Below are positions 1-64,000 of a stretch of 64,000 nucleotides of DNA, piece after piece. This stretch comes from Ditibartonella apihabitans (GTDB taxonomy: Bacteria > Pseudomonadota > Alphaproteobacteria > Rhizobiales > Rhizobiaceae): positions 2,172,501-2,236,500 of the forward strand of contig NZ_CP015820.1 in the NCBI RefSeq assembly GCF_002007485.1, given 5' to 3'. The first letter of the stretch is position 1, and each line of letters begins with the position of its first letter. The notes beneath the pieces were generated by a model. The model worked only from the letters and a program-made list of their open reading frames with translations, did no database searches and was not told the DNA's origin. The translations under genes were made by a program, and so were the position numbers.

Positions 1-665
1 GTTCGGGAAAATCAACCACTGCGAAAATGGCACTGGGGATTTTAAAACCATCCGCGGGCACTGTGAGCAGAAAAGCCGGCTTGCGCATTGGCTATGTGCC
101 GCAAAGATTGGTGATCGACCCCTCTCTACCACTGACTGTGCGCCGTTTCATGACATTGACAGCCAGGCTTGATGCCAACGGGTTAAAATCGGTCTTGTCC
201 GAAACCGGCGTTGACGATTTGATCAATGCCAATGTTGCCGATCTGTCGGGTGGGGAATTGCAACGTGTGCTTCTTGCACGATCGATTGCCAGAAAGCCTG
301 ATCTTCTCGTTCTCGACGAACCTTTGCAAGGTGTCGACTACAATGGAGAAACCGAACTTTACGGGTTAATTGCGAGCCTGCGTACCAAACTTGATTGCGG
401 CATTCTCCTTATTTCCCATGATCTCCATATTGTCATGGCTGCGACCGATCGGGTGATTTGTTTGAACGGTCATATCTGTTGCAGCGGTGCACCGACCGAG
501 GTTGCCCAAAGCGAAGCTTACGGGCGTCTGATCGGCGCTATACCGGAAAACGGTCTAGCACTTTATGAGCATCATCATAACCACCGGCACAATATTCATG
601 GTGCTGTTATCAGCACTTCGGACAACAAGCCGACAAGAAATATCGGAGCCAACGACAATGGTTGA
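1..665 (+). CDS. znuC: Zinc ABC transporter ATP-binding protein ZnuC (5' truncated by window)
   Basis: ATPase subunit of the ZnuABC high-affinity zinc importer. The gene enters from outside the window; the first whole codon is at base 3 and falls inside the Walker A loop (SGKST). Visible in order are the ABC signature (LSGGELQRV, near base 246), Walker B (LLVLDEP, near base 303) and the switch histidine (LISHD, near base 411). The C-terminus carries a histidine-rich stretch (YEHHHNHRHN) typical of ZnuC in this group and probably zinc-binding. The stop overlaps the znuB start by 8 bp, so the two are translationally coupled. znuA presumably lies just outside the window. Confidence 0.93.
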   Translation, partial: SGKSTTAKMALGILKPSAGTVSRKAGLRIGYVPQRLVIDPSLPLTVRRFMTLTARLDANGLKSVLSETGVDDLINANVADLSGGELQRVLLARSIARKPDLLVLDEPLQGVDYNGETELYGLIASLRTKLDCGILLISHDLHIVMAATDRVICLNGHICCSGAPTEVAQSEAYGRLIGAIPENGLALYEHHHNHRHNIHGAVISTSDNKPTRNIGANDNG

Positions 666-1467
666 CGACTATCTTGTAAGAGCATTTTTGGCAGGAATCG
701 GCGTGGCATTGATGGCAGGCCCACTCGGCTGTTTTATTGTCTGGCAGAAGCTCGCCTATTTTGGCGACACCATGGCCCATTCGGCTTTGCTCGGTGTGGC
801 TTTTGCCTTGCTTTTCAATATTGATACGGTGCTTGGTGTTTTTCTTGTTGCTGTCATTGTTTCGATTGCACTCTTTGTTCTTCAGGCTAAGGAAAAACTT
901 TCAGGCGATTCGCTTTTGGGGATTCTTGCCCATGCAACGCTTGCTATCGGTCTTATCCTGATCGGATTTATGACCTGGACCAATATTGACATCAATAGCT
1001 ATTTGTTCGGGGATATTCTGGCCGTATCCCGCACAGATGTGTTGACGGTATGGGTCGGATGCGCGGTCATTCTCATTGTACTTTGTCTTTTATGGCGGCC
1101 GCTTCTGGCACTGACGATCAATATCGACATGGCAAAGGCTGAAAATATGAAGCCGGAACGCGCCCGCTTCATCTTCATGCTGCTTATGGCCATTGTCATT
1201 GCCGTTGCCATCAACATTATCGGCATACTTTTGATAACCGCACTCCTCATTATTCCTGCAGCGACCGCCCGTCGTTTCTCATCAACCCCTGAACAAATGG
1301 CCATTCTTGCCTCTTTGATCGGTATTGTCGGAACGGTTCTCGGGCTTTACGCCTCAATCAGGTTTGACAGCCGTTCAGGGCCGAGTGTTGTTGTTGCACT
1401 GTTTATCCTGTTCATTGGAAGTCGCCTCATTACCGCTTTAATCAGGGAATTTTCCCATGACCGGTAA
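658..1467 (+). CDS. znuB: Zinc ABC transporter permease ZnuB
   Basis: Inner-membrane permease of the ZnuABC zinc importer (ABC-3 family), 269 aa, almost entirely hydrophobic with about eight membrane segments. I chose the ATG at 658 (protein begins MVDDYL) because it overlaps the znuC stop as ATGGTTGA. The in-frame upstream ATG at 565 would add 31 non-conserved residues inside znuC. The 3' end overlaps zur by 11 bp, so znuC, znuB and zur form one transcript. Confidence 0.93.
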   Translation: MVDDYLVRAFLAGIGVALMAGPLGCFIVWQKLAYFGDTMAHSALLGVAFALLFNIDTVLGVFLVAVIVSIALFVLQAKEKLSGDSLLGILAHATLAIGLILIGFMTWTNIDINSYLFGDILAVSRTDVLTVWVGCAVILIVLCLLWRPLLALTINIDMAKAENMKPERARFIFMLLMAIVIAVAINIIGILLITALLIIPAATARRFSSTPEQMAILASLIGIVGTVLGLYASIRFDSRSGPSVVVALFILFIGSRLITALIREFSHDR

Positions 1468-1855
1468 GCTCACCCGCAACCAGACGCTGGTGCTTTCGGT
1501 TCTGGAAAAAGAGCGGGTTCCATTAAGTGCCTATACGATACTCGACCGGCTACGTGGCGAAGGCTTTCGCGCACCTTTACAAGTCTATCGGGCACTTCAA
1601 AAACTCGTTTCGGAAAAACGGGTTCACAAACTTGAAAGTGTCAATGCCTTTATGGCCTGCTCGCACCCTGACCATCAAAAACACGGACTTACGGTTTTTA
1701 TCATCTGTGAACAGTGTAATCGGGTAACCGAGATCGAAAATCCGATTCTTGCGGGTGACATTCTAAAAATGACACAAAAAGAAGGCTTTTCTCCCCGTAC
1801 AACAACCATAGAAATTCAGGGATTATGCACCGAGTGCAACCTCAAACGGGGGTAA
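1457..1855 (+). CDS. zur: Fur-family zinc uptake regulator Zur
   Basis: Zinc-sensing repressor of the Fur superfamily, 132 aa. An N-terminal winged helix-turn-helix (about residues 10-60) is followed by the metal-binding half. Candidate ligands are visible: CSHPDH near residue 68, CEQC near residue 84 and a C-terminal CTEC, the paired-cysteine structural zinc site of the family. Position at the end of znuCB, overlapping the znuB stop, distinguishes it from Fur or Mur. It should repress the znu genes when zinc is plentiful. I could not find a convincing Zur box inside the window; the relevant promoter lies outside it. Confidence 0.92.
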   Translation: MTGKLTRNQTLVLSVLEKERVPLSAYTILDRLRGEGFRAPLQVYRALQKLVSEKRVHKLESVNAFMACSHPDHQKHGLTVFIICEQCNRVTEIENPILAGDILKMTQKEGFSPRTTTIEIQGLCTECNLKRG

Positions 1856-1942
1856 TGCGTTTCCGCTTCATCCATTTGATTGACGGTCTTAACCGTTTTG
1901 GATAAACACCGCATTCCTTCATCAGATCTGGAAATTTGTACC

Positions 1943-3049
1943 ATGCCAGAATTCTCGAACAGCACGCCTAAGACATTGCCGACCAAACAACGTCCGCACA
2001 AGAAAATTGCCATCGTTATCGCCATTATCGTTGCTATCGTCGTTTTGTGGCTGGGGTTTAAGTGGCTTACCGAATGGCGTTTCCTTGTCACAACAGATGA
2101 CGCCTATGTTCAGGGTGATATTGCTTCGATTGCCCCCAAAGTTAACGGCTATATCAATGACATTCCGGTTGAAACCAACCATTATGTCAAAAAAGGTGAC
2201 GTGCTGTTTCGTCTTGATGATGGCGATTATAAAATCGCTTATGACGAAGCAGAAGCAAAACTTCAAACACAAAGCCGCACACTCGCGCGTATCGAAGCGC
2301 AGATTGCCGCTTCCAAAACCTCGCTTGACGAAGCCAATGCACAAAAAGACGCGGCCAATGCGGTGGCCGTCAATGCTGATATTACGTTAAAACGTGCAAA
2401 AGAACTGAATGTCGGAAGTTTCGTTGCAAAATCGGCTGTCGATAATGCCCAGTCGGCATATGATCAGGCCATTGCCAATGTTACGCGCGCCAATGCGCAA
2501 ATTGCTGCGGCGGCTGCCAATATCACGGTTCTCGAAGCGCAACATGACGAGGCGGTAAGCGAAACAAGAAGCCTTGAACTCGCACGCGACAAAGCCCGTC
2601 GCGACCTTGATTTTACCGTTTTGCGCGCGCCTTTTGACGGTGTTTTGGGAAATCTCGCCGGTAAAAAAGGTGACTATGTTGTCAATGGACAGCGTTTGGC
2701 TGCACTGGTTCCTGTCAATGCGCTTTATATTGACGCCAATTATAAAGAAACCCAGCTTCCTTCGATCTATGGCGGTGAAAAAGTGCGCATCTCTGTCGAC
2801 GGGCTTGATGGTGAAAGCTTTGAAGGCACGGTTGTTTCACTGTCGCCTGCATCGGGCGCTGTTTTTTCACTTTTGCCACCACAAAATGCCACTGGAAATT
2901 TTACCAAAATTGTCCAGCGTGTTCCGGTCAGAATTTCGATACCTGAAAATATTCTGGCAACTGGGCGCATTCGTGCCGGCATGAGTGTGGTTGTCAGTGT
3001 CGACATGCGCACAAAACCGGAAGGTGCAAAATCATTGGCGACAAAGTGA
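1943..3049 (+). CDS. HlyD/EmrA-type periplasmic adaptor of an efflux pump
   Basis: Membrane fusion protein, 368 aa, that links an inner-membrane drug exporter to an outer-membrane channel. It has one N-terminal membrane anchor (about residues 22-43) and then the TDDAYVQG motif typical of EmrA. A first lipoyl half (QGDIASIAPKVNGYI) is followed by a long alanine-rich coiled-coil hairpin (about residues 85-215) and a second lipoyl half with beta-barrel (APFDGVLG). I chose the ATG at 1943; an in-frame TTG at 1880 lacks family similarity. The downstream DHA2 transporter starts 7 bp after its stop, so they form one operon. Substrate is unknown. Confidence 0.88.
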   Translation: MPEFSNSTPKTLPTKQRPHKKIAIVIAIIVAIVVLWLGFKWLTEWRFLVTTDDAYVQGDIASIAPKVNGYINDIPVETNHYVKKGDVLFRLDDGDYKIAYDEAEAKLQTQSRTLARIEAQIAASKTSLDEANAQKDAANAVAVNADITLKRAKELNVGSFVAKSAVDNAQSAYDQAIANVTRANAQIAAAAANITVLEAQHDEAVSETRSLELARDKARRDLDFTVLRAPFDGVLGNLAGKKGDYVVNGQRLAALVPVNALYIDANYKETQLPSIYGGEKVRISVDGLDGESFEGTVVSLSPASGAVFSLLPPQNATGNFTKIVQRVPVRISIPENILATGRIRAGMSVVVSVDMRTKPEGAKSLATK

Positions 3050-3056
3050 GGTTTTG

Positions 3057-4622
3057 ATGACCGCTGCCAGTCTCCCCCACATGGAAGAGCATATTGAACC
3101 GAAAAAAATCGTGGCCTTCGTGGCCATGGTTTTCGGTATGTTCATGGCAATTCTCGACATCCAGATTGTTTCTGCCTCCTTGTCGGAAATTCAGGCAGGA
3201 CTTTCGGCAAGCTCGGATGAAATAGCCTGGGTGCAGACATCCTATCTCATTGCCGAGGTTATCATGATCCCGCTATCGGGATTTTTGGGTCGGTTGTTAT
3301 CAACGCGTGTGCTTTTTACAATTTCGGCCGCCGGTTTCACCATTGCTTCTGCCCTTTGTGCAACAGCAAGCTCTATCGAACAGATGATTGCCTACCGTGC
3401 TCTTCAGGGCTTTATCGGTGGCGGCATGATTCCGAGCGTGTTCGCGGCAGCCTTTACCATTTTCCCGCCTTCAAAACAGCCGATTGTTTCTCCCATTATC
3501 GGGTTGGTGGCAACGCTTGCCCCCACAATTGGCCCGACAGTTGGCGGTTATCTGAGCCATGCTTTTTCCTGGCATTGGCTGTTTCTTGTCAATGTGCCCT
3601 TCGGTATTCTCGTAACCATTGCCTCATGGAAGCTCATCGATTTTGATAAAGGTGATAGCTCGCTTTTCCAATCCTTCGACTGGTTCGGTCTGATTACCAT
3701 GGCGACCTTTCTCGGCTCCCTTGAATATGTGCTTGAAGAAGGTCCGCGCAATGACTGGATGGAAGACGAAATGATCTTCCGTTTTACAATTGTTATGGGT
3801 GTTTCTGCCGTTCTGTTTTTCTGGCGTGTCCTGACAGCGAAAAACCCGATTGTCGATCTCAAAGCCTTTGTAAATCTGAATTTTGCACTTGGCTCGATCT
3901 TTTCTTTCGTTATGGGTATCGGGCTTTACGGGCTTACCTATCTTTATCCGCTCTATCTTGGCGAAATTCGCGGCTATGACGCCTTGATGATCGGGGAAAC
4001 GATGTTCGTTTCCGGTTTGATGATGTTTTTTTCCGCTCCCCTTGCCGGTTTTCTTTCGACCAAGCTTGACCCGCGTTTAATGATGGGGCTTGGATTTGCC
4101 GGTTTTGGCTGGGGCACATGGCTTGTGACCGGAATGACGGCCGACTGGGATTTCTGGGAACTGTTCTGGCCGCAAATTTTGCGCGGCGGCTCGCTCATTT
4201 TATGTATGGTGCCGATCAATAATATCGCGCTTGGCACACTTTCAGCCGAAAAACTTAAAAACGCATCCGGCCTTTTCAACCTCACCCGTAATCTCGGTGG
4301 TGCGGTGGGACTTGCAATCATCAACACCATTATCATGCGGCGCACCGATTTTCACTATGAGCGACTATCCGAAAGTGTGCAATGGGGAAACCGGCAGGCA
4401 GTCAACCTGTTGAACTCTTTGGCGAGCCGACTTGATATGGCAGGCTTGAACCCTAAAGATTCGGCTTTGATGCAGCTTTATAATATTGTTCGCCAGCAAG
4501 CGACCGTTATGGCTTTTATTGACGCCTTCTTTATTCTGACCCTCCTCTTCGCAATTTTGACACTTCTGGTCTTTGCTGTGAAAAAGCCGAAGACGTCAAG
4601 TGGCGCAGTCGGCGGCCATTAA
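3057..4622 (+). CDS. DHA2-family MFS multidrug exporter (EmrB-like)
   Basis: Proton-driven major facilitator exporter of the 14-helix DHA2 family, 521 aa. The N-terminus carries the family signature FMAILDIQIVSASLSEIQ in helix 1, and helix 4/5 carries GGGMIPSVFAAAF and the antiporter-type motif PTIGPTVGGYL. The start at 3057 is preceded by GTGAGG at good spacing; an earlier in-frame ATG at 2985 lies inside the adaptor gene. With the EmrA-like partner directly upstream it should form a tripartite pump for toxic hydrophobic compounds. A strong terminator follows. Confidence 0.88.
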   Translation: MTAASLPHMEEHIEPKKIVAFVAMVFGMFMAILDIQIVSASLSEIQAGLSASSDEIAWVQTSYLIAEVIMIPLSGFLGRLLSTRVLFTISAAGFTIASALCATASSIEQMIAYRALQGFIGGGMIPSVFAAAFTIFPPSKQPIVSPIIGLVATLAPTIGPTVGGYLSHAFSWHWLFLVNVPFGILVTIASWKLIDFDKGDSSLFQSFDWFGLITMATFLGSLEYVLEEGPRNDWMEDEMIFRFTIVMGVSAVLFFWRVLTAKNPIVDLKAFVNLNFALGSIFSFVMGIGLYGLTYLYPLYLGEIRGYDALMIGETMFVSGLMMFFSAPLAGFLSTKLDPRLMMGLGFAGFGWGTWLVTGMTADWDFWELFWPQILRGGSLILCMVPINNIALGTLSAEKLKNASGLFNLTRNLGGAVGLAIINTIIMRRTDFHYERLSESVQWGNRQAVNLLNSLASRLDMAGLNPKDSALMQLYNIVRQQATVMAFIDAFFILTLLFAILTLLVFAVKKPKTSSGAVGGH

Positions 4623-4637
4623 CGCAGGAAACATTGG

Positions 4638-4676
4638 AAAAAAAGCAAAACCCGATCTAGAGTTTTGCTTTTTTTA
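4638..4676 (+). terminator. Rho-independent terminator after the EmrAB-like pair
   Basis: An A-rich stem with core AGCAAAAC pairs with GTTTTGCT across a 10-nt loop and is followed directly by a run of seven T. It lies 15 bp after the exporter stop. Confidence 0.8.
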
Positions 4677-4699
4677 TTCTTCTCGCGTAAATATAATTT

Positions 4700-5863
4700 A
4701 TGACAATTACCGCTGAATGGACATTTCCAACCGATATTCTGCTAGCGCCCAAAAGCCTTGCGGCACTTGGCACTGTTTTCGAGAAAACCGGTGTCGAAGC
4801 CATAATGGTTTTGACAGATCGTGGCCTTAGCCAATCACCAGCTTTAAAAAAACTGCTCAAACGGATCGATAAACTGAAATTGCCATTCGGTGTTTTTTCT
4901 TCGCTTGATGGGACAGCATCCCGTGAAACATTGGAATTGACCGTGCGTCTTTATTTGAGTGGCGGTTTTAATGCAATCCTCGCCTTTGGCGGCGGCGCAA
5001 CAATGGATCTTGCCAAAATGACCCGCCTGTTTTGTGCTCAAGGTGCCAATGTCAAAACACTTGAAGTTCCCTCCATTTACACAGCACTTCCACCGCTGAT
5101 CGCACTGCCAACACTTGCCGGAAGCGGAGCCGAAATCAGTGATAATGCCTATTTGATTGATAATGCAAAGAATACCGGTTTTACGTTTTATGACAAACGC
5201 TTAACACCGACATTTGTTGTTGCCGATCCGGTTTTGACAGGAACTGCGCCTGCAAGCTTCATTTCCGGCGCCGGCATGAATGCGCTTACCAATGCGATTG
5301 ATAACTGGTGCATCCCGACATTCAATCCTGTTTCGGATGCTCTGGCGCTCGAAACAGTCCGTCTGATCTTTAATCATTTGCCGAAAGCCGTAAGCGACCC
5401 TTCAAATAATGAAGCGCAAATTGCCCTTTTGTCGGCCTCGCTCACAGGTGCGCTTGCAGCAAAAAAAGGCTTAAAAATTACCAGTGCTCTCGCGCGGTCG
5501 ATAGGGAACCGTTATCAGACCCATTTCGGCATGACTGCAGGTGTGCTTTTGCCCTATGTCATGGCCTATAACCAGTCAGCCATTGGAAATAGAATTGCGA
5601 CACTTGCCGAACGCCTTAATATAAAAGGTGGTTTTAACGGCTTTATCCGCCATTTGTTGAATTTACAAAAATCAGCCAATGTCCCGACAAAATTGGCAGG
5701 CCTGACAAAAGACCAGAAAATCAAGGCAAAAGACAAAGCCTTGATTGAAAGCGTCGCCGTCGAAGACCAAGGTTCCGACGAAACTGCTGTTCGACTCACC
5801 AAAAAAACCGCGCTTGCCATTTTGAATGCGGCAATTGCCGGAAAAATGAATCGCAAAAAATAG
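4700..5863 (+). CDS. Fe-ADH superfamily protein lacking all metal ligands
   Basis: Iron-containing alcohol dehydrogenase fold, 387 aa, normal family length. The NAD-binding loop is kept (GGGATMDLAK, residues 97-106). The four residues that bind Fe or Zn in this family (FucO D196, H200, H263, H277) align here with N194 (GMNALTN), N198, S262 and F276. FucO H267 aligns with R266. A lone His at 275 sits beside the lost ligand. The protein therefore probably cannot act as a conventional metal-dependent dehydrogenase. There is no clear Shine-Dalgarno. It is monocistronic and convergent with the decarboxylase gene. Function unknown. Confidence 0.75.
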   Translation: MTITAEWTFPTDILLAPKSLAALGTVFEKTGVEAIMVLTDRGLSQSPALKKLLKRIDKLKLPFGVFSSLDGTASRETLELTVRLYLSGGFNAILAFGGGATMDLAKMTRLFCAQGANVKTLEVPSIYTALPPLIALPTLAGSGAEISDNAYLIDNAKNTGFTFYDKRLTPTFVVADPVLTGTAPASFISGAGMNALTNAIDNWCIPTFNPVSDALALETVRLIFNHLPKAVSDPSNNEAQIALLSASLTGALAAKKGLKITSALARSIGNRYQTHFGMTAGVLLPYVMAYNQSAIGNRIATLAERLNIKGGFNGFIRHLLNLQKSANVPTKLAGLTKDQKIKAKDKALIESVAVEDQGSDETAVRLTKKTALAILNAAIAGKMNRKK

Positions 5864-6259
5864 ATAATCCGCTTTTCCCCGCAATCGGAACTTGAATAAG
5901 AAAATTCTTATTGGATTTGTGACTTTTTACTTGGCCCATATGTGCACACAAGAAAATCCGTCATTAAAAAAATAGCGCAACATGGTGCAACTTCACAATG
6001 ATTGCCTGCCCCTCAAAAACTATCATCCTCTAGCACGACTATTATCGCTTTTCGGCCAGTCAGTCTGAAGTCCTGCTCCGGAACCTTATTCAACGTTAAA
6101 AACCGGATGAACAAGAAAATAGCAGGGCATTTTTCGATTTTTAAAAAAGGTTGAAAAAGTTTGTCGTCCGTCGCTTGATGATAATCATCAAGATCTTTTC
6201 TCCATAAATGACATCCTAATTTCAAATATTATACATGAACAGGATTAAAGCCGAATGAC
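5864..6259. other. Intergenic region between convergent genes, with two inverted repeats
   Basis: No credible gene is visible. It holds an 8+2+8 inverted repeat at 5895-5912 (AATAAGAA/TTCTTATT) just after the Fe-ADH gene. It also holds a perfect 19-bp palindrome at 6174-6192, described separately. Confidence 0.5.
6174..6192. promoter_or_regulatory. 19-bp perfect palindrome resembling a Fur-type box
   Basis: CTTGATGATAATCATCAAG is a perfect palindrome around one central base. Its central 11 bases (ATGATAATCAT) equal the core of the classical Fur box. It lies between two convergent genes with no annotated promoter nearby, so what it would control is unclear. An unannotated small RNA is one possibility. 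Confidence 0.4.
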
Positions 6260-6291
6260 AAAAAAACGCCCGCAGAAAACTACGGGCGCAA
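6260..6291 (-). terminator. Rho-independent terminator of the decarboxylase gene
   Basis: On the minus strand a GC stem (GCGCCCG/CGGGCG) with a short loop is followed by a run of seven T. It lies about 30 bp after the decarboxylase stop. Confidence 0.85.
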
Positions 6292-6319
6292 ATTGCTGCT
6301 TATATCGGGTTTTGACCTA

Positions 6320-7453
6320 TCAGATGACATAAGACCGGATCGGCTCGAAACCGTTAAAAGCTACAGAAGCATAGGTTGTCGTATAAGCACCAGTTCCTTC
6401 AATCAGGATTTCATCACCGACAGTGAGTGAAATCGGCAAAGGATAAGGTGTTTTTTCATACATGACATCGGCGGAATCACAGGTTGGACCGGCAAGCACA
6501 CAAGGTACCTTTTCGTCACTATCCTTGGCTGTTTCAATCGGATAGCGGATAGCCTCATCCATTGTCTCTGCAAGGCCGTTGAATTTACCGACATCAAGAT
6601 AAACCCAACGCAATTTGTCGTTTTCCGATTTTTTGGAAACCAGCACAACTTCCGAGCGGATAACACCGGCATTGCCGACCATACCGCGACCCGGTTCGAT
6701 GATTGTTTCAGGAATACGATTGCCGAAATGTTTTGAAAGGCTATCAAAAATTGCCAAGCCATAAGCCTGTGCCGAAGGTACGTCTTTCAAATAGCGTGTC
6801 GGGAAACCACCGCCCATATTGACAAGTTTCAATACAATGCCTTCCTTGGCCAGTGTTCTGAAAACTTTGGAAGCATCTGACAAAGCACGATCCCAAGCTT
6901 TCAGATTTGTCTGCTGTGAACCGACATGGAAAGAAACGCCATAAGCTTGCAATCCCAATTCGTGGGCACGGCGCAAAACCGAAACAGCCATTTCCGGAAC
7001 ACAACCGAATTTGCGTGAAAGCGGCCATTCGGCACCTTCACCATCTGTCAAAACGCGACAGAAAACACGCGCACCGGGAGCAGCACGGGCAACTTTTTCA
7101 ACTTCTTCGACACAGTCGACTGCATAAAGTGAAACACCCAATTCATAAGCGCGGGCAATATCGCGCTCTTTCTTGATGGTGTTGCCGAAAGAAATACGAT
7201 CCGGTGTTGCACCGGCATCTAGCACCATTTCGATTTCGGCGACAGTGGCTGTATCGAAAGACGAACCAAGCGACACCAACAAACGTAGTATTTCCGGTGC
7301 CGGATTGGCTTTTACTGCATAAAAAATGCGTGATTGGGGAAGTGCTTTGACAAAGCCTTCATAGTTTTCACGCACCACATCAAGATCCAGAATCATGCAC
7401 GGGCCTTCAGGGCGTCGTGTTGCGAGGAAATCACGAATACGTTGAGTTGCCAT
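6320..7453 (-). CDS. Ornithine/lysine decarboxylase, eukaryotic-type (group IV, PLP)
   Basis: PLP-dependent basic amino-acid decarboxylase, 377 aa, the length usual for the alphaproteobacterial enzyme. It makes putrescine (or cadaverine) for polyamine synthesis. The PLP lysine is in YAVKANP (K48). The glycine-rich phosphate loop is NMGGGFPTR, the EPGRG motif follows, and the catalytic Cys/Asp are in GPTCDSAD. I chose the start at 7453 because AAGGAG lies 7 bp upstream; a start 12 codons earlier would cover that site. It has a long 5' region (see 7454-7900), as expected for the speF-type leader of this family. Ornithine versus lysine preference cannot be read from sequence. Confidence 0.9.
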   Translation of the reverse strand: MATQRIRDFLATRRPEGPCMILDLDVVRENYEGFVKALPQSRIFYAVKANPAPEILRLLVSLGSSFDTATVAEIEMVLDAGATPDRISFGNTIKKERDIARAYELGVSLYAVDCVEEVEKVARAAPGARVFCRVLTDGEGAEWPLSRKFGCVPEMAVSVLRRAHELGLQAYGVSFHVGSQQTNLKAWDRALSDASKVFRTLAKEGIVLKLVNMGGGFPTRYLKDVPSAQAYGLAIFDSLSKHFGNRIPETIIEPGRGMVGNAGVIRSEVVLVSKKSENDKLRWVYLDVGKFNGLAETMDEAIRYPIETAKDSDEKVPCVLAGPTCDSADVMYEKTPYPLPISLTVGDEILIEGTGAYTTTYASVAFNGFEPIRSYVI

Positions 7454-7900
7454 TTCGGTTCTCCTTAGGAAACCTTTCGGGTTCCCCAAATCTTGCTTCT
7501 CGTGACATAAGTCACGATCAGCCCATGGACAAAGTGCAAGGCCTATATTCGTTTCAACCGGTTATTGGAGGTACCGGAAAAAACTCCATAAAACTTGCGG
7601 CGATGGAACAGCGCGCTAACGCATTGCTCCGCTTTGTCTGCCTTTTGATTGGAATAACGAAAACCGCATCCGCACGGAAGGCAATGAGGTGTGCCTCTTC
7701 AGTAATTTCGACTTTTGGACAGCCGAAAGACACCAGAAAGGCCCGCACCGTCGTTGCTTCAAGATGTCCCCATTCTTCCGGTTGGCCGTAAGAATGACTG
7801 GAGCGGTTAGGTCCAGGTACCGTACCGGTTTTTCTCACCATTCGAGGACCGGCGGACACCCACAGGCACGTGCGACTTTGGGCAAAGATGCATATAAGCG
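7454..7900 (-). ncRNA. Candidate speF-type leader RNA of the decarboxylase gene
   Basis: About 450 nt separate the decarboxylase start from the divergent LysR region. A conserved speF RNA motif is known upstream of ornithine decarboxylase genes in Alphaproteobacteria. Visible structure includes a hairpin CGTGAC/GTCACG at 7501-7516 and a 7-bp stem GGGAACC/GGTTTCC at 7468-7486 just before the Shine-Dalgarno. An 11-codon AUG frame (7589 down to 7554) ends in PVPPITG, a proline-rich run that could slow ribosomes. Assignment to the motif rests on position and length; I cannot align it here. Confidence 0.4.
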
Positions 7901-8149
7901 CAATGGACTCACCTTTCAATATTTTTTTTGGCCTTTCGCGCAATTTTATTTAAGCCCGTTGCAATATTGAACATGGTGTTGTTTGCAATAAAAAAACCGG
8001 TAGCGCCAATGACGAAAAACAGAAGTTTTTCTTCCGGAAAACCAGCCATTTTCAAAAGACAAATGTTTCTGCTATTGAAAGTGAGCCTGCAAGTTTTTTT
8101 AAAAAGAAAACAGCTTTCGGGCACATCGTTTCGGGAAGGGGTAAAACTC

Positions 8150-9079
8150 TTGGGACTATTAACGAGAATACGGGGTTTTATAGAAGTGGTCGAAGCCGGC
8201 GGTTTTTCAGCCGCTGCGCGCAAGACACACAAATCGAAAGCGCTCCTTTCAAAACATGTTCATGAACTTGAAGACGAATTGGGCGCGGTCCTTTTGAACC
8301 GGACAACCCGCCAATTATCTTTAACAGAAGCGGGCCATGCTTATTATCTTCGTGCTTTGGAGATTATCAAGGAACTTGACGATCTCAATGACACAATTAC
8401 CGATTCCAGCAAGACCCGACGCGGGCGCATAAAAATTGGTACATCGCGCACCTTTGCCGATGCCCCGATCGGTCAATCACTCATCGATTTTCTGTCAGCT
8501 TATCCGGAGATCCACCTTGATATCAGCCTTGATGACCGGTTCGTCGATTTGGTCAATGAAGGTTTTGATCTCGCAATCCGCATTACCGACATGCAGGACT
8601 CCTCCCTCATTCAACGAAAACTCATGGATATCCGTTCGGTTGTCGTCGCCTCTCCCAAACTTCTGGAAAACACTTTTGTTCCGGAAACACCACGCAATTT
8701 GAAATCGCTTCCCTGCCTTGTCGACAGAAACAACCTCAATTCAGACCGTTGGTTATTCAAAGATCGTGACGGAAGCCCTTTTTCTGTTGCTATTGCCGGA
8801 CGCATGGCGGCAAACGGTCCGGTCATTACAAAGCGGGCCGCCATTGCCGGTATAGGCTTTGCCAAAATTCCGCGTTTTATAGCCGAAGAAGAGTTGCGGA
8901 ACGGCCTTATCAAAACTGTTCTTGATGATTTTATGACAGACGGCGCAGGCCTTTACATTGTCTATCCGCAAAAGCGCTACTTACCGGCAAAAGTGCGCAT
9001 GTTCATCGACTATCTGGTCGAATGGTTCAAAACCTATGAACAAAAAGGAAAAACAAAAACCGGCGCTTCCAACTTGTAA
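8150..9079 (+). CDS. LysR-family transcriptional regulator
   Basis: LysR-type regulator, 309 aa. The N-terminal winged HTH (LLTRIRGFIEVVEAGGFSAA, residues 3-22) is followed by the periplasmic-binding-like effector domain (from about residue 93, RGRIKIG). I chose the TTG at 8150 because GGAAGGGG lies about 9 bp upstream and it gives the standard LysR N-terminus. Longer in-frame starts add about 74 residues without similarity. It belongs to the CrgA/AaeR-like subgroup by general appearance. It is divergent from the decarboxylase gene, but the long leader between them makes a direct regulatory link uncertain. Confidence 0.85.
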   Translation: MGLLTRIRGFIEVVEAGGFSAAARKTHKSKALLSKHVHELEDELGAVLLNRTTRQLSLTEAGHAYYLRALEIIKELDDLNDTITDSSKTRRGRIKIGTSRTFADAPIGQSLIDFLSAYPEIHLDISLDDRFVDLVNEGFDLAIRITDMQDSSLIQRKLMDIRSVVVASPKLLENTFVPETPRNLKSLPCLVDRNNLNSDRWLFKDRDGSPFSVAIAGRMAANGPVITKRAAIAGIGFAKIPRFIAEEELRNGLIKTVLDDFMTDGAGLYIVYPQKRYLPAKVRMFIDYLVEWFKTYEQKGKTKTGASNL

Positions 9080-9140
9080 AACACGCCCTTCCTTGAAAGT
9101 TTTCTGCTCGCTGCAACCGACAATGAAAAGGACAAAAAAA

Positions 9141-9815
9141 CTAGCGTAAAAAGCTTACAATCGCCTGTTCGATATGTTGTTCAAGATCTTTTGGAAGTCC
9201 GAGTTTAGCCATAAGATTATCAAGATATTGGCGATTATCAGGCTTTTCCGGATCAAGTGTCATGCGGGAGGCCACATAAAGTTCGGTCTTTTGTTCGTCT
9301 GTATTCACATTGCTGACGAGATTGTCGAGATCAACCGGCTTGTTCAATTCATCCATCAAAAAGGAAGCCGTTTTCTGGTCAATTCCCGAACTTGCAATCT
9401 TGTTTTGTATCAGCGCGCGCTCTTTATCATCGACATGACCGTCGGCTTTGGCTGCCGTTATCATTGCCCGAACCAATGTCAGGGCAAAATCGCCATTATG
9501 GTCGGCACCGGTTTGACCGATTTCTGTCATATCCACTTTGGAATTGGCATTTTCGTCGTGTTTTTCGAAGTTTTTCAATGCATCGAAGGCAACACTGGCA
9601 ATTGCTGCCAAGCCGCCACCTTTTATCAAACCTTCAAGAATATTGCCTTTTTCGTTGCCACCAAAAAATCCGCCTATGAGATCAACGACCGAAAAGGTCG
9701 AAGATGGTGTCGAGGAAGCCGGTTTGTTTGTACTATTTTTGGAAGTGGTATTATTGGGGGAAGCGGAATTGTCGGGGTTCAGCAAATCTTTAAAAATCTG
9801 TTTAGGGTCAATCAT
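9141..9815 (-). CDS. DUF533 / TerB-like protein (YebE-like)
   Basis: 224 aa. After a short N-terminus and a Ser/Asn/Thr-rich linker (about residues 15-40) comes a glycine-rich hydrophobic segment (VVDLIGGFFGG...LAAIASVAFDAL). The C-terminal TerB-like helical domain follows (AMITAAKADGHVDDKERALI), the acidic motif shared by DUF533 and TerB proteins. E. coli YebE is the best-known relative; its function is not established beyond envelope-stress linkage. The start at 9815 has CGGAGA upstream; an earlier in-frame start adds 27 unconserved residues. It is isolated, with no obvious operon partner. Confidence 0.75.
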   Translation of the reverse strand: MIDPKQIFKDLLNPDNSASPNNTTSKNSTNKPASSTPSSTFSVVDLIGGFFGGNEKGNILEGLIKGGGLAAIASVAFDALKNFEKHDENANSKVDMTEIGQTGADHNGDFALTLVRAMITAAKADGHVDDKERALIQNKIASSGIDQKTASFLMDELNKPVDLDNLVSNVNTDEQKTELYVASRMTLDPEKPDNRQYLDNLMAKLGLPKDLEQHIEQAIVSFLR

Positions 9816-10216
9816 CGTCGTCTCCGTTTTGTGAAATTCCCGCTTCTTTGAAAAAAATAGATAGCGCCCTGTCCCTCCATTACAAGCATCACGCAAGAGA
9901 AAACCGGTGCCGACAATTTCTGAGCCCCCGTTTTAAGAGAACTGTGATATTTTATATTGAGGCTTCAGAATAAATGGCCTTTTGCAGAAAGCTGATATAT
10001 TGGCACTTGTCCTACTTTTCAGGAAAAGAGTCGTTCAATCCGTTCTTCTTATGCGTTTATCGTAATTTACGTTGTTCAAGCCTTATCGCTTGAAACTCCG
10101 GTATCACTTCAACTTTAAGTATTTTTGACAAAGCCGACAGGAAACTTGTCCGAACACTCTTTTCTAAAGCTTGGCTTACGCTTATAAGAATAAAAAAAGC
10201 TTTTTGGAGAACGACA
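9816..10216. other. Intergenic region before eda
   Basis: No gene seen. It contains an inverted repeat TTCAAG/CTTGAA with an 8-nt gap at 10075-10094. An AAAGCTT/AAGCTTT pair (10166-10203) flanks the stretch just before the eda ribosome-binding site. Both are possible promoter or operator elements, unproven. Confidence 0.35.
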
Positions 10217-10855
10217 ATGTCTCAGAAGACCGAACGTCTTTTACCTATTCTGCTTGGACAAAGTGTTATTCCGGTTCTTGTTATTGAACGACTGGGAGAT
10301 GCAGTGCCGGTTGCACGCGCCCTTGTCGAAGGGGGGCTGAAAGCGATCGAAATCACATTGCGTACCCCCGCAGCGCTAGATGCCATTCATGCAGTTTCGG
10401 AAGATGTGCCTGATGCCATTGTCGGAGCCGGTACAATTTTGAACGGCGATCAATATGCATCGGCCGAAAGTGCGGGGGCAAAATTTATTGTGAGCCCCGG
10501 CTTGACCGGTGAACTTATCGACGCCGCCGAGGATAGCGATATTCCGCTTCTTCCCGGAGCAGTGACACCAAGCGAATTGATGGGCGCACTCGAAGAAGGC
10601 TACCAATGTTTGAAATTTTTCCCTGCAACGGCAGCCGGCGGCATTGATTTTGTCAAATCACTTGCTTCCCCTTTTGCCGAGGTCAAATTTTGCCCGACAG
10701 GCGGTATTTCTCAAAATAACGCCGCCGATTGGCTTAAATTGCCCAATGTCGTTTGTATTGGCGGCTCGTGGGTGGCACCGAAAAAACTGATTGATGCCGG
10801 TGATTTTAAAGCCATTACCGAACTTGCAAAGAACGCATCAAAGCTGGCTGCCTGA
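10217..10855 (+). CDS. eda: KDPG/KHG aldolase (2-dehydro-3-deoxy-phosphogluconate aldolase)
   Basis: Class I aldolase of the Entner-Doudoroff pathway, 212 aa, splitting KDPG to pyruvate and glyceraldehyde 3-phosphate. Motifs are the catalytic Glu in EITLRTPAAL (residue ~47), GAGTI, and the Schiff-base lysine in CLKFFPA (residue ~135). A phosphate-binding GGI segment (PTGGISQNN) follows. A good GGAG Shine-Dalgarno precedes the ATG. It stands alone here; edd is not in the window. Confidence 0.92.
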   Translation: MSQKTERLLPILLGQSVIPVLVIERLGDAVPVARALVEGGLKAIEITLRTPAALDAIHAVSEDVPDAIVGAGTILNGDQYASAESAGAKFIVSPGLTGELIDAAEDSDIPLLPGAVTPSELMGALEEGYQCLKFFPATAAGGIDFVKSLASPFAEVKFCPTGGISQNNAADWLKLPNVVCIGGSWVAPKKLIDAGDFKAITELAKNASKLAA

Positions 10856-10877
10856 AAAACCGGTAGGAAAACAACCG

Positions 10878-10907
10878 GCCAAGCTCCTTGAAATATAAGA
10901 GCTTGGC
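10878..10907. terminator. Hairpin between eda and fpr, possible terminator
   Basis: A perfect 9-bp stem (GCCAAGCTC/GAGCTTGGC) with a 12-nt loop lies 22 bp after eda. The plus strand continues with A residues rather than T, so it is not a textbook terminator. On the minus strand it could end fpr transcripts weakly. Confidence 0.35.
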
Positions 10908-10957
10908 AAAAAATTAAACAATCCTGCCAAAACCAACCGGAATTGCCAATAACGAAA

Positions 10958-11002
10958 AGCCTTCGAGCCTTCGAGCCTTCGAGCCTTCGAGCCTTCGAGC
11001 CT
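10958..11002. repeat. 8-bp tandem repeat, about 5.6 copies
   Basis: Five exact copies of AGCCTTCG plus a partial sixth lie between the convergent eda and fpr genes. No function is evident; it is a candidate locus for length variation. Confidence 0.9.
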
Positions 11003-11027
11003 GTCCAAAAACAGTTTTACTCTTTTA

Positions 11028-11858
11028 TCAATCGACAAAAGCCCGTTCAACCACATAGGTAGCGGGGGCGTTATTTGCACCTTCAACAAGGCCGAATTCA
11101 CGACACATAGCAGCACAATCTTTCAGCATTGCCATTGAGCCGCAAATCATCGCGCGATCGGTTTCCGGATCAAGCTTTTTCAAACCGGTACGCTTGAAAA
11201 ACTCGCCACTGCGCATTGTGTCGGTAATTCGCCCCATATGCTCGGATTGCTCGCGTGTGGTCATGGGGTAGAATTTCAACTGGCTGGAAAATTCGCCAAT
11301 GAGAGGATCATTTCTTAAGTCCGCAACAAGTTCGCGCGCATAGTCGAGCTCTGCAACAAGCCGTGTTGTCTGGATAAGAATAACTTCTTCGAATTTTTCA
11401 TAAGTTTCCGGATCACGAATAAGGCTTGCAAAAGGTGCAACACCTGTTCCTGTAGAGAAGAGATAAAGCCGTTTACCCGGTAAAAGCGCATCAAGCACCA
11501 GAGTGCCGGTGGCTTTTTTGCGCATCAGCACAGTGTCGCCCACTTTGATTTTTTGCAAATGCTCGGTCAAAGGGCCATTCGGAACCTTGATGGAGAAAAA
11601 CTCCAATTGTTCGCTCCAGAACGGACTTGCAATGGAATAGGCACGGAAAACCGGCTTTTCGGCATTGGGTAAGCCGATCATCACAAACTCGCCCGACCGG
11701 AAACGGAAACTGTCCGGCCGGTTCAGGCGGAAACGGAAAAGCCTATCGGTATAATGTTTGACATCCTGCACAGTTAAAGCAAAAACATTTGCCGGTATCG
11801 GAAATGAAGACGGCGTGGCAGTCGCGTTCGAGGCTGCATTGTCGACAGGCGTAGTCAT
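11028..11858 (-). CDS. fpr: Ferredoxin/flavodoxin--NADP+ reductase
   Basis: FAD enzyme of 276 aa moving electrons between NADPH and ferredoxin or flavodoxin. The FAD-binding motif is RAYSIASP (about residue 73), followed by the NADP-binding GTGVAPF and the C-terminal CGS segment. The protein ends VERAFVD, the tail typical of bacterial subclass I FPRs of Rhizobiales. The N-terminal 20 residues are a low-complexity Ala/Thr/Ser extension. AAGGAAG lies 7 bp upstream of the ATG. In relatives this gene is linked to oxidative stress and iron-sulfur supply. Confidence 0.92.
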   Translation of the reverse strand: MTTPVDNAASNATATPSSFPIPANVFALTVQDVKHYTDRLFRFRLNRPDSFRFRSGEFVMIGLPNAEKPVFRAYSIASPFWSEQLEFFSIKVPNGPLTEHLQKIKVGDTVLMRKKATGTLVLDALLPGKRLYLFSTGTGVAPFASLIRDPETYEKFEEVILIQTTRLVAELDYARELVADLRNDPLIGEFSSQLKFYPMTTREQSEHMGRITDTMRSGEFFKRTGLKKLDPETDRAMICGSMAMLKDCAAMCREFGLVEGANNAPATYVVERAFVD

Positions 11859-12105
11859 CGGAATTCTTCCTTAATAAACTTTAGCAGATAAACTTGACAA
11901 ATTCAGGCATGATATAATGCCAAACGGTTGATCTGCCAACATCATAAAGCGAAGTTTCTTTATAATAACAAATTTGTTTTCGTCAAATGACAGTTGTAGA
12001 TAGTCTATTGTTTATGCAAAATAATTGCTTCAAAGCCGATAGACAAAACGGCTATTGTGACCACATATAGAAAATCGGAAGGCCGTTCGGGAACAAAACC
12101 ACATC

Positions 12106-13572
12106 ATGACAGAACAACTCAAATTCGGAACAAGCGGCTTGCGCGGTCTGGTGAGCGATTTAACCGATGATATTATCATGCGCTACACACGCGCGTTTTT
12201 GCGACATTTGGAAAAAATCGGCAAGATCAACAAAGATACAAGTGTTGTTGTCGGCTATGATCTGCGCTCGTCAAGCCCGCATATCAAAAACGTTGTCATA
12301 AAAACAATCGAAGATCAGGGCTATTCTGTTATCAATGCCGGTGAAGTGCCAACCCCTGCCCTTGCGCTTTATTCACTCAACTTTCGCTATCCGGCAATTA
12401 TGGTTACAGGAAGCCACATTCCCGATGACCGCAACGGGCTAAAATTTTACCGTCCCGATGGAGAAATAACCAAGCAAGACGAGCGTGCTATTGTCGGCGA
12501 ACTTGATAAATCCGGTAAGGGCGGTAAAGGCGGACTTTCAAGAAATGACACGCCCTATCACCTTGCCGAAAACTATCAATCCCCTCCTGTCGTTCCGGAT
12601 GTTCTCGAACTTTACCGGAAACGCTGCCTTTCCATTTTGCCGAAATCGGCACTTCAGGATATGAAAATCGGCGTCTATCAGCACAGTTCCATTGTGCGCG
12701 ATTTTCTCGTTGAAGTTTTATCAGCTCTCGGCGCGAAAACTGTCGCAATCGGTCGGGCTGACCATTTTGTTCCTGTCGATACCGAAGCATTACGTGATTT
12801 CGACCGCAAGCTTGCTCTTGATGCGGTGCGCCAATACGGGCTTGACGCACTGGTGTCGACCGATGGTGACGCAGACCGGCCGTTAATTGCCGGTTCTGAC
12901 GGAATATTTCTTAAAGGTGATGTGGTCGGAATGCTCACCGCGAAATATCTTTTTGCCGATGCTGTGGTCACCCCTGTCACCTCCACCTCGGCAGTCGAGA
13001 CAAGCCATTTTTTCGAACATGTCTACCGCACGTCTGTCGGCTCGCCCTATGTCATTGCAGGCATGAAACAGGCGTTAAGCGACGGCTATCATACGATCGT
13101 CGGTTTCGAAGCCAATGGCGGCGTTCTACTGGGAAGCGATATTTCAAGCGAAACTTGCGAATTGAAGAAATTGGCAACACGCGATGCAATGCTGCCTATT
13201 CTCGCTTTGTTGGGATTTGCACAATTGCGCGGCTCTTCTGTGCAGGCACTTTTGAGCGGACTTCCCATGCGTTTTACTGCCAGCAACCGTCTTTCCAATA
13301 TCGACACGGAAAAAGCCAAAGAAATTCTGCATGATCTTGAAGATGCGGCAACACGCATACATTTTTTCCATCCGCTCGGTAACATCGAACATTGGGATAT
13401 GATAGACGGTTTACGTGTCATTATGGACAATGGTGATATTGTGCATTTCCGCCTTTCCGGCAACGCGCCGGAATTGCGGTGTTACAGCGAAGCGGCCTCG
13501 CAAAAACAGGCCGACAAGCTTCTCGAATGGGGGCTTGAAAACATTGCTCGAACCTTGGAGAAAGCATCATGA
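12106..13572 (+). CDS. Phosphohexomutase (phosphomannomutase/phosphoglucomutase family)
   Basis: Alpha-D-phosphohexomutase, 488 aa. All four family signatures are present: the phosphoserine loop TGSHIP (around residue 105), the Mg-binding DGDADRP, the sugar-binding FEANGG, and the phosphate-binding RLSGNAPELR. It probably interconverts mannose 6-phosphate and mannose 1-phosphate for surface polysaccharide; glucose specificity is not excluded. The Shine-Dalgarno is weak. The stop overlaps the next gene as ATGA. Confidence 0.85.
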   Translation: MTEQLKFGTSGLRGLVSDLTDDIIMRYTRAFLRHLEKIGKINKDTSVVVGYDLRSSSPHIKNVVIKTIEDQGYSVINAGEVPTPALALYSLNFRYPAIMVTGSHIPDDRNGLKFYRPDGEITKQDERAIVGELDKSGKGGKGGLSRNDTPYHLAENYQSPPVVPDVLELYRKRCLSILPKSALQDMKIGVYQHSSIVRDFLVEVLSALGAKTVAIGRADHFVPVDTEALRDFDRKLALDAVRQYGLDALVSTDGDADRPLIAGSDGIFLKGDVVGMLTAKYLFADAVVTPVTSTSAVETSHFFEHVYRTSVGSPYVIAGMKQALSDGYHTIVGFEANGGVLLGSDISSETCELKKLATRDAMLPILALLGFAQLRGSSVQALLSGLPMRFTASNRLSNIDTEKAKEILHDLEDAATRIHFFHPLGNIEHWDMIDGLRVIMDNGDIVHFRLSGNAPELRCYSEAASQKQADKLLEWGLENIARTLEKAS

Positions 13573-13856
13573 TAAAGGTTATTGCACATTTCTATATCAA
13601 GCCCGAATTTGTTGAAAAGACGGAAAGTCTGTTCAAAGAACTCGTCGAAAAATCCCGTAAGGAAAAGGGCTGTATTTCCTACGAACTGTTTGAAGTTCAA
13701 GGCGATACCGGTCACATGGTTTTCATTGAAACATGGAAAGACAAAAACGCCCTTGATGCGCATAGCAAAACCGAACATTTTGTCCGCATTATCGATGAAT
13801 TGACTACGATGAGCTATAAGGAAGCGCTCGTTACCGTCATGACCCAGAAGCTGTGA
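13569..13856 (+). CDS. Antibiotic biosynthesis monooxygenase (ABM)-domain protein, YgiN-like
   Basis: Small alpha/beta ferredoxin-like protein, 95 aa. The ABM pattern is clear: IKVIAHFYIKPEF at the start, then KSRKEKGCISYELFE and an ETWKDKNALDAHSKTEHF core. Relatives include the quinol monooxygenase YgiN; many are uncharacterised. A GGAG site lies inside the end of the mutase gene and the start overlaps its stop by 4 bp, so the two are co-translated. A functional link to the mutase is not obvious. Confidence 0.8.
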   Translation: MIKVIAHFYIKPEFVEKTESLFKELVEKSRKEKGCISYELFEVQGDTGHMVFIETWKDKNALDAHSKTEHFVRIIDELTTMSYKEALVTVMTQKL

Positions 13857-13881
13857 CGATCAAACTAACTTTTTCAAAGAC

Positions 13882-13925
13882 AAAAGCAGCATTTGCAAAT
13901 CTCGTGCTTATGCTGCTTTTTCTTT
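13882..13925 (+). terminator. Rho-independent terminator after the ABM gene
   Basis: Stem AAAGCAGCA pairs with TGCTGCTTT and is followed by TTCTTT. It lies about 26 bp after the stop. Confidence 0.75.
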
Positions 13926-14082
13926 GTTCCCGAGCTTTGATTTATGCCGCACATGCGACGCGCATCAGGAATGATTATTTCATGAGTTTACGCAGATATT
14001 GAGCGGCGGAAATTATTGTCGCTTCAAAATTATTCTCGTTTTCAAATCATCTTTTCATGTGCCGGTTTATTGAAAGAAAAGT

Positions 14083-15459
14083 CTATTCATCGTCGACCTG
14101 TTGCTGTTCGGGCAAAAGCAGATTGAGGATAATTGCCGTAATACCACCGGCAGCAAGGCCGGATTTCATAATATCGGCCATAAACGCCGGAAGATGGCTC
14201 ACAAAAGCCGGTACTTGCGGCACACCGACACCAACGCTCAAGGCAATTGCAATGATGAGAAGCGCACGCCGGTCGAGCTTGATTGACGAAAGGATATTGA
14301 TTCCGGAGGCTGCAACCGAGCCGAACATGATCATGGCAGCACCGCCAAGAACCGGTTCCGGCATTGCTTGTATGAGGGCGGCAATTTTCGGAAAAAGACC
14401 AAGAACAACAAGAATAGCAGCAATCCACAAGCCGACATAGCGGCTTGCAACGCCGGTCAACTGGATAATACCGTTATTTTGCGCAAAGACCGAACTTGGA
14501 AATGTATTAAAGAAACCGGCAAGAAGCGAATTGGCGCCATTGACAAGTACACCGCCCTTTATCCTCTTCATCCATAATGGCCCCGAAACAGGTTCGCTTG
14601 AAATTTTGCTTGTTGCTGTAATGTCGCCAACCGCTTCAAGAGAGGTGACAAGATAGATCATGATGAGCGGAATAAAGAGCGACCACGAAAAAGACAGTCC
14701 GAAATGGAGCGGCCTTGGCAAAGCAAAAAGTGCGGAATGTTCAAAACCGGAAAAATCGAGCCTGCCCATAAAGCCCGCCATGGCATAGCCGACAGCAAGG
14801 GCAAGAATAATGGCACTGGAGCGCACCCACGTAATCGTCACACGGTTTAAAAGAATGATAAGCGCAAAGACGGTGCATGACAAAGCGAGATTTTGTAAAC
14901 TGGCAAAACTTCCCTTCTCGCCCAGTGATGCATAACCGCCTCCCATACTGATAAGCCCCTCTTTAATAAGCGTAAGGCCAATCAATAAAACCACAATACC
15001 GGTGACAAGCGGCGTAATCATACGGCTGATAAAGGGGAGAATGCGCGAAACCGACATTTCGATAAAAGAACCGGCAATCACCACACCGAAGACCGCCGAC
15101 ATGACCTCGTTTGCCGGAATACCGCTTGCAACCATGGCCGCAGAACCGGCCGAAAGCGGCCCGACAAAATTGAAACTGGTTCCTTGCACAATCAATAAAC
15201 CGGCACCGAAGGGGCCAATTTTTTTGCACTGTACAAAGGTCGCAACGCCCGAAATGATAAGCGACATGGATAAAACCATGGCTGTATCTTCCGGTGATAC
15301 ACCGGCAGCACTACAAATGATAAATCCCGGCGTAATGATCGGCACAATAATTGCCAATAAATGTTGGAGAGCGGCCAAAAACGCGACAGGTGCATGCGGA
15401 TGGTCATTCATCTCGAAAACGAGATCACCCGATTTTTTATGCGTTTTATAATTCTCCAT
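14083..15459 (-). CDS. Purine (xanthine/uric acid) permease, NCS2 family
   Basis: Proton-coupled nucleobase transporter, 458 aa with about 12-14 membrane segments. NCS2 marks are the LQHLLAI motif in helix 1, the FEAVGD-like segment SLEAVGDI in helix 8 and the family signature QNNGIIQLTG in helix 10. The QNNG form with this spacing is seen in xanthine transporters such as XanQ/XanP and in urate carriers, rather than uracil UraA. GGAGAAAG lies just upstream of the ATG. It is a single-gene unit convergent with the mutase operon. Confidence 0.88.
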   Translation of the reverse strand: MENYKTHKKSGDLVFEMNDHPHAPVAFLAALQHLLAIIVPIITPGFIICSAAGVSPEDTAMVLSMSLIISGVATFVQCKKIGPFGAGLLIVQGTSFNFVGPLSAGSAAMVASGIPANEVMSAVFGVVIAGSFIEMSVSRILPFISRMITPLVTGIVVLLIGLTLIKEGLISMGGGYASLGEKGSFASLQNLALSCTVFALIILLNRVTITWVRSSAIILALAVGYAMAGFMGRLDFSGFEHSALFALPRPLHFGLSFSWSLFIPLIMIYLVTSLEAVGDITATSKISSEPVSGPLWMKRIKGGVLVNGANSLLAGFFNTFPSSVFAQNNGIIQLTGVASRYVGLWIAAILVVLGLFPKIAALIQAMPEPVLGGAAMIMFGSVAASGINILSSIKLDRRALLIIAIALSVGVGVPQVPAFVSHLPAFMADIMKSGLAAGGITAIILNLLLPEQQQVDDE

Positions 15460-15774
15460 CGGCTTTCTCCATCAGCACAACATGATGCGTGAAAATTGAA
15501 GGGAAATTTTCAGGTTAACGTTCTAGTTGAGGATTGATAAAGAAAGGTCAAGTCTATTCGACTGTGAGCGGCATTTATCCACCAGCAAGCAAGGCCATTT
15601 CAATATATAATTCTTAGAACAATCCCGCGATGAGACGATTCTCTCTCAAGATTTAAGCGGGCGCTTCTTGCAAGAAAACATCTTGTTGGCCTTAAAACAA
15701 CAATTATATGCAATAACGGCATTGAACAAAAAACCGGATACCCGTTTCTATAAAATCCGGATTGGACGAGAAAA
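15460..15774. other. Intergenic region between divergent permease and CueR-like genes
   Basis: It must hold both promoters. A CCGGAT/ATCCGG inverted repeat with 15-nt spacing (15734-15760) lies 15 bp before the MerR-family start and could be its own operator. No gene seen. Confidence 0.35.
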
Positions 15775-16176
15775 ATGAATATTGGTGAAGCAGCAAAACA
15801 ATCGGGTCTTAGTGCAAAAATGATCCGCCATTATGAGGAAACCGGACTTATTTCACCAGCCCATCGGAGTGAAAACGGCTATCGCGTTTATACCGATGAA
15901 GATATTCAAACTTTACGCTTCATCCGCCGCTCGCGACTGCTCGGTTTTTCTTCCGAAGATATCCGCGTTCTCCTCGGATTATGGAAAGATCATAGCCGTG
16001 CTTCAAGCGAGGTTAAAAAACTCGCACTTTCCCATATCAAGGCTTTGCAGGAAAAAATGGATTCTTTACAGGTGATGATTAATACACTCGACCACCTTGT
16101 CCATCACTGCCATGGTGATGACAGGCCGGACTGCCCGATTCTGGAAGATCTTGCAGGGTGCAGTCATTGCCACTGA
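15775..16176 (+). CDS. cueR: MerR-family copper-responsive regulator (CueR-like)
   Basis: 133 aa. The N-terminal MerR winged helix (MNIGEAAKQSGLSAKMIRHYE) is followed by the dimerisation helix and a metal loop. C112 and C120 are exactly at the positions of the Cu(I) ligands in E. coli CueR, in HCHGDDRPDC. An extra C-terminal CSHCH may also bind metal. It should sense Cu(I), Ag(I) or Au(I) and activate copper export; no copper ATPase gene is in the window, so it acts at a distance. Confidence 0.85.
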   Translation: MNIGEAAKQSGLSAKMIRHYEETGLISPAHRSENGYRVYTDEDIQTLRFIRRSRLLGFSSEDIRVLLGLWKDHSRASSEVKKLALSHIKALQEKMDSLQVMINTLDHLVHHCHGDDRPDCPILEDLAGCSHCH

Positions 16177-16282
16177 TGAAACTTGCCGTTATATTTTTTA
16201 AAAAGTTCACTTCTGGCAAATCTCTTCATGCTATTTTGAGCGCGGCAAATCTTGCGAAGCTTAAAAAAATACCATGCTTGTT

Positions 16283-16327
16283 TGTCACAATTTAGCGATT
16301 TTAAAGAAAACACTTTTTATTGTGACA
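16283..16327 (+). promoter_or_regulatory. Perfect inverted repeat upstream of lldD, candidate operator
   Basis: TGTCACAAT and ATTGTGACA form an exact 9-bp inverted repeat with a 27-nt gap, centres 36 bp apart, ending 44 bp before the lldD start. This could be a repressor or activator site for lactate control. The cognate regulator is not adjacent. Confidence 0.5.
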
Positions 16328-16371
16328 GAAGAATACTACACATGAGATAATAAGAATAAACGGAATTTGAA

Positions 16372-17532
16372 ATGCGTAAAATACTTGAGATCAACGATCT
16401 TAAAAAACTCGCCAAACGTCGCGTACCCAAGATGTTTTTTGACTATGCCGATTCCGGAGCATGGACAGAAAGCACTTATCGCGCCAATGAAGAAGACTTC
16501 AAAAAAATAAAGCTGCGCCAGCGTGTTCTGGTCGATATGACCAATCGTTCGCTTGAAAGCGAAATGATTGGCCAGAAAGTATCTATGCCGGTTGCTTTGT
16601 CACCCACCGGTTTGACAGGCATGCAACATGCCAATGGAGAAATGTTGGCAGCGCAGGCTGCCGAAGAATTCGGCGTGCCTTTCACATTGTCGACAATGAG
16701 CATTTGCTCGATTGAAGATGTCGCATCGGTGACCAAAAAACCGTTCTGGTTCCAGCTTTATGTGATGAAAGATCGCGACTTTATCGCCGACCTTATCAAT
16801 CGTGCAAAAGCAGCCAAATGCGGGGCATTGGTTCTGACGCTGGATTTGCAGATTTTAGGACAGCGCCATAAAGATTTGCGCAACAACCTGTCTGCCCCTC
16901 CAAAATTCACTTTGAAAAATCTCTGGCAAATGATGACATGCCCGAAATGGTGCATGGAGATGTTGCAGACCAATAGAAGAACATTCCGCAATATTGCGGG
17001 ACATGCCAAAAACGTAACGGATTTGTCTTCGTTGAGTTTGTGGACAGCCTCGCAATTCGACCCGAAGCTCAACTGGAACGATGTCGAATGGATCAAGAAA
17101 ATTTGGGGTGGCAAGCTTATCCTGAAAGGCATTCTTGATGTAGAAGATGCCAAAATGGCTGTCAAAACCGGTGCCGATGCCATTCTGGTTTCAAACCATG
17201 GTGGCCGCCAGCTTGACGGTGCTCCTTCAACCATTTCTGTTTTGCCGGAAATTGTTGATGCTGTCGGAGATATGATAGAAATCCATGTTGATGGTGGTAT
17301 CCGTTCCGGTCAGGATGTGTTGAAGGCTTTGGCGCTTGGCGCCAAAGGCACATTTATCGGCCGTCCGTTCCTCTACGGGCTTGGTGCTTTGGGCAAACCC
17401 GGTGTCACCAAAGCCTTGGAAATTATCCGTAACGAGCTTGATATTTCGATGGCACTTTGCGGCAAGAAGAAAATTGCCGACCTCACCCATGATGTCCTTT
17501 ATGATTTCAGGCCGTCGAAACCGAAACTTTAA
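16372..17532 (+). CDS. lldD: L-lactate dehydrogenase, FMN-dependent (quinone)
   Basis: Alpha-hydroxy-acid oxidase family, 386 aa, oxidising L-lactate to pyruvate and passing electrons to the respiratory chain. Seen are the N-terminal DYADSGAWTESTYR, SPTGLTGM, LTLDLQ(I)LGQRHKDLRN, the catalytic His/Arg in SNHGGRQLDGA, and the FMN phosphate loop DGGIRSGQDVLKALALGA. The Shine-Dalgarno is weak (GGAATTTGA). It is single, with an inverted repeat upstream and a terminator 28 bp after. The length and the DLQ-LGQRH form fit LldD rather than glycolate oxidase. Confidence 0.9.
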   Translation: MRKILEINDLKKLAKRRVPKMFFDYADSGAWTESTYRANEEDFKKIKLRQRVLVDMTNRSLESEMIGQKVSMPVALSPTGLTGMQHANGEMLAAQAAEEFGVPFTLSTMSICSIEDVASVTKKPFWFQLYVMKDRDFIADLINRAKAAKCGALVLTLDLQILGQRHKDLRNNLSAPPKFTLKNLWQMMTCPKWCMEMLQTNRRTFRNIAGHAKNVTDLSSLSLWTASQFDPKLNWNDVEWIKKIWGGKLILKGILDVEDAKMAVKTGADAILVSNHGGRQLDGAPSTISVLPEIVDAVGDMIEIHVDGGIRSGQDVLKALALGAKGTFIGRPFLYGLGALGKPGVTKALEIIRNELDISMALCGKKKIADLTHDVLYDFRPSKPKL

Positions 17533-17560
17533 GAAAAGCAATATAATGGACTATTCGATA

Positions 17561-17586
17561 AGCCGGACATTTTGCCCGGCTTTTTC
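17561..17586 (+). terminator. Rho-independent terminator of lldD
   Basis: AGCCGG/CCGGCT stem with a short loop followed by TTTTT. Confidence 0.8.
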
Positions 17587-17931
17587 AATGCTTCTGCTTT
17601 GTTGAAACCGGATGATCTACCGGCGTTGAAGACAAGCCGATTTCAAAAGATATAAAACATCGCGCCCCTATTGCAGAGCTTCTTTTATGATATTTTGCGC
17701 CGGTTTTTTGAACAGGATGATAAATTAAAGAAGCAATTCGAGGCTTTTATGCCTTCATAAGCAAACCTTGATAGCCGGATGTTTGGCCTAAGTTCCACAA
17801 GGTCAATTCGGGACAAACAGGCCGGTTTTTGACGTATTTAAAAAAGGTGCGACAACCAATACTGATCTTCAACGAACCAAGGCCGGTATTTGTCAAAGGC
17901 CGTTGAACATAAATAAATGTCAGAGACACCC
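17587..17931. other. Intergenic region between convergent lldD and the Lrp-type gene
   Basis: AT-rich with scattered CCGG words. I see no gene, repeat or clear terminator for the minus-strand gene. Confidence 0.4.
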
Positions 17932-18381
17932 TCACCGCTGCATCAAAACAGAGCGGATGGAAAAGCTTGAGTGGATGCGCGCAACACCGGGAAGACGTGA
18001 TAATATTTCCTTGTGAATGGTTTCATAAGCGGCGGCATTTTCTGCTTCCGCGCGCAGCCAATAATCTGCGTCCCCCGTCATCAAATAACATTCCTTGATT
18101 TCCGGATGGCGGCGCACAGCCGCCTCGAAACGGTTCAAATATTCTTCCGTTTGTTTTTCAAGTGTAATCTGGATAATGGCAATAAGCCGGTCTTCTCCTT
18201 CAACACTTCCCAATATGGCGGTAAACCCGCGAATAACGCCGCTTTCTTCCAATAATTTTACACGCCTCAAACATGCCGAGGGCGAAAGCCCGACTTCGGC
18301 AGCAAGATTTGCATTGGTCATGCGCCCGTCACGACGCAACAGGCGGATGATATTACGATCTATTGCATCAAGGTTTTGCAT
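17932..18381 (-). CDS. Lrp/AsnC-family regulator, probable regulator of alr-dadA
   Basis: 149 aa. An N-terminal HTH (MTNANLAAEVGLSPSACLRR, residues 21-40) is followed by the RAM ligand-binding domain (GVIRGFTAILGS onward, with the MTGDADYWLR signature). Divergent placement directly opposite alr-dadA matches DadR-type regulators that sense alanine. Repeated AATATTTCAA words in the shared 193-bp promoter region are candidate sites. Confidence 0.88.
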   Translation of the reverse strand: MQNLDAIDRNIIRLLRRDGRMTNANLAAEVGLSPSACLRRVKLLEESGVIRGFTAILGSVEGEDRLIAIIQITLEKQTEEYLNRFEAAVRRHPEIKECYLMTGDADYWLRAEAENAAAYETIHKEILSRLPGVARIHSSFSIRSVLMQR

Positions 18382-18442
18382 AATATTTCAATTTTACGGA
18401 TTTACTCTCAATATTCAACGATAAATATCTATAATATTTCAA
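18380..18442. promoter_or_regulatory. Repeated AATATT(T)CAA boxes, candidate Lrp-type sites
   Basis: ATAATATTTCAA occurs exactly at 18380-18391 and 18431-18442, with a related AATATTCAA at 18410-18418 between them. The boxes are AT-rich and spaced by roughly two to three helical turns, as expected for an Lrp octamer wrapping DNA. They cover the start of the Lrp-type gene and the region before alr. Confidence 0.4.
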
Positions 18443-18574
18443 AAATAGATACAACATTCGAATGCTCTTCACATATGATAAGCACAATAAAATGGCAAAA
18501 AGCCACGGGAACAATGACGGGGAAACAATACAGGCATCCGGATTTGCAACCGGATTTATCTGGGAAATAATGAA

Positions 18575-19720
18575 ATGGGTGAAATTCAAAACAACAATAA
18601 AATTCCGGCATCAGCCTACGGGGCAATTCTCACAATCAATCTTGATGCCATTGTCGAAAATTATAACACCATTAAAAAAATGGTTGCTCCGGCACAAAGT
18701 TCTGCCATTGTCAAAGCTGACTCCTATGGCCTTGGTGCAAAAAAAATAGCGCCTCTACTTTATGAAGCAGGATGCCGGTTTTTCTTTGTAGCAGAACTTA
18801 TCGAGGCACTCCGGCTTAAAGATCAATTGCCGACAGATGCTTCCATTGCAGTTTTGAATGGTATTTTACCGGGAACAGAAAAAATAACGGCGGAAGCCGG
18901 AATCATTCCGGTTCTGAATTCCTGGGACGCTATTCTTGACTGGCAAAAATTATGCACGAGTGCAGCAAAGCGTTTTCCCGCAATCATCCAGATTGATACC
19001 GGCATGTGCCGCTTGGGGCTTGATCATAGCGAGCTTTACCGCCTTATCGCCGACCCGTCGATTTTTAATGACGCGGATATAAAACTGGTCATCAGCCATT
19101 TGGCCAAAAGTGACGAGGAAAATAGCCCTGCCAATCCTGCCCAGCTTGAAGCCATGAAGAAAGCACTTGAGAAACTTCCCGCTTCAAAAGTTGCGCTTGC
19201 TGCTTCGGGCGGAATTTTCTTGAAGGCCGAGTATCATTTCGACATAGTGCGCCCCGGAATTGCCCTTTACGGTGTAGACCCGCTCGGCAAAAGCCCGACT
19301 GCAATCAAACCGGTTGTGAGCCTTGATGCCCATGTTATCCAGACACGCCATGTTCCCGCTGGTTCGGCTATCGGCTATGGCGGAACATTTATAACCGAAC
19401 GACCAAGCACAATTTCAACAATATCGGTGGGCTATGCCGATGGTTGGCTAAGGTCACTCGGCAATAAAGGTTCGGTTTTTTTCAAAGGAGAGCGTGTGCC
19501 GATTGTTGGCCGCGTTTCAATGGATTCAATCACACTTGATACAACGCATCTTGGTGAAAATGCACCAAAAGCCGGCGATCTTGTCGAACTCATTGGCAAA
19601 CATCAATCGCTTGACGACGTTGCACGCGATGCCGGCACGATACCTTATGAAATTCTAACATCTCTCAGTCATCGTTATGAGCGCATCTATTTAAAAAATC
19701 GCGAGGGAAACAAAAAATGA
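18575..19720 (+). CDS. alr: Alanine racemase (catabolic type)
   Basis: PLP enzyme of 381 aa interconverting L- and D-alanine. The PLP lysine is K47 in AIVKADSYGLGA. The second catalytic Tyr is in the SVGYADGW region, and VGRVSMDS marks the C-terminal domain. The stop overlaps dadA by 4 bp (ATGA), so L-alanine is racemised and then oxidised by DadA. That pairing makes this a catabolic DadX-type enzyme, although it could also be the only racemase for cell-wall D-alanine. Confidence 0.92.
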   Translation: MGEIQNNNKIPASAYGAILTINLDAIVENYNTIKKMVAPAQSSAIVKADSYGLGAKKIAPLLYEAGCRFFFVAELIEALRLKDQLPTDASIAVLNGILPGTEKITAEAGIIPVLNSWDAILDWQKLCTSAAKRFPAIIQIDTGMCRLGLDHSELYRLIADPSIFNDADIKLVISHLAKSDEENSPANPAQLEAMKKALEKLPASKVALAASGGIFLKAEYHFDIVRPGIALYGVDPLGKSPTAIKPVVSLDAHVIQTRHVPAGSAIGYGGTFITERPSTISTISVGYADGWLRSLGNKGSVFFKGERVPIVGRVSMDSITLDTTHLGENAPKAGDLVELIGKHQSLDDVARDAGTIPYEILTSLSHRYERIYLKNREGNKK

Positions 19721-20973
19721 AAGTGCTTGTTCTGGGAAGTGGTGTCGTTGGCGTAACTTCAGCCTGGTATCTCAATAAAGCAGGCCATGAAGTTACGGTC
19801 ATTGATCGCGAAGAAGGGCCAGCATTGGAAACAAGCTTTGCCAATGCAGGTCAGGTTTCGTTCGGATATACAACCCCATGGGCACAACCGGGGCTCACCC
19901 TCAAAGCATTGAAAATGATGCGGCAGGCCAATCCGCCACTTATTATTCACCCGACTTTCAGCCTCGACCAGATGAAGTGGCTCTTTGCAATGTTTATCAA
20001 TTGCAATGAAAACCGGTACAAGAAAAACAAAGCCCTGATGGTGCGCGTCTCCGACTATGCCGCCAAATGCCTTCAGGCCTTGCGCGAAGAAACATCCATC
20101 CATTACGACGAACGCATGCAAGGCACAATCCAGCTTTTTCGCGATCCTCACCAGCTTGAAGCGGCCAATAAGGATGTCGAGGTTCTCAAAGCCGATGGCA
20201 TTGCCTTTAAGATGCTTGATAGTGCCGGCTGCATTGCCGCCGAACCCGGATTGGCACCGTTAAAAGATAAAATCGTTGGTGGATTGCAAACCCCTGAAGA
20301 TGAAACCGGCGATTGCCAGATGTTTACAACCAAACTTGCAAAGCTCGCGGCTGATAAAGGGGTTGAGTTTTCCTATAATACAGTAATCAACAAACTTGAT
20401 GTCGAAGGCGGTAAAATTACCGGCGTTGAAACGTCACGCGGCTTGATGCAAGCTGATGCCTATCTTGTTTCGATGGGGTCTTTTACGCCTTTTCTTATTC
20501 GCGATCTCGGACTTCATGCGCCAATCTATCCGGTAAAAGGCTATTCCATCACCGTGCCGATTACCAATGAGGCGAAAGCGCCGGTTTCCACGGTTATTGA
20601 CGATATTTACAAAGTTGCTGTTACAAGACTGGGAAACCGTATCCGCGTCGGCGGCATGGCAGAAGTTTCAGGCTATGAAATAAAGCTCAGCGAACCGCGT
20701 TTGAAAACTTTGCAAGAAGCTTTGGAAATGATGTTTCCCGGCTCCTATGATAGAGATTTCAAGCCTCAGCTCTGGTCAGGGTTACGGCCGGTGACGCCCG
20801 ATAGTGTGCCCATTATCGGCAAAACAAAATATGAAAACCTGTTTATTAATTCCGGACATGGTACTTTGGGTTGGACAATGTCGACCGGAAGCGGTCATCT
20901 GATTGCCGATATTATCAGCGGCAAAAAGCCGGAAATTGACCCGACAGGATTGGACATCAGCCGGTATCAATAA
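19717..20973 (+). CDS. dadA: D-amino acid dehydrogenase, small subunit
   Basis: FAD-dependent membrane-associated dehydrogenase, 418 aa, converting D-alanine to pyruvate and ammonia with electrons to quinone. The N-terminal dinucleotide fold is VLVLGSGVVGVTSAWYL. The DadA-typical segments SFANAGQVSFGYTTPWA, PVKGYSITVP and the C-terminal GHGTLGWTMSTGSG are present. It is coupled to alr by a 4-bp overlap. A hairpin follows the gene. Confidence 0.93.
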   Translation: MKVLVLGSGVVGVTSAWYLNKAGHEVTVIDREEGPALETSFANAGQVSFGYTTPWAQPGLTLKALKMMRQANPPLIIHPTFSLDQMKWLFAMFINCNENRYKKNKALMVRVSDYAAKCLQALREETSIHYDERMQGTIQLFRDPHQLEAANKDVEVLKADGIAFKMLDSAGCIAAEPGLAPLKDKIVGGLQTPEDETGDCQMFTTKLAKLAADKGVEFSYNTVINKLDVEGGKITGVETSRGLMQADAYLVSMGSFTPFLIRDLGLHAPIYPVKGYSITVPITNEAKAPVSTVIDDIYKVAVTRLGNRIRVGGMAEVSGYEIKLSEPRLKTLQEALEMMFPGSYDRDFKPQLWSGLRPVTPDSVPIIGKTKYENLFINSGHGTLGWTMSTGSGHLIADIISGKKPEIDPTGLDISRYQ

Positions 20974-21008
20974 TTTTTCGCGCAATTAAAAGACAATTGA
21001 AAAGCTTA

Positions 21009-21058
21009 TCCGCTGCAACAGTCTTCTTTTAAAACAAGAAACTGTTGCGGCCTTTTAT
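21009..21058 (+). terminator. Hairpin after dadA, probable terminator
   Basis: GCAACAGT pairs with ACTGTTGC, extended by flanking C/G pairs, with an 18-nt loop; the tail is CCTTTTATG, a weak T run. Confidence 0.55.
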
Positions 21059-21533
21059 GTGCGCTCTATCCGGTTTGCCTCTTCTAGTCCATGAATTGCA
21101 TTTTGCGGATTATTCGTTACGTCTTTAGAGGGCTCATTGTTCGTTCGGTTTTCTGTTCCGGCCGGTCATGCGCTTTTCTGTTTCGGACCCCGTCCGGTTG
21201 ATTCTTTGCTCCACTTGCTTACTCTTTTTCAGCGCTTGGCCTGCCCGTTATTTTAGTGCTCGACCTGCCCGTTATTTTAGTGCTCGACCTGCCCGTAATC
21301 TTTTAAAAGTTTACTCTTCGTCGCTTCCGGAATGTCCGGAAATTTTGTGAAAAATAAACAGACACAGCAAAGGCGAAAAGCTGACCGTTTTCATCTTTCC
21401 GTTTTGGCCATGTCACCAATAGTTCTACATCATTGCGGCAGCGCCAAAGAAGGCGCCCCCAAAACCAAAAAGAATAAAAATCCGAACAAAAACCGAAAAA
21501 AGTCTGAAGAATAAAAATCCGAATAAACTAAAT
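21059..21533. other. Intergenic region between convergent dadA and gcvP
   Basis: No convincing gene. A short plus-strand frame (21168-21350) exists only because of the tandem repeat at 21241-21297 and has no recognisable content. Confidence 0.45.
21241..21297. repeat. 24-bp tandem repeat, about 2.4 copies
   Basis: Two exact copies (21241-21264 and 21265-21288) and a 9-bp partial third, with a degenerate partial copy just before. The unit starts CTGCCCGTTATTTTAG. Confidence 0.85.
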
Positions 21534-21558
21534 AAAAAACCGGCCGAAGCCGGTTTTT
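21534..21558 (-). terminator. Rho-independent terminator of the gcv operon
   Basis: On the minus strand AACCGGC-TTCG-GCCGGTT, a stable UUCG-capped stem, is followed by TTTT. The plus strand also ends in T's, so it can work in both directions for the convergent genes. Confidence 0.88.
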
Positions 21559-21559
21559 T

Positions 21560-24355
21560 TTAACGATAATTGGAAAGTGGCGGACAGGAACAAATAAGAT
21601 GTCTGTCACCGGCCACATTATCTATGCGCGAAACCGGCGGCCAATATTTATCTGCCGGATCCTGAGCGGGGTCAGGAAGTGTCGCAATTTTGCGCGAATA
21701 AGCATGTGACCAATTGTCATCAATGGTATCGGCTAGAACATGCGGCGCGTTGACGAGCGGATTATCATCCTTCGGCCAGACACCCTCACCTACTTTTTTG
21801 GCTTCTTCGGAAATGGCAAGAAGGGCGTTGCACAGCCTGTCAATTTCCGATTTCGGCTCGGATTCTGTCGGTTCGATCATCAATGTTCCGGGAACCGGAA
21901 ACGACATCGTCGGAGCATGAAAACCATAATCGATCAGACGTTTGGCCACATCGTCAACGGTGATGCCGTAATTATCCTTGAGGACACGCGTATCGACAAT
22001 ACATTCATGCGCAACACGTCCTCTTTTTCCCTTATAAAGAATCGGATAGGCCGCAGAAAGTTGCTCTGCAATGTAGTTTGCATTCAAAATTGCATTTTCG
22101 GTCGCAAGTTTCAGCCCTTCGGCGCCCATCATACGGATATACATCCATGTGATTGTGAGAATTGAAGCGCTGCCGAAAGGTGCTGCCGAAACGGCATGGC
22201 TTGTCGAAAACAGCGCGTGACCGGGAACGAAAGGTTCAAGATGCTTTGAAACACCGATCGGCCCGACACCCGGACCACCGCCGCCATGGGGAATGGCGAA
22301 AGTTTTATGCAAATTCATGTGGCAGACATCCGCGCCGACATCAGCCGGACGGGCGAGAGCGACCAGCGCATTGAGATTTGCACCATCAAAATAGACTTGC
22401 CCGCCATTCTCATGAATAATCTTGCAAATCTCTTTGATACTTTCTTCATAAACCCCGTGGGTTGACGGATAGGTAATCATCAAAGCAGCAAGATTGTCTT
22501 TGTGTTCGACAGCTTTTTTGCGCAAATCCTCGACATCGACATCTCCGTCACCAAGACAATCGACCACAACCACTTCCATACCGGCCATATGTGCCGAAGC
22601 CGGATTTGTGCCATGGGCAGAAGCCGGAATGAGACAGATATTGCGATTATGTTCGCCATTTTTGTCGTGATAGCGGCGAATAGCTAGAAGACCCGTATAT
22701 TCACCTTGTGCGCCGGAATTGGGCTGGAATGAAATGGCGCTGAAGCCGGTAATTTCACACAGCCATTTTTCAAGTTCGGAAATAAGCTGCTGATAGCCGC
22801 GTGTATCGGCCTTCGGGGCGAAGGGATGAAGATTTGCAACCTTCGGCCAGCTTAAAGGCATCATCTCGGCGGCAGCATTCAATTTCATGGTGCAGGAGCC
22901 GAGCGGAATCATGGCGCGGTCAAGTGCCAGATCTTTATCGGAAAGGCGGCGCAAAAAGCGCATCATTTCGGTTTCCGATTGCACAGCATGGAAAAACGGC
23001 TGGCTTAAAAAGGAACCATCGCGTTTTTTGCCCAAGAGTTTCGACGGAGCTTTATCACTAAGTGTTGCACCGAAAAGCTTGGCAAGCGCTTTTGCGTCTT
23101 CTTCATCCGAAAGTTCATCAAAATTGATGGAAACGGTATCCTTGTCGATAACGCGTATGAGGCGGCCATCACTTTCCGCTTTTTGTTGCAGTTCATCCGC
23201 TTTGCCGGCAACATTGACGGTTACACAATCGAAATAATGGTCACCTGCAAGAGTAAAGCCCGCATCTTTGACACTGTCACCGAACCGGCTTGCTAGATCA
23301 TGAACGCGGTTGGCAATCGCTTGCAAACCTTCCGGACCATGCCAGACTGCAAAAGCTGTTGCCATATTGGCAAGAAGTGCCTGAGCAGTACAAATATTCG
23401 ATGTTGCTTTGTCGCGGCGGATATGTTGTTCACGCGTTTGCAAAGCAAGACGGTAGGCAACCCGCCCTTTGGTATCAATCGACTGTCCGACAATGCGTCC
23501 GGGAATCATACGTGTCAGGGCTTCGGATACCGCCAGATAACCGGCATGCGGACCACCAAATCCCATTGGCACGCCAAAACGTTGCATTGAGCCCACAACC
23601 ATATCGGCTCCCCAAAGGGCAGGCGCTTCCATGATTGTCAAAGCCAGAGGATCAGCCACGACAATAACCAATGCACCTTTTGCTTTGGCCTTTTTGATGA
23701 CATCGCTATGATCGATAAAACGGCCCTTTGTATCGGGCCATGGCAAAACGATTGCCGCTGTCTTGTCGGTAATCTCGCTCTCTAACCCGATCTCGTAACC
23801 TTGTGTTTCAGCCCTTGTCTGGGCTACCGCCAAAGTTTGCGGGTGAAGTTCGCCAAACACAGAAATCGCGGTTTTTTTATTGCGCGAAAAGCGCACTGCA
23901 ACGGCGTTCGCTTCGGCAAGCGATGTTGCCTCATCAAGAAGCGAGGCTGCCGCAATCGGCAAGCCCGTCAATTCACAGACAAGAGTCTGGAAATTGAACA
24001 ACATTTCAAGCCGCCCCTGACTGATTTCTGCCTGATAGGGAGTATAGGCAGTGTACCAGGCCGGATTTTCAAAAAGATTGCGTAAAATAACCGAGGGAAC
24101 AAAAGTGCCATAATAACCCTGTCCGATAAAGCTTTTATGGAGACGGTTCTGTTCCATCATGGCGTGAAGCTCGTGAAGAGCTGCCCCTTCACTTACAGCT
24201 TTTGGCAATTGAAGCGGGTGTTGAAGCCTGATTGCGTTCGGCACTGCCTGCTCGACCAGTTCTTCAAGAGAACCAAGCCCCAACTTATGCAGCATTGCCT
24301 TTGCCTCTTCGGGCCGCGGCCCGATATGGCGTGATGAAAACGGAAGTTCCTGCAT
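21560..24355 (-). CDS. gcvP: Glycine dehydrogenase (decarboxylating), P-protein
   Basis: PLP subunit of the glycine cleavage system, 931 aa, a full-length single-chain P-protein. It decarboxylates glycine and transfers the aminomethyl group to the H-protein lipoate. Motifs include SRHIGPR at the N-terminus, [22 protein letters not shown], and the PLP-binding segment [18 protein letters not shown] chose ATG 24355; an in-frame TTG four codons earlier overlaps the gcvH end. It is the last gene of gcvT-gcvH-gcvP under the glycine riboswitch. Confidence 0.95.
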
Positions 24356-24359
24356 TTTA

Positions 24360-24728
24360 TTATCCAATCATTGCGATATAACCGGCCGCATCCATCAAGC
24401 CGTCGAGCTGGCTCGCATCGGAAATTTTCATCTTCCACAACCAGCCTTCTTTTTCTGCCTTCTGGTTAACGAGTGCCGGGTCGTCGCTCAAAGCTTCATT
24501 GACTTCGCTAATTGTGCCATCAACCGGTGAAAAAACGTCGGATGCAGCCTTGACCGATTCGACAACAGCAACAGAGTCGCCCTTTTTGACCGTGCTGCCG
24601 ACTTCCGGCAATTCGACGAAAACAAGGTCGCCAAGCTGCTCCTGAGCATGGTTTGTGATACCGACCGTTGCAAGATCACCATCAAGACTGATCCATTCAT
24701 GATCTTCGGTGAAATACAGTTTAACCAT
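24360..24728 (-). CDS. gcvH: Glycine cleavage system H protein
   Basis: Lipoyl carrier protein, 122 aa, shuttling the aminomethyl group between P and T proteins. The lipoylated lysine is in [16 protein letters not shown], and the N-terminal [11 protein letters not shown] is typical. AAAGGA lies upstream of the ATG. It starts 5 bp after gcvT and ends 4 bp before the chosen gcvP start. Confidence 0.95.
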
Positions 24729-24733
24729 GTGTT

Positions 24734-25840
24734 TTATCCTTTAAAATAACGATGTTCGACAAAGGGAAGTGTGTGGACAACAAGCGGTATTTTCTTACCG
24801 CGAACTTCAGTTTCAAGCTCAGTTCCGGCTTTTGCAAGGTCGATTGCAACATAACCCATTGCAACCGGACCATTGAATGACGGGCCGAAACCGCCTGATG
24901 TAACGTGACCGACAAGTTTGCCCGACTTGTCAAAAATTTCTGCACCGGCGCGCACCGGCTGGCGTGTTTCCGGCATCAAACCGACACGGCGGCGTGTTGC
25001 ACCATTTTTCAACGCTTCAAGAAAAGCCTTGGCACCGAAAAATTCACCCTTCTCACGCACCGGCTTGGTAACCGCCCAGGTAATTGCCGCTTCAACCGGA
25101 TTGGTTTTTGCGGTGATGTCGTTGCCATGAAGGCACAAGCCCGCTTCCAGTCGCAGACTATCGCGTGCGGCAAGGCCGATCCATGTCACGCGCGGGTCGC
25201 TCAACAGTTTTTCGGCAAGTACTTCAGCTTCATTGACGGGAAGGCCGATTTCAAATCCATCCTCGCCGGTATAGCCCGAACGTGTCATAAACCAGTTTTT
25301 CTTGGGCTCGAAACCATGCATGAAATGAAGTTCATTTCCCGGTAGACCAGCTTTTTTGATAACATCGAAAGCCTCAGGCCCTTGAAGTGCCAAAAACACG
25401 CGTTCAAGCGGTTCGATTGTGCAGTCAAGCCTAAGCGCGCGTTTTTGAAGTTCGGCAATATCGGCGGTCGCATTACCGGCATTGGCAACGACCATAAAAC
25501 GTTTCTCGCCAAGGCGGGTAACAATGAGATCGTCAAGGATACCGGCCTCTTCATTCAAAAGGTAGTTATAACGCGACTGGCTAATTTGCAGTGCTTCGGC
25601 ATCAAGTGGCAGGGCTTTTGACAAAAAGTCGGCGGCACCATTACCTTCAACCAGTATCAGTTTCATATGAGAAATATCGAACAAACCCGCATGGGCACGT
25701 GTATGCAAATGCTCTTTCATAACGCCAAGCGGGTAAGTGAGCGGCATGTTCCATCCGGCAAAATTGCCGAATTTGGCTCCGGCTTTTTCATGCATGTGAA
25801 AAAGCGGCAAAGTTTTAAGGTCTTCTTGAGAGTTGCCCAT
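24734..25840 (-). CDS. gcvT: Aminomethyltransferase, glycine cleavage T protein
   Basis: Tetrahydrofolate-dependent subunit, 368 aa, releasing ammonia and forming 5,10-methylene-THF. Characteristic segments are [28 protein letters not shown], the folate-site [12 protein letters not shown] and the C-terminal GPVAMGYV. First gene of the operon, preceded by CGGAG, a hairpin and the tandem glycine riboswitch. Confidence 0.95.
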
Positions 25841-25861
25841 AAATTGCTCCGAGGTTGCGCC

Positions 25862-25884
25862 AATAGATACACAATGTATCTATT
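25862..25884 (-). promoter_or_regulatory. 10-bp perfect hairpin between glycine riboswitch and gcvT
   Basis: AATAGATACA and TGTATCTATT pair exactly around a 3-nt loop, ending 22 bp before the gcvT start. No T run follows, so it is not a simple terminator. It may belong to the expression platform of the riboswitch or be a DNA operator. Confidence 0.5.
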
Positions 25885-25892
25885 TCACACCC

Positions 25893-26078
25893 CTCTGTCT
25901 TGAGCCTGAGAGACTTGTGGAAAGCTCTCCCCTCCACTTACACCTTCGGCGCGGGACAAACCCGACTTTCCAGAGCTGTCTTGATCTTTTTACGGTTCCT
26001 TGTGCCTGAGAGATTACGGGCTGTTTTCCCCTTCGGCGGCCAAAACACGGTTGACTGTATTTTTACACTCTCCCGCAA
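25893..26078 (-). ncRNA. Tandem glycine riboswitch controlling gcvTHP
   Basis: On the minus strand two aptamers follow each other. Aptamer I (about 26078-26000) has GGGAGAG, the GCCGAAGGGG core and the closing CTCTCAGGCAC. Aptamer II (about 25980-25893) has GCGCCGAAGG and CTCTCAGGCTC. These are the conserved P1/P3 elements of the glycine riboswitch, and tandem arrangement is the common form. It should switch on gcvT-H-P when glycine is abundant. Confidence 0.93.
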
Positions 26079-26170
26079 AAAGATGGGAAAGGGCTCTATT
26101 GACCCCTCCCTGACATGGCACCGGTTCTAGCCGATCTTCAAAGTGAAGTCATCCTCAAAAAATCATTTCC

Positions 26171-26185
26171 CCCGACTAAGTCGGG
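26171..26185 (-). terminator. Compact palindrome downstream of crcB, possible weak terminator
   Basis: CCCGAC pairs with GTCGGG around 3 nt. On the minus strand it is followed after a few bases by a T-rich stretch. It lies about 85 bp after the crcB stop. Confidence 0.35.
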
Positions 26186-26193
26186 ATATTTAG

Positions 26194-26234
26194 CCCATAT
26201 GTTCATAACAATTCCCCATATGGTCATGACAATT
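26194..26234. repeat. Two 20-bp direct repeats, 21-bp period, upstream of gcv leader
   Basis: Copies at 26194-26213 and 26215-26234 match at 18 of 20 positions and begin CCCATATG. The 21-bp period puts both on the same face of the helix. They lie about 115 bp upstream of the riboswitch, in the gcv promoter region, and may be operator half-sites. Confidence 0.55.
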
Positions 26235-26268
26235 TATTGTGATAATAAAGCTAAAACAATTTTGTTTT

Positions 26269-26661
26269 CTATAAACTCTTAATGATTGATCTTGCTGCCA
26301 AGGTAAAATCCCAAAGCGGCCGCGAAAAGACAAAAGACGACAGAAATAATAATATTGAAAAAGCTTCACCGACTGCACCTTTTTTCAAAAGTTCGAAGCT
26401 TTGCAAGCTGAAGGAAGAAAAGGTTGTAAAGCCGCCGCAAATCCCCACCATGACAAAAAGCCGGATATTCTCGCTCACTGGCCATTTTGCCTCTGCCATG
26501 GTGATAACGCCAAAAAAAGCGATTACAAAAGACCCGACAATATTGATAAGAATTGTTCCCCATGGCAGATTTTTACTGACCGGAACCATGAGGAGCGATA
26601 ACCAGTAACGTAAAACTGTGCCCAGTGCGCCGCCAAAAGCCACCCATAATGTTGCAGTCAT
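26269..26661 (-). CDS. crcB: Fluoride channel CrcB/Fluc, with probable C-terminal frameshift
   Basis: Small dimeric membrane channel exporting fluoride, 130 aa as read. Conserved Fluc features are present: [13 protein letters not shown] at the start, [11 protein letters not shown] with the pore Asn, and [10 protein letters not shown]. The last membrane segment looks wrong in this frame ([13 protein letters not shown]). One extra base in the A5 run at 26358-26362 (T5 on the coding strand) would give [19 protein letters not shown] and a stop at 26279. That matches the E. coli CrcB end (ALLNVFVNLLGSF...). So there is either a real frameshift or a homopolymer sequence error. GGAG precedes the ATG. 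No fluoride riboswitch is seen. Confidence 0.85.
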
Positions 26662-26793
26662 CAGACAATCTCCTTAAAGGAAGGGAAACTATTTCAACTC
26701 AAGCATCAAAAAAACCGACATAAAAATTAAATGCCATAAATTAAAATGACGATTTAAAACAGAATGCCAAAAAAACAAAATAAAGGGCTAAAA

Positions 26794-27300
26794 ATGCCGG
26801 CAGGAAAACAGGAATTATTGGATTTTCTAAAAACACTTGGCATTCATGTCAAAACAACAACCCATCCGGCTGTCTTTACCGTCAAAGAAGGCGAGGATAT
26901 TAAACAAAATATTCCCGGCGCCCATACCAAGAATCTGTTTCTGAAGGACAAGAAGGGTCATTATTTTCTGGTGACACTGGGAGCTTATTCGGTTGTCGAT
27001 CTTAAACATCTTCATGATAAAATCGGTGCATCGGGGCGCCTTTCCTTTGGTAGCCCTGAAAAACTTTCCGAATATCTCGGCCTTTATCCGGGCGCTGTCA
27101 GCGTTTTCGGTCTGATTAATGATAAAGACAATCATGTGACATTCATTCTTGATAAGGCACTTTATGATCACCCTGTTATCAATTGCCACCCGATGACCAA
27201 CGAGGCAACCACGTCGATTGCGCGTGAAGATCTTGTAAAATTTGTCCGCGCCACAAATCACGAGCCGCTTATTATTCAGGTTTCAGAGGAAGAGGGTTGA
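26794..27300 (+). CDS. Ala-tRNA(Pro) deacylase, YbaK/ProX family
   Basis: Trans-acting aminoacyl-tRNA editing enzyme, 168 aa, hydrolysing mischarged tRNA(Pro). It shows the YbaK/PrdX fold: THPAVFTVKEGEDI near the start, the catalytic lysine region HTKNLFLKDKKGHYFLVTL and the GAVSVFGLIND segment with the conserved GxxxP-like loop. I chose the ATG at 26794 because AAAGGG lies 8 bp upstream; an in-frame ATG at 26764 would add ten Lys/Asn-rich residues. Alanine specificity is inferred from the PrdX-type sequence. Confidence 0.85.
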   Translation: MPAGKQELLDFLKTLGIHVKTTTHPAVFTVKEGEDIKQNIPGAHTKNLFLKDKKGHYFLVTLGAYSVVDLKHLHDKIGASGRLSFGSPEKLSEYLGLYPGAVSVFGLINDKDNHVTFILDKALYDHPVINCHPMTNEATTSIAREDLVKFVRATNHEPLIIQVSEEEG

Positions 27301-27370
27301 AATTCGTATCCAAAGGCACGATTTTGAGAATAGAAACGAATAGACATTTCGTAAGAAACAGGACTTGATA

Positions 27371-28321
27371 ATGAGTGACAATCCTTTTGCGCCACAAGGC
27401 GGGCAAATGAATGCAAATGTAAATTTGGCCAATCAAACAGGCGGGGCAGATAATTCAGTCATCAAGGATACAACTACGGCCGATTTTTCAAAGGATGTTC
27501 TTGTCGAATCAAAAAAACAACCTGTTATCGTCGATTTTTGGGCAACATGGTGTAACCCGTGCAAGCAATTGGGGCCTGTTCTCGAAAAAGTAGTCAAGGC
27601 AGCGAAAGGCGCTGTCAAACTCGTCAAACTCGATATTGATAAACATCCGGCCATTCCCGGCCAGATGGGAATACGCTCCGTACCTGCCGTCATTGCTTTT
27701 GTCGATGGCCACCCTGTTGACGGTTTTATGGGGGCGGTACCGGAAAGCGAAGTCAAGAAATTTGTTGCAAAACTAACCGGTAACGAAAAAGAAGCAGCAA
27801 TTGACGAGGCTTTGGAGACAGCCAATGAATTGCGCAAAAGTGGCGATGTGACAGGTGCTGCAACTTTTTATGCGCAAATTCTCAAACAGGCTCCCGATAA
27901 CGTCACCGTTATTGCCGCTTTTGCCGATATGCTTGTCGAACATGGTGAACTCGATCAGGCAAAAGGCATTCTCAAAGCTGTGCCGGATGCCAAAAAGTCC
28001 GACCCTGCTATTCGTGCTGTCGAAGCAAAGATTGCCCTTAAAGAAGAAACCGCCAAATTGGGCGACCCGACAGCACTGAAAAAACGCATTGCCGAAAATC
28101 CGAAAGATTATCAGGCTGCCTATGACCTTGCTCTTGTTTATAATGCCGAAAACAAGCGGGATGAAGCGGCCGATTTGCTGCTCGGTATCATGAAAGCAGA
28201 TAGAACGTGGAATGATGACGGGGCAAGAAAACAATTATTACAGTTTTTTGAAGCCTGGGGCGCAATGGATCCGGCAACATTGACCGCGCGTAGAAAACTG
28301 TCATCATTATTGTTTTCTTGA
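27371..28321 (+). CDS. Thioredoxin-TPR chaperone-type protein (CnoX/YbbN-like)
   Basis: 316 aa. An N-terminal thioredoxin domain (about residues 35-140) carries an intact WCNPC active site (C61/C64), followed by a TPR-like C-terminal domain (about 150-316). This is the architecture of YbbN/CnoX, a holdase that works with GroEL. E. coli YbbN lacks the redox pair, whereas this one keeps it, as in alphaproteobacterial relatives. The ATG at 27371 has AGGA upstream; a TTG two codons earlier is less likely. LON-domain and Trm112 genes follow in the same direction, a conserved rhizobial cluster. Confidence 0.88.
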   Translation: MSDNPFAPQGGQMNANVNLANQTGGADNSVIKDTTTADFSKDVLVESKKQPVIVDFWATWCNPCKQLGPVLEKVVKAAKGAVKLVKLDIDKHPAIPGQMGIRSVPAVIAFVDGHPVDGFMGAVPESEVKKFVAKLTGNEKEAAIDEALETANELRKSGDVTGAATFYAQILKQAPDNVTVIAAFADMLVEHGELDQAKGILKAVPDAKKSDPAIRAVEAKIALKEETAKLGDPTALKKRIAENPKDYQAAYDLALVYNAENKRDEAADLLLGIMKADRTWNDDGARKQLLQFFEAWGAMDPATLTARRKLSSLLFS

Positions 28322-28426
28322 TGGCTTGTCTGCCTAAAACCTTGAAGACTTTATCATTATCGGGATGTTAAAAAATATCTCGTTCAAATTTTTAAAAACC
28401 TTTATGGCTCTGGACGATAAAAAACA

Positions 28427-29092
28427 ATGAAAGCTGGAAATGCCCACTATATTCAGGTGAAAGACCTGCCCGACGAAATCGGCCTGTTTCCGCTCGAAGG
28501 GGTTCTGCTTTTGCCAAATGGCTATTTGCCGCTTAATGTTTTCGAGCCGCGTTACTTGGAACTTGTTGAAGATGCAATAAAAGGCAACCGGTTGATCGGC
28601 ATTATCCAGCCGGAGCCGGAATCAAACAATGCCGAAAAGCCGGAGCTTTATAAAACCGGCTGTATCGGGCGCATCACAAGTTTTGCCGAAACCGGAGATG
28701 GCCGGCTGATGATCGGCTTGCAAGGTGTTTGTCGTTTCAAACTTCAAAAAGAAATTGCAAGTGACAAACCTTACCGGATTGCAAAAATTACGATTGATGA
28801 AAGCGACCTTGTCGAGCAACCGGATGCAGGCGATAAAATCAATCGCGAAGAGCTTCTTGATACTTTTGAAAAATTTCTTGATGCCCATGAAATGGAAGCC
28901 GATTGGGATTCGATCATGCAGGCACCGACAGAATCGCTTGTCAATGCGCTTGCTATCATGGCGCCTTTCGGAACTGCCGAAAAACAGGCGCTTCTTGAAG
29001 CACCAGATATTGTTGCCCGAGCTGCGACCCTCGTTGCTTTGACAGAACGCTCGCTCATGGAACATAGTGGTGATGATAAACCGCTCAATTGA
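28427..29092 (+). CDS. LON N-terminal (substrate-binding) domain protein
   Basis: 221 aa stand-alone LON substrate-binding domain, without ATPase or protease parts. Typical pieces are GLFPLEGVLLLPNGYLPLNVFEPRYLELV, CIGRITSF and GLQGVCRFKL. Its role is not established; it may act in protein quality control with the upstream thioredoxin-TPR protein. No clear Shine-Dalgarno precedes the start. Confidence 0.88.
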   Translation: MKAGNAHYIQVKDLPDEIGLFPLEGVLLLPNGYLPLNVFEPRYLELVEDAIKGNRLIGIIQPEPESNNAEKPELYKTGCIGRITSFAETGDGRLMIGLQGVCRFKLQKEIASDKPYRIAKITIDESDLVEQPDAGDKINREELLDTFEKFLDAHEMEADWDSIMQAPTESLVNALAIMAPFGTAEKQALLEAPDIVARAATLVALTERSLMEHSGDDKPLN

Positions 29093-29128
29093 ACGCGGCT
29101 CTCGGTTCGAAGGATTGGATATGATCTG

Positions 29129-29320
29129 ATGGTCAAATATACTACCGACCCGAAAATGCTCGAACTTCTGGTCTGTCCGGTAACAGGCGGAGAGCTTCAC
29201 TTTGACAAAGAACGGCAGGAACTCGTTTCCAAAAAAGCGAGGCTTGCTTTTCCTATTCGTGACGGCATACCGATTATGCTTGCCTCCGAAGCGCGCCCGT
29301 TGGAAGAAAACGAAATATAA
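29129..29320 (+). CDS. Trm112-family protein (UPF0434/YcaR-like)
   Basis: 63 aa. It has the UPF0434 pattern: [16 protein letters not shown], then [18 protein letters not shown]. Eukaryotic Trm112 is an activator of methyltransferases; the bacterial role is unknown. Only one Cys remains of the zinc-ribbon-like motif, as in other proteobacterial members. It starts 36 bp after the LON-domain gene and is probably in the same transcript. Confidence 0.88.
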
Positions 29321-29478
29321 TTTTTCTAAAACCTTGTTTCGCTTTCGGAAGACCATGCTATAACGTAAATTATGGTCACATTATTCCATTCAAGGCGGGT
29401 GATCCTTTCTATTGTTATAGAGACCGTCCGGAATTTTGTTGTCCAATCGTTTTGATTATTTGAGAGGGCGCAATCGTT

Positions 29479-30591
29479 ATGGCTTCCAGAAAACTCTTTC
29501 TTCTTCCCGGAGACGGAATCGGCGTTGAGTCGATGGCCGAAGTTAAAAAAATCATTGCTTATATGGATAAAGAACTCGGGCTTGATTTCGAGTGTGAAGA
29601 AGGGCTTGTTGGCGGATCGGCTTATGATGCTTATGGCACGGCAATTTCGGAAGACGATATGAAACGGGCTTTGGCTGCCGATGCCGTGCTTTTTGGTGCT
29701 GTTGGTGGCCCGAAATGGGCAAAGGTTCCTTATGAGGTAAGACCCGAAGCGGGGTTGTTGCGGCTTCGCAAAGATCTCGGTCTGTTTGCCAATTTGCGAC
29801 CGGCCATTTGCTACCCCTCGCTTGCGTCTGCCTCATCGCTTAAACGAGAGCTTGTTGACGGGCTTGATATTTTGATTGTACGCGAGCTCACGGGCGGCGT
29901 TTATTTTGGAGAGCCGAAAGAAATTATCGACCTCGGCCATGGGGAAAAACGCGCAATCGATACCCAGATTTACGACACTTACGAGATCGACCGCATTGCA
30001 AGAGTTGCTTTTGACCTTGCACGCACCCGCAAAAACAAAGTGACTTCTCTTGAAAAACACAATGTCATGAAAACGGGCATTCTCTGGAACGAAGTCGTTA
30101 CAGAGGTCCATGACAAGGACTATAAGGATGTAACGCTTGAACATATGTTGGCCGATTCCGGCGGCATGCAATTGGTACGCGCCCCCAAGCAGTTCGATGT
30201 TATTGTGACGGACAATCTTTTTGGCGATATTTTCTCCGACATTGCAGCCATGCTTACGGGTTCGCTCGGTATGTTGCCTTCTGCCTCTCTCGGCGAAGAA
30301 GACAAGAAGACCGGCAAGCGCCATGCGCTTTATGAACCGGTTCATGGCTCTGCTCCCGACATCGCCGGAAAAGGCATTGCCAATCCTATCGCAATGATCG
30401 CGTCACTTGCTATGTGCCTGCGCTATTCTTTCCTCATGGGGGCTGAAGCCGACCGGCTGGAAAAGGCTATTTCTGCCGTTCTTGATGATGGTGTGCGCAC
30501 AGCCGACATTTATTCGGAAGGCATGAAAAAAGTTTCAACCAGTGAAATGGGGGATGCCATTTTGCAAAAATTCAAAACGATGGTTGCATAA
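29479..30591 (+). CDS. leuB: 3-isopropylmalate dehydrogenase
   Basis: NAD-dependent oxidative decarboxylase of leucine biosynthesis, 370 aa. Motifs: [10 protein letters not shown] at the N-terminus, substrate-loop [20 protein letters not shown], and the metal/NAD motif [33 protein letters not shown] lies upstream of the ATG. It is separated by 663 bp from asd, which has its own leader. Confidence 0.95.
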
Positions 30592-31032
30592 AACCGGCTT
30601 TCCTGACCGGATTGATGAATGGACTATCTTTTAAGAAAACTTGGCCGGATTAACGCCGGTCAAGTTGAAATACTGCTCGAAAACATTCATCAATTTTGTT
30701 CTTTGAATAAAGATAAAACCTGTAAAGTGCTGGGAAACCACCACGTTTAAACCGTTTTTCAATAGCTTCATTAGTTTTAGATATTCAGAACCGGTTTCAT
30801 CAGCCTTGAACTTTCAAAAATTTTTGCCGCTCACTGCTCTTCTTTTTATTGCTTGAAATTCAAGCTTTCTTGATGAGCAAATCATCGTCTCAAACTCTGA
30901 TAAAATGACCGATTTGTCTTATGTAACCTGCTAAACCAAAAAGAATTCAACATGAAAAATAACCGATTATTATTGTGTTTCTTGACAGAGGTTGAAAATA
31001 AGCTAAAACCAATGCGATCAAGGAGTTTAAAA
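30592..31032. other. Intergenic region after leuB, likely holding the asd promoter
   Basis: AT-rich. A weak CCGG hairpin follows leuB. An in-frame ATG at 30952 could extend the small frame described at 31033 but lacks a Shine-Dalgarno. No other gene seen. Confidence 0.35.
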
Positions 31033-31149
31033 ATGGACTTTTTGCGGTTCCATATCAATCGGTTTTCGGGCTACAATCGCGGCCTCGATCACTGCTGTGC
31101 ATCCTTGACAATTATTGGCCACAAAAAAACGACAAAGAAAATTATCTGA
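31033..31149 (+). CDS. Putative leader peptide of asd, Lys/Thr/Ile-rich end
   Basis: 38-codon frame preceded by AAGGAG at 8-bp spacing. The body is nondescript, but the last 14 residues read LTIIGHKKTTKKII, with 11 being Thr, Ile or Lys. The products of the pathway through Asd are Lys, Thr, Ile and Met. A 7-bp perfect stem (31115-31121 with 31157-31163) encloses exactly the KKTTKKII codons and stop. This resembles the thr-operon leader in logic. No homologue is known to me; the assignment is inference from composition, position and RNA pairing. Confidence 0.5.
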   Translation: MDFLRFHINRFSGYNRGLDHCCASLTIIGHKKTTKKII

Positions 31150-31250
31150 CGTCCCTTGGCCAACCTGCTCTCTCCCGGGTGCGGCCCGGGGGGTAAGCCT
31201 GACGGCCGCCGGGCTTCTTCACAAAACACGGAGAGAGACAGGAGTTCTGA
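31115..31250 (+). promoter_or_regulatory. Structured asd leader, candidate attenuator
   Basis: After the control-codon stem the RNA has an 8-bp stem CTCTCTCC (31168-31175) with GGAGAGAG (31230-31237). Inside it, two mutually exclusive stems are possible: GCCCGG/CCGGGC (31184-31189 with 31209-31214) or GCGGCC/GGCCGC (31181-31186 with 31204-31209). The outer stem ends just before the asd Shine-Dalgarno (CAGGAG). The block is far more GC-rich than its surroundings. It matches no riboswitch class I recognise. Confidence 0.45.
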
Positions 31251-31254
31251 TTAA

Positions 31255-32289
31255 ATGGGTTTTAAGGTTGCTGTTGTAGGTGCTACGGGAAACGTTGGAC
31301 GAGAAATGCTCAACATTCTCGAAGAGCGTGGTTTTCCGGCTGATGAAGTTGTACCACTCGCCTCGCATCGGTCATTGGGAACAGAAGTTTCCTTTGGTGA
31401 CAAAACACTGAAGGTCAAAGTTCTTGATAATTACGATTTTTCCGACACCGATATTTGTCTGATGTCTGCCGGTGGCAATGTTTCCAAAGAATGGGCGCCA
31501 AAAATTGGCGCGGCCGGCGCTGTCGTTATCGATAATTCTTCGGCCTGGCGTTATGATATTGATGTTCCGCTCATTGTTCCGGAAGTTAATCCTGATGCAA
31601 TCGACGGCTTCAAAACACATAATATCATTGCCAATCCGAACTGTTCGACAGCCCAGCTTCTGGTTGCTCTAAAACCTCTGCACGATGCCGCAACCATCAA
31701 GCGCGTTGTTGTTTCAACCTATCAATCGGTTTCGGGTGCAGGCAAGGCAGGAATGGACGAACTTTTCGAGCAATCGCGCGCAGTTTTTGTGGCAGACCCT
31801 ATTACGGTGCGCAAATTCACCAAGCGTATTGCTTTTAACGTTATTCCCCATATCGACGTATTCATGGAAGACGGCTACACCAAAGAAGAATGGAAAATGG
31901 TTGCCGAAACCAAGAAAATGCTCGACCCGAAAATCAAGCTTACGGCTACCGCCGTTCGTGTTCCGGTTTTCATCGGCCATGGCGAGGCCGTCAATGTCGA
32001 GTTTGAAAAACCCATCAGTGCCGATGAAGCACGCGAAATCCTGCGTAATGCTCCAGGTTGTCAGGTTGTCGACAAGCATGAGGATGGCGGCTATATGACA
32101 CCTTATGAATCAGCCGGCGAAGATGACACCTTTGTCAGCCGTATCCGCGAGGATATCACGGTTGAAAACGGCCTGTCTTTCTGGGTTGTTGCCGATAATT
32201 TGCGCAAAGGTGCAGCGCTTAATGCGGTGCAGATTGCCGAACTTCTGATCGCCCGCAATCTGATTACACCCAAAAAAGCCAAAGCATAA
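31255..32289 (+). CDS. asd: Aspartate-semialdehyde dehydrogenase
   Basis: NADPH-dependent reductase of aspartyl phosphate, 344 aa, the branch enzyme for Lys/DAP, Thr, Met and Ile. Motifs: VAVVGATGNVGREML, the SAGGNVSKEWAP loop, the catalytic Cys in NPNCSTAQL, and the His in PVFIGHGEAVNVEF. CAGGAG precedes the ATG. It has its own long leader and a strong terminator, so it is a single-gene unit. Confidence 0.95.
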   Translation: MGFKVAVVGATGNVGREMLNILEERGFPADEVVPLASHRSLGTEVSFGDKTLKVKVLDNYDFSDTDICLMSAGGNVSKEWAPKIGAAGAVVIDNSSAWRYDIDVPLIVPEVNPDAIDGFKTHNIIANPNCSTAQLLVALKPLHDAATIKRVVVSTYQSVSGAGKAGMDELFEQSRAVFVADPITVRKFTKRIAFNVIPHIDVFMEDGYTKEEWKMVAETKKMLDPKIKLTATAVRVPVFIGHGEAVNVEFEKPISADEAREILRNAPGCQVVDKHEDGGYMTPYESAGEDDTFVSRIREDITVENGLSFWVVADNLRKGAALNAVQIAELLIARNLITPKKAKA

Positions 32290-32353
32290 ACGCTTGTCAT
32301 CTAAAAAAATATTTTGACTTTACGAGCTTCAAAGCCGTTTTAAAAAGAAAATG

Positions 32354-32387
32354 CCCCTGTCGAGACTTTCTCGCAGGGGTTTTTTTT
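32354..32387 (+). terminator. Rho-independent terminator of asd
   Basis: CCCCTG/CAGGGG plus inner CGAGA/TCTCG stem, followed by eight T. Confidence 0.92.
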
Positions 32388-32842
32388 AACTCAAAAATAT
32401 CATTCGACAATGAGAGCTACTTTACTTCGGTTTTAAACATAAAACCAGAAATAAGCTGCTTCATGAAGCCATGCGTGGGCTTAACGCCTAAAAAACAATA
32501 AAGCACTTGGCAGCAATTTTTTTCCGACATTTATGAAAGCGTTTTTCAAGCACACATACGCTCTCATGATTGAATGACTGATTTCGGCAAAAGCGCATAT
32601 CGCAAAATTCCAGCGACTCATGAAGATGGAGAAAAAATTACAGGAAAACGCAATTTTCAAGCACCGTTTACACCGCAAAAATAATTTTAAAACCATTTTA
32701 AATAACAAAATTGCGGCGAATCGGCCTTTTTTACCAAAAGATAGTTTTTTATCTTTGCAACATTCATGATTGTATATAAAACTAAGTAAAGAAAACCATA
32801 CAGAAATACCGGTCTATCTTCCGGTAATATGTGGAGGCAAAA
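32388..32842. other. Intergenic region before the 61-aa membrane protein gene
   Basis: AT-rich; I see no gene, repeat or recognisable RNA. Confidence 0.4.
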
Positions 32843-33028
32843 ATGTTACGTGCTGTTGCACAGGCTATACTAGATTGTGCCGGTTATATCACTGCACTTT
32901 TTATTCCTGAAGACGCAACGAATTTTGACTTCATCCGCATGGGCGTCGCATTAGTGATGTTGATTTTCTTCTCGATCCTGTGCTGGCTGCTGCCCCAACT
33001 TTTCCATCATGGCAAGCGCTCTCACTGA
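32843..33028 (+). CDS. Small single-span membrane protein, unknown function
   Basis: 61 aa, starting MLRAVAQAILDC. One clear membrane segment (FIRMGVALVMLIFFSILCWL, about residues 29-48) is followed by a short basic, His-containing tail (HHGKRSH). GTGGAGG sits 5 bp before the ATG, which makes translation likely; an in-frame GTG at 32831 is part of that site. I do not recognise a family. Confidence 0.6.
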   Translation: MLRAVAQAILDCAGYITALFIPEDATNFDFIRMGVALVMLIFFSILCWLLPQLFHHGKRSH

Positions 33029-33222
33029 TATACGAAAAAATTATTTTCATTTATTTGGTTTTTATAAAAAAATCATCCTGCCACATAACCGATAACTATT
33101 GAAAATGTTGCTTGGTTTTTATACCACTTCCGGTAAAACTGATCGGCATATTGGTTAAAAAATCTTGGGCCCTGTTAGAACCGGCATTCAGAATTTTTAA
33201 AACCAATGAATGAACGGAAATT

Positions 33223-33257
33223 TTTCAGCCTATGTTTTGAGATGAAACATTCTGAAA
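33223..33257 (+). promoter_or_regulatory. Hairpin upstream of metQ
   Basis: TTTCAG/CTGAAA and ATGTTT/AAACAT form a two-part stem with a 7-nt loop, ending 21 bp before the metQ start and just ahead of its GAAGGG site. It could be an RNA control element or an operator; it is not a SAM-II aptamer by any motif I know. Confidence 0.4.
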
Positions 33258-33278
33258 AGAACATGAAGGGTTTCAATA

Positions 33279-34109
33279 ATGTTTCTTGATAAAATCAAAA
33301 GACGTACAGTTCTCGGACTTGCTTTTTCTTTTGCCACTTTTGCAAGTGTTTCAACTTTTGCACCGGTTCTCGCTCATGCCGAAGATAAAACAAGTATCAA
33401 GCTTGGAACAATGGAAGGTGAAGAATCGGAAGTTTGGAAGGTTGCCGCTCAGGAAGCCAAAAAACAGGGCCTCAACATTGATCTCGTTTTTTTCTCCGAT
33501 TATGCCTTGCCGAATGAAGCGGTCAATGCCGGTGATATTGACGCAAATTCATTCCAGCATAAACCCTATCTCGACGCACAAATCGAACAGCGCGGTTACA
33601 AGCTTTCGGTCGTGGGCTACACAGTGCTTTTCCCGATGGGCGTCTATTCCCATAAAATCAAAGACTTGAAAGATCTTCGTGACGGTGCTGTCGTCGGCGT
33701 TCCCAACGACCCGTCAAATGGCGGTCGCGCCTTGCGGCTTTTGAACGATATGGGTTTTATCAAGCTCAAAGACCCGAACAATGTTCTTGCCTCCAAACTC
33801 GATATTGTCGAAAACCCCAAAAAACTCGAAATTCGCGAGCTTGATGCCGGTATGCTCGGTCGTGCCATTGACGATTTCGACATTGCCATTGTCAATACCA
33901 ACTGGGCTTTGACCACTGGCCTCAAACCCGATAAAGATGCGATTGCTTGGGAAAAGTCCGAAAACAATCCCTATAACAATATTATTGTCGTACGCACCGC
34001 CGATAAAGACGAGCCATGGGTGAAAAAACTCGTTGCTGCCTATAATTCGGAACCGGTTCGCGCAAAAATCAAGGAAGTGTTTGGCGTAACTGCCCAGCCA
34101 TTATGGTAA
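33279..34109 (+). CDS. metQ: Methionine ABC transporter substrate-binding protein
   Basis: Periplasmic NLPA-family binding protein, 276 aa. A signal peptide (about residues 1-34) ends in AHA-ED with no lipobox cysteine, so the mature protein is probably soluble rather than a lipoprotein. Family segments: KLGTMEGEESEVW, FSDYALPNEAVNAGDIDANSFQH and VPNDPSNGGRALRLL. It is followed by metN (7-bp overlap) and metI. Confidence 0.93.
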   Translation: MFLDKIKRRTVLGLAFSFATFASVSTFAPVLAHAEDKTSIKLGTMEGEESEVWKVAAQEAKKQGLNIDLVFFSDYALPNEAVNAGDIDANSFQHKPYLDAQIEQRGYKLSVVGYTVLFPMGVYSHKIKDLKDLRDGAVVGVPNDPSNGGRALRLLNDMGFIKLKDPNNVLASKLDIVENPKKLEIRELDAGMLGRAIDDFDIAIVNTNWALTTGLKPDKDAIAWEKSENNPYNNIIVVRTADKDEPWVKKLVAAYNSEPVRAKIKEVFGVTAQPLW

Positions 34110-35149
34110 ATTCAAAAATGGGTTCAGCATCCGAACCAATCATATCACTTAAAAATATCAGCCGCCGTTTTTCCCAAACGGCGGCCGTTGACCATTTGTC
34201 ACTCGATATTGAAAAAGGCGAAATTCTTGGAATTATCGGGCGCAGCGGCGCCGGTAAATCCACGCTTATTCGCTGTCTCAATGGTCTTGAACGCATCGAT
34301 GAAGGACAAATCTTCTTTGAAGGTCATGACGTTTCGCATTTGAGCGAAAGCGAATGGGCACCCTATCGTCAACGCATCAGCATGATTTTCCAGCATTTCA
34401 ACCTGTTGTCATCGAAACGTGTGATCGACAATATCGCATTGCCGCTAAAGCTTGCCGGTGTGCCGAAAGAAAAACGCCGCGAACGGGCGATGGAACTTAT
34501 CGAACTTGTGAGCCTCAAAGGGAAAGAACAACATTTTCCGGCCGAGCTTTCCGGTGGGCAAAAACAGCGCGTCGGCATTGCCAGAGCCTTGGCTGCAAAT
34601 CCGAAAGTGCTCCTATCCGACGAGGCAACCTCGGCACTTGACCCGGAAACAACCCAATCCATTCTTGAATTGATTGCCGATATCAATAAAAGGCTCAATC
34701 TTACAGTTGTTCTGATTACGCATGAAATGGAAGTTGTAAGCTCCATTGCCAACCGCGTTGTTGTGCTGAACAAGGGTAAAATTGTCGAAGAAGGTCGGGT
34801 AAGAGATATTTTTGCTTCTCCCCAAGATGATACCACTATTGCGATGCTGCGCATTGTGACACCGCAATTACCGGCCGAATTTGCCAAAAGGTTGAAGCCG
34901 GAAGGTGATGAAGCTGTTATCGAGCTCAACATTGCCGGTGACGTAGCAAGAGAGCCGTTCCTGCACCTCATCGAATATGAAAGCGGGCTGATTCCGCGTA
35001 TTCTTCACGGCGGCATTGATACCATTCAGGGTGAACCGGTCGGACGTTTCTTTCTTGGCCTTCCGGCAAAAGACAAAGACAAACTTGACAAGGCGGTTTC
35101 CTGGCTTATCAAGCATGGACGCTATTGCGAGGTTCTCGGTTATGTATGA
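34103..35149 (+). CDS. metN: Methionine ABC transporter ATP-binding protein
   Basis: 348 aa. ABC domain with Walker A GRSGAGKSTLIRC, signature LSGGQKQRVGIARAL, Walker B VLLSDEATSALD and His loop ITHEME. The C-terminal NIL domain (about residues 265-348) senses methionine in MetN proteins and inhibits uptake. The first ATG overlaps the metQ stop; an ATG five codons later is an alternative start. Confidence 0.93.
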   Translation: MVNSKMGSASEPIISLKNISRRFSQTAAVDHLSLDIEKGEILGIIGRSGAGKSTLIRCLNGLERIDEGQIFFEGHDVSHLSESEWAPYRQRISMIFQHFNLLSSKRVIDNIALPLKLAGVPKEKRRERAMELIELVSLKGKEQHFPAELSGGQKQRVGIARALAANPKVLLSDEATSALDPETTQSILELIADINKRLNLTVVLITHEMEVVSSIANRVVVLNKGKIVEEGRVRDIFASPQDDTTIAMLRIVTPQLPAEFAKRLKPEGDEAVIELNIAGDVAREPFLHLIEYESGLIPRILHGGIDTIQGEPVGRFFLGLPAKDKDKLDKAVSWLIKHGRYCEVLGYV

Positions 35150-35801
35150 TGTACTTTCAAAAGAATTGCCGAAAGCAATTATAGACACCATCATCATGAC
35201 GGTGAGTTCTTCGCTGATGGCGCTCATTCTGGGGCTGCCGATCGGCCTTATCCTTTATATGACCGCCAAAGGGAGCCTGTTTCCCAAAGAAAATCTCAAC
35301 CGGTTACTGAGCTTCCTCGTCAATTGTGTGCGCGCCATTCCGTTTATCATTTTTGCTTTCTATCTTCTTCCCGTAACACGCGTTGTTGTCGGCACAGGTG
35401 TTGGCATAAGATCTGTTATCTTTGTGCTGATATTATCGGCGACACCACTTTATGCACGTTTGGCGGAACTGTCTTTTCGCGGGGTTGACAAGGGACTTGT
35501 CGAAGCTATCCGCTCGATGGGCGCTTCACGCATGCAAATTGTTACCAATGTCATTGTACCGGAATCATTTTCAAGCCTTGTTACCGGCTTTACTGTGATG
35601 GTTATTTCAATTATCAGTGCAACGTCGCTTGCCGGTTTTCTGGGGGGTGGCGGTCTTGGTGACATGGCGATCCGCTATGGTTACCAGCGCTATAATCCGG
35701 AGATTATGAACATCGTTATCGGTGTTCTGATTGTCATGAATCTGGTCGTGCAATCCTGTGGTGACCGGTTGGCCCGCAAGCTTGACCACTCGAAACGTTA
35801 G
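35142..35801 (+). CDS. metI: Methionine ABC transporter permease
   Basis: 219 aa, five membrane segments, with the permease EAA loop (VEAIRSMGASRMQIVTNVIVPES). The start at 35142 overlaps the metN stop by 8 bp and gives the usual MetI length; a longer in-frame start lies within metN. Completes the MetNIQ importer for D/L-methionine. Confidence 0.92.
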   Translation: MYDVLSKELPKAIIDTIIMTVSSSLMALILGLPIGLILYMTAKGSLFPKENLNRLLSFLVNCVRAIPFIIFAFYLLPVTRVVVGTGVGIRSVIFVLILSATPLYARLAELSFRGVDKGLVEAIRSMGASRMQIVTNVIVPESFSSLVTGFTVMVISIISATSLAGFLGGGGLGDMAIRYGYQRYNPEIMNIVIGVLIVMNLVVQSCGDRLARKLDHSKR

Positions 35802-35827
35802 CCATTTCACTTGAAACAGGGGAAACA

Positions 35828-36280
35828 ATGATGAAAAATAATAAAAGCCGGATAACAAATTTTGTGTCTGTGGCTCCAATTGCCACTTTAATTGCCACTT
35901 CCATGCTGCTTTCCGGCTGTGGCGGACGCGACGCCCATCCGGTTGCTTTAACCAATCCGAACGACAGTGTCATGGATTGTGCAGGTATTTCACGAGAATT
36001 CTACGCCAATGAACGCCAGATTAAAGCTGTCATCCATGAGCGCACAAATGCACAAGGAAAGAATGTTGCATTAGGGGCAGCCGGTATTTTCTTCTTTCCT
36101 GCATGGTTTTTCATGGATCCGAAATCGCCGGAAAGAGTGGAAATCGATGCATTGCGCAATCGTAACGGCGTGTTACAGGACATTGCCCACACCAAAAACT
36201 GTGCTCCCATGCAATCGGAATTGACGGAAGCCTATAAGCAACTGGACAGCCAAAAAGCGGCCAAATCCCAAAAGAAATAA
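35828..36280 (+). CDS. Small lipoprotein of unknown function
   Basis: 150 aa. A signal peptide with lipobox LLSGC (Cys about residue 31) is followed by a conserved-looking motif of two cysteines (DCAGIS and KNCAPM). A hydrophobic segment (LGAAGIFFFPAWFFM) and a basic, lysine-rich tail also occur. AGGGG precedes the ATG. Similar small lipoproteins with a DC..I...Y..N core occur widely in Rhizobiales; function is unknown. It lies 26 bp after metI and may be read through from it. Confidence 0.75.
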   Translation: MMKNNKSRITNFVSVAPIATLIATSMLLSGCGGRDAHPVALTNPNDSVMDCAGISREFYANERQIKAVIHERTNAQGKNVALGAAGIFFFPAWFFMDPKSPERVEIDALRNRNGVLQDIAHTKNCAPMQSELTEAYKQLDSQKAAKSQKK

Positions 36281-36307
36281 ACGGAAAACAAATTGGTTAA
36301 AAATAAA

Positions 36308-36329
36308 AGGCCGGTTAAACCGGCTTTTT
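36308..36329 (+). terminator. Rho-independent terminator after the lipoprotein gene
   Basis: GCCGGTT/AACCGGC stem followed by TTTTTG. Confidence 0.85.
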
Positions 36330-36848
36330 GTTTTTAGTGCGCTCATATTTGTTCACGATTGCCCATGATGGTTTGCTATCGGAATGCAACAAAACGGGCA
36401 AAAGAACAACCACCGGCTTTATAAATAGAAATTCGGTTTTCCCGAAACGATATCCGTTTTCATCGTGGTTTGAAAAATTTCGCGGGCGCGCACAAGCGCC
36501 GGAGACACGCGTAAGCTCGCGCCTATCCACTTTCTCCGGATTCTTTAATGTTTATCCCGATTGTTGCTTTCAAGTCTTTTGACATGAAAACGCTTTCATT
36601 AACCTATCCCCTCGCAAGCTCTGATAAAGAAGACAAATGCCTTTGGGCACAAAAGCCGGAAGGCACAGCCCTTGCCCATGATGATTCAGGCCTTGTCCGA
36701 TCATAAAAAGCCTTGGCCGATATCGTTTTATTGCTGTATTCAAAACGGGTAATTTCTGTCAAACCACGTTTATTCAAAGTTCGGCAAAGAGTGCATCTTC
36801 GCAAATTTTCGCATCTGCTCATCAACATTTGATAGCATTTGCTTAAAT
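36330..36848. other. Intergenic region between the lipoprotein gene and tex
   Basis: About 520 bp between convergent genes. Short frames on both strands have no recognisable content or Shine-Dalgarno. No terminator for tex is obvious. Confidence 0.4.
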
Positions 36849-39158
36849 TTAATGGCGTTTGCGCAATGCTTCTGCAAGAGCCGAACCGAAACTGCCCTCT
36901 TGAGAGGCTGGTTTTTTATTTTTCATATTATGCAAATGGTTGCGTCCCGAATTTTCCGAAGAAGCAGTTTTTGCACGACTATCCGGATTATCGGGATGTT
37001 TTTTCATACTTAGCGAGATGCGTTTGCGTGCTGGATCAACATCAAGCACAGTCACAGAAACAATATCTCCGGCTTTCACAACTTTATGCGGATCACTCAC
37101 ATAAGTGTCGGCAAGTTGTGAAATATGGACAAGCCCGTCCTGATGCACACCTATATCAACAAATGCACCAAAATTAGCGACATTGGTGACTGTCCCTTCA
37201 AGCTTCATGCCCGGTTTGAGGTCTGAAATCTCGTCAACACCTTCGGCAAAAGTTGCTGTTTTGAATTCCGGTCGCGGGTCGCGCCCGGGTTTTTCCAATT
37301 CGCTCAAAATATCTTTAATGGTCGGCAAACCGAACCGCTCGTCAATAAATGTTTTCGGGTCGAGTTTTTTCAAAGCAGCACTATCGCCCATCAATGACCG
37401 CAAGTCACGGCCACATGCAGCAACAATCTTGCGTGCAACGCTATAAGCTTCCGGATGCACTGCCGAAGCATCAAGCGGTTCGTCGCCATTGCGGATACGC
37501 AAGAAACCAGCACATTGCTCGAATGTTTTTGCACCGAGGCGCGGTACCGACTTCAACCCGTTACGATTTTTGAATGGGCCATTTTCATCACGATAAGCAA
37601 CAATTGCATCGGCCAATGATGCCCCCACCCCCGAAACACGGGCAAGCAGAGAGGCCGAAGCGGTGTTAAGGTCAACCCCCACGGCATTCACCGCATCTTC
37701 GACAACACCGTCCAACGCTCTCATCAACTCGAACTGGTCGACATCATGCTGATACTGCCCGACACCGATAGATTTCGGTTCGATTTTAACCAATTCGGCA
37801 AGCGGATCCTGCAAACGCCGGGCGATTGAAACTGCGCCGCGCAATGACACATCAAGTTCGGGAAATTCGTTGGCCGCAAGTTCGGAAGCCGAATAGACAG
37901 AAGCACCGGCTTCCGAAACAATGACTTTTGTCGGACGGGGCGCTGGCATATGTTTCAACAAATCGCCAACAAGTTTTTCTGTCTCGCGGCTTGCTGTCCC
38001 GTTGCCGATAGCGATGAGATCAACCTGATGTTTTTTAATGAGAGCGGCAAGCACCGCCTCTGCACCGCGAACATCATTTTTCGGCGGGAATGGATAGATG
38101 GTTGCGGTTTCCTTGAGTTTTCCGGTTTTATCGACCACTGCAACCTTGACACCGGTGCGGATACCCGGATCAAGCCCCATTGTTGCCCTTTCACCCGCCG
38201 GTGCAGCCAATAAAAGTGCTTTGAGATTAAGGGCAAAAACAGAAATTGCTTCTTCATCGGCGCGCTCATGCAAATCGCGCATCAAATCAAGCGAAAGATG
38301 TAAAGATAGCTTTACTCGCCATGCCCATAAAGCGACACTCACAAGAAAAATATCTCCGGGGAGCTGATCGCCGATTTTGTAGGCCTGTTTAATCAGCTTT
38401 ATGACCGGTTTTTCGCCATTTGGAATATCCTCGTCGACTTCAATATCGACATTCAGGATTTCTTCGTTACGCCCGCGAAACATTGCCAGTGCGCGATGGC
38501 TTGGCACAGTCGACCATTTTTCGCTATGGTCAAAATAATCGGAAAATTTCGCGCCTTCCTGCTCTTTACCGGCAACAACCTTGGCATGGATAAAGGCATG
38601 TGATTGCATATAGTGACGTAAATTTCCGATGAGTTCGGCATTTTCCGCCATGGTTTCCGAAATAATATCGCGAGCACCGTCAAGAGCAGCTTTGACATCG
38701 GAAATGTTGTCATTGATATAATCTTTGGCAAGAAGCTCCGGTTCTTCGTTCCGATTTTTCAGAATTTCCTCCGCAAGCGGCAATAAGCCGTTTTCTTTGG
38801 CAATTTCGGCACGGGTACGCCGCTTCGGCTTGAACGGCAGATAAAGGTCTTCCAATTCGGCCTTCGAGCTTGCTTTTCTTAAAGATTCTTCCAGTTCCGG
38901 ACTAAGCTTGTTCTGTTCGCGAATTGCTTGAATAATCGCTTCGCGACGTGCTTCCATTTCACGAAGATAAATGAGCCGTTCCGATAACAGGCGCAATTGT
39001 CCATCATCAAGGCCACCGGTTACTTCCTTGCGATAGCGGGCAATGAAGGGAATGGTTGCCCCCTCGTCGATGAGGGCGATTGCGGCAGCAACCTGTGTTT
39101 GACTCGCCTTGATGTCGCCAGCAATTGTTTGGCAGATTGATTGCGCAATTGTCGTCAT
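36849..39158 (-). CDS. tex: Tex-family RNA-binding transcription accessory protein
   Basis: 769 aa, full length. In order: N-terminal helical region with [19 protein letters not shown], YqgF-like RNase H fold ([18 protein letters not shown]), helix-hairpin-helix pair ([16 protein letters not shown]), and a C-terminal S1 RNA-binding domain ([21 protein letters not shown]). Tex affects transcription and expression of many genes, in some species toxins. Monocistronic. Confidence 0.93.
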
Positions 39159-39315
39159 TCTATTTACCAGATTCTTTCAATTTCAAGGAGAGATTACGGA
39201 TTGCAAACCGGAACGCAACCGTAATTCTTCTCCTCATAAAAATTAATCAAGCCCTTTTTAATCGGGCCGGTTCACCTTATGTTTAAATTTGCAGCCATTA
39301 TGAAAGGGGCTTTTC

Positions 39316-40431
39316 ATGACATCACTTTTTGACCCGATCAAGGCAGGAGACCTTGTTCTAAAAAACCGCATTGCCATGGCGCCGTTAACACGCGCTCGTT
39401 CGCCCAATGCAACACCCAATGATTTGAACGTTGTCTATTATCGCCAACGTTCGACCGCCGGCCTTATTGTATCTGAAGGTACGGCCATTTCACAACAGGG
39501 ACAAGGCAATATCGACGTTCCGGGCCTTTACGAAAAAGCCCAGCTTGTCGGCTGGAAAAAAGTAACCGATGCCGTTCATGAAGAAGGCGGCAAAATTGTT
39601 GCCCAGCTTTGGCACACGGGACGTATTTCCCACAGTTCATTGCAACCTGCAGGCAAACCGCCTGTTGCCCCTTCCGCCCTTCAGGCAAAAGCCCGAACCT
39701 ATATCAAAGACAAGAATGGTCAGGGTGAATTTGTACAAACATCGACACCACGTGCATTGAACGCATCCGAGATTCCCGGCATTATCGACGATTATCGTAA
39801 AGCCGCACGCAATGCTGTCGATATTGCCGGTTTTGACGGCGTGGAAATTCACTCGGCCAATGGCTATTTGCTTGACCAGTTCTTGCGTTCCGAATCGAAC
39901 CACCGCACCGACGAATTCGGCGGTTCGATTGAAAATCGTTGCCGTTTTCCGCTCCTTGTTGCCGAAGCCGTTGCAAAAGAAATCGGCGGTGGCAGAACAG
40001 GTATCCGCATTTCTCCGGTAACACCTGCCAATGATGCCCATGATCCGGACCCGCAGCCGCTTTTCGATTTTTATGTTGATGCTTTGGCTGCCTATGAGCT
40101 TTCCTTCATCCACCTGATCGAAGGTGCCACAGGAGGCGACCGCAATTATACCGAAGCCGATTATGCCTTCGACTATAAGCGTTTGAAACACGTCTATCGC
40201 GATGCCGGTGGCAATGGCGCGTGGATGGTCAATAATGGCTATACCGCCGAAATGGCTGAAAAAGCTGTCGGGTCGGGCTATGCCGATATTGTGTCTTTCG
40301 GCCGTCCGTTTATTGCCAATCCCGATCTTGTCCGCCGTATCAAAGAGCATGCTCCATGGAACGAGGTCGACCAGACAACACTCTATGGCGGCAATGAAAA
40401 AGGCTATACCGATTACCCGACTTTGGGTTGA
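39316..40431 (+). CDS. nemA: Old Yellow Enzyme-family alkene reductase (NemA-like)
   Basis: FMN-dependent ene-reductase, 371 aa, reducing electrophilic alkenes such as N-ethylmaleimide and related toxic compounds with NADPH. Motifs: NRIAMAPLTRARS, QLWHTGRISH, the active-site His/Asn in EIHSANGYLLDQFL with SNHRTDEFGGSIENRCRF, and the phosphate loop VSFGRPFIANPDL. No regulator is adjacent. A strong bidirectional terminator follows. Confidence 0.9.
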   Translation: MTSLFDPIKAGDLVLKNRIAMAPLTRARSPNATPNDLNVVYYRQRSTAGLIVSEGTAISQQGQGNIDVPGLYEKAQLVGWKKVTDAVHEEGGKIVAQLWHTGRISHSSLQPAGKPPVAPSALQAKARTYIKDKNGQGEFVQTSTPRALNASEIPGIIDDYRKAARNAVDIAGFDGVEIHSANGYLLDQFLRSESNHRTDEFGGSIENRCRFPLLVAEAVAKEIGGGRTGIRISPVTPANDAHDPDPQPLFDFYVDALAAYELSFIHLIEGATGGDRNYTEADYAFDYKRLKHVYRDAGGNGAWMVNNGYTAEMAEKAVGSGYADIVSFGRPFIANPDLVRRIKEHAPWNEVDQTTLYGGNEKGYTDYPTLG

Positions 40432-40450
40432 CCGGTTCGAGCTGTTCATT

Positions 40451-40483
40451 AAAAAACCACCTGCGCGCAGCAGGTGGTTTTAT
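40451..40483. terminator. Bidirectional terminator between nemA and the WD40 gene
   Basis: AAAACCACCTGC/GCAGGTGGTTTT, a 12-bp perfect stem with a short loop, flanked by A run on one side and T run on the other, so it serves both convergent genes. Confidence 0.93.
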
Positions 40484-40510
40484 TTTTATTAAAAACTTAT
40501 TCTCCTGCTC

Positions 40511-41500
40511 TTAGGCAGAAATATCGATAATGCCAGCTTCCCCGCTTTCTGAGCCGAATGCCAGTCGATACCCTTTATCATCCCAAGCCATGGTTGAAAT
40601 GGCACCTTTTCCGGGACGGCGCAAAAGCACTTCTTTCGCATCGGCAAAGCGGATGAATAAAATCATGCCGTCATTAAAACCGGCAGCAACAATGTCTTCT
40701 TCCGGATGGCAGCACACGCATGTGACCATGGCATCGGCACGGGTGCCGAGTTCAAGGGGGGCTTTTCCCATCGGGCCATCTTTGGCCTGAAATGGCCAGA
40801 CAATGGCAGCAGGAGCGCCGGACGTGGCAAGCCACTTACCTTTCGCGCTCCATGACCAGCTCTTGACCTTTGCAGGATAGCCGCTCATGCGCAAATGCTG
40901 GTCATCACTCAATCGCCAGCCATGCAAGGCATTTTCCTGCATCGACGAAATGACATAGCGGCCATCGGGCGAAAATGTAACAGCAAAATGTGCGCCCTTC
41001 CATGTAAGGTCGGTGGGCTTTGTGTCAGCGCCGAGCCAATGCAATGTCACGCCATTATATCGTGCCACCGCAAATCTTAGGCCTTTTGGTGCAAAAGCTA
41101 GATCTTCAACACTACGCTCGTGATCAAACTCCTGAAGCCCCTTGCCTCCATCGGCTCCCTTGCCGCCATCGGCCCAGGCCGTGCGTGAAAAAGCAAAGGC
41201 ATAAGAATTGTCGGGACCGGCTGCAACCGAGGTGATCCACTTTTTTTCATGACGGGCAAGCTCGCTACACTGAAGAGCACTGGTTGTCCGGCAAATCCGG
41301 CCATCTTCACCGCCGGTAATCACCGATTTCTTGTCTTTGGCTAAAGCAACGGAGGCAATCCCTTCATGTGCCTCGACCACTTTTTGTTTTTCGCCAAGCA
41401 GGGTGATTTCACCATTTGCTGTCACAAAGACCGGCTGGTCATCTAAAAACCCCGCAAACAGGCAATAGCTGTCGAGGTCACAATGTGCAATTGTCGGCAT
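40511..41500 (-). CDS. WD40-repeat protein in operon with COG0523 GTPase
   Basis: 329 aa, cytoplasmic beta-propeller with about seven loosely conserved WD40 blades (for example VITGGEDGRICR, FSPDGRYVISSM, AAGFNDGMILFIR, MAWDDKGYRLAFGSESG). No signal peptide. It starts 16 bp after the zinc-type COG0523 GTPase, a pairing that recurs in Rhizobiales, which suggests a shared role in metal delivery or in scaffolding a client protein. The precise function is unknown. Confidence 0.82.
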   Translation of the reverse strand: MPTIAHCDLDSYCLFAGFLDDQPVFVTANGEITLLGEKQKVVEAHEGIASVALAKDKKSVITGGEDGRICRTTSALQCSELARHEKKWITSVAAGPDNSYAFAFSRTAWADGGKGADGGKGLQEFDHERSVEDLAFAPKGLRFAVARYNGVTLHWLGADTKPTDLTWKGAHFAVTFSPDGRYVISSMQENALHGWRLSDDQHLRMSGYPAKVKSWSWSAKGKWLATSGAPAAIVWPFQAKDGPMGKAPLELGTRADAMVTCVCCHPEEDIVAAGFNDGMILFIRFADAKEVLLRRPGKGAISTMAWDDKGYRLAFGSESGEAGIIDISA

Positions 41501-41516
41501 AGATTCCTCTCAAAAA

Positions 41517-42611
41517 TCAGGCACAATTTTCGAAACCGGCTTTGAGCTTTTCGGCATCAAGTTTGCGGCCGATAAAGACCAGACGGCTTTCATGCTTTTC
41601 GCCTTCTTTCCAAGGTCTCTGGCTGTCGCCTTCCAAAATCATATGGACACCTTGCACAACATAACGGTCTTTATCGCCTTTGAATGCGATAATGCCTTTA
41701 AGTCTCAAAATATCCGGCCCCTGTGTTTGGGTAATCTGCTGGATCCACGGGAAAAACTTGCCCGGATCAAGTTCGCCTGCACGTAACGAAACCGATTTCA
41801 CCGTTACATCATGAAGGGCTGCTCCATGGACATGCTCGTCCCCGTCATGGTGGTGATGCTCGTGGTCATGATGATGATGGTGGTGATGGTCATGATCGTG
41901 ATCATGGTCGCATTCAGGCCCGCATACATGCTCTTCCTCTTCCTCGTCATGATCGAGAAAATGCGGGTCATTTTCAAGCGCACGGCTTAAATCGAATGCA
42001 CCGCGATCAAGCACTTCGTTCAAATCGACATTGGAACGTTGGGTGCGAAAGATAACAGCAGAAGGATTGATTGCTCGTATTGTTGCTTCGACATCGGCAA
42101 GTTCCTGCGGGCTGACAAGATCGGTCTTGTTCAAAAGGACAACATCGGCAAAAGCAATCTGGTCTTCCGCTTCACGACTGTCTTTCAACTCTAACGGCAA
42201 ATGTTTTGCGTCGACCAGCGCCACAACAGCATCGAGTTGCGATTTTGCCCTGACATCATCATCCATGAAAAATGTCTGTGCAACAGGAACCGGATCGGCA
42301 AGACCGGTGGTTTCGATAATGATACCGTCAAACCGGCCGGGACGGCGCATCAAACCGTCGACAACACGGACAAGGTCGCCGCGCACTGTGCAGCAGATAC
42401 AACCATTATTCATCTCGTAAATTTCTTCGTCGGATTCGACAATCAGATCATTGTCGATGCCGATCTCGCCGAATTCATTGACAATAACAGCGTAATGTTT
42501 GCCGTGATTTTCTGTCAGAATCCGGTTGAGAAGCGTTGTCTTTCCTGCCCCCAGATAACCGGTCAGAACAGTTACCGGAATTTTGCGGGGAGTGTTTTCA
42601 GTCTCGCTCAT
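41517..42611 (-). CDS. COG0523 (CobW/ZNG1-type) GTPase, probable zinc metallochaperone
   Basis: 364 aa G3E GTPase. Walker A is [12 protein letters not shown] (residues 18-29). The metal-binding CxCC is in [12 protein letters not shown], and NKTD gives guanine specificity. A long His/Asp-rich loop (about residues 225-265, starting [12 protein letters not shown]) separates the GTPase from the CobW C-terminal domain. The His-rich loop and CxCC fit zinc (or cobalt) insertion into clients. ATG 42611 has GAAAGG at 8 bp; an in-frame TTG five codons earlier is rejected. No cobalamin genes lie nearby, which argues against CobW itself. Confidence 0.88.
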
Positions 42612-42698
42612 AGCATGACCTTTCAAATGACGGGAATTTTTACTGTTGTCGATATAAGCAATGTCGCTAACAATTTCTAGCTTTGGAAAAGAGGCTTT

Positions 42699-43445
42699 CT
42701 AGGAGAGTTCGTCAATATCAAAAGCGAACATATCCTCAACAAGGCCGCTAAAACCTTCAATTGCATGATCGAATATCGCTTTTCCTGCCTCTTTATTCGC
42801 GGCAAGTGCATTTCCTGCGGCCCCCAATCTATTGATATCCGCCATTTTCCAGCCGAAAGGAAATGGCCCATAAGCCCGGAGATATTTGAATTTTTCTTGT
42901 AATTTTTTTTGCCAGTTGGAGAAATTTTGCGCTTTTTCCATTTCCACCTTTTCAGGCGCAAGATAAAGCATGAGTGACGTTTCGATAAAGCCGGCATGAA
43001 TATCCAACTGTTTGTTTTCGGGAGTAATCAAACCTTCCGGCAGGCCGAAGCGTCCCCAACTGGTCGCTACAGCAAGCATTTTGAAGCGACAACGCAATTC
43101 GGTGATGACAATATTCATCAATGGCGAATTGCCACCATGAGCGTTGAGAACGAGAATTTTTTTTATTCCCTTTTTATAACAATCGGCACCAATCGAAATC
43201 CAACGGTCAATAGCTTGTGAATATTCCAATGTTTTTGTAAACGGCCGACCTTTATGTTCGATTGAATAGCCGACAGATTCAACCTCCAGTGGAGTCAAAC
43301 GTTTCGGGGCGGTTGGAAACAAAGATGCAAGACGTTCAGCAAAAGCCCCGGCAATGACAGCATCCGTCGTTGGTGACAAATGAGGACCATGATATTCATG
43401 GGCACCCAAAGGCAAAATTGCTATTATTTGATCTTCTTTTTTCAC
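42699..43445 (-). CDS. Creatininase-family amidohydrolase
   Basis: 248 aa, starting at GTG with AAGGA upstream. Metal ligands of the creatininase/MftE family are visible: the E-H and D in GAHEYHGPHLSPTTD, the His in NAHGGN, and the late Glu in HAGFIETS. Family members hydrolyse cyclic amides or formamides, including creatinine and riboflavin-pathway intermediates; the substrate here is unknown. It is divergent from a MarR regulator that may control it. Confidence 0.8.
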   Translation of the reverse strand: MKKEDQIIAILPLGAHEYHGPHLSPTTDAVIAGAFAERLASLFPTAPKRLTPLEVESVGYSIEHKGRPFTKTLEYSQAIDRWISIGADCYKKGIKKILVLNAHGGNSPLMNIVITELRCRFKMLAVATSWGRFGLPEGLITPENKQLDIHAGFIETSLMLYLAPEKVEMEKAQNFSNWQKKLQEKFKYLRAYGPFPFGWKMADINRLGAAGNALAANKEAGKAIFDHAIEGFSGLVEDMFAFDIDELS

Positions 43446-43613
43446 TATTTTAATCCTTATCGAATTATTTTTATTTGGCTATACACAGATTTTGTTGCCC
43501 TTACATGTTATAGATAAATTCACCATTTTGTGAAAATTAACGAATCAGGTTGATATACTAGACAAGTGAATCGTTATTTCTTCCAAAAACGTCTTCGGGG
43601 AGACAAAGATATA

Positions 43614-44072
43614 ATGCCAGACAAAACTCGGATACCAGCGTTAGAGATCGTCCAATCAACAGCAAGAATGATGAAGACCTTATTGGCTCGTCGTCTTTAT
43701 GAATTTGGTTTATATGCCGGTCAAGATAGAATAATTTTGTTGTTGGCGATGAAAGACGGGCAATCGCCCGGAAGCCTGGCCAAACGCTTGGGCGTAAAAC
43801 TTCCTACAGTCACAAAAACGATAGCGCGTCTTCAGGAACAAGGTTTTGTTACCAAACGTGGATCACACAAAGACCAGCGCAAATTTCATATTTTTCTTAC
43901 GAAAGACGGCCATAACATTGTCAACCTCATCGAAAGGGCACTTGAAGAGACCGAGCGGGAAGTGACCGGTGGTCTTGATGAACAAGAGCAATTTACTTTG
44001 CTGACCCTCATGGACAGAATCCATAAAAATCTTGAGCAGCAGCAATCACTTTTAACCGATACATACCGATGA
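43614..44072 (+). CDS. MarR-family transcriptional regulator
   Basis: About 152 aa. The winged HTH is clear (SPGSLAKRLGVKLPTVTKTIARLQEQGFVTKRGSHKDQR split over two helices and wing). The start is uncertain: ATG 43614 has GGGGAG about 10 bp upstream, while an in-frame GTG at 43566 would add 16 residues. Divergent from the creatininase-family gene over a 168-bp gap, a common regulator-target layout. A 16-bp tandem repeat begins at its stop codon. Confidence 0.85.
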   Translation: MPDKTRIPALEIVQSTARMMKTLLARRLYEFGLYAGQDRIILLLAMKDGQSPGSLAKRLGVKLPTVTKTIARLQEQGFVTKRGSHKDQRKFHIFLTKDGHNIVNLIERALEETEREVTGGLDEQEQFTLLTLMDRIHKNLEQQQSLLTDTYR

Positions 44073-44113
44073 ACATGTCGGCCGATGAACATGCCGGCCG
44101 ATGAACATGCCGA
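44066..44113. repeat. 16-bp tandem repeat, three copies, overlapping the MarR stop
   Basis: Three units beginning CCGATGAACATG at 44066, 44082 and 44098, with single-base differences near the end of each. The first contains the TGA stop of the MarR gene. Confidence 0.9.
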
Positions 44114-44454
44114 CATTATTTTAAAACCGGCTGGCACAAAAACTAATAGTCGAATTTCACTTGATTATCGGGAGGTGGAAAAACAAAATTTTCCACCTCT
44201 TTCAAATGATCGACTTTTAAATAATCAATAAAATGGCGAAGCGAATTTTAAAAAATACACTGTTTTCCCTTATTCCAATGAATTGTTCATTGAACAAAAC
44301 AGTTTAAAATGACTATAGTTTCCTTTAAAATAGACGTTTATCAATCACTCCTGAAGCTTGGCGACTTTTCTCGAACCAATCGGGGAAATTCCCGTTCTTC
44401 CGATTTGACGGTTTAAACGCTAAAATTTAATTCATTTTCGAGGAATAATGAGCA
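44114..44454. other. Intergenic region before the LacI gene
   Basis: AT-rich. It must contain the LacI-family promoter; no gene or distinct structure seen. Confidence 0.4.
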
Positions 44455-45480
44455 TTGGCGCAAAAAATTAAACTTTCCACGATTGCTGATGCGTTAAATG
44501 TTTCGACAGCCACAGTTTCGTTGGCACTGCGTGACAGCCCGCTGGTAGCAGATGATACACGTGAAAAAATCAAGGATTACGCCCGTAATATCGGCTATAT
44601 CTATAACCGCCGTGCAGCAAGTTTGCGCACATCGCGCTCCGGCATTGTGGGGGTTGTTGTCCACGACATTATGAATCCGTTTTTTGCCGAAATATTGCGC
44701 TCGATCGAGACGGAACTCGACCGTTCACGGCAAACTTTCATCCTTTCCAACCATTATGACCAGTTGGACAAGCAACGCAATTTTCTGGAAACGCTTCTTC
44801 AGCTCGGAGCTGATGGCGTTATCATGTCACCGGCAATCGGAACCCCTGCAAAAGACATTGAAATGGCACAAAATAACGGTTTGCCTGTTGTCTTTGTTGC
44901 GCGCCATGTTGAAGGAGTGGACGTACCGGTGTTTCGCGGCGACGATACTTACGGCATTTCTCTTGCCACCAACCATCTCATTTCTCTCGGGCATAAATGC
45001 ATCGCTATGGTTGGCGGTACAGATTACACCTCGACCGGACATGACCGTTATGAAGGCTATCGCCATGCCATGCAACTTGCCGGACTCGAGGTCAAACCGG
45101 AATGGCGCCTTGAAGGACCTCGGACAAAACAGGCAGGTTTCGAGATAGCACCGCAATTTCTGGCTCTCAAAGATAAACCGACTGCTGCCGTCTGTTTCAA
45201 TGACCTTGCCGCAATCGGCTTGATGAACGGAATTGCCCGTGCCGGCCTTGTTGCAGGGCGGGATATTTCTGTGACCGGCTATGATGATCTTGAGGAAGCC
45301 GAAATTGCCACACCCTCGCTCACCACAGTCTGGAACGGTCAGAGGGAAGTGGGAAGGCGTGCAGCGCGTGCTCTCCTTGACCTTTTAAACGGCATCGAAG
45401 TCAAAAATGGTCATGATCTCATTAAACCGGAATTGCGCATTCGCCAATCAACCGGTCGCATGGTACCGAGAAAAATCTGA
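44455..45480 (+). CDS. LacI-family transcriptional regulator
   Basis: 341 aa. LacI HTH at the N-terminus (KLSTIADALNVSTATVSLAL), hinge helix (YNRRAASLRTSRSG), then the sugar-binding-like core with GVVVHDIMNPFFAEIL and VTGYDDLEEAEIATPSLTTV. Translation probably starts at TTG 44455, 10 bp after GAGGA; an ATG at 44448 opens only a 7-codon frame. No transporter or sugar gene is adjacent, so targets are unknown. Confidence 0.88.
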   Translation: MAQKIKLSTIADALNVSTATVSLALRDSPLVADDTREKIKDYARNIGYIYNRRAASLRTSRSGIVGVVVHDIMNPFFAEILRSIETELDRSRQTFILSNHYDQLDKQRNFLETLLQLGADGVIMSPAIGTPAKDIEMAQNNGLPVVFVARHVEGVDVPVFRGDDTYGISLATNHLISLGHKCIAMVGGTDYTSTGHDRYEGYRHAMQLAGLEVKPEWRLEGPRTKQAGFEIAPQFLALKDKPTAAVCFNDLAAIGLMNGIARAGLVAGRDISVTGYDDLEEAEIATPSLTTVWNGQREVGRRAARALLDLLNGIEVKNGHDLIKPELRIRQSTGRMVPRKI

Positions 45481-45588
45481 AAACTTTAAATTTCGATATC
45501 CTGTCATTCTGACATCATAAGCAGGTTTTCGTTTTTTAACTGTTTTCTCTTTTTCCGAAATGCTTTTTTCAAGACACCTGTTTTTTTG

Positions 45589-45619
45589 AGGGAGCTGTTT
45601 TTTCACAGCTCCTTTTTTT
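45589..45619 (+). terminator. Rho-independent terminator between LacI and the PuuD-like gene
   Basis: GGAGCTGT/ACAGCTCC stem followed by seven T on the plus strand. It overlaps the last codons of the convergent hydrolase gene. Confidence 0.8.
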
Positions 45620-46379
45620 CAAGGCGATGATCTTTATGTTGATGCACTGCCTCGCCGAATGCTTTAAATATCTTGTTTGATGGTATATCGCTTGTTGCCC
45701 AATATTCGGGATGCCATTGGACGCCAAGTGCAAAGCCTTTTGCATCCTTCACACTGACTGCTTCTATTGTGCCATCGGGAGCTGTCGCTTCGGCAACAAG
45801 ACGTGGCGCCAGCTTGTTGATTCCCTGTTGGTGAACAGAATTCACCATGATTTCGCCAGTGCCTACAATTTTTGCAAGCACCGTATTTTCGTTCACTCGA
45901 ACCGGTTGCCTGATGGCAAATTTTTTGTCACTGTCACTTTTATCATTCGCTCTATGATCGAGCTTTCCGGGTATTTTTTGCAGCGCCGGTGAAAGTGTTC
46001 CTCCAAGAGCGACATTGAGTTCCTGTATTCCGCGACAAATGGCAAGAAGCGGCAAACCTTGCCTGATTGCTGCATCAATGAGAAAAAAAGATGTTTCGTC
46101 TCGGGCAAAATCGAACGGTTCGTGGTCGGCGGTTGCTTTTTCACCATAACGTGCCGGATTTACATTGGATTTTGCGCCGGTGATGAGAACACCGTCAACC
46201 ACCGCAAGGATAGACTGGACATCGGCTCCGGCCCCAAGCGATGGCACGATAAGGGGGGCAACATCGGCCACTTTTGACGCGGCCTCAAGATATTGCTGAG
46301 GCGCGCCATGCCAGACATAACCGTCAAAAGCGGGGCAATCGGCAGGTACCGCAATAAGCGGTTTTAAATGTTCAGCCAT
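45603..46379 (-). CDS. Gamma-glutamyl-gamma-aminobutyrate hydrolase family protein (peptidase C26)
   Basis: 258 aa class I glutamine amidotransferase-like hydrolase of the PuuD type. The nucleophile Cys is in AICRGIQELNVALGG and the His-Glu dyad in GVQWHPEY. PuuD frees GABA from gamma-Glu-GABA in putrescine breakdown, but no other puu genes are here, so the substrate is uncertain. GGGAAC precedes the ATG. Confidence 0.82.
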   Translation of the reverse strand: MAEHLKPLIAVPADCPAFDGYVWHGAPQQYLEAASKVADVAPLIVPSLGAGADVQSILAVVDGVLITGAKSNVNPARYGEKATADHEPFDFARDETSFFLIDAAIRQGLPLLAICRGIQELNVALGGTLSPALQKIPGKLDHRANDKSDSDKKFAIRQPVRVNENTVLAKIVGTGEIMVNSVHQQGINKLAPRLVAEATAPDGTIEAVSVKDAKGFALGVQWHPEYWATSDIPSNKIFKAFGEAVHQHKDHRLEKKEL

Positions 46380-46664
46380 TTGTGTTCCCTTTTATATTAT
46401 CGGATCAATATTTAAGGAAAACAGGCTTTTGTCAAATGACCGGTTTTCGTTAAGACAGGCACATTTGAAAAAGTTTTTTCCTGAACTATCCACGATAAGA
46501 CGTGTGAAAAACGAAATTTTAGCAAAAGCACTGGAAATAATGTGCTTTTACCGTTACTACTAAATCGTTTCGATTTTTCTGAAATAATCCGGCATTGTGA
46601 ATAAGTGGGGAGAAGAGACTGTCGATAGGCAGCCTGTCTTCCCTGAAACTCAAGGAGATAACAT

Positions 46665-47942
46665 TTGGGTCAAACAGTTTTTGTTGCCAAAGAAACAGCC
46701 GAAGGGGAAACGCGCGTTGCCGCGTCTCCGGAAACTGTCAAAAAGCTTATCAATCTCGGCTATGATGTGTCGGTCGAGAAAGGTGCCGGTCTCCAGTCCT
46801 TGATAAGTGACGAGGACTATAAGGAAGCCGGTGCAAAAATCGTTGGTGCGAACGAGGCAAATAAAGCCGACATCATTTTGAAATTGCGCCGTCCAAGTGC
46901 CAAAGAAATATCCCTCTATAAAAAGGGTGCCAATCTCATCGGCATTCTCGATCCATTCGGCCACGAGGATGATGTCAAGGCCATGGCCAAAGCCGGATTG
47001 AATGCCTTTTCGATGGAATTCATGCCGCGCATTACGCGTGCGCAAGTCATGGATGTTCTGTCATCACAGGCAAATCTTGCCGGTTATCAGGCAGTGATTG
47101 ATGCTGCCGAATATTATGACCGCGCCCTCCCCATGATGATGACCGCCGCCGGTACCGTTCCGGCTGCCAAGGTTTTCGTTATGGGGGCAGGTGTTGCCGG
47201 TCTTCAGGCAATTGCCACTGCGCGGCGTCTTGGTGCATCGGTTACGGCAAATGACGTACGTCCTGCGGCAAAAGAGCAGGTCGCTTCACTCGGTGCAAAA
47301 TTTATCGCCGTCGAGGATGATGAATTCAAAGCTGCTGAAACTGCTGGTGGCTATGCCAAGGAAATGTCGAAGGAATACCAGCAAAAACAGGCGGCTTTGA
47401 CTGCCGAGCATATTGCCAAACAGGATATCGTCATTACAACCGCTTTGATTCCCGGTCGTCCGGCACCGCGCCTTATCACAAAAGCAATGCTCAAAACCAT
47501 GCGCCAAGGTTCGGTGTTGGTTGATCTTGCCGTTGAAAGAGGCGGCAATGTCGAAGGCGCCGTTGCCAATAAGGTTGTTGAAGTCGAAGGGGTGAAGATT
47601 ATCGGCTTTACCAATGTTCCGGGCCGCATTGCCGCTACCGCTTCAAAGCTTTATGCGCGCAATCTTTATGCCTTTGTCGATATCATGACAAACAAGGAGA
47701 CGAAGGCATTTACAATCGACCGGAATGACGAACTCGTGAAAGCCACATTGCTTACTTTCGACGGTCATGTTGTTCATCCCCGCTTTGCAGAAGAAGGGGT
47801 AAAAAAAGACGCCGATAAAAAACCCGCTCCGGCAAAAAAAGCCGATGAAAAGGGCGAAAAACCGGCAAAGCACACATCCTCGAAATCTAAAGAACCAGCC
47901 GCAAAAGCGGATAAGAAACCAAATGAAAAAGGAGCCAAATAA
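46665..47942 (+). CDS. pntA: NAD(P) transhydrogenase subunit alpha part 1 (PntAA)
   Basis: 425 aa. NAD(H)-binding domain I of the proton-pumping transhydrogenase, which makes NADPH from NADH using the proton gradient. Key segments: [22 protein letters not shown] (interrupted family signature), [19 protein letters not shown] (NAD fold), and [14 protein letters not shown]. It begins at TTG with AAGGAG 9 bp upstream. A 45-residue Lys/Ala/Pro tail after the folded part is a flexible linker to PntAB in three-subunit systems. Confidence 0.92.
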
Positions 47943-48352
47943 TGTCTAACGAGGCTCTCGACAAAGCCCTTCAAGGTCTCGATCAGGCCATTGCCGCTGT
48001 GCGCGAAGCTGGCGGCCAAATTTCCAATAATGCCGTTGAAGCCGTCCACAATGCGACAGGCGGTGTTATTGACCCGTTCATTTTCCAGTTTGCGATCTTC
48101 GTACTGGCAATTTTTGTCGGCTATTATGTTGTCTGGGCCGTCACACCGGCTCTCCACACACCGCTCATGGCTGTTACCAATGCAATTTCTTCGGTTATCG
48201 TCGTTGGTGCGCTGCTTGCTGTCGGCCTTTCGGCTTCAGGTCTTGCAAGCACTTTCGGTTTCATCGCGCTGGTACTTGCAAGCGTCAATATTTTCGGCGG
48301 CTTTCTCGTTACCCAGCGCATGCTTGCCATGTACAAGAAAAAAGATAAGTGA
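47942..48352 (+). CDS. NAD(P) transhydrogenase subunit alpha part 2 (PntAB)
   Basis: 136 aa with three to four membrane segments ([22 protein letters not shown], then [34 protein letters not shown]). This is the first membrane part of the proton channel. Start overlaps the pntA stop by one base (TAATG), so they are translationally coupled. Confidence 0.93.
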
Positions 48353-48363
48353 GGCTTGAACCT

Positions 48364-49764
48364 ATGAGTGTTAATTTTGCAGCCTTCCTTTATCTCGTCT
48401 CCGGTGTTCTGTTCATCATGGCACTGCGCGGACTTTCCCATCCGACAACCAGCCGCAAGGGTAATGCCTATGGCATGGTCGGCATGGCTGTTGCCATCAT
48501 CACAACATTGCTGCTTGCCCGTCCAAGCTTCGGTGGCCTTGTCCTTATTATTATAGGTCTTGCCATTGGTGGTGCTATCGGTGCAGTCATTGCCCGCCGC
48601 ATTGCCATGACAGCAATGCCGCAACTTGTTGCCTCTTTCCATTCACTCGTCGGCCTTGCTGCTGTTATGGTGGCTGCCGGTGCGCTTTATTCGCCGCATT
48701 CATTCGGTATCGGTGAAATCGGCTCCATTCATGGGCGGGCACTTGTTGAAATGGCAATCGGTGTCGCAATCGGTGCGATAACCTTTACCGGTTCCATCAT
48801 TGCGTTTTTAAAACTTGACGGGCGCATGTCCGGTAAACCGATTATTTTGCCGAATCGTCACTTGATCAATATTGTTCTTGCAGTGGCAATTGTTATCCTC
48901 ATCGCCGCACTTGTCGGAACCGAAAGCCATCTGGTTTTCTGGCTTATTGTGCTTTTATCGCTCGTTATCGGTGTTACACTGATTGTGCCGATCGGTGGCG
49001 CGGATATGCCGGTTGTTGTTTCCATGCTCAATTCCTATTCGGGATGGGCAGCCGCGGGTATCGGCTTTACGCTCGGAAATATGGCTTTGATCATCACCGG
49101 TGCACTGGTCGGATCGTCCGGTGCCATCCTTTCCTACATTATGTGTAAAGGCATGAACCGCTCGTTCATTTCGGTGATCCTCGGCGGATTCGGTGGTGAA
49201 AGTGCCGGCCCTGCCGGAAATAATGAAGTTGAACGCCGCCCTGTCAAACAGGGTTCGGCAGACGACGCCGCATTCATTATGAAAAACGCCAACAAGGTCA
49301 TTATCGTACCGGGATATGGTATGGCCGTTGCGCAGGCCCAGCACGCATTGCGTGAAATGGCCGACAAGCTCAAAGAAAACGGTGTCGAAGTCAAATATGC
49401 CATTCATCCGGTTGCCGGTCGTATGCCCGGTCACATGAATGTGCTGCTTGCCGAAGCCAATGTGCCCTATGACGAAGTCTTCGAGCTTGACGATATCAAT
49501 TCCGAATTTGCCGAAGCAGATGTTGCTTTTGTCATTGGCGCCAACGACGTAACCAACCCTGCCGCAAAATCGGATCCATCTTCGCCGATTTATGGCATGC
49601 CGATTCTCGATGTATCGAAAGCGGGAACAGTTCTGTTCCTGAAACGTGGTATGGGAACAGGCTATTCGGGCGTTGAGAACGAGCTGTTTTTCCGTGACAA
49701 CACCATGATGCTTTTTGGCGATGCCAAAAAAATGGTCGAAAGCATTGTCAAAGCCATGGAATAA
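48364..49764 (+). CDS. pntB: NAD(P) transhydrogenase subunit beta
   Basis: 466 aa. The N-terminal half is membrane (eight to nine segments) and the C-terminal NADP(H)-binding domain III carries VIIVPGYGMAVAQAQH, HPVAGRMPGHMNVLLAEA and the KRGMGTGYSGVEN loop. ATG 48364 follows GAGG 11 bp upstream; an in-frame GTG at 48349 overlaps the pntAB stop. Ends at a strong terminator. Confidence 0.95.
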   Translation: MSVNFAAFLYLVSGVLFIMALRGLSHPTTSRKGNAYGMVGMAVAIITTLLLARPSFGGLVLIIIGLAIGGAIGAVIARRIAMTAMPQLVASFHSLVGLAAVMVAAGALYSPHSFGIGEIGSIHGRALVEMAIGVAIGAITFTGSIIAFLKLDGRMSGKPIILPNRHLINIVLAVAIVILIAALVGTESHLVFWLIVLLSLVIGVTLIVPIGGADMPVVVSMLNSYSGWAAAGIGFTLGNMALIITGALVGSSGAILSYIMCKGMNRSFISVILGGFGGESAGPAGNNEVERRPVKQGSADDAAFIMKNANKVIIVPGYGMAVAQAQHALREMADKLKENGVEVKYAIHPVAGRMPGHMNVLLAEANVPYDEVFELDDINSEFAEADVAFVIGANDVTNPAAKSDPSSPIYGMPILDVSKAGTVLFLKRGMGTGYSGVENELFFRDNTMMLFGDAKKMVESIVKAME

Positions 49765-49771
49765 ACCTTAA

Positions 49772-49799
49772 GATGCCGCCATCAAGGCGGCATTTTTTT
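49772..49799 (+). terminator. Rho-independent terminator of the pnt operon
   Basis: ATGCCGCC/GGCGGCAT stem with a 5-nt loop and seven T. Confidence 0.92.
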
Positions 49800-49811
49800 A
49801 AGGAAATGATC

Positions 49812-51014
49812 ATGGCAAGTTCAGCCGAACAGATGAGAGCGTGGCAAGGTCCGGCACTTTTGAGTTATGGTTATCGTCCGTTTTTTCTGTTTGCAAGTAT
49901 CTGGGCTGTATTCAGCCTGTTTATCTGGATTTTCCTTTTTTCCGGCAAAGATGTTCTGGCAATCGGGATTGACCCGTTTTCCTGGCATGCCCACAGCTTT
50001 CTCTTCGGTTATTTATGGGCTGTCATTGCCGGTTTTTTAATGACGGCCGTTCCCAATTGGACCGGACGATTGCCCATTGTCGGCTGGCCGCTTTTGGGCC
50101 TCGTATCCATCTGGCTTATCGGGCGTATTGCCATGGTGCTTTCATCCGATCTGCCTGCAACAGTAACAGTCGGCCTTGATTTGCTGTTCCCGCTTCTTTT
50201 CACCATCGCAATCGGGCGCGAAATTATATATGGAAAAAATTGGCGTAATCTCAAAGTGCTTATTTTGCTTGTTCTCCTTTTCTGCGCCAATCTGATTTTT
50301 GATTGCGAAGCTTTCAATGGCGTTTATGCCGCCGACGGTTATGGCGCACGTCTTGCCCTTGCCATTGCAGTTTTCCTTATTGCCATTATTGGCGGCCGGA
50401 TTGTGCCAAGCTTCACACGAAATTGGCTTGCCAAACGCGGGGAAACAAAACTACCGGCTCCACACGGGCGCGTTGACCAAACCATTATGATTTTTACGGC
50501 TATCTGCCTCGTTCTGTGGATAGTTTTTCCCGATACGGGAATAACTGCTCTGTTGTGCGGCCTTTGCGGCATTGCCAATCTTTACCGGCTGCAACGTTGG
50601 CGGGGTTTGGCAACTTTGAAAGAACCGCTGGTTTTTGTGCTTCATGTCGGCTTTCTGTTTATTCCGTTAGGGTTTATCGCTTTGGCGCTCGGCACATTCG
50701 GAATTATTCCGGGAGGGCGCGCACCCGTGCAACATTTATGGATGGCCGGTGGTATCGGCATGATGACAATGGCCGTTATGACACGCGCAAGCCTTGGTCA
50801 CGCAGGCCGCCCGCTTACAGTTTCCTGGCCTGTTGTGCTGGTTTACCTTGCACTTTTTCTATCGGTCTGGCTGCGGCTTTTTGCCGGCATTGCCAATAAC
50901 AATCTGCCGACACTTCACCTTGCCGGAACTTTATGGATTCTGGCTTTTTTAGGTTTCGTTGTGCTCTATTGGAATGTGCTTACCAAACCGCGCAAACCAC
51001 GCGTTCCGAATTGA
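49812..51014 (+). CDS. nnrS: NnrS-family haem-copper membrane protein
   Basis: 400 aa, about 12 membrane segments. NnrS proteins are linked to nitric oxide stress and protect against nitrosylation of iron centres. Conserved features seen: YGYRPFFLFAS at the start, HAHSFLFGYLWAVIAGFLMTA with two His, GGRIVPSFTRNWL, and HLWMAGGIGMMTMAVMTRASLGHAGR. I start at ATG 49812, after AAGGA and after the pnt terminator; an in-frame ATG at 49773 falls inside the terminator stem. No denitrification genes are nearby. Confidence 0.88.
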   Translation: MASSAEQMRAWQGPALLSYGYRPFFLFASIWAVFSLFIWIFLFSGKDVLAIGIDPFSWHAHSFLFGYLWAVIAGFLMTAVPNWTGRLPIVGWPLLGLVSIWLIGRIAMVLSSDLPATVTVGLDLLFPLLFTIAIGREIIYGKNWRNLKVLILLVLLFCANLIFDCEAFNGVYAADGYGARLALAIAVFLIAIIGGRIVPSFTRNWLAKRGETKLPAPHGRVDQTIMIFTAICLVLWIVFPDTGITALLCGLCGIANLYRLQRWRGLATLKEPLVFVLHVGFLFIPLGFIALALGTFGIIPGGRAPVQHLWMAGGIGMMTMAVMTRASLGHAGRPLTVSWPVVLVYLALFLSVWLRLFAGIANNNLPTLHLAGTLWILAFLGFVVLYWNVLTKPRKPRVPN

Positions 51015-51410
51015 CATTGATGATCGGAAATACCCGCCGCAATCGTCTTTTTTGCGGCGTGCGACAGAAGCATTAGCCTTTCCGGAGAGATAATTTAGCG
51101 CATTTGCACTTATACATTTGCGCTTATAAATCGCGCTTGGATATTTGAACCAGCTCCTCTATCGCATATCAATGCGCAACTTGCCGCACGTTTTGCAGAT
51201 CTGTTTTTGAAATTCGTCTGCCATTATCCGGATCACATCCATAAAATATATGACCTACCGGACGATGCAAAAGCCTCTCGTTGCCGTTCTGAAGAATAAA
51301 AATGCAACGAAAGGAGGCTTTCCCCATTACAAAACCTGCGATTTCCAACTTTCGATCAATAAAGATCGCAATTGGAACGATTATGAGTGACCGGTTTTTA
51401 AAAATCCCGA
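51015..51410. other. Intergenic region between convergent nnrS and COG4091 genes
   Basis: No gene seen. It contains a 14-bp near-perfect direct repeat (CATTTG-CACTTATA type) at 51101-51128 and a long hairpin at 51271-51320. Confidence 0.45.
51271..51320 (-). terminator. Hairpin downstream of the COG4091 gene, possible terminator
   Basis: On the minus strand AAGCCTCC...CGTTGC pairs with GCAACGAGAGGCTT and is followed by only four T. It is about 90 bp past the stop. Confidence 0.4.
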
Positions 51411-52727
51411 TCAGCCGTAAATGAGTTTGTCCTGTTTTTTGCGCAAGCGTGCAATCCACTGGTCTTCATTGATTGCAGCATTTTTTGCAGTAATCAATTC
51501 ATTCTTCTTAATCGGTGCGGTAACTGTTGCCCCTTCAAGCAGACCACAGGGAATTGCCTCGTGCTTCCTTGCATCCTCGACTGTCATATTCCATGCGCGA
51601 TAGGTATAAAGTCCGATAAAATCGAGCTTGTCACCGGGTTTCAGGTCCTTCTTGGCAACGGCACACACTTCCGCAACCGGCCGGTCAAGCGGCACCATAT
51701 CGGCCTTTCCGTAAAGCATGACCCGTGCGCAAGTAAGCGGCACTTCCATAGCTGTGAGATGATAAGGACGATGGAACGTGAAATAAGGCCCTTCACCAAT
51801 TTTCAAATCTTCCATACGTTCCCAAACGCGCGGATGGCGCATTTCTGCAACCACGAAAACCCCCGGTGAAACGCCCCGCCCGATCGAATAATCGACAACG
51901 CCGGCTTTTGACAAAACCCCACCATCTTTTTCAGGAATGAGCACCTTGTTCAGGCGATCTATGTCGGCTTTCGGGCCGTGCATTCCGGGGCAATCGGGAA
52001 CAAGGCCGGTTGCATTGGCAATGGCCGTCATTTCGACCATGGTTTTTGAACCGTCAATGAATTCGACAAGCATACGCACATTCATATTGCGTTTTTGTGC
52101 CTCTTCTTCATAATGATCGGGAATTGCATCAAAATCGAGCGGGTTGTTTTTGCCCTTTCCGGCTGCAACAACATTATGCCCGAGTGCCGAAACAAATTCG
52201 ATAAGCTCCATGCAGGAAGACGGCTCGTCACCGGCTCCAAGTGTGTAGATAAGGCCGCGTTTTTCGGCTTCATGTTTAAGATAAGGGCCAATTGTGACAT
52301 CAGCCTCGACATTCATCATAACAACGTGTTTGTTGTTTTGTAGCGTTTTATAACCGATTTCCGCGCCTGCCTCGGGATAGCCTGTCGCGTCGACGATAAC
52401 ATCGACAAGCTCGTTTTTTAGCAACATATCAAGATCGTCGGTGGCGGCAATTTTTCCCTCTTCGATTGCTGCTGTCATTTCCGACGCGTTGGAAACTTCC
52501 TTTGCATGCCCCGTTTCATCATAGGCAATTTTTGCCGCATCAAGCACCCGTTCGGGTGTGCGTGTTGAAACCGCTGCAACCTCTATACCATCCATATGGG
52601 CGACGCCTGTTAAAAGGTCGGTTCCCATTTCCCCGCAACCGACAAGCCCTATGCGGATAGGCTTGCCACTGTCTTCGCGTTTTTTGAGGTCGCGGGCCAA
52701 ACCGATAAGGGCTACATTGCTTGTCAT
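51411..52727 (-). CDS. COG4091 NAD(P)-binding oxidoreductase with SAF domain (homoserine dehydrogenase-like)
   Basis: 438 aa. An N-terminal Rossmann fold (IRIGLVGCGEMGTDLL) leads to a homoserine-dehydrogenase-like core (DVIVDATGYPEAGAEI, NVEADVTIGPYL). A C-terminal SAF domain follows (AVAKKDLKPGDKLDFIGLYTYR...GLLEGATVTAPIKKNELIT). Homologues sit in sugar-acid or polyol catabolic clusters in Rhizobiales, but here it is alone, so the substrate cannot be inferred. GGAGA precedes the ATG. Confidence 0.82.
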   Translation of the reverse strand: MTSNVALIGLARDLKKREDSGKPIRIGLVGCGEMGTDLLTGVAHMDGIEVAAVSTRTPERVLDAAKIAYDETGHAKEVSNASEMTAAIEEGKIAATDDLDMLLKNELVDVIVDATGYPEAGAEIGYKTLQNNKHVVMMNVEADVTIGPYLKHEAEKRGLIYTLGAGDEPSSCMELIEFVSALGHNVVAAGKGKNNPLDFDAIPDHYEEEAQKRNMNVRMLVEFIDGSKTMVEMTAIANATGLVPDCPGMHGPKADIDRLNKVLIPEKDGGVLSKAGVVDYSIGRGVSPGVFVVAEMRHPRVWERMEDLKIGEGPYFTFHRPYHLTAMEVPLTCARVMLYGKADMVPLDRPVAEVCAVAKKDLKPGDKLDFIGLYTYRAWNMTVEDARKHEAIPCGLLEGATVTAPIKKNELITAKNAAINEDQWIARLRKKQDKLIYG

Positions 52728-53052
52728 TTCAAAAAATTCTCCGGTAAAAAACGATCATTCATCAACCCGACAAAATATTTCTATCATCGGGTTTTGCCAG
52801 TCGTTCAGCGCATAATCCTTTCTTCAAAGGTCTAATAACAACGCTAAAGAATTGCAAGGCTCGTCATTGATTGACGACAAAGAACGGAGGGTTGGGAGCA
52901 GAAAGCCAAGAGCAGAATAACAAAGCTCCACATTTTCCAAACAAAAATTTGCGTGAATATTATTTGACCTGTATAAGCAGCTTGAATTCATGACATAAGC
53001 GGTCTTTCACCAATAAGAGGCAACCGCAAAATATTGATAAGGAAAAACACTC
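52728..53052. other. Intergenic region between divergent COG4091 and MaoC genes
   Basis: Holds both promoters; no gene or clear operator seen. Confidence 0.4.
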
Positions 53053-53526
53053 ATGCCCGGCAAAGTGACTGTTGACGATATTCCCGCTTCAATCGGCAAA
53101 GAAGTAGGCGTTTCGAATTGGCGTACTGTCACACAGGAAATGATTAACCAGTTTGCCGATGCAACCGATGACCATCAATGGATTCATGTTGACGAAAAAC
53201 GTGCCAAAGAAACGCCCTTTGGCGGCACAATTGCCCATGGTTTTCTAACCCTTTCGCTGCTATCGACTTTGGCTTATGAGGCGCTCCCCGAGCTTGAGGG
53301 GACAACAATGGGTATCAATTACGGTTTTGACAAAGTGCGTTTGATGAGCCCCGTCAAAACCGGTGCAAAGGTTCGCGCCCATTTTGTTTTAAGCGATGCC
53401 GAAATTCGCCCCTCGGGCAGAATTGTTTTTCATTACGCTGTCACTCTTGAAATCGAAAATGTGAAAAAACCGGCTTTGACTGCCGACTGGATTACAATTG
53501 CCATGGTTCCGCCAAAGGCTTCGTAA
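53053..53526 (+). CDS. MaoC-family (R)-specific enoyl-CoA hydratase-like protein
   Basis: 157 aa hot-dog fold. The hydratase-2 motif is intact: catalytic Asp/His in ATDDHQWIHVD and GGTIAHGFLTLSL. It probably hydrates enoyl-CoA or a related CoA thioester. AAGGA precedes the ATG. Isolated, with no fatty-acid genes adjacent. Confidence 0.87.
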   Translation: MPGKVTVDDIPASIGKEVGVSNWRTVTQEMINQFADATDDHQWIHVDEKRAKETPFGGTIAHGFLTLSLLSTLAYEALPELEGTTMGINYGFDKVRLMSPVKTGAKVRAHFVLSDAEIRPSGRIVFHYAVTLEIENVKKPALTADWITIAMVPPKAS

Positions 53527-54306
53527 TTCTTGCGCAGTGCATATTCGTCACATTGAGCTGCACATATTTGTAATTTTGACCAGCTCAGATTTGTAACTTT
53601 AAGCAGCGCATATCTGGCAGACCTGTTTTTATTTGAATGGGGCATTCTTTTTCGCGCGGAGAAAAATAGCCGCATTCGTTTGAACAACAGGGCTTTTACT
53701 GCCTTGCAAAGTTCAAGCACTTCTGTCTCGACATGTTAAAATGGCTTTCCGTATTGCAATATCATTGACAAAAAAAGGGGTTGATCAATCCGGTGACAGC
53801 GGGCATTTGCCAATATTTTCTTCCATTTTAGCGGCTTTTCTTGCTGATTTATCCCTTTTCCGCTTCAACTCTATTGGACCGGATATAGTGTGGGCGGATC
53901 TATTGCTGCCGGATAAATTTTTAACAAAGGCGATTATTTTTCAACGATTCATTCCTCGAACCAAAACTGTAGAAGCGAGTCGGTTTTCATTCTTTTCATT
54001 CCATATCTGGTCAGCCCCGTTACAATTTTTATTTAAATATCTGTTATGGGGAGAATTATTAGAGCAATGACGCCAATTTTAACGTCATTTTCGCGTTGTT
54101 TTGCCGGTTTTTATCGAAAAACGTGAATAGAAAAATAAAAAGACAGCTATTTTTTAAAAAACACAGCTTTTGGAAAACCAATATAGACAAGCGAACTGTT
54201 TTTATGGTATTGGCACCACAATCATTTAAAACCTTGTCTGAAAAGGCTTGGTCGTTTTGGGATATTCCCATTTAACAGAGATAGTAAAAACAAAGCAGGA
54301 TTAAAC
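53527..54306. other. Long intergenic region before rpsU
   Basis: 780 bp, AT-rich. A 23-bp repeat array sits at its start. A plus-strand frame at 53741-54070 (109 codons) has no Shine-Dalgarno and no recognisable content, and I do not call it. The rpsU promoter must lie here. Confidence 0.45.
53535..53626. repeat. Degenerate 23-bp tandem repeat, four copies
   Basis: Units begin at 53535, 53558, 53581 and 53604, each exactly 23 bp, sharing a C(A/T)G(C/T)-CATAT-TTGTAA-TTTGA-type pattern with several differences. It starts just after the MaoC stop. Confidence 0.75.
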
Positions 54307-54534
54307 GTGCAAGTACTCGTTCGCGATAATAATGTTGACCAGGCGCTCCGTGCGCTGCAAAAGAAAATGCAACGTGAAGGCATCTTCCGTGAAATGAAGA
54401 TGCGCGGCCATTATGAAAAGCCGTCGGAAAAGCGTGCCCGTGAAAAGGCCGAGGCTGTTCGGCGTGCTCGTAAGTTGGCACGTAAGCGTGCACAACGTGA
54501 AGGTTTGGTGAGCGGGCGCGGTTCTGCTCATTGA
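54307..54534 (+). CDS. rpsU: 30S ribosomal protein S21
   Basis: 75 aa, very basic, starting at GTG with AGGA upstream. Sequence [20 protein letters not shown]...[17 protein letters not shown] is typical of S21, with a long Arg/Lys-rich C-terminal helix. Part of the small-subunit platform, helping mRNA binding near the 16S 3' end. Confidence 0.97.
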
Positions 54535-54746
54535 TATTCGGAATTTTGCTGAAATTTTTTGCCAGATTTGTAGAGTTTACTCTCGTATGGTTTAATTTAT
54601 TTCGGGAAAGACCAATTTATGCGAAACTGAATTTCGCCTGACTTCAAGTGGAGATGCGCCGTGCATTTCCACTTTTTTGTTATATCCAAGTCGTCAGACA
54701 TGACGCATTTGACCCCGTGGAATTGTCTGTATCAGGATCGTGCCCG

Positions 54747-55556
54747 ATGAAAAAATTGAAACTATCAGCAGTCTTTCTTTTTGCGGCTATCGCCTTGGCC
54801 GGTTGTACGTCTTCCAGCGGTGTTCTTGATCCTGAAGATGTTGCCCAGGGCTCGCATGAGAATATCTCTTCTCTGACAGCCGTTATTAAAGCCAATCCAC
54901 GCGACCCTGACGGTTACAATGTGCGCGGCTCGGCTTATGGGCGCGCAGGTCGAAACAAAGAAGCCATTGCCGATTTTACGTCCGCTATAGCGCTCGACTC
55001 CAATTTCTATAAAGCCTATGCCAATCGTGCTTTGATTTATCGCAATACAGGAAATATGTCGGCTGCTATTGCCGATTATAACCGTGCTTTGGCAATCAAC
55101 CCGAATTATGATGTTGCGTTGATCGGACGCGGCAATGTCTATCGTTTGAGTGGCAAGCTTGATCTTGCCTATAATGATTTCAACAGTGCCATTCAGGCTG
55201 GCACAACCGACGGACGTGCCTGGCATAACCGCGCACTTATCGAACAGGCACGCGGTGACCAGCAACAGGCCATTGCCGATTTCGGTGCAGCCATGTCGCG
55301 TCAACCCAATGCGCCTGCCCCTTATAATGGACGTGGCCTCTCCTACGCAGCACTTGGCGACTGGGATAATGCTTTTGATGATTTTAACGCTGCCATACGA
55401 TTGGATGGCAGTAATGCTGAAAGCTGGTCAAATCAGGCAATGGTTTATGAACATCGTGGCGACAAGAAAAAAGCTTATGCTTCCTATACAAAAGCCGTCA
55501 GTCTTGACCCGGGTTTCAAACCGGCAAGAGAAGGCCAAAGCCGTACCCGCGGCTAA
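54747..55556 (+). CDS. TPR-repeat lipoprotein (NlpI-like)
   Basis: 269 aa. Signal peptide with lipobox IALAGC (Cys about residue 19), then about six TPR units (for example PDGYNVRGSAYGRAGRNKEA, KAYANRALIYRNTGNMSAA, APYNGRGLSYAALGDWDNA). It is probably an outer-membrane-anchored periplasmic scaffold. ATG 54747 is preceded by CAGGAT; longer in-frame starts from 54648 add 33 residues ahead of the signal peptide. It follows rpsU in the same direction. Confidence 0.86.
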   Translation: MKKLKLSAVFLFAAIALAGCTSSSGVLDPEDVAQGSHENISSLTAVIKANPRDPDGYNVRGSAYGRAGRNKEAIADFTSAIALDSNFYKAYANRALIYRNTGNMSAAIADYNRALAINPNYDVALIGRGNVYRLSGKLDLAYNDFNSAIQAGTTDGRAWHNRALIEQARGDQQQAIADFGAAMSRQPNAPAPYNGRGLSYAALGDWDNAFDDFNAAIRLDGSNAESWSNQAMVYEHRGDKKKAYASYTKAVSLDPGFKPAREGQSRTRG

Positions 55557-55621
55557 TCATCGCCCGCGTCTTATATCGAATAGGACTGTAGTTACATAAA
55601 ATTCGCAAGTTTTAAAAAACT

Positions 55622-55660
55622 GAAAGCCCGAACAGAATTTGTTGCGGGCTTTCGTTTTTA
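55622..55660. terminator. Terminator between the TPR lipoprotein and baeRF genes
   Basis: GAAAGCCCG/CGGGCTTTC stem with a 14-nt loop, followed by GTTTTTATTT. Confidence 0.88.
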
Positions 55661-55735
55661 TTTATTGCCAAAATTTTCGCTTTTTTGAACGATGCCATCC
55701 GTTTTTGTGAGTGGCATCAACAAAACAAAACTTTC

Positions 55736-56824
55736 CTACATTCTGAAACGGAAAATTGCTGCAAGCGATTGGTGATTGGGAATATCACTCTTGCGAACGG
55801 CTAGCACATGTCCACCATTGGCAAGAACGCGGCTTGCAATCTCGTCGACCACATTATAGGTATCCGGTCCCTCTTTGCCGAAACTAACGGCTCCAGTTGT
55901 TTCATCGACAGTCCCGTGAACCATTTCATCCATATCGGCAAGCAATGTATCGATCTGACCGATCGTAGCTGCACGGGCTGCAAGCGCAATATCTGTTGTG
56001 GTCCGTCCTTCCGCTGTCAGATGTTCGAAACGCGAACGGATATCGGCCACTTGCCGTTCATAATAACGGTCAAGAACTGGACGAGCGAGATCCCCGATTT
56101 CTGTCGGGTTTGCCCGATCAAGTCCGGCATTGACAATTTCTCCGATAAGGTTGTTGCCGCCATAAACCGAACGGAACGCATTGATCATTGCTTCATTTCC
56201 GCCAATAATCAAAGGAATATCCGGTCTCGTCAGATAACGACGCAAAGCTGAATCAATCAAACGGCAATATTGGGTCAACCGCACTGCACTATTGGAACTG
56301 ATTCTCTCGTTACTGGTGCCGACAGCGCTATTGATGTCCTTGGGCATATCCGGCACTTTGACTTCGAATGGCTCGATATCACTTGCAATTTCGATAAGTC
56401 TTACTTTCGATTCTGAAATAGCCACCACATGAGCCGTATGGGCAAAGGTAATCGAACGAAGAAGCGGGCTCAACATGAACCGGTCTGCAATTTCAACAAA
56501 TGATTTCAAACGGTTGGCAAGACGGAATGTCCAGATACGATCCGGTGTGGCAAGAACGGCGAGACTACGCGCCTGTTTCAACCAGAACTCTTCATAATCG
56601 GAAAGCCCTGTCAGAAGCGTTTCCAGATTTGCCAGACGCCGTTTATCTGTAAGGGATTGGGATTGTGCCAATGCCTCCTTCACTTGATTGGCATACTCAA
56701 TTTTACTGGCACCAATTTCGGATGTAATCGGTGTCGTCGGCAAGTATATTGATACACATGCGTCGGCGCGCACCTCTCGTAATTTGTTAAAATCCGACAT
56801 TGATGGAATATCGACATGCTGCAT
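55736..56824 (-). CDS. baeRF-family protein, possible ribosome hibernation/release-factor-like
   Basis: 362 aa. It looks like a bacterial archaeo-eukaryotic release-factor-family (baeRF) protein. An N-terminal domain contains VSIYLPTTP and VLATPDRIWTFRLAN, a middle segment has HVVAISESKVRLIEI, and a C-terminal eRF1-domain-3-like part ends with GHVLAVRKSDIPNHQSLAAIFRF. Members are proposed to bind ribosomes under stress. AAAGGG lies about 11 bp before the ATG. Unlinked to other translation genes except rpsU 1.2 kb away. Confidence 0.72.
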   Translation of the reverse strand: MQHVDIPSMSDFNKLREVRADACVSIYLPTTPITSEIGASKIEYANQVKEALAQSQSLTDKRRLANLETLLTGLSDYEEFWLKQARSLAVLATPDRIWTFRLANRLKSFVEIADRFMLSPLLRSITFAHTAHVVAISESKVRLIEIASDIEPFEVKVPDMPKDINSAVGTSNERISSNSAVRLTQYCRLIDSALRRYLTRPDIPLIIGGNEAMINAFRSVYGGNNLIGEIVNAGLDRANPTEIGDLARPVLDRYYERQVADIRSRFEHLTAEGRTTTDIALAARAATIGQIDTLLADMDEMVHGTVDETTGAVSFGKEGPDTYNVVDEIASRVLANGGHVLAVRKSDIPNHQSLAAIFRFRM

Positions 56825-57208
56825 TGAGAAATCCCTTTCCTCTTTTGTTTACTCATTACTGATATGGGAACTCGACATGTCCAAAAACAAGACAATCAGG
56901 ATTTTAATTTTACTTTTATTGAAAATTACACAACTTTTCCGGAGCCAAAGTCTATTTGACATGGAATTGGACAATAGAATTCGTTTTATGAAGCTTTTTT
57001 AAAGCAGCCTCGTATTTTGAAAAGCTCTATTTTTAAACGGCAAAAACGGTTCCGGATTTTCAAAATGAAAACGGAACTTTTTAAACCGCGCTATTTTTTA
57101 AGCAGGTCTTGCCTGCCCTGCGCGCGTTTTTATCAAGAGGCGGCCAATCCGGCCTGTTGGAAACAAGCCGTTTTACCTTGCCTCTCATAGTGTTGCGCAA
57201 AGGCCAAG
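56825..57208. other. Intergenic region between gshA and the baeRF gene
   Basis: About 385 bp containing the baeRF promoter; no gene or terminator is evident. Confidence 0.4.
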
Positions 57209-57244
57209 TGTTGAGGAAAAGGTTAATGTTGAGGAAAAGGTTAA
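57209..57244. repeat. 18-bp tandem duplication across the gshA stop codon
   Basis: Two exact adjacent 18-bp copies (57209-57226 and 57227-57244). The second contains the gshA stop codon on the minus strand. Confidence 0.9.
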
Positions 57245-58614
57245 TAGGCGTATTCCAAGAAAACCGGATCGACAGAACCACCCCAAACCGAATGGAATTT
57301 CGATAATAAACGTTCCGAATCGCATTTGCCTGTCATTGCAACTTCGAAAAGCGGATCCAGAAAACGCGTTTCATCATCGCCATCGACGTTGAGTTTTTTG
57401 CGGTTGGCAAGGCCTTTGCGCGAAATTTCCAGAGCCTGACGGGCAATTTCAAGAATGGTCGTATTCCGGAAAGGCGTCTTCAATCCTTTGATGGGAACAA
57501 GATTGCGCATAGCAAGAACTTCTTCATAGCCCCAATCTTTTGTCATCTCATAGGCACTATCGAGCGCTTCCTTATCATAGAGGAGCCCGACCCAGAAAGC
57601 CGGCAATGCACAAATACGCCGCCATGGACCGCCATCGGCACCACGCATTTCCAAAAAACGTTTGAGCCGCACTTCGGGAAATAATGTTGAAAGGTGATTG
57701 ATCCAATCGCCCATATTGGCGCGGTAATCGTCAACTTTTCCCTTTAAAGCACCTTCCATGAATTGGCGGAATGTTATGTCGGTGCAATCATGGTAATGCC
57801 CGTCGCGTACAATGAAATACATCGGAACATCGAGTGCCCATCTTGCGTAATCGGCAAAACCGAAATTTTCATTGAATACAAAGGGAAGAACACCCGAACG
57901 CCGGTTATCGGTGTCGCGCCATATTTCGGAACGCCACGACATAAAGCCGTTGGGTTTTTCTTCCGTGAAGGGGGAAGTTGCAAAAAGCGCGGTGGCGATG
58001 GACTGCAATTTCATCGAAACCTGCATTTTGCGGCGCATATCGGTCTCGGATGAAAAATCAAGATTGACCTGAATTGTGCAGGTCCGGTACATCATATCAA
58101 GACCGTGCTTGCCCACTTTGGGCATATAGTTGGTCATAATATGGTAACGTGATTTCGGCATTTGCGGCGTTTCATCAAGACGCCATTTGGGGCTGCCACC
58201 AAGGCCTAAAAAACCGATACCGAGGGGCGCGGCAATTTCCTTGACCTGAGCAAGATGGGCATTCACCTCACGGCAAGTCTGATGAATTGTTTTGAGTGGT
58301 GCACCTGAAAGTTCGAATTGTCCGCCGGGTTCGAGTGAAATGGCACCGGCACCTGTCGGCTCTAACAAACCGATAATTTTTCCTTCATCCATTATCGGTT
58401 CCCACCCGAGCATCGCTTGCATTCCCTCAAGCAGGGCACGGATACTTCTTTTCCCTTCATAAGGGACAGGGCGGTTACCCTCGACAAAAAATGGAAATTT
58501 TTCGTGTTCGGTGCCGATTCGCCATTTTTCAGGTTCTTTCGAGCCTGCAGCAAGATAATTTACCAGATCTTCAAAACCGTTGATTGTTGTTTCATCTTCA
58601 ATATCGCGCGCCAT
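57241..58614 (-). CDS. gshA: Glutamate--cysteine ligase (GCS2, plant/alphaproteobacterial type)
   Basis: 457 aa. First enzyme of glutathione synthesis, joining Glu and Cys with ATP. The family markers are GTEHEKFPFF at the N-terminus, EPTGAGAISLEPGGQFELSGAP, and the TCTIQVNLDFSSETDMRRK segment. This is the type found in Rhizobiales and plants rather than the E. coli enzyme. rsmE lies 76 bp upstream in the same direction. Confidence 0.94.
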   Translation of the reverse strand: MARDIEDETTINGFEDLVNYLAAGSKEPEKWRIGTEHEKFPFFVEGNRPVPYEGKRSIRALLEGMQAMLGWEPIMDEGKIIGLLEPTGAGAISLEPGGQFELSGAPLKTIHQTCREVNAHLAQVKEIAAPLGIGFLGLGGSPKWRLDETPQMPKSRYHIMTNYMPKVGKHGLDMMYRTCTIQVNLDFSSETDMRRKMQVSMKLQSIATALFATSPFTEEKPNGFMSWRSEIWRDTDNRRSGVLPFVFNENFGFADYARWALDVPMYFIVRDGHYHDCTDITFRQFMEGALKGKVDDYRANMGDWINHLSTLFPEVRLKRFLEMRGADGGPWRRICALPAFWVGLLYDKEALDSAYEMTKDWGYEEVLAMRNLVPIKGLKTPFRNTTILEIARQALEISRKGLANRKKLNVDGDDETRFLDPLFEVAMTGKCDSERLLSKFHSVWGGSVDPVFLEYAY

Positions 58615-58690
58615 ATCTCACAATTTCCAATTTGTCTTGATTTGATTCATCATTGAACTGTTTTCATTGCTCTTTCAAGTACCGCCTGCC

Positions 58691-59449
58691 TCACATTCGG
58701 TTTTGCCAGTCGTCACGCCAATCTCCCAATGTCGCATCAATAACCGCAAGGGCAGCAACCGCCGCAGTATCTGCACGCAAAATTCTGGGCCCCAATGGAA
58801 TAGCGTGAACAAAAGAACAGCGTTCGAGTTGCGAGCGCTCCTCGTCGTTAAAACCGCCCTCCGGTCCAATAAGAACAGCAGCGGGAGCCGGTGGTAAGCT
58901 TCTCAAAATTTCAAGTGGATTTTGTGTTTCCGCTGCCTCATCACAAAAGATGAGATAGCGCTCCTTTTGCCAGTTATCCAAAAGTGCCGGTAACGTAATT
59001 GGTGAGCGGCAGGAACTTATTGACAAAATGCCGCATTGCTCGCACGCTTCAATAATATTGGCATGTATGCGCTCTTCATTGAGGCGGGTCACTTGTGTGA
59101 AATGGGTCATCACCGGCTGTAGGACAGAAGCCCCCATTTCTACCGCCTTTTGTATCATATAGTCGAGGCGGGCATGTTTGAGCGGAGCAAAACAATAGAC
59201 GAGATCGGCAGGCTCGGTCTGCTCGCGTTCTTTGGCGACAAGTTCGAGCACTACAATTTTCTTTTTGATTTCATGAATTTTGGCGCGCCATTCACCATCT
59301 TTTCCGTTGAATAGCAGAACTTCGCTTCCCTCCCTCATCCGCAAGACGTTTTTGAGATAATGCGACTGGGTTTCATTCAAATCCAATTTTTCGTGGAGTG
59401 ACAAAGGTTCTTTAACAAAAAGCCTTTGTAATTTGTAATTGGCGCGCAT
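58691..59449 (-). CDS. rsmE: 16S rRNA (uracil1498-N3)-methyltransferase
   Basis: 252 aa SPOUT methyltransferase. An N-terminal PUA-like domain (HYLKNVLRMREGSEVLLFNGKDGEW) is followed by the knotted SAM-binding domain (VLIGPEGGFNDEE, then LGPRILRADTAAVAAL). Methylates U1498 of 16S rRNA. ATG 59449 is preferred over the adjacent in-frame GTG 59452. Probably co-transcribed with gshA. Confidence 0.94.
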   Translation of the reverse strand: MRANYKLQRLFVKEPLSLHEKLDLNETQSHYLKNVLRMREGSEVLLFNGKDGEWRAKIHEIKKKIVVLELVAKEREQTEPADLVYCFAPLKHARLDYMIQKAVEMGASVLQPVMTHFTQVTRLNEERIHANIIEACEQCGILSISSCRSPITLPALLDNWQKERYLIFCDEAAETQNPLEILRSLPPAPAAVLIGPEGGFNDEERSQLERCSFVHAIPLGPRILRADTAAVAALAVIDATLGDWRDDWQNRM

Positions 59450-59812
59450 CACTTCTAACTTTCCTGACAGTTTTTTTAAATTCGGTTTAAATTCGGGAAT
59501 GGCCTGACAATGTCCTGTTTATCCACGCTTTATAAGCTTTATGAAATATCCGCCCGATTTGAACATTCAAGCCGGTTTTCCGGCTATTTTGAAAAATCAA
59601 GATCAACAATATCGCGTGCGTATCAAAATTCGTAGTCACTTTTTACAGAAAGGTGACTAGAAAATTTCTAAAAATAAAACTAAATATGAGAAGAAACTAC
59701 CTTCTCTCAACGCTGTCAAATTGGTGATCTCGTAGGAAAGCAGCTTTATAGTGTTATTCCGGACAAAGGAGAATTGTCTTTTTGCCCGCTTATTGTGTTT
59801 GTTTGAAAATAT
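59450..59812. other. Intergenic region between divergent rsmE and the FUSC operon
   Basis: Holds both promoters. A small AGAAA-A-TTTCT palindrome at 59659-59669 is a possible operator. No gene seen. Confidence 0.4.
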
Positions 59813-61903
59813 ATGACTGTTAGCGTTAAACAACCGACTGTATGGGATGTCGTATTCTCGTTAAAAACTATCGCAGCGGCGGGTTTGGCTCTCTATATCG
59901 CCTTTTTGTGTGATCTTCCCAACCCCTATTGGACAATTACAGCCGTCTATATTGTTGCCCATCCTTTGTCGGGCGCTTTGACATCAAAAGCCTTTTATCG
60001 ACTTCTCGGTACCGCAATCGGCGGTATGGCGACAGTCATTATTATACCGCATCTTATCCCCTCGCCGGAACTCACAACTTTGGGGCTCGCTCTCTGGCTT
60101 GGCGGTTGTTTGTTTGTCAGTGTATTGGATCGCAGCCCGCGCGCTTATGTTTCCATGCTTGCCGGCTATAGCGTCGGCATTATCGGATTTATGGTTGTTG
60201 ACGCGCCGGAAACCGTTTTTGATTATTCGGCAAGTCGTGTTGAAGAAATCGGCGTCGGCATCATTTCTGCCGCGCTAGTTGGCCGCCTTATTTTTCCCCG
60301 CCATGCAGGGCCGGTTCTTGCCGAGCGTATTGATAAATGGCTGAAAAACAGCGCCGACCTTGCCATTATGTATATTAAAGGAAAAGGCAAAAGCGAAGAC
60401 GCGTTGCAAAGGCGCCAACATCTGGCGATTGATGCTGTCGATTTGCGCGCTTTTACCACCCATGTCACTTATGACTCCTCCACATTGCCATCGACAGTGA
60501 ACGCAATGCGTGTGTTACAAAGCCGCATGGTTTCACTATTGCCAATGGTGGCAAGCTGTAACGATCTCATCAACCAGCGCAACAAATTGATTGCAGACCA
60601 ATGTGGCGGCAAGAGCAACAACACCAAACTTGACGAACTTATCGGGGAAACATCTGCATGGTTACAAACCCATGAACCGATGAAGCCGGAAGGCATTGCC
60701 CGTATCAAAGCTTTGAAGCAATCCGTATTGGATGATATTGGCCGCTCGAAAGTGTGGCTTGATCTCGTTTCACGCAATCTGACATTGCGCCTTGTCGATA
60801 TTATGGAAATCTATTCCGACTGTCTTCATTTGCGCAACGACATCGTCAACGGCACCCAACATAAATTGCGTTGGCACCGTTTCGATTTTTTAGGAGAAGT
60901 AAGATCGATTCACTACGATTTCGGCATTGCGTTTCTTTCAGCTTTTTCTGCAATCCTTGCCATTTTTATTACTGTTACTTTGTGGCGTATGACAGAATGG
61001 ACACAAGGCGCAACCGCTGCCATGATGACCGGTATTTTCAGCAGCCTTTTTGCAACCAAAGATGATCCTGTTCCTGCAATTCGCGGAATGCTCAAGCAAA
61101 TTCTTCTTGTTCTTGTCATTGCCTTTGTTCTTCAATTCGGTCTTTTACCGCTTGTCGACGGCTATTTGCCGCTCATGCTTAGTCTGGCACTTGTGCTGAT
61201 ACCTGCCGGTGTCATGATGGCTATTCCATCAAAATTTGCCATGGGCATGACAATGGCGGTGAACCTGCCCAATCTGTTATTGCTGCAATCCCGCTTGAGC
61301 GGCGATTTTTATAATTTCATCAATATCAACACGGCAATGATTCTGGGAATTATTGTCGCAGCCGCAACAGCTTCCATTGTGCGTTCTGTCGGAGCCGAAT
61401 GGAGTGCATTTCGTCTCATTCGTGCAAGCTGGAACGACATTATCGAAGTGGCGGAAAGACCTACAGACACCAAAGCCTATAACGAACTTTTGCACCGCAT
61501 GCTTTACCGCTATGGACTGATTGCACCCCGTTATGCCCTGATACCGATTCATTCACCGGTTCGCCAGACCGACATTCTCAAAGATGTGCGTGTCGGGCTT
61601 GATACAATCGAACTGCAACACTTAAAAGAATCGCAAGGACCGACCAATCGCCAAAATCTTGCCAATGTTCTGGAGGAACTGGCATTCTATTACCGTGTAA
61701 AAATCAACAGTACCGATGTACCAGATGGCAAAGAATTGCTGGAAGCAATAGACACAACACTTGATTGGACGCTTGCTCTGCCTGATTCTGAAGATCACCA
61801 GAAAATCTCGTTTGCATTAACCGGTTTGCGGCAAAATTTGTTTGGTGATGCCGAACCTTACAAAGCAGTCTTGCCTCCAATTTTCAAAGGACATGACGCA
61901 TGA
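59813..61903 (+). CDS. FUSC-family inner-membrane exporter (AaeB-like)
   Basis: 696 aa. Two blocks of membrane segments (about residues 15-170 and 370-520), each followed by a cytoplasmic domain, the layout of AaeB/FUSC proteins that export aromatic acids such as p-hydroxybenzoate. The first block begins TIAAAGLALYIAFLCDLPNPYWTITA split over helix 1-2, a family hallmark. The stop overlaps the DUF1656 gene by 4 bp. Confidence 0.88.
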   Translation: MTVSVKQPTVWDVVFSLKTIAAAGLALYIAFLCDLPNPYWTITAVYIVAHPLSGALTSKAFYRLLGTAIGGMATVIIIPHLIPSPELTTLGLALWLGGCLFVSVLDRSPRAYVSMLAGYSVGIIGFMVVDAPETVFDYSASRVEEIGVGIISAALVGRLIFPRHAGPVLAERIDKWLKNSADLAIMYIKGKGKSEDALQRRQHLAIDAVDLRAFTTHVTYDSSTLPSTVNAMRVLQSRMVSLLPMVASCNDLINQRNKLIADQCGGKSNNTKLDELIGETSAWLQTHEPMKPEGIARIKALKQSVLDDIGRSKVWLDLVSRNLTLRLVDIMEIYSDCLHLRNDIVNGTQHKLRWHRFDFLGEVRSIHYDFGIAFLSAFSAILAIFITVTLWRMTEWTQGATAAMMTGIFSSLFATKDDPVPAIRGMLKQILLVLVIAFVLQFGLLPLVDGYLPLMLSLALVLIPAGVMMAIPSKFAMGMTMAVNLPNLLLLQSRLSGDFYNFININTAMILGIIVAAATASIVRSVGAEWSAFRLIRASWNDIIEVAERPTDTKAYNELLHRMLYRYGLIAPRYALIPIHSPVRQTDILKDVRVGLDTIELQHLKESQGPTNRQNLANVLEELAFYYRVKINSTDVPDGKELLEAIDTTLDWTLALPDSEDHQKISFALTGLRQNLFGDAEPYKAVLPPIFKGHDA

Positions 61904-62103
61904 ACCCCGAGGTCGATATTTATGGTGTCTATATTCCGACAATCGGAATTCTGGCACTTGTCAGCTACTTTTTGAATGTTGCCCTCCAACGTTTCATCTT
62001 ACGAAAAGGGCTGGAACGCTTCATCTGGCACCATGCGCTGTTTGCCGCAGCAAGTTATTTCATCATTTTGAGTATTCTATCTTTCATTGTAACGCGGATC
62101 TAA
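61900..62103 (+). CDS. DUF1656 small membrane protein (AaeX-like)
   Basis: 67 aa, two membrane segments, with the typical start EVDIYGVYIPT. AaeX-type proteins are always found beside AaeA/AaeB efflux subunits; their role is unknown. ATGA overlap with the exporter gene, and the adaptor gene starts 5 bp after its stop. Confidence 0.9.
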   Translation: MNPEVDIYGVYIPTIGILALVSYFLNVALQRFILRKGLERFIWHHALFAAASYFIILSILSFIVTRI

Positions 62104-62108
62104 CGGAT

Positions 62109-62984
62109 ATGAACAAGCTTATAGCCAATTCCGGTCGTATATTTTTCACCCTTGTCATGGCTCTGGTAGCCGGACTTCTCCTCTGGCAGTTATGGAACTA
62201 CTACATGAACGACCCATGGACGAGAGATGGCAAAATCAGTGCCGATGTTGTTCGTGTCGCACCTGATGTTTCCGGCTTTGTAACCGAAGTCCATGTGGTT
62301 GATAACCAGCTTGTCAAACAGGGCGATGTTCTTTTCACAATCGATCAGGCACGTTTTTCTTTGGCTCTGGAAGATGCTCAAGCGATGGTTGACAATGCCA
62401 AAGCCGCTCACGATCAGGCAAAACGCGACCTCGAACGCGACCAGAAACTCGATGACAAAACCATCACCCGCCAACAATTGGAAACTGCTGCTATGCAGGA
62501 ATTGCAAACTGCCGCCACTTTGCGTAAGGCAATCGTCCAGCTCGATACTGCAAAGCTTGACCTTGAACGCTCGACAGTTCGTGCTGCTGTCAATGGCAAA
62601 CTGACCAATTTCTCGCTTCAACCTGGAGAATATGTCACGCAAGGTAAACCGGTTACGGCTCTCGTTGACACCGATTCGTTTTATGCTTCCGGATATTTTG
62701 AGGAAAACAAACTCGACCGTATTCGCATCGGCAGTCGTGCAACGATCCACATTATGGGCTCAAACACTGTTTTGACCGGTGTTGTTGAAGGGTTTGCTGC
62801 CGGCATTGAAGACCGTGAACGCACACAGACGACAAGCCTTCTTGCCAATGTTGCACCAACTTTCAACTGGGTTCGCCTTGCCCAACGTATACCGGTCCGT
62901 ATCAAGCTTGATCCGGTCCCTGACAGTGTCCATCTGGTATCGGGGCGTACGATCAGTGTCGCTATTGAAGAAAAGAAGCAATAA
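62109..62984 (+). CDS. HlyD-family membrane fusion protein (AaeA-like)
   Basis: 291 aa. N-terminal membrane anchor (about residues 10-30), then DPWTRDGKISADVVRVAPDV, the opening of AaeA/YibH-type adaptors. A short coiled coil, a second lipoyl half (RAAVNGKLTNFSLQPGEYV) and a beta-barrel follow. ATG 62109 follows the DUF1656 stop; a longer in-frame start lies in the previous genes. Completes a three-gene efflux operon. Confidence 0.9.
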   Translation: MNKLIANSGRIFFTLVMALVAGLLLWQLWNYYMNDPWTRDGKISADVVRVAPDVSGFVTEVHVVDNQLVKQGDVLFTIDQARFSLALEDAQAMVDNAKAAHDQAKRDLERDQKLDDKTITRQQLETAAMQELQTAATLRKAIVQLDTAKLDLERSTVRAAVNGKLTNFSLQPGEYVTQGKPVTALVDTDSFYASGYFEENKLDRIRIGSRATIHIMGSNTVLTGVVEGFAAGIEDRERTQTTSLLANVAPTFNWVRLAQRIPVRIKLDPVPDSVHLVSGRTISVAIEEKKQ

Positions 62985-63161
62985 CCGGTTGATTTTCGTC
63001 AAGATTTTTCGTCACTTAACTGCAACAGATTTAACTTTTTTTTACTTTAATCATGGAAAAGGTTTGTCAAAGTGCTGTTCTTTCATTGTCGAAAAATAAA
63101 CTTCGCTATATGACAACACACAATTTGATATTTACTAATCACATTTGATCGGAGAGATAAA

Positions 63162-63308
63162 ATGTCAGCCAAGAGAGCCACTCTGGTGACTGTTGCAGCT
63201 CTTTTCACATTTATTGTTGTCGCTGCAGGTATTGGTTCGGTAGGTGCCGGAAATAACGAATTTATGACCAAAGACGGCTATGGTGTTCACAACACCATGC
63301 ACCAATGA
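63162..63308 (+). CDS. 48-aa membrane/secreted peptide of unknown function
   Basis: Short frame with GGAGAG 5 bp before the ATG and a strong terminator 48 bp after the stop, which together support a real gene. The N-terminus is basic (MSAKR), followed by a hydrophobic segment (VTVAALFTFIVVAAGIGSVG, residues 9-28) and a polar tail (FMTKDGYGVHNTMHQ). It could be a membrane peptide or a secreted one. Unrecognised family. Confidence 0.6.
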   Translation: MSAKRATLVTVAALFTFIVVAAGIGSVGAGNNEFMTKDGYGVHNTMHQ

Positions 63309-63356
63309 CGAAATGAATTTCCGGAATGAACTCTATCCGGATGAAGAGAGTTTGAA

Positions 63357-63384
63357 AAAGGGGCCTTCTGGCCCCTTCTTTTTC
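63357..63384 (+). terminator. Rho-independent terminator after the 48-aa gene
   Basis: AAGGGGCC/GGCCCCTT stem with TTCT loop, followed by CTTTTT. Confidence 0.92.
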
Positions 63385-64000
63385 ATATATCGCGCTTGAT
63401 CTTCGTATTTGTCTTTTCGTATTGAGAAAATCCTGATGAAAACGGTCGTCACTCCCCATCCGGAATAATAAATTCCCCTCGATAAGAAGATCTAAGCCAC
63501 GACCGCTCAAGCTTGAACCTACAGGCAAGCAAGCTTGAATGAACGGGAATAACAAATTCGGATTGTGTGGCTGAACGTTCAGATAGCGCTGTCTATATTT
63601 ATGAGACGATTTTTTCAAAACTGCAGATAGAAGGCTCCCGCTTCCCACATTTCCGGTTACATTTTTTCATCACAACACTATGCTGTCTCGTTAGAACCCT
63701 ATGACGGTTTTGAAATAGCCTTTTGAATTTATGCCCTTTTTCCAAAGCCGTTTCAGGCTCGTCCGTGCTTGCTTCAGGTTAATCTCCGTATCACCGGAGC
63801 CAATCGGTAACAGTACAGCCCCCCACAAAAGAGAGAACGCTTATGGATATTCAGCACGAATAGCAACATAGTGCTTAAAAATTCCGACTTTTCTGTTCCT
63901 TCCTTCCCCTAAGCGGAAAAAACGAAATACGAAAGAGCATTCGTAAGCAGGAAGAATCTATTCAGACAATTTTTGGTAAAAAACACTACGAATACGGATA
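63385..64000. other. Gene-free end of window
   Basis: About 615 bp without a credible gene on either strand. An AAGCTTGAA word occurs twice near 63510-63540. No tRNA-like or other known RNA element recognised. Confidence 0.4.

Follow-up and report, generated by a model that had tools for sequence, protein, structure and literature searches.

A lysine- and threonine-coding leader ORF, a putative attenuator of asd, recurs through much of the Hyphomicrobiales

The stretch of DNA analyzed here, a window of 64,000 nt, carries asd, encoding aspartate-semialdehyde dehydrogenase, on its plus strand at 31255–32289 (identified by Pfam and by NCBIfam NF011456 and TIGR01296), preceded by an AGGAG Shine–Dalgarno sequence at 31240–31244. 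The product of this enzyme is the last intermediate shared by the routes to lysine, diaminopimelate, threonine, methionine and isoleucine. Of the named matches, Bartonella sp. M0177 fits the locus best, with an Asd 99.7% identical, and the Bartonella clade of the window is one that we take to be bee-dwelling. Upstream of asd on the same strand lies a leader ORF of 38 codons (31033–31149, with a TGA stop at 31147–31149), recognized by sequence and conservation, whose tail, LTIIGHKKTTKKII, contains three Thr, four Ile and four Lys, together 11 of 14 residues. An AAGGAG Shine–Dalgarno sequence (31020–31025) is positioned 7 nt from the ATG at 31033. Directly upstream of the leader, a promoter-like element on the plus strand (30982–31009) consists of TTGACA (30982–30987) and TAAAAC (31004–31009) separated by 16 nt, and ends 10 nt 5′ of the leader Shine–Dalgarno sequence. 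TTGACA-16-TAAAA is kept in 12 of 12 distinct close leaders, the window included; the element at 30982–31009 is absent from the output of a general scanner. A longer in-frame alternative starts at 30952, and since this position lies 5′ of a promoter-like element that close leaders keep, 31033 is the likely start and 30952 an unlikely one. The 38-codon frame, its AAGGAG and the 11-of-14 Lys/Thr/Ile tail lie exactly where the original prediction, made from the letters of the window, had placed them. No model of Pfam (two leaders tried) or NCBIfam (three leaders tried) matches the leader peptide.

Within the close Bartonella clade, the frame measures exactly 38 codons at 15 of 15 loci (L001–L007, L031–L036, L049 and L050) and 39 codons in L008, a more distant member, while AGGAG stands 6–8 nt 5′ of the ATG at all 16 clade loci. 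Across 12 distinct sequences (L008 excluded), codons 2–23 show a mean nucleotide identity of 62% (minimum 35%), as against 99% (minimum 92%) for codons 24–38 and the stop. The first part of the predicted ORF is free to change in this clade, and its length, frame and tail are fixed.

The occurrence of such ORFs was then surveyed in 196 asd-upstream regions, reduced to 187 distinct ones by merging those identical over the last 250 nt; the loci came from Bartonella, from named Hyphomicrobiales assemblies and from further genomes hand-picked to spread over families. A K/T-tailed ORF was defined as one that spans 12 codons or more, has 7 or more Lys or Thr among its last 14 residues and stops 55–170 nt 5′ of asd. 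It is present in 116 of 143 other Hyphomicrobiales (122 of 143 when at least 6 Lys or Thr suffice) and in 11 of 13 close-clade regions, that of the window among them (13 of 13 at the lower threshold), and in 0 of the 31 remaining Bartonella. The same search yielded 0 of 187 on the reverse complement and 0 of 145 in sequence further upstream (regions with at least 640 nt). Among the 27 of 143 falling below the K/T criterion, some are clearly without a leader, and in several a K/T tail narrowly misses the threshold or lies beyond the search interval (for example L116, L139, L164, L169 and L192). Other orders of the class gave 4 of 48 under a slightly wider criterion (48 genomes examined among 108 with a match), with 0 of 48 on the reverse complement. 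The distance from leader stop to asd has a median of 107 nt and ranges from 77 to 165 nt, and typical tails read AKTTTKTV in Mesorhizobium, KTTTKTV in Brucella and TTTTTTRKTTA or KTTTIKTTKTTTV in other families. A comparison of asd upstream regions from relatives, in line with the check that had been proposed for the prediction, found frame, position and Thr/Lys tail kept through much of the order. Because the 38-codon length and the AGGAG are fixed despite the divergence of codons 2–23, and because the K/T controls return no match, the putative leader ORF is not a chance feature. Separately, inspection by eye revealed in L030 a very long near-perfect hairpin in the last 140 nt 5′ of asd, replacing the leader after an apparent leuB end.

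The tails point to two amino acids. Of 1624 tail residues in the 116 leaders of other Hyphomicrobiales, 722 (44%) are Thr and 314 (19%) Lys, with only 29 (2%) Ile. The clade of the window has relatively more Lys, plus Ile; elsewhere the signal consists of Thr and Lys. The prediction had named Lys, Thr and Ile as control residues: its Thr and Lys part is borne out by order-wide tails, whereas Ile is a feature of the close clade. Lysine codons are chosen in opposite ways by leader and gene. In 67 non-Bartonella leaders, AAA outnumbers AAG by 185 to 13 (291 to 40 in a wider set), and the asd genes of 70 such non-Bartonella loci reverse this, with 1475 AAG against 65 AAA. No comparable leader-versus-asd inversion was seen for Thr codons. 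Selective-charging theory holds that control codons are those whose tRNA loses most charge on starvation; an alternative reason for AAA would be an A-rich, unstructured tail.

Between the leader stop and asd, the RNA is arranged in the order of a post-stop TTGGCC (B), a pyrimidine strand (C), a middle region (M) containing two hairpins (H1 and H2), a purine strand (I) and the asd Shine–Dalgarno sequence, all on the plus strand; the post-stop stretch is C-rich. Segment A, in the coding tail, offers TTGGCCA (31115–31121) as a perfect 7-bp complement to TGGCCAA (31157–31163), and the intervening loop (31122–31156) contains exactly the KKTTKKII codons and the stop, as the original prediction described; helix A:B (31115–31163) is proposed from sequence and from the cognate test given below. 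The outer helix C:I (31168–31237), supported by covariation, pairs CTCTCTCC (31168–31175) with GGAGAGAG (31230–31237) and ends two nt 5′ of the asd Shine–Dalgarno sequence. Inside it, alignment and covariation suggest H1 (31176–31188), in which CGGG (31176–31179) pairs with CCCG (31185–31188); a CC:GG extension is possible at the cost of C:I. Alignment, folding and covariation likewise suggest H2 (31195–31216), formed by AAGCCUG (31195–31201) and CGGGCUU (31210–31216) and followed by CUUC, a terminator-like hairpin that is weak in the window. An alternative pairing of GCGGCC (31181–31186) with GGCCGC (31204–31209), spanning 31181–31209 and exclusive with both H1 and H2, could also form, judging by complementarity. 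By eye, the last 70 nt 5′ of asd in L094 and L113 contain an extra palindromic stretch between strand I and the asd start.

Pairing between these segments was assessed by comparing cognate with non-cognate combinations in non-overlapping windows, using 74 of 79 leaders (spacer at least 88 nt) less than 80% identical; the rows are related, so the p values are optimistic. A:B was stronger in cognate combinations in 49 of 74 leaders (p = 0.00013, or 0.0038 with other windows), C:M likewise (p = 0.0002) and C:I most distinctly (p = 1.9e-6). No cognate excess appeared for A:C, A:M, A:I, B:C, B:I or M:I in the same 74 leaders and windows, and B:M, the would-be link of the leader stem to the switch region, reached p = 0.15. 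Support for B:M (p = 0.0042) had come from windows in which C and M overlapped, where the C:M value is partly self-pairing, and was discarded when it vanished with non-overlapping windows. Against a null of synonymous codons, A:B was not better than expected (median rank 0.43, with 2 of 55 leaders at rank ≤0.05). Stems of the predicted kind hold up in the cognate test and do not surpass the synonymous null; the data support pairing of the coding tail with the post-stop stretch, that is, such a stem in general. Strand C has two competing predicted partners, M and I. These downstream helices, which the prediction had not listed, have at least as much sequence support as A:B.

The outer helix was further examined in two alignments. 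For the first, L094, L113 and L116 were removed by hand, and 73 loci were reduced to 56 by removal of near-duplicates; the second keeps 35 of these 56 rows, hand-picked for alignability and therefore leaning towards the structure (rows left out include L008, L054, L064, L066, L068, L093, L098, L111, L115, L117, L119, L120, L122, L136 and L170). On the 35 chosen rows, C:I, closing H1 and H2, is paired in 94.2% of cells, and its covariation was reached by 0 of 500 shuffles and was lower when the strands were slid. Over all 56 rows, the pairs of the outer helix persist in 46 to 55 of the 52 to 56 rows that can be read at the respective positions, and RNAalifold predicts only 8 pairs, 5 of them with a double change. 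A covariance model built from the 35 rows found a single match per genome in 15 of 25 Bartonella genomes, each no more than 5 nt from the asd start; under strict filters, neither the other 10 nor 16 genomes from other families gave a match. The model is thus specific, yet narrow in reach, and because of these missing matches the RNA sequence itself is not order-wide. Rfam has no family at gathering score for the asd leader region; a match to ctRNA_pGA1 at 31167–31224 (25.4 bits against a gathering score of 45, E = 0.005) was put down to chance resemblance of a GC-rich hairpin.

The same helix extends to Bartonella without the ORF. In a check of the covariance model on loci outside the close clade (35 chosen loci given in total), 21 loci, none with the ORF, comprised 15 matches at E ≤0.004, 2 weak matches and 4 without a match. 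In 20 distinct sequences of ORF-less Bartonella, C:I is 87.9% paired, and its covariation was reached by 1 of 500 shuffles; in the counts of double changes and of additional pair types, it did not stand out from the shuffles (329 and 493 of 500, respectively). Loss of the threonine pathway was considered as a cause of leader loss and rejected as a general one, since most ORF-less Bartonella keep its genes: of the 29 genomes behind L009–L025 and L037–L048, 24 retain homoserine dehydrogenase and 23 have thrC above the cut-off. Genus-wide, the corresponding numbers are 61 of 71 (the G065 copy having internal stops) and 59 of 71. In the genome of the window, one strand of the two stretches around hom and thrC was searched for ORFs of 12 codons or longer with five or more Lys or Thr among the final 14 residues, and none was present. 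By eye, a promoter-like TTGACA remains in L009–L019 and other Bartonella outside the close clade, and several also have an AAGGAG-like site.

We then asked how a stalled ribosome would affect folding of the nascent RNA, using 48 of the 56 rows with H2 defined per sequence. Masking by the stalled ribosome lowered H2 by more than 0.2 in 10 of 48, raised it in 4 and did neither in 34 (Wilcoxon p = 0.36); mean H2 was 0.51 with the ribosome in mid-leader versus 0.54 with it near the stop (p = 0.36). Compared with no ribosome, a stalled one gave lower H2 in 7 and higher H2 in 6. Mean accessibility of the asd Shine–Dalgarno sequence was unchanged under the mask, in a run with imperfect column registers for some rows. 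Individual leaders behave differently: in the window, H2 is absent with the ribosome at −14 to −4 and is partly present (0.2–0.3) both closer to the stop and when no ribosome is placed, and L006 folds as a textbook attenuator would, whereas its relative L005 does not. As the set as a whole shows no consistent switch, mask folding was set aside as proof of one.

Terminator-like hairpins were confined to part of the order. They occur in 33 of 89 close-group leaders versus 7 in the reverse-complement control, and in 0 of 48 leaders of other families versus 5 in the control (both sets not de-duplicated), so classical intrinsic termination was rejected as an account of the whole family, being unsupported outside the close group. 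In 30 of the 56 aligned rows, the eight positions behind H2 include four or more T. Rho-dependent termination at the C-rich stretch behind the stop was considered as a further candidate. The candidate of the window, CTTCTTCA, has 4 T of 8 and was not reported by the scanner, making its H2 a weak terminator candidate. By eye, a hairpin CCCCTG...CAGGGG followed by eight T lies 3′ of asd at 32354–32387, in contrast to the weak T-run of the leader H2.

We consider it quite likely, mainly on the order-wide counts of K/T ORFs, that the leader acts as a ribosome-mediated attenuator of asd sensing charged Thr- and Lys-tRNA; the cell would probably use it to sense a shortage of either amino acid. Translation would begin with the short ORF. 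If charged Thr-tRNA or Lys-tRNA runs short, the ribosome may stall on the terminal Thr/Lys codons, a step we infer because it best explains a conserved K/T tail before a gene that feeds Thr and Lys synthesis. Stalling would change the RNA pairing between the leader stop and asd and presumably raise asd expression. With both tRNAs plentiful, the ribosome would reach the stop, and a repressing fold would form. How the leader stem couples to the switch region and to the output step is likewise a matter of inference. The output probably lies at the asd ribosome-binding region, where C may pair with the middle region or with the strand adjoining the Shine–Dalgarno sequence; intrinsic termination at H2 may add to this or substitute for it in a group including Mesorhizobium, Brucella and Phyllobacterium. 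Translational control through the helices beside the asd Shine–Dalgarno sequence is the more general candidate. Of the attenuator peptide originally proposed, the frame, the position and the Thr/Lys tail are conserved, and the folding under a ribosome mask gave no consistent switch.

Other explanations fit parts of these data. Regulation could lie in the downstream RNA itself, through binding of a protein or ligand or simply through stabilization of the asd messenger, with the ORF an add-on: the outer helix is retained in Bartonella that lack the K/T ORF, and it adjoins the asd Shine–Dalgarno sequence. Yet no Rfam family matches at gathering score, the single match falling far below its own, and families without any match to the covariance model still have K/T tails, which indicates that the codons outlast the RNA sequence; we hold this explanation to be unlikely. 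Somewhat less probable still is a translational enhancer, in which the leader would deliver ribosomes close to asd for reinitiation without any sensing of amino acids. Reinitiation after leader peptides has been proposed in general (PMC4833913), and an ORF with a good Shine–Dalgarno sequence close to asd would suit it, but the Thr/Lys enrichment, the preference for AAA and a structured-RNA gap of about 107 nt would all go unexplained. That the ORF encodes a small functional protein acting in trans, as reported for peTrpL of S. meliloti (PMC7298713), seems very improbable, given that the close clade diverges in all but the last residues and that Pfam and NCBIfam have no match.

Returning to attenuation, we tentatively propose a fuller reading, which as a whole we hold to be possible and somewhat short of probable. 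The leader would be a two-amino-acid sensor of tRNA charging, conserved in much of the order at the gene where the aspartate family branches; it would read Thr through common codons and Lys chiefly through AAA, which asd itself hardly uses. Control would act mostly at the asd ribosome-binding region instead of through an intrinsic terminator, and, as part of the same joint proposal, the outer RNA helix would have kept a function after ORF loss in other Bartonella.

Known systems resemble this leader in part. E. coli thrL, with Thr and Ile control codons, regulates thrABC and has a strong intrinsic terminator at its end; both leaders are short ORFs with codons for a pathway product (Thr) before a biosynthetic gene, but here the codons are Thr and Lys, the gene is asd, and 48 leaders outside the close group contain no terminator-like hairpin. 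Lysine control of aspartate-family genes is also exerted by the lysine riboswitch, the usual means of lysine sensing; unlike it, the region studied here has no Rfam match above threshold, and lysine would be sensed through charged tRNA. Leader-peptide attenuation is reported in alphaproteobacteria for the trp leader peTrpL (PMC10117765) and the ilvB leader (PMC1273637), of the same type but with other amino acids and genes.

The closest precedent is SEP5 of S. meliloti, which has six Thr and three Lys codons towards its end, lies in the 5′-UTR of an "aspartate dehydrogenase" gene and was suggested to be a possible leader peptide, its translation reported by Ribo-seq and tagged Western blot (PMC10117765). 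Like the leader of the window, it is a short ORF in a 5′-UTR with a cluster of Thr/Lys codons near its end; the gene is probably asd, and SEP5 is apparently the same leader. The original remark that no described asd leader peptide was known in Rhizobiales is to be qualified, and the idea is not wholly new, since SEP5 had already been proposed (PMC10117765). In the part of that report available to us, SEP5 is called conserved only in Sinorhizobium and no RNA structure is described (PMC10117765), whereas here leaders occur through much of the order together with RNA helices. Open-licence literature, judged mostly by titles and the beginnings of abstracts, yielded no further report of an asd leader, and the main text of PMC2965389 and PMC1273637, as far as available, does not mention asd; in PMC4117421, "asd" denotes the anti-Shine–Dalgarno sequence. 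New here are the breadth, the RNA architecture, the inversion of Lys codons and the Bartonella with the helix but without the ORF. Leader-peptide sensing is a known trick, hardly described at asd. If the proposed sensing is correct, many Hyphomicrobiales, including nitrogen-fixing symbionts, would set flux through the aspartate family by reading two charged tRNAs, and lysine would be sensed by a leader peptide instead of a riboswitch. The AAA-for-AAG inversion makes the isoacceptor read by the leader testable, and ORF-less Bartonella offer a natural experiment on the RNA helix acting alone.

Several minor observations concern the surroundings. In three Bartonella genomes, asd is closely followed by an incomplete second copy of its 3′ part (G055:C1:1441950-1442210, G068:C4:27988-28230 and G059:C1:1653742-1653879). 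On the minus strand of the window, a speF leader (RF00518) adjoins an ar45 sRNA (RF02347) at 7580–7883, both above gathering score, and a Glycine riboswitch aptamer (RF00504, 53.7 bits) lies at 25983–26085.
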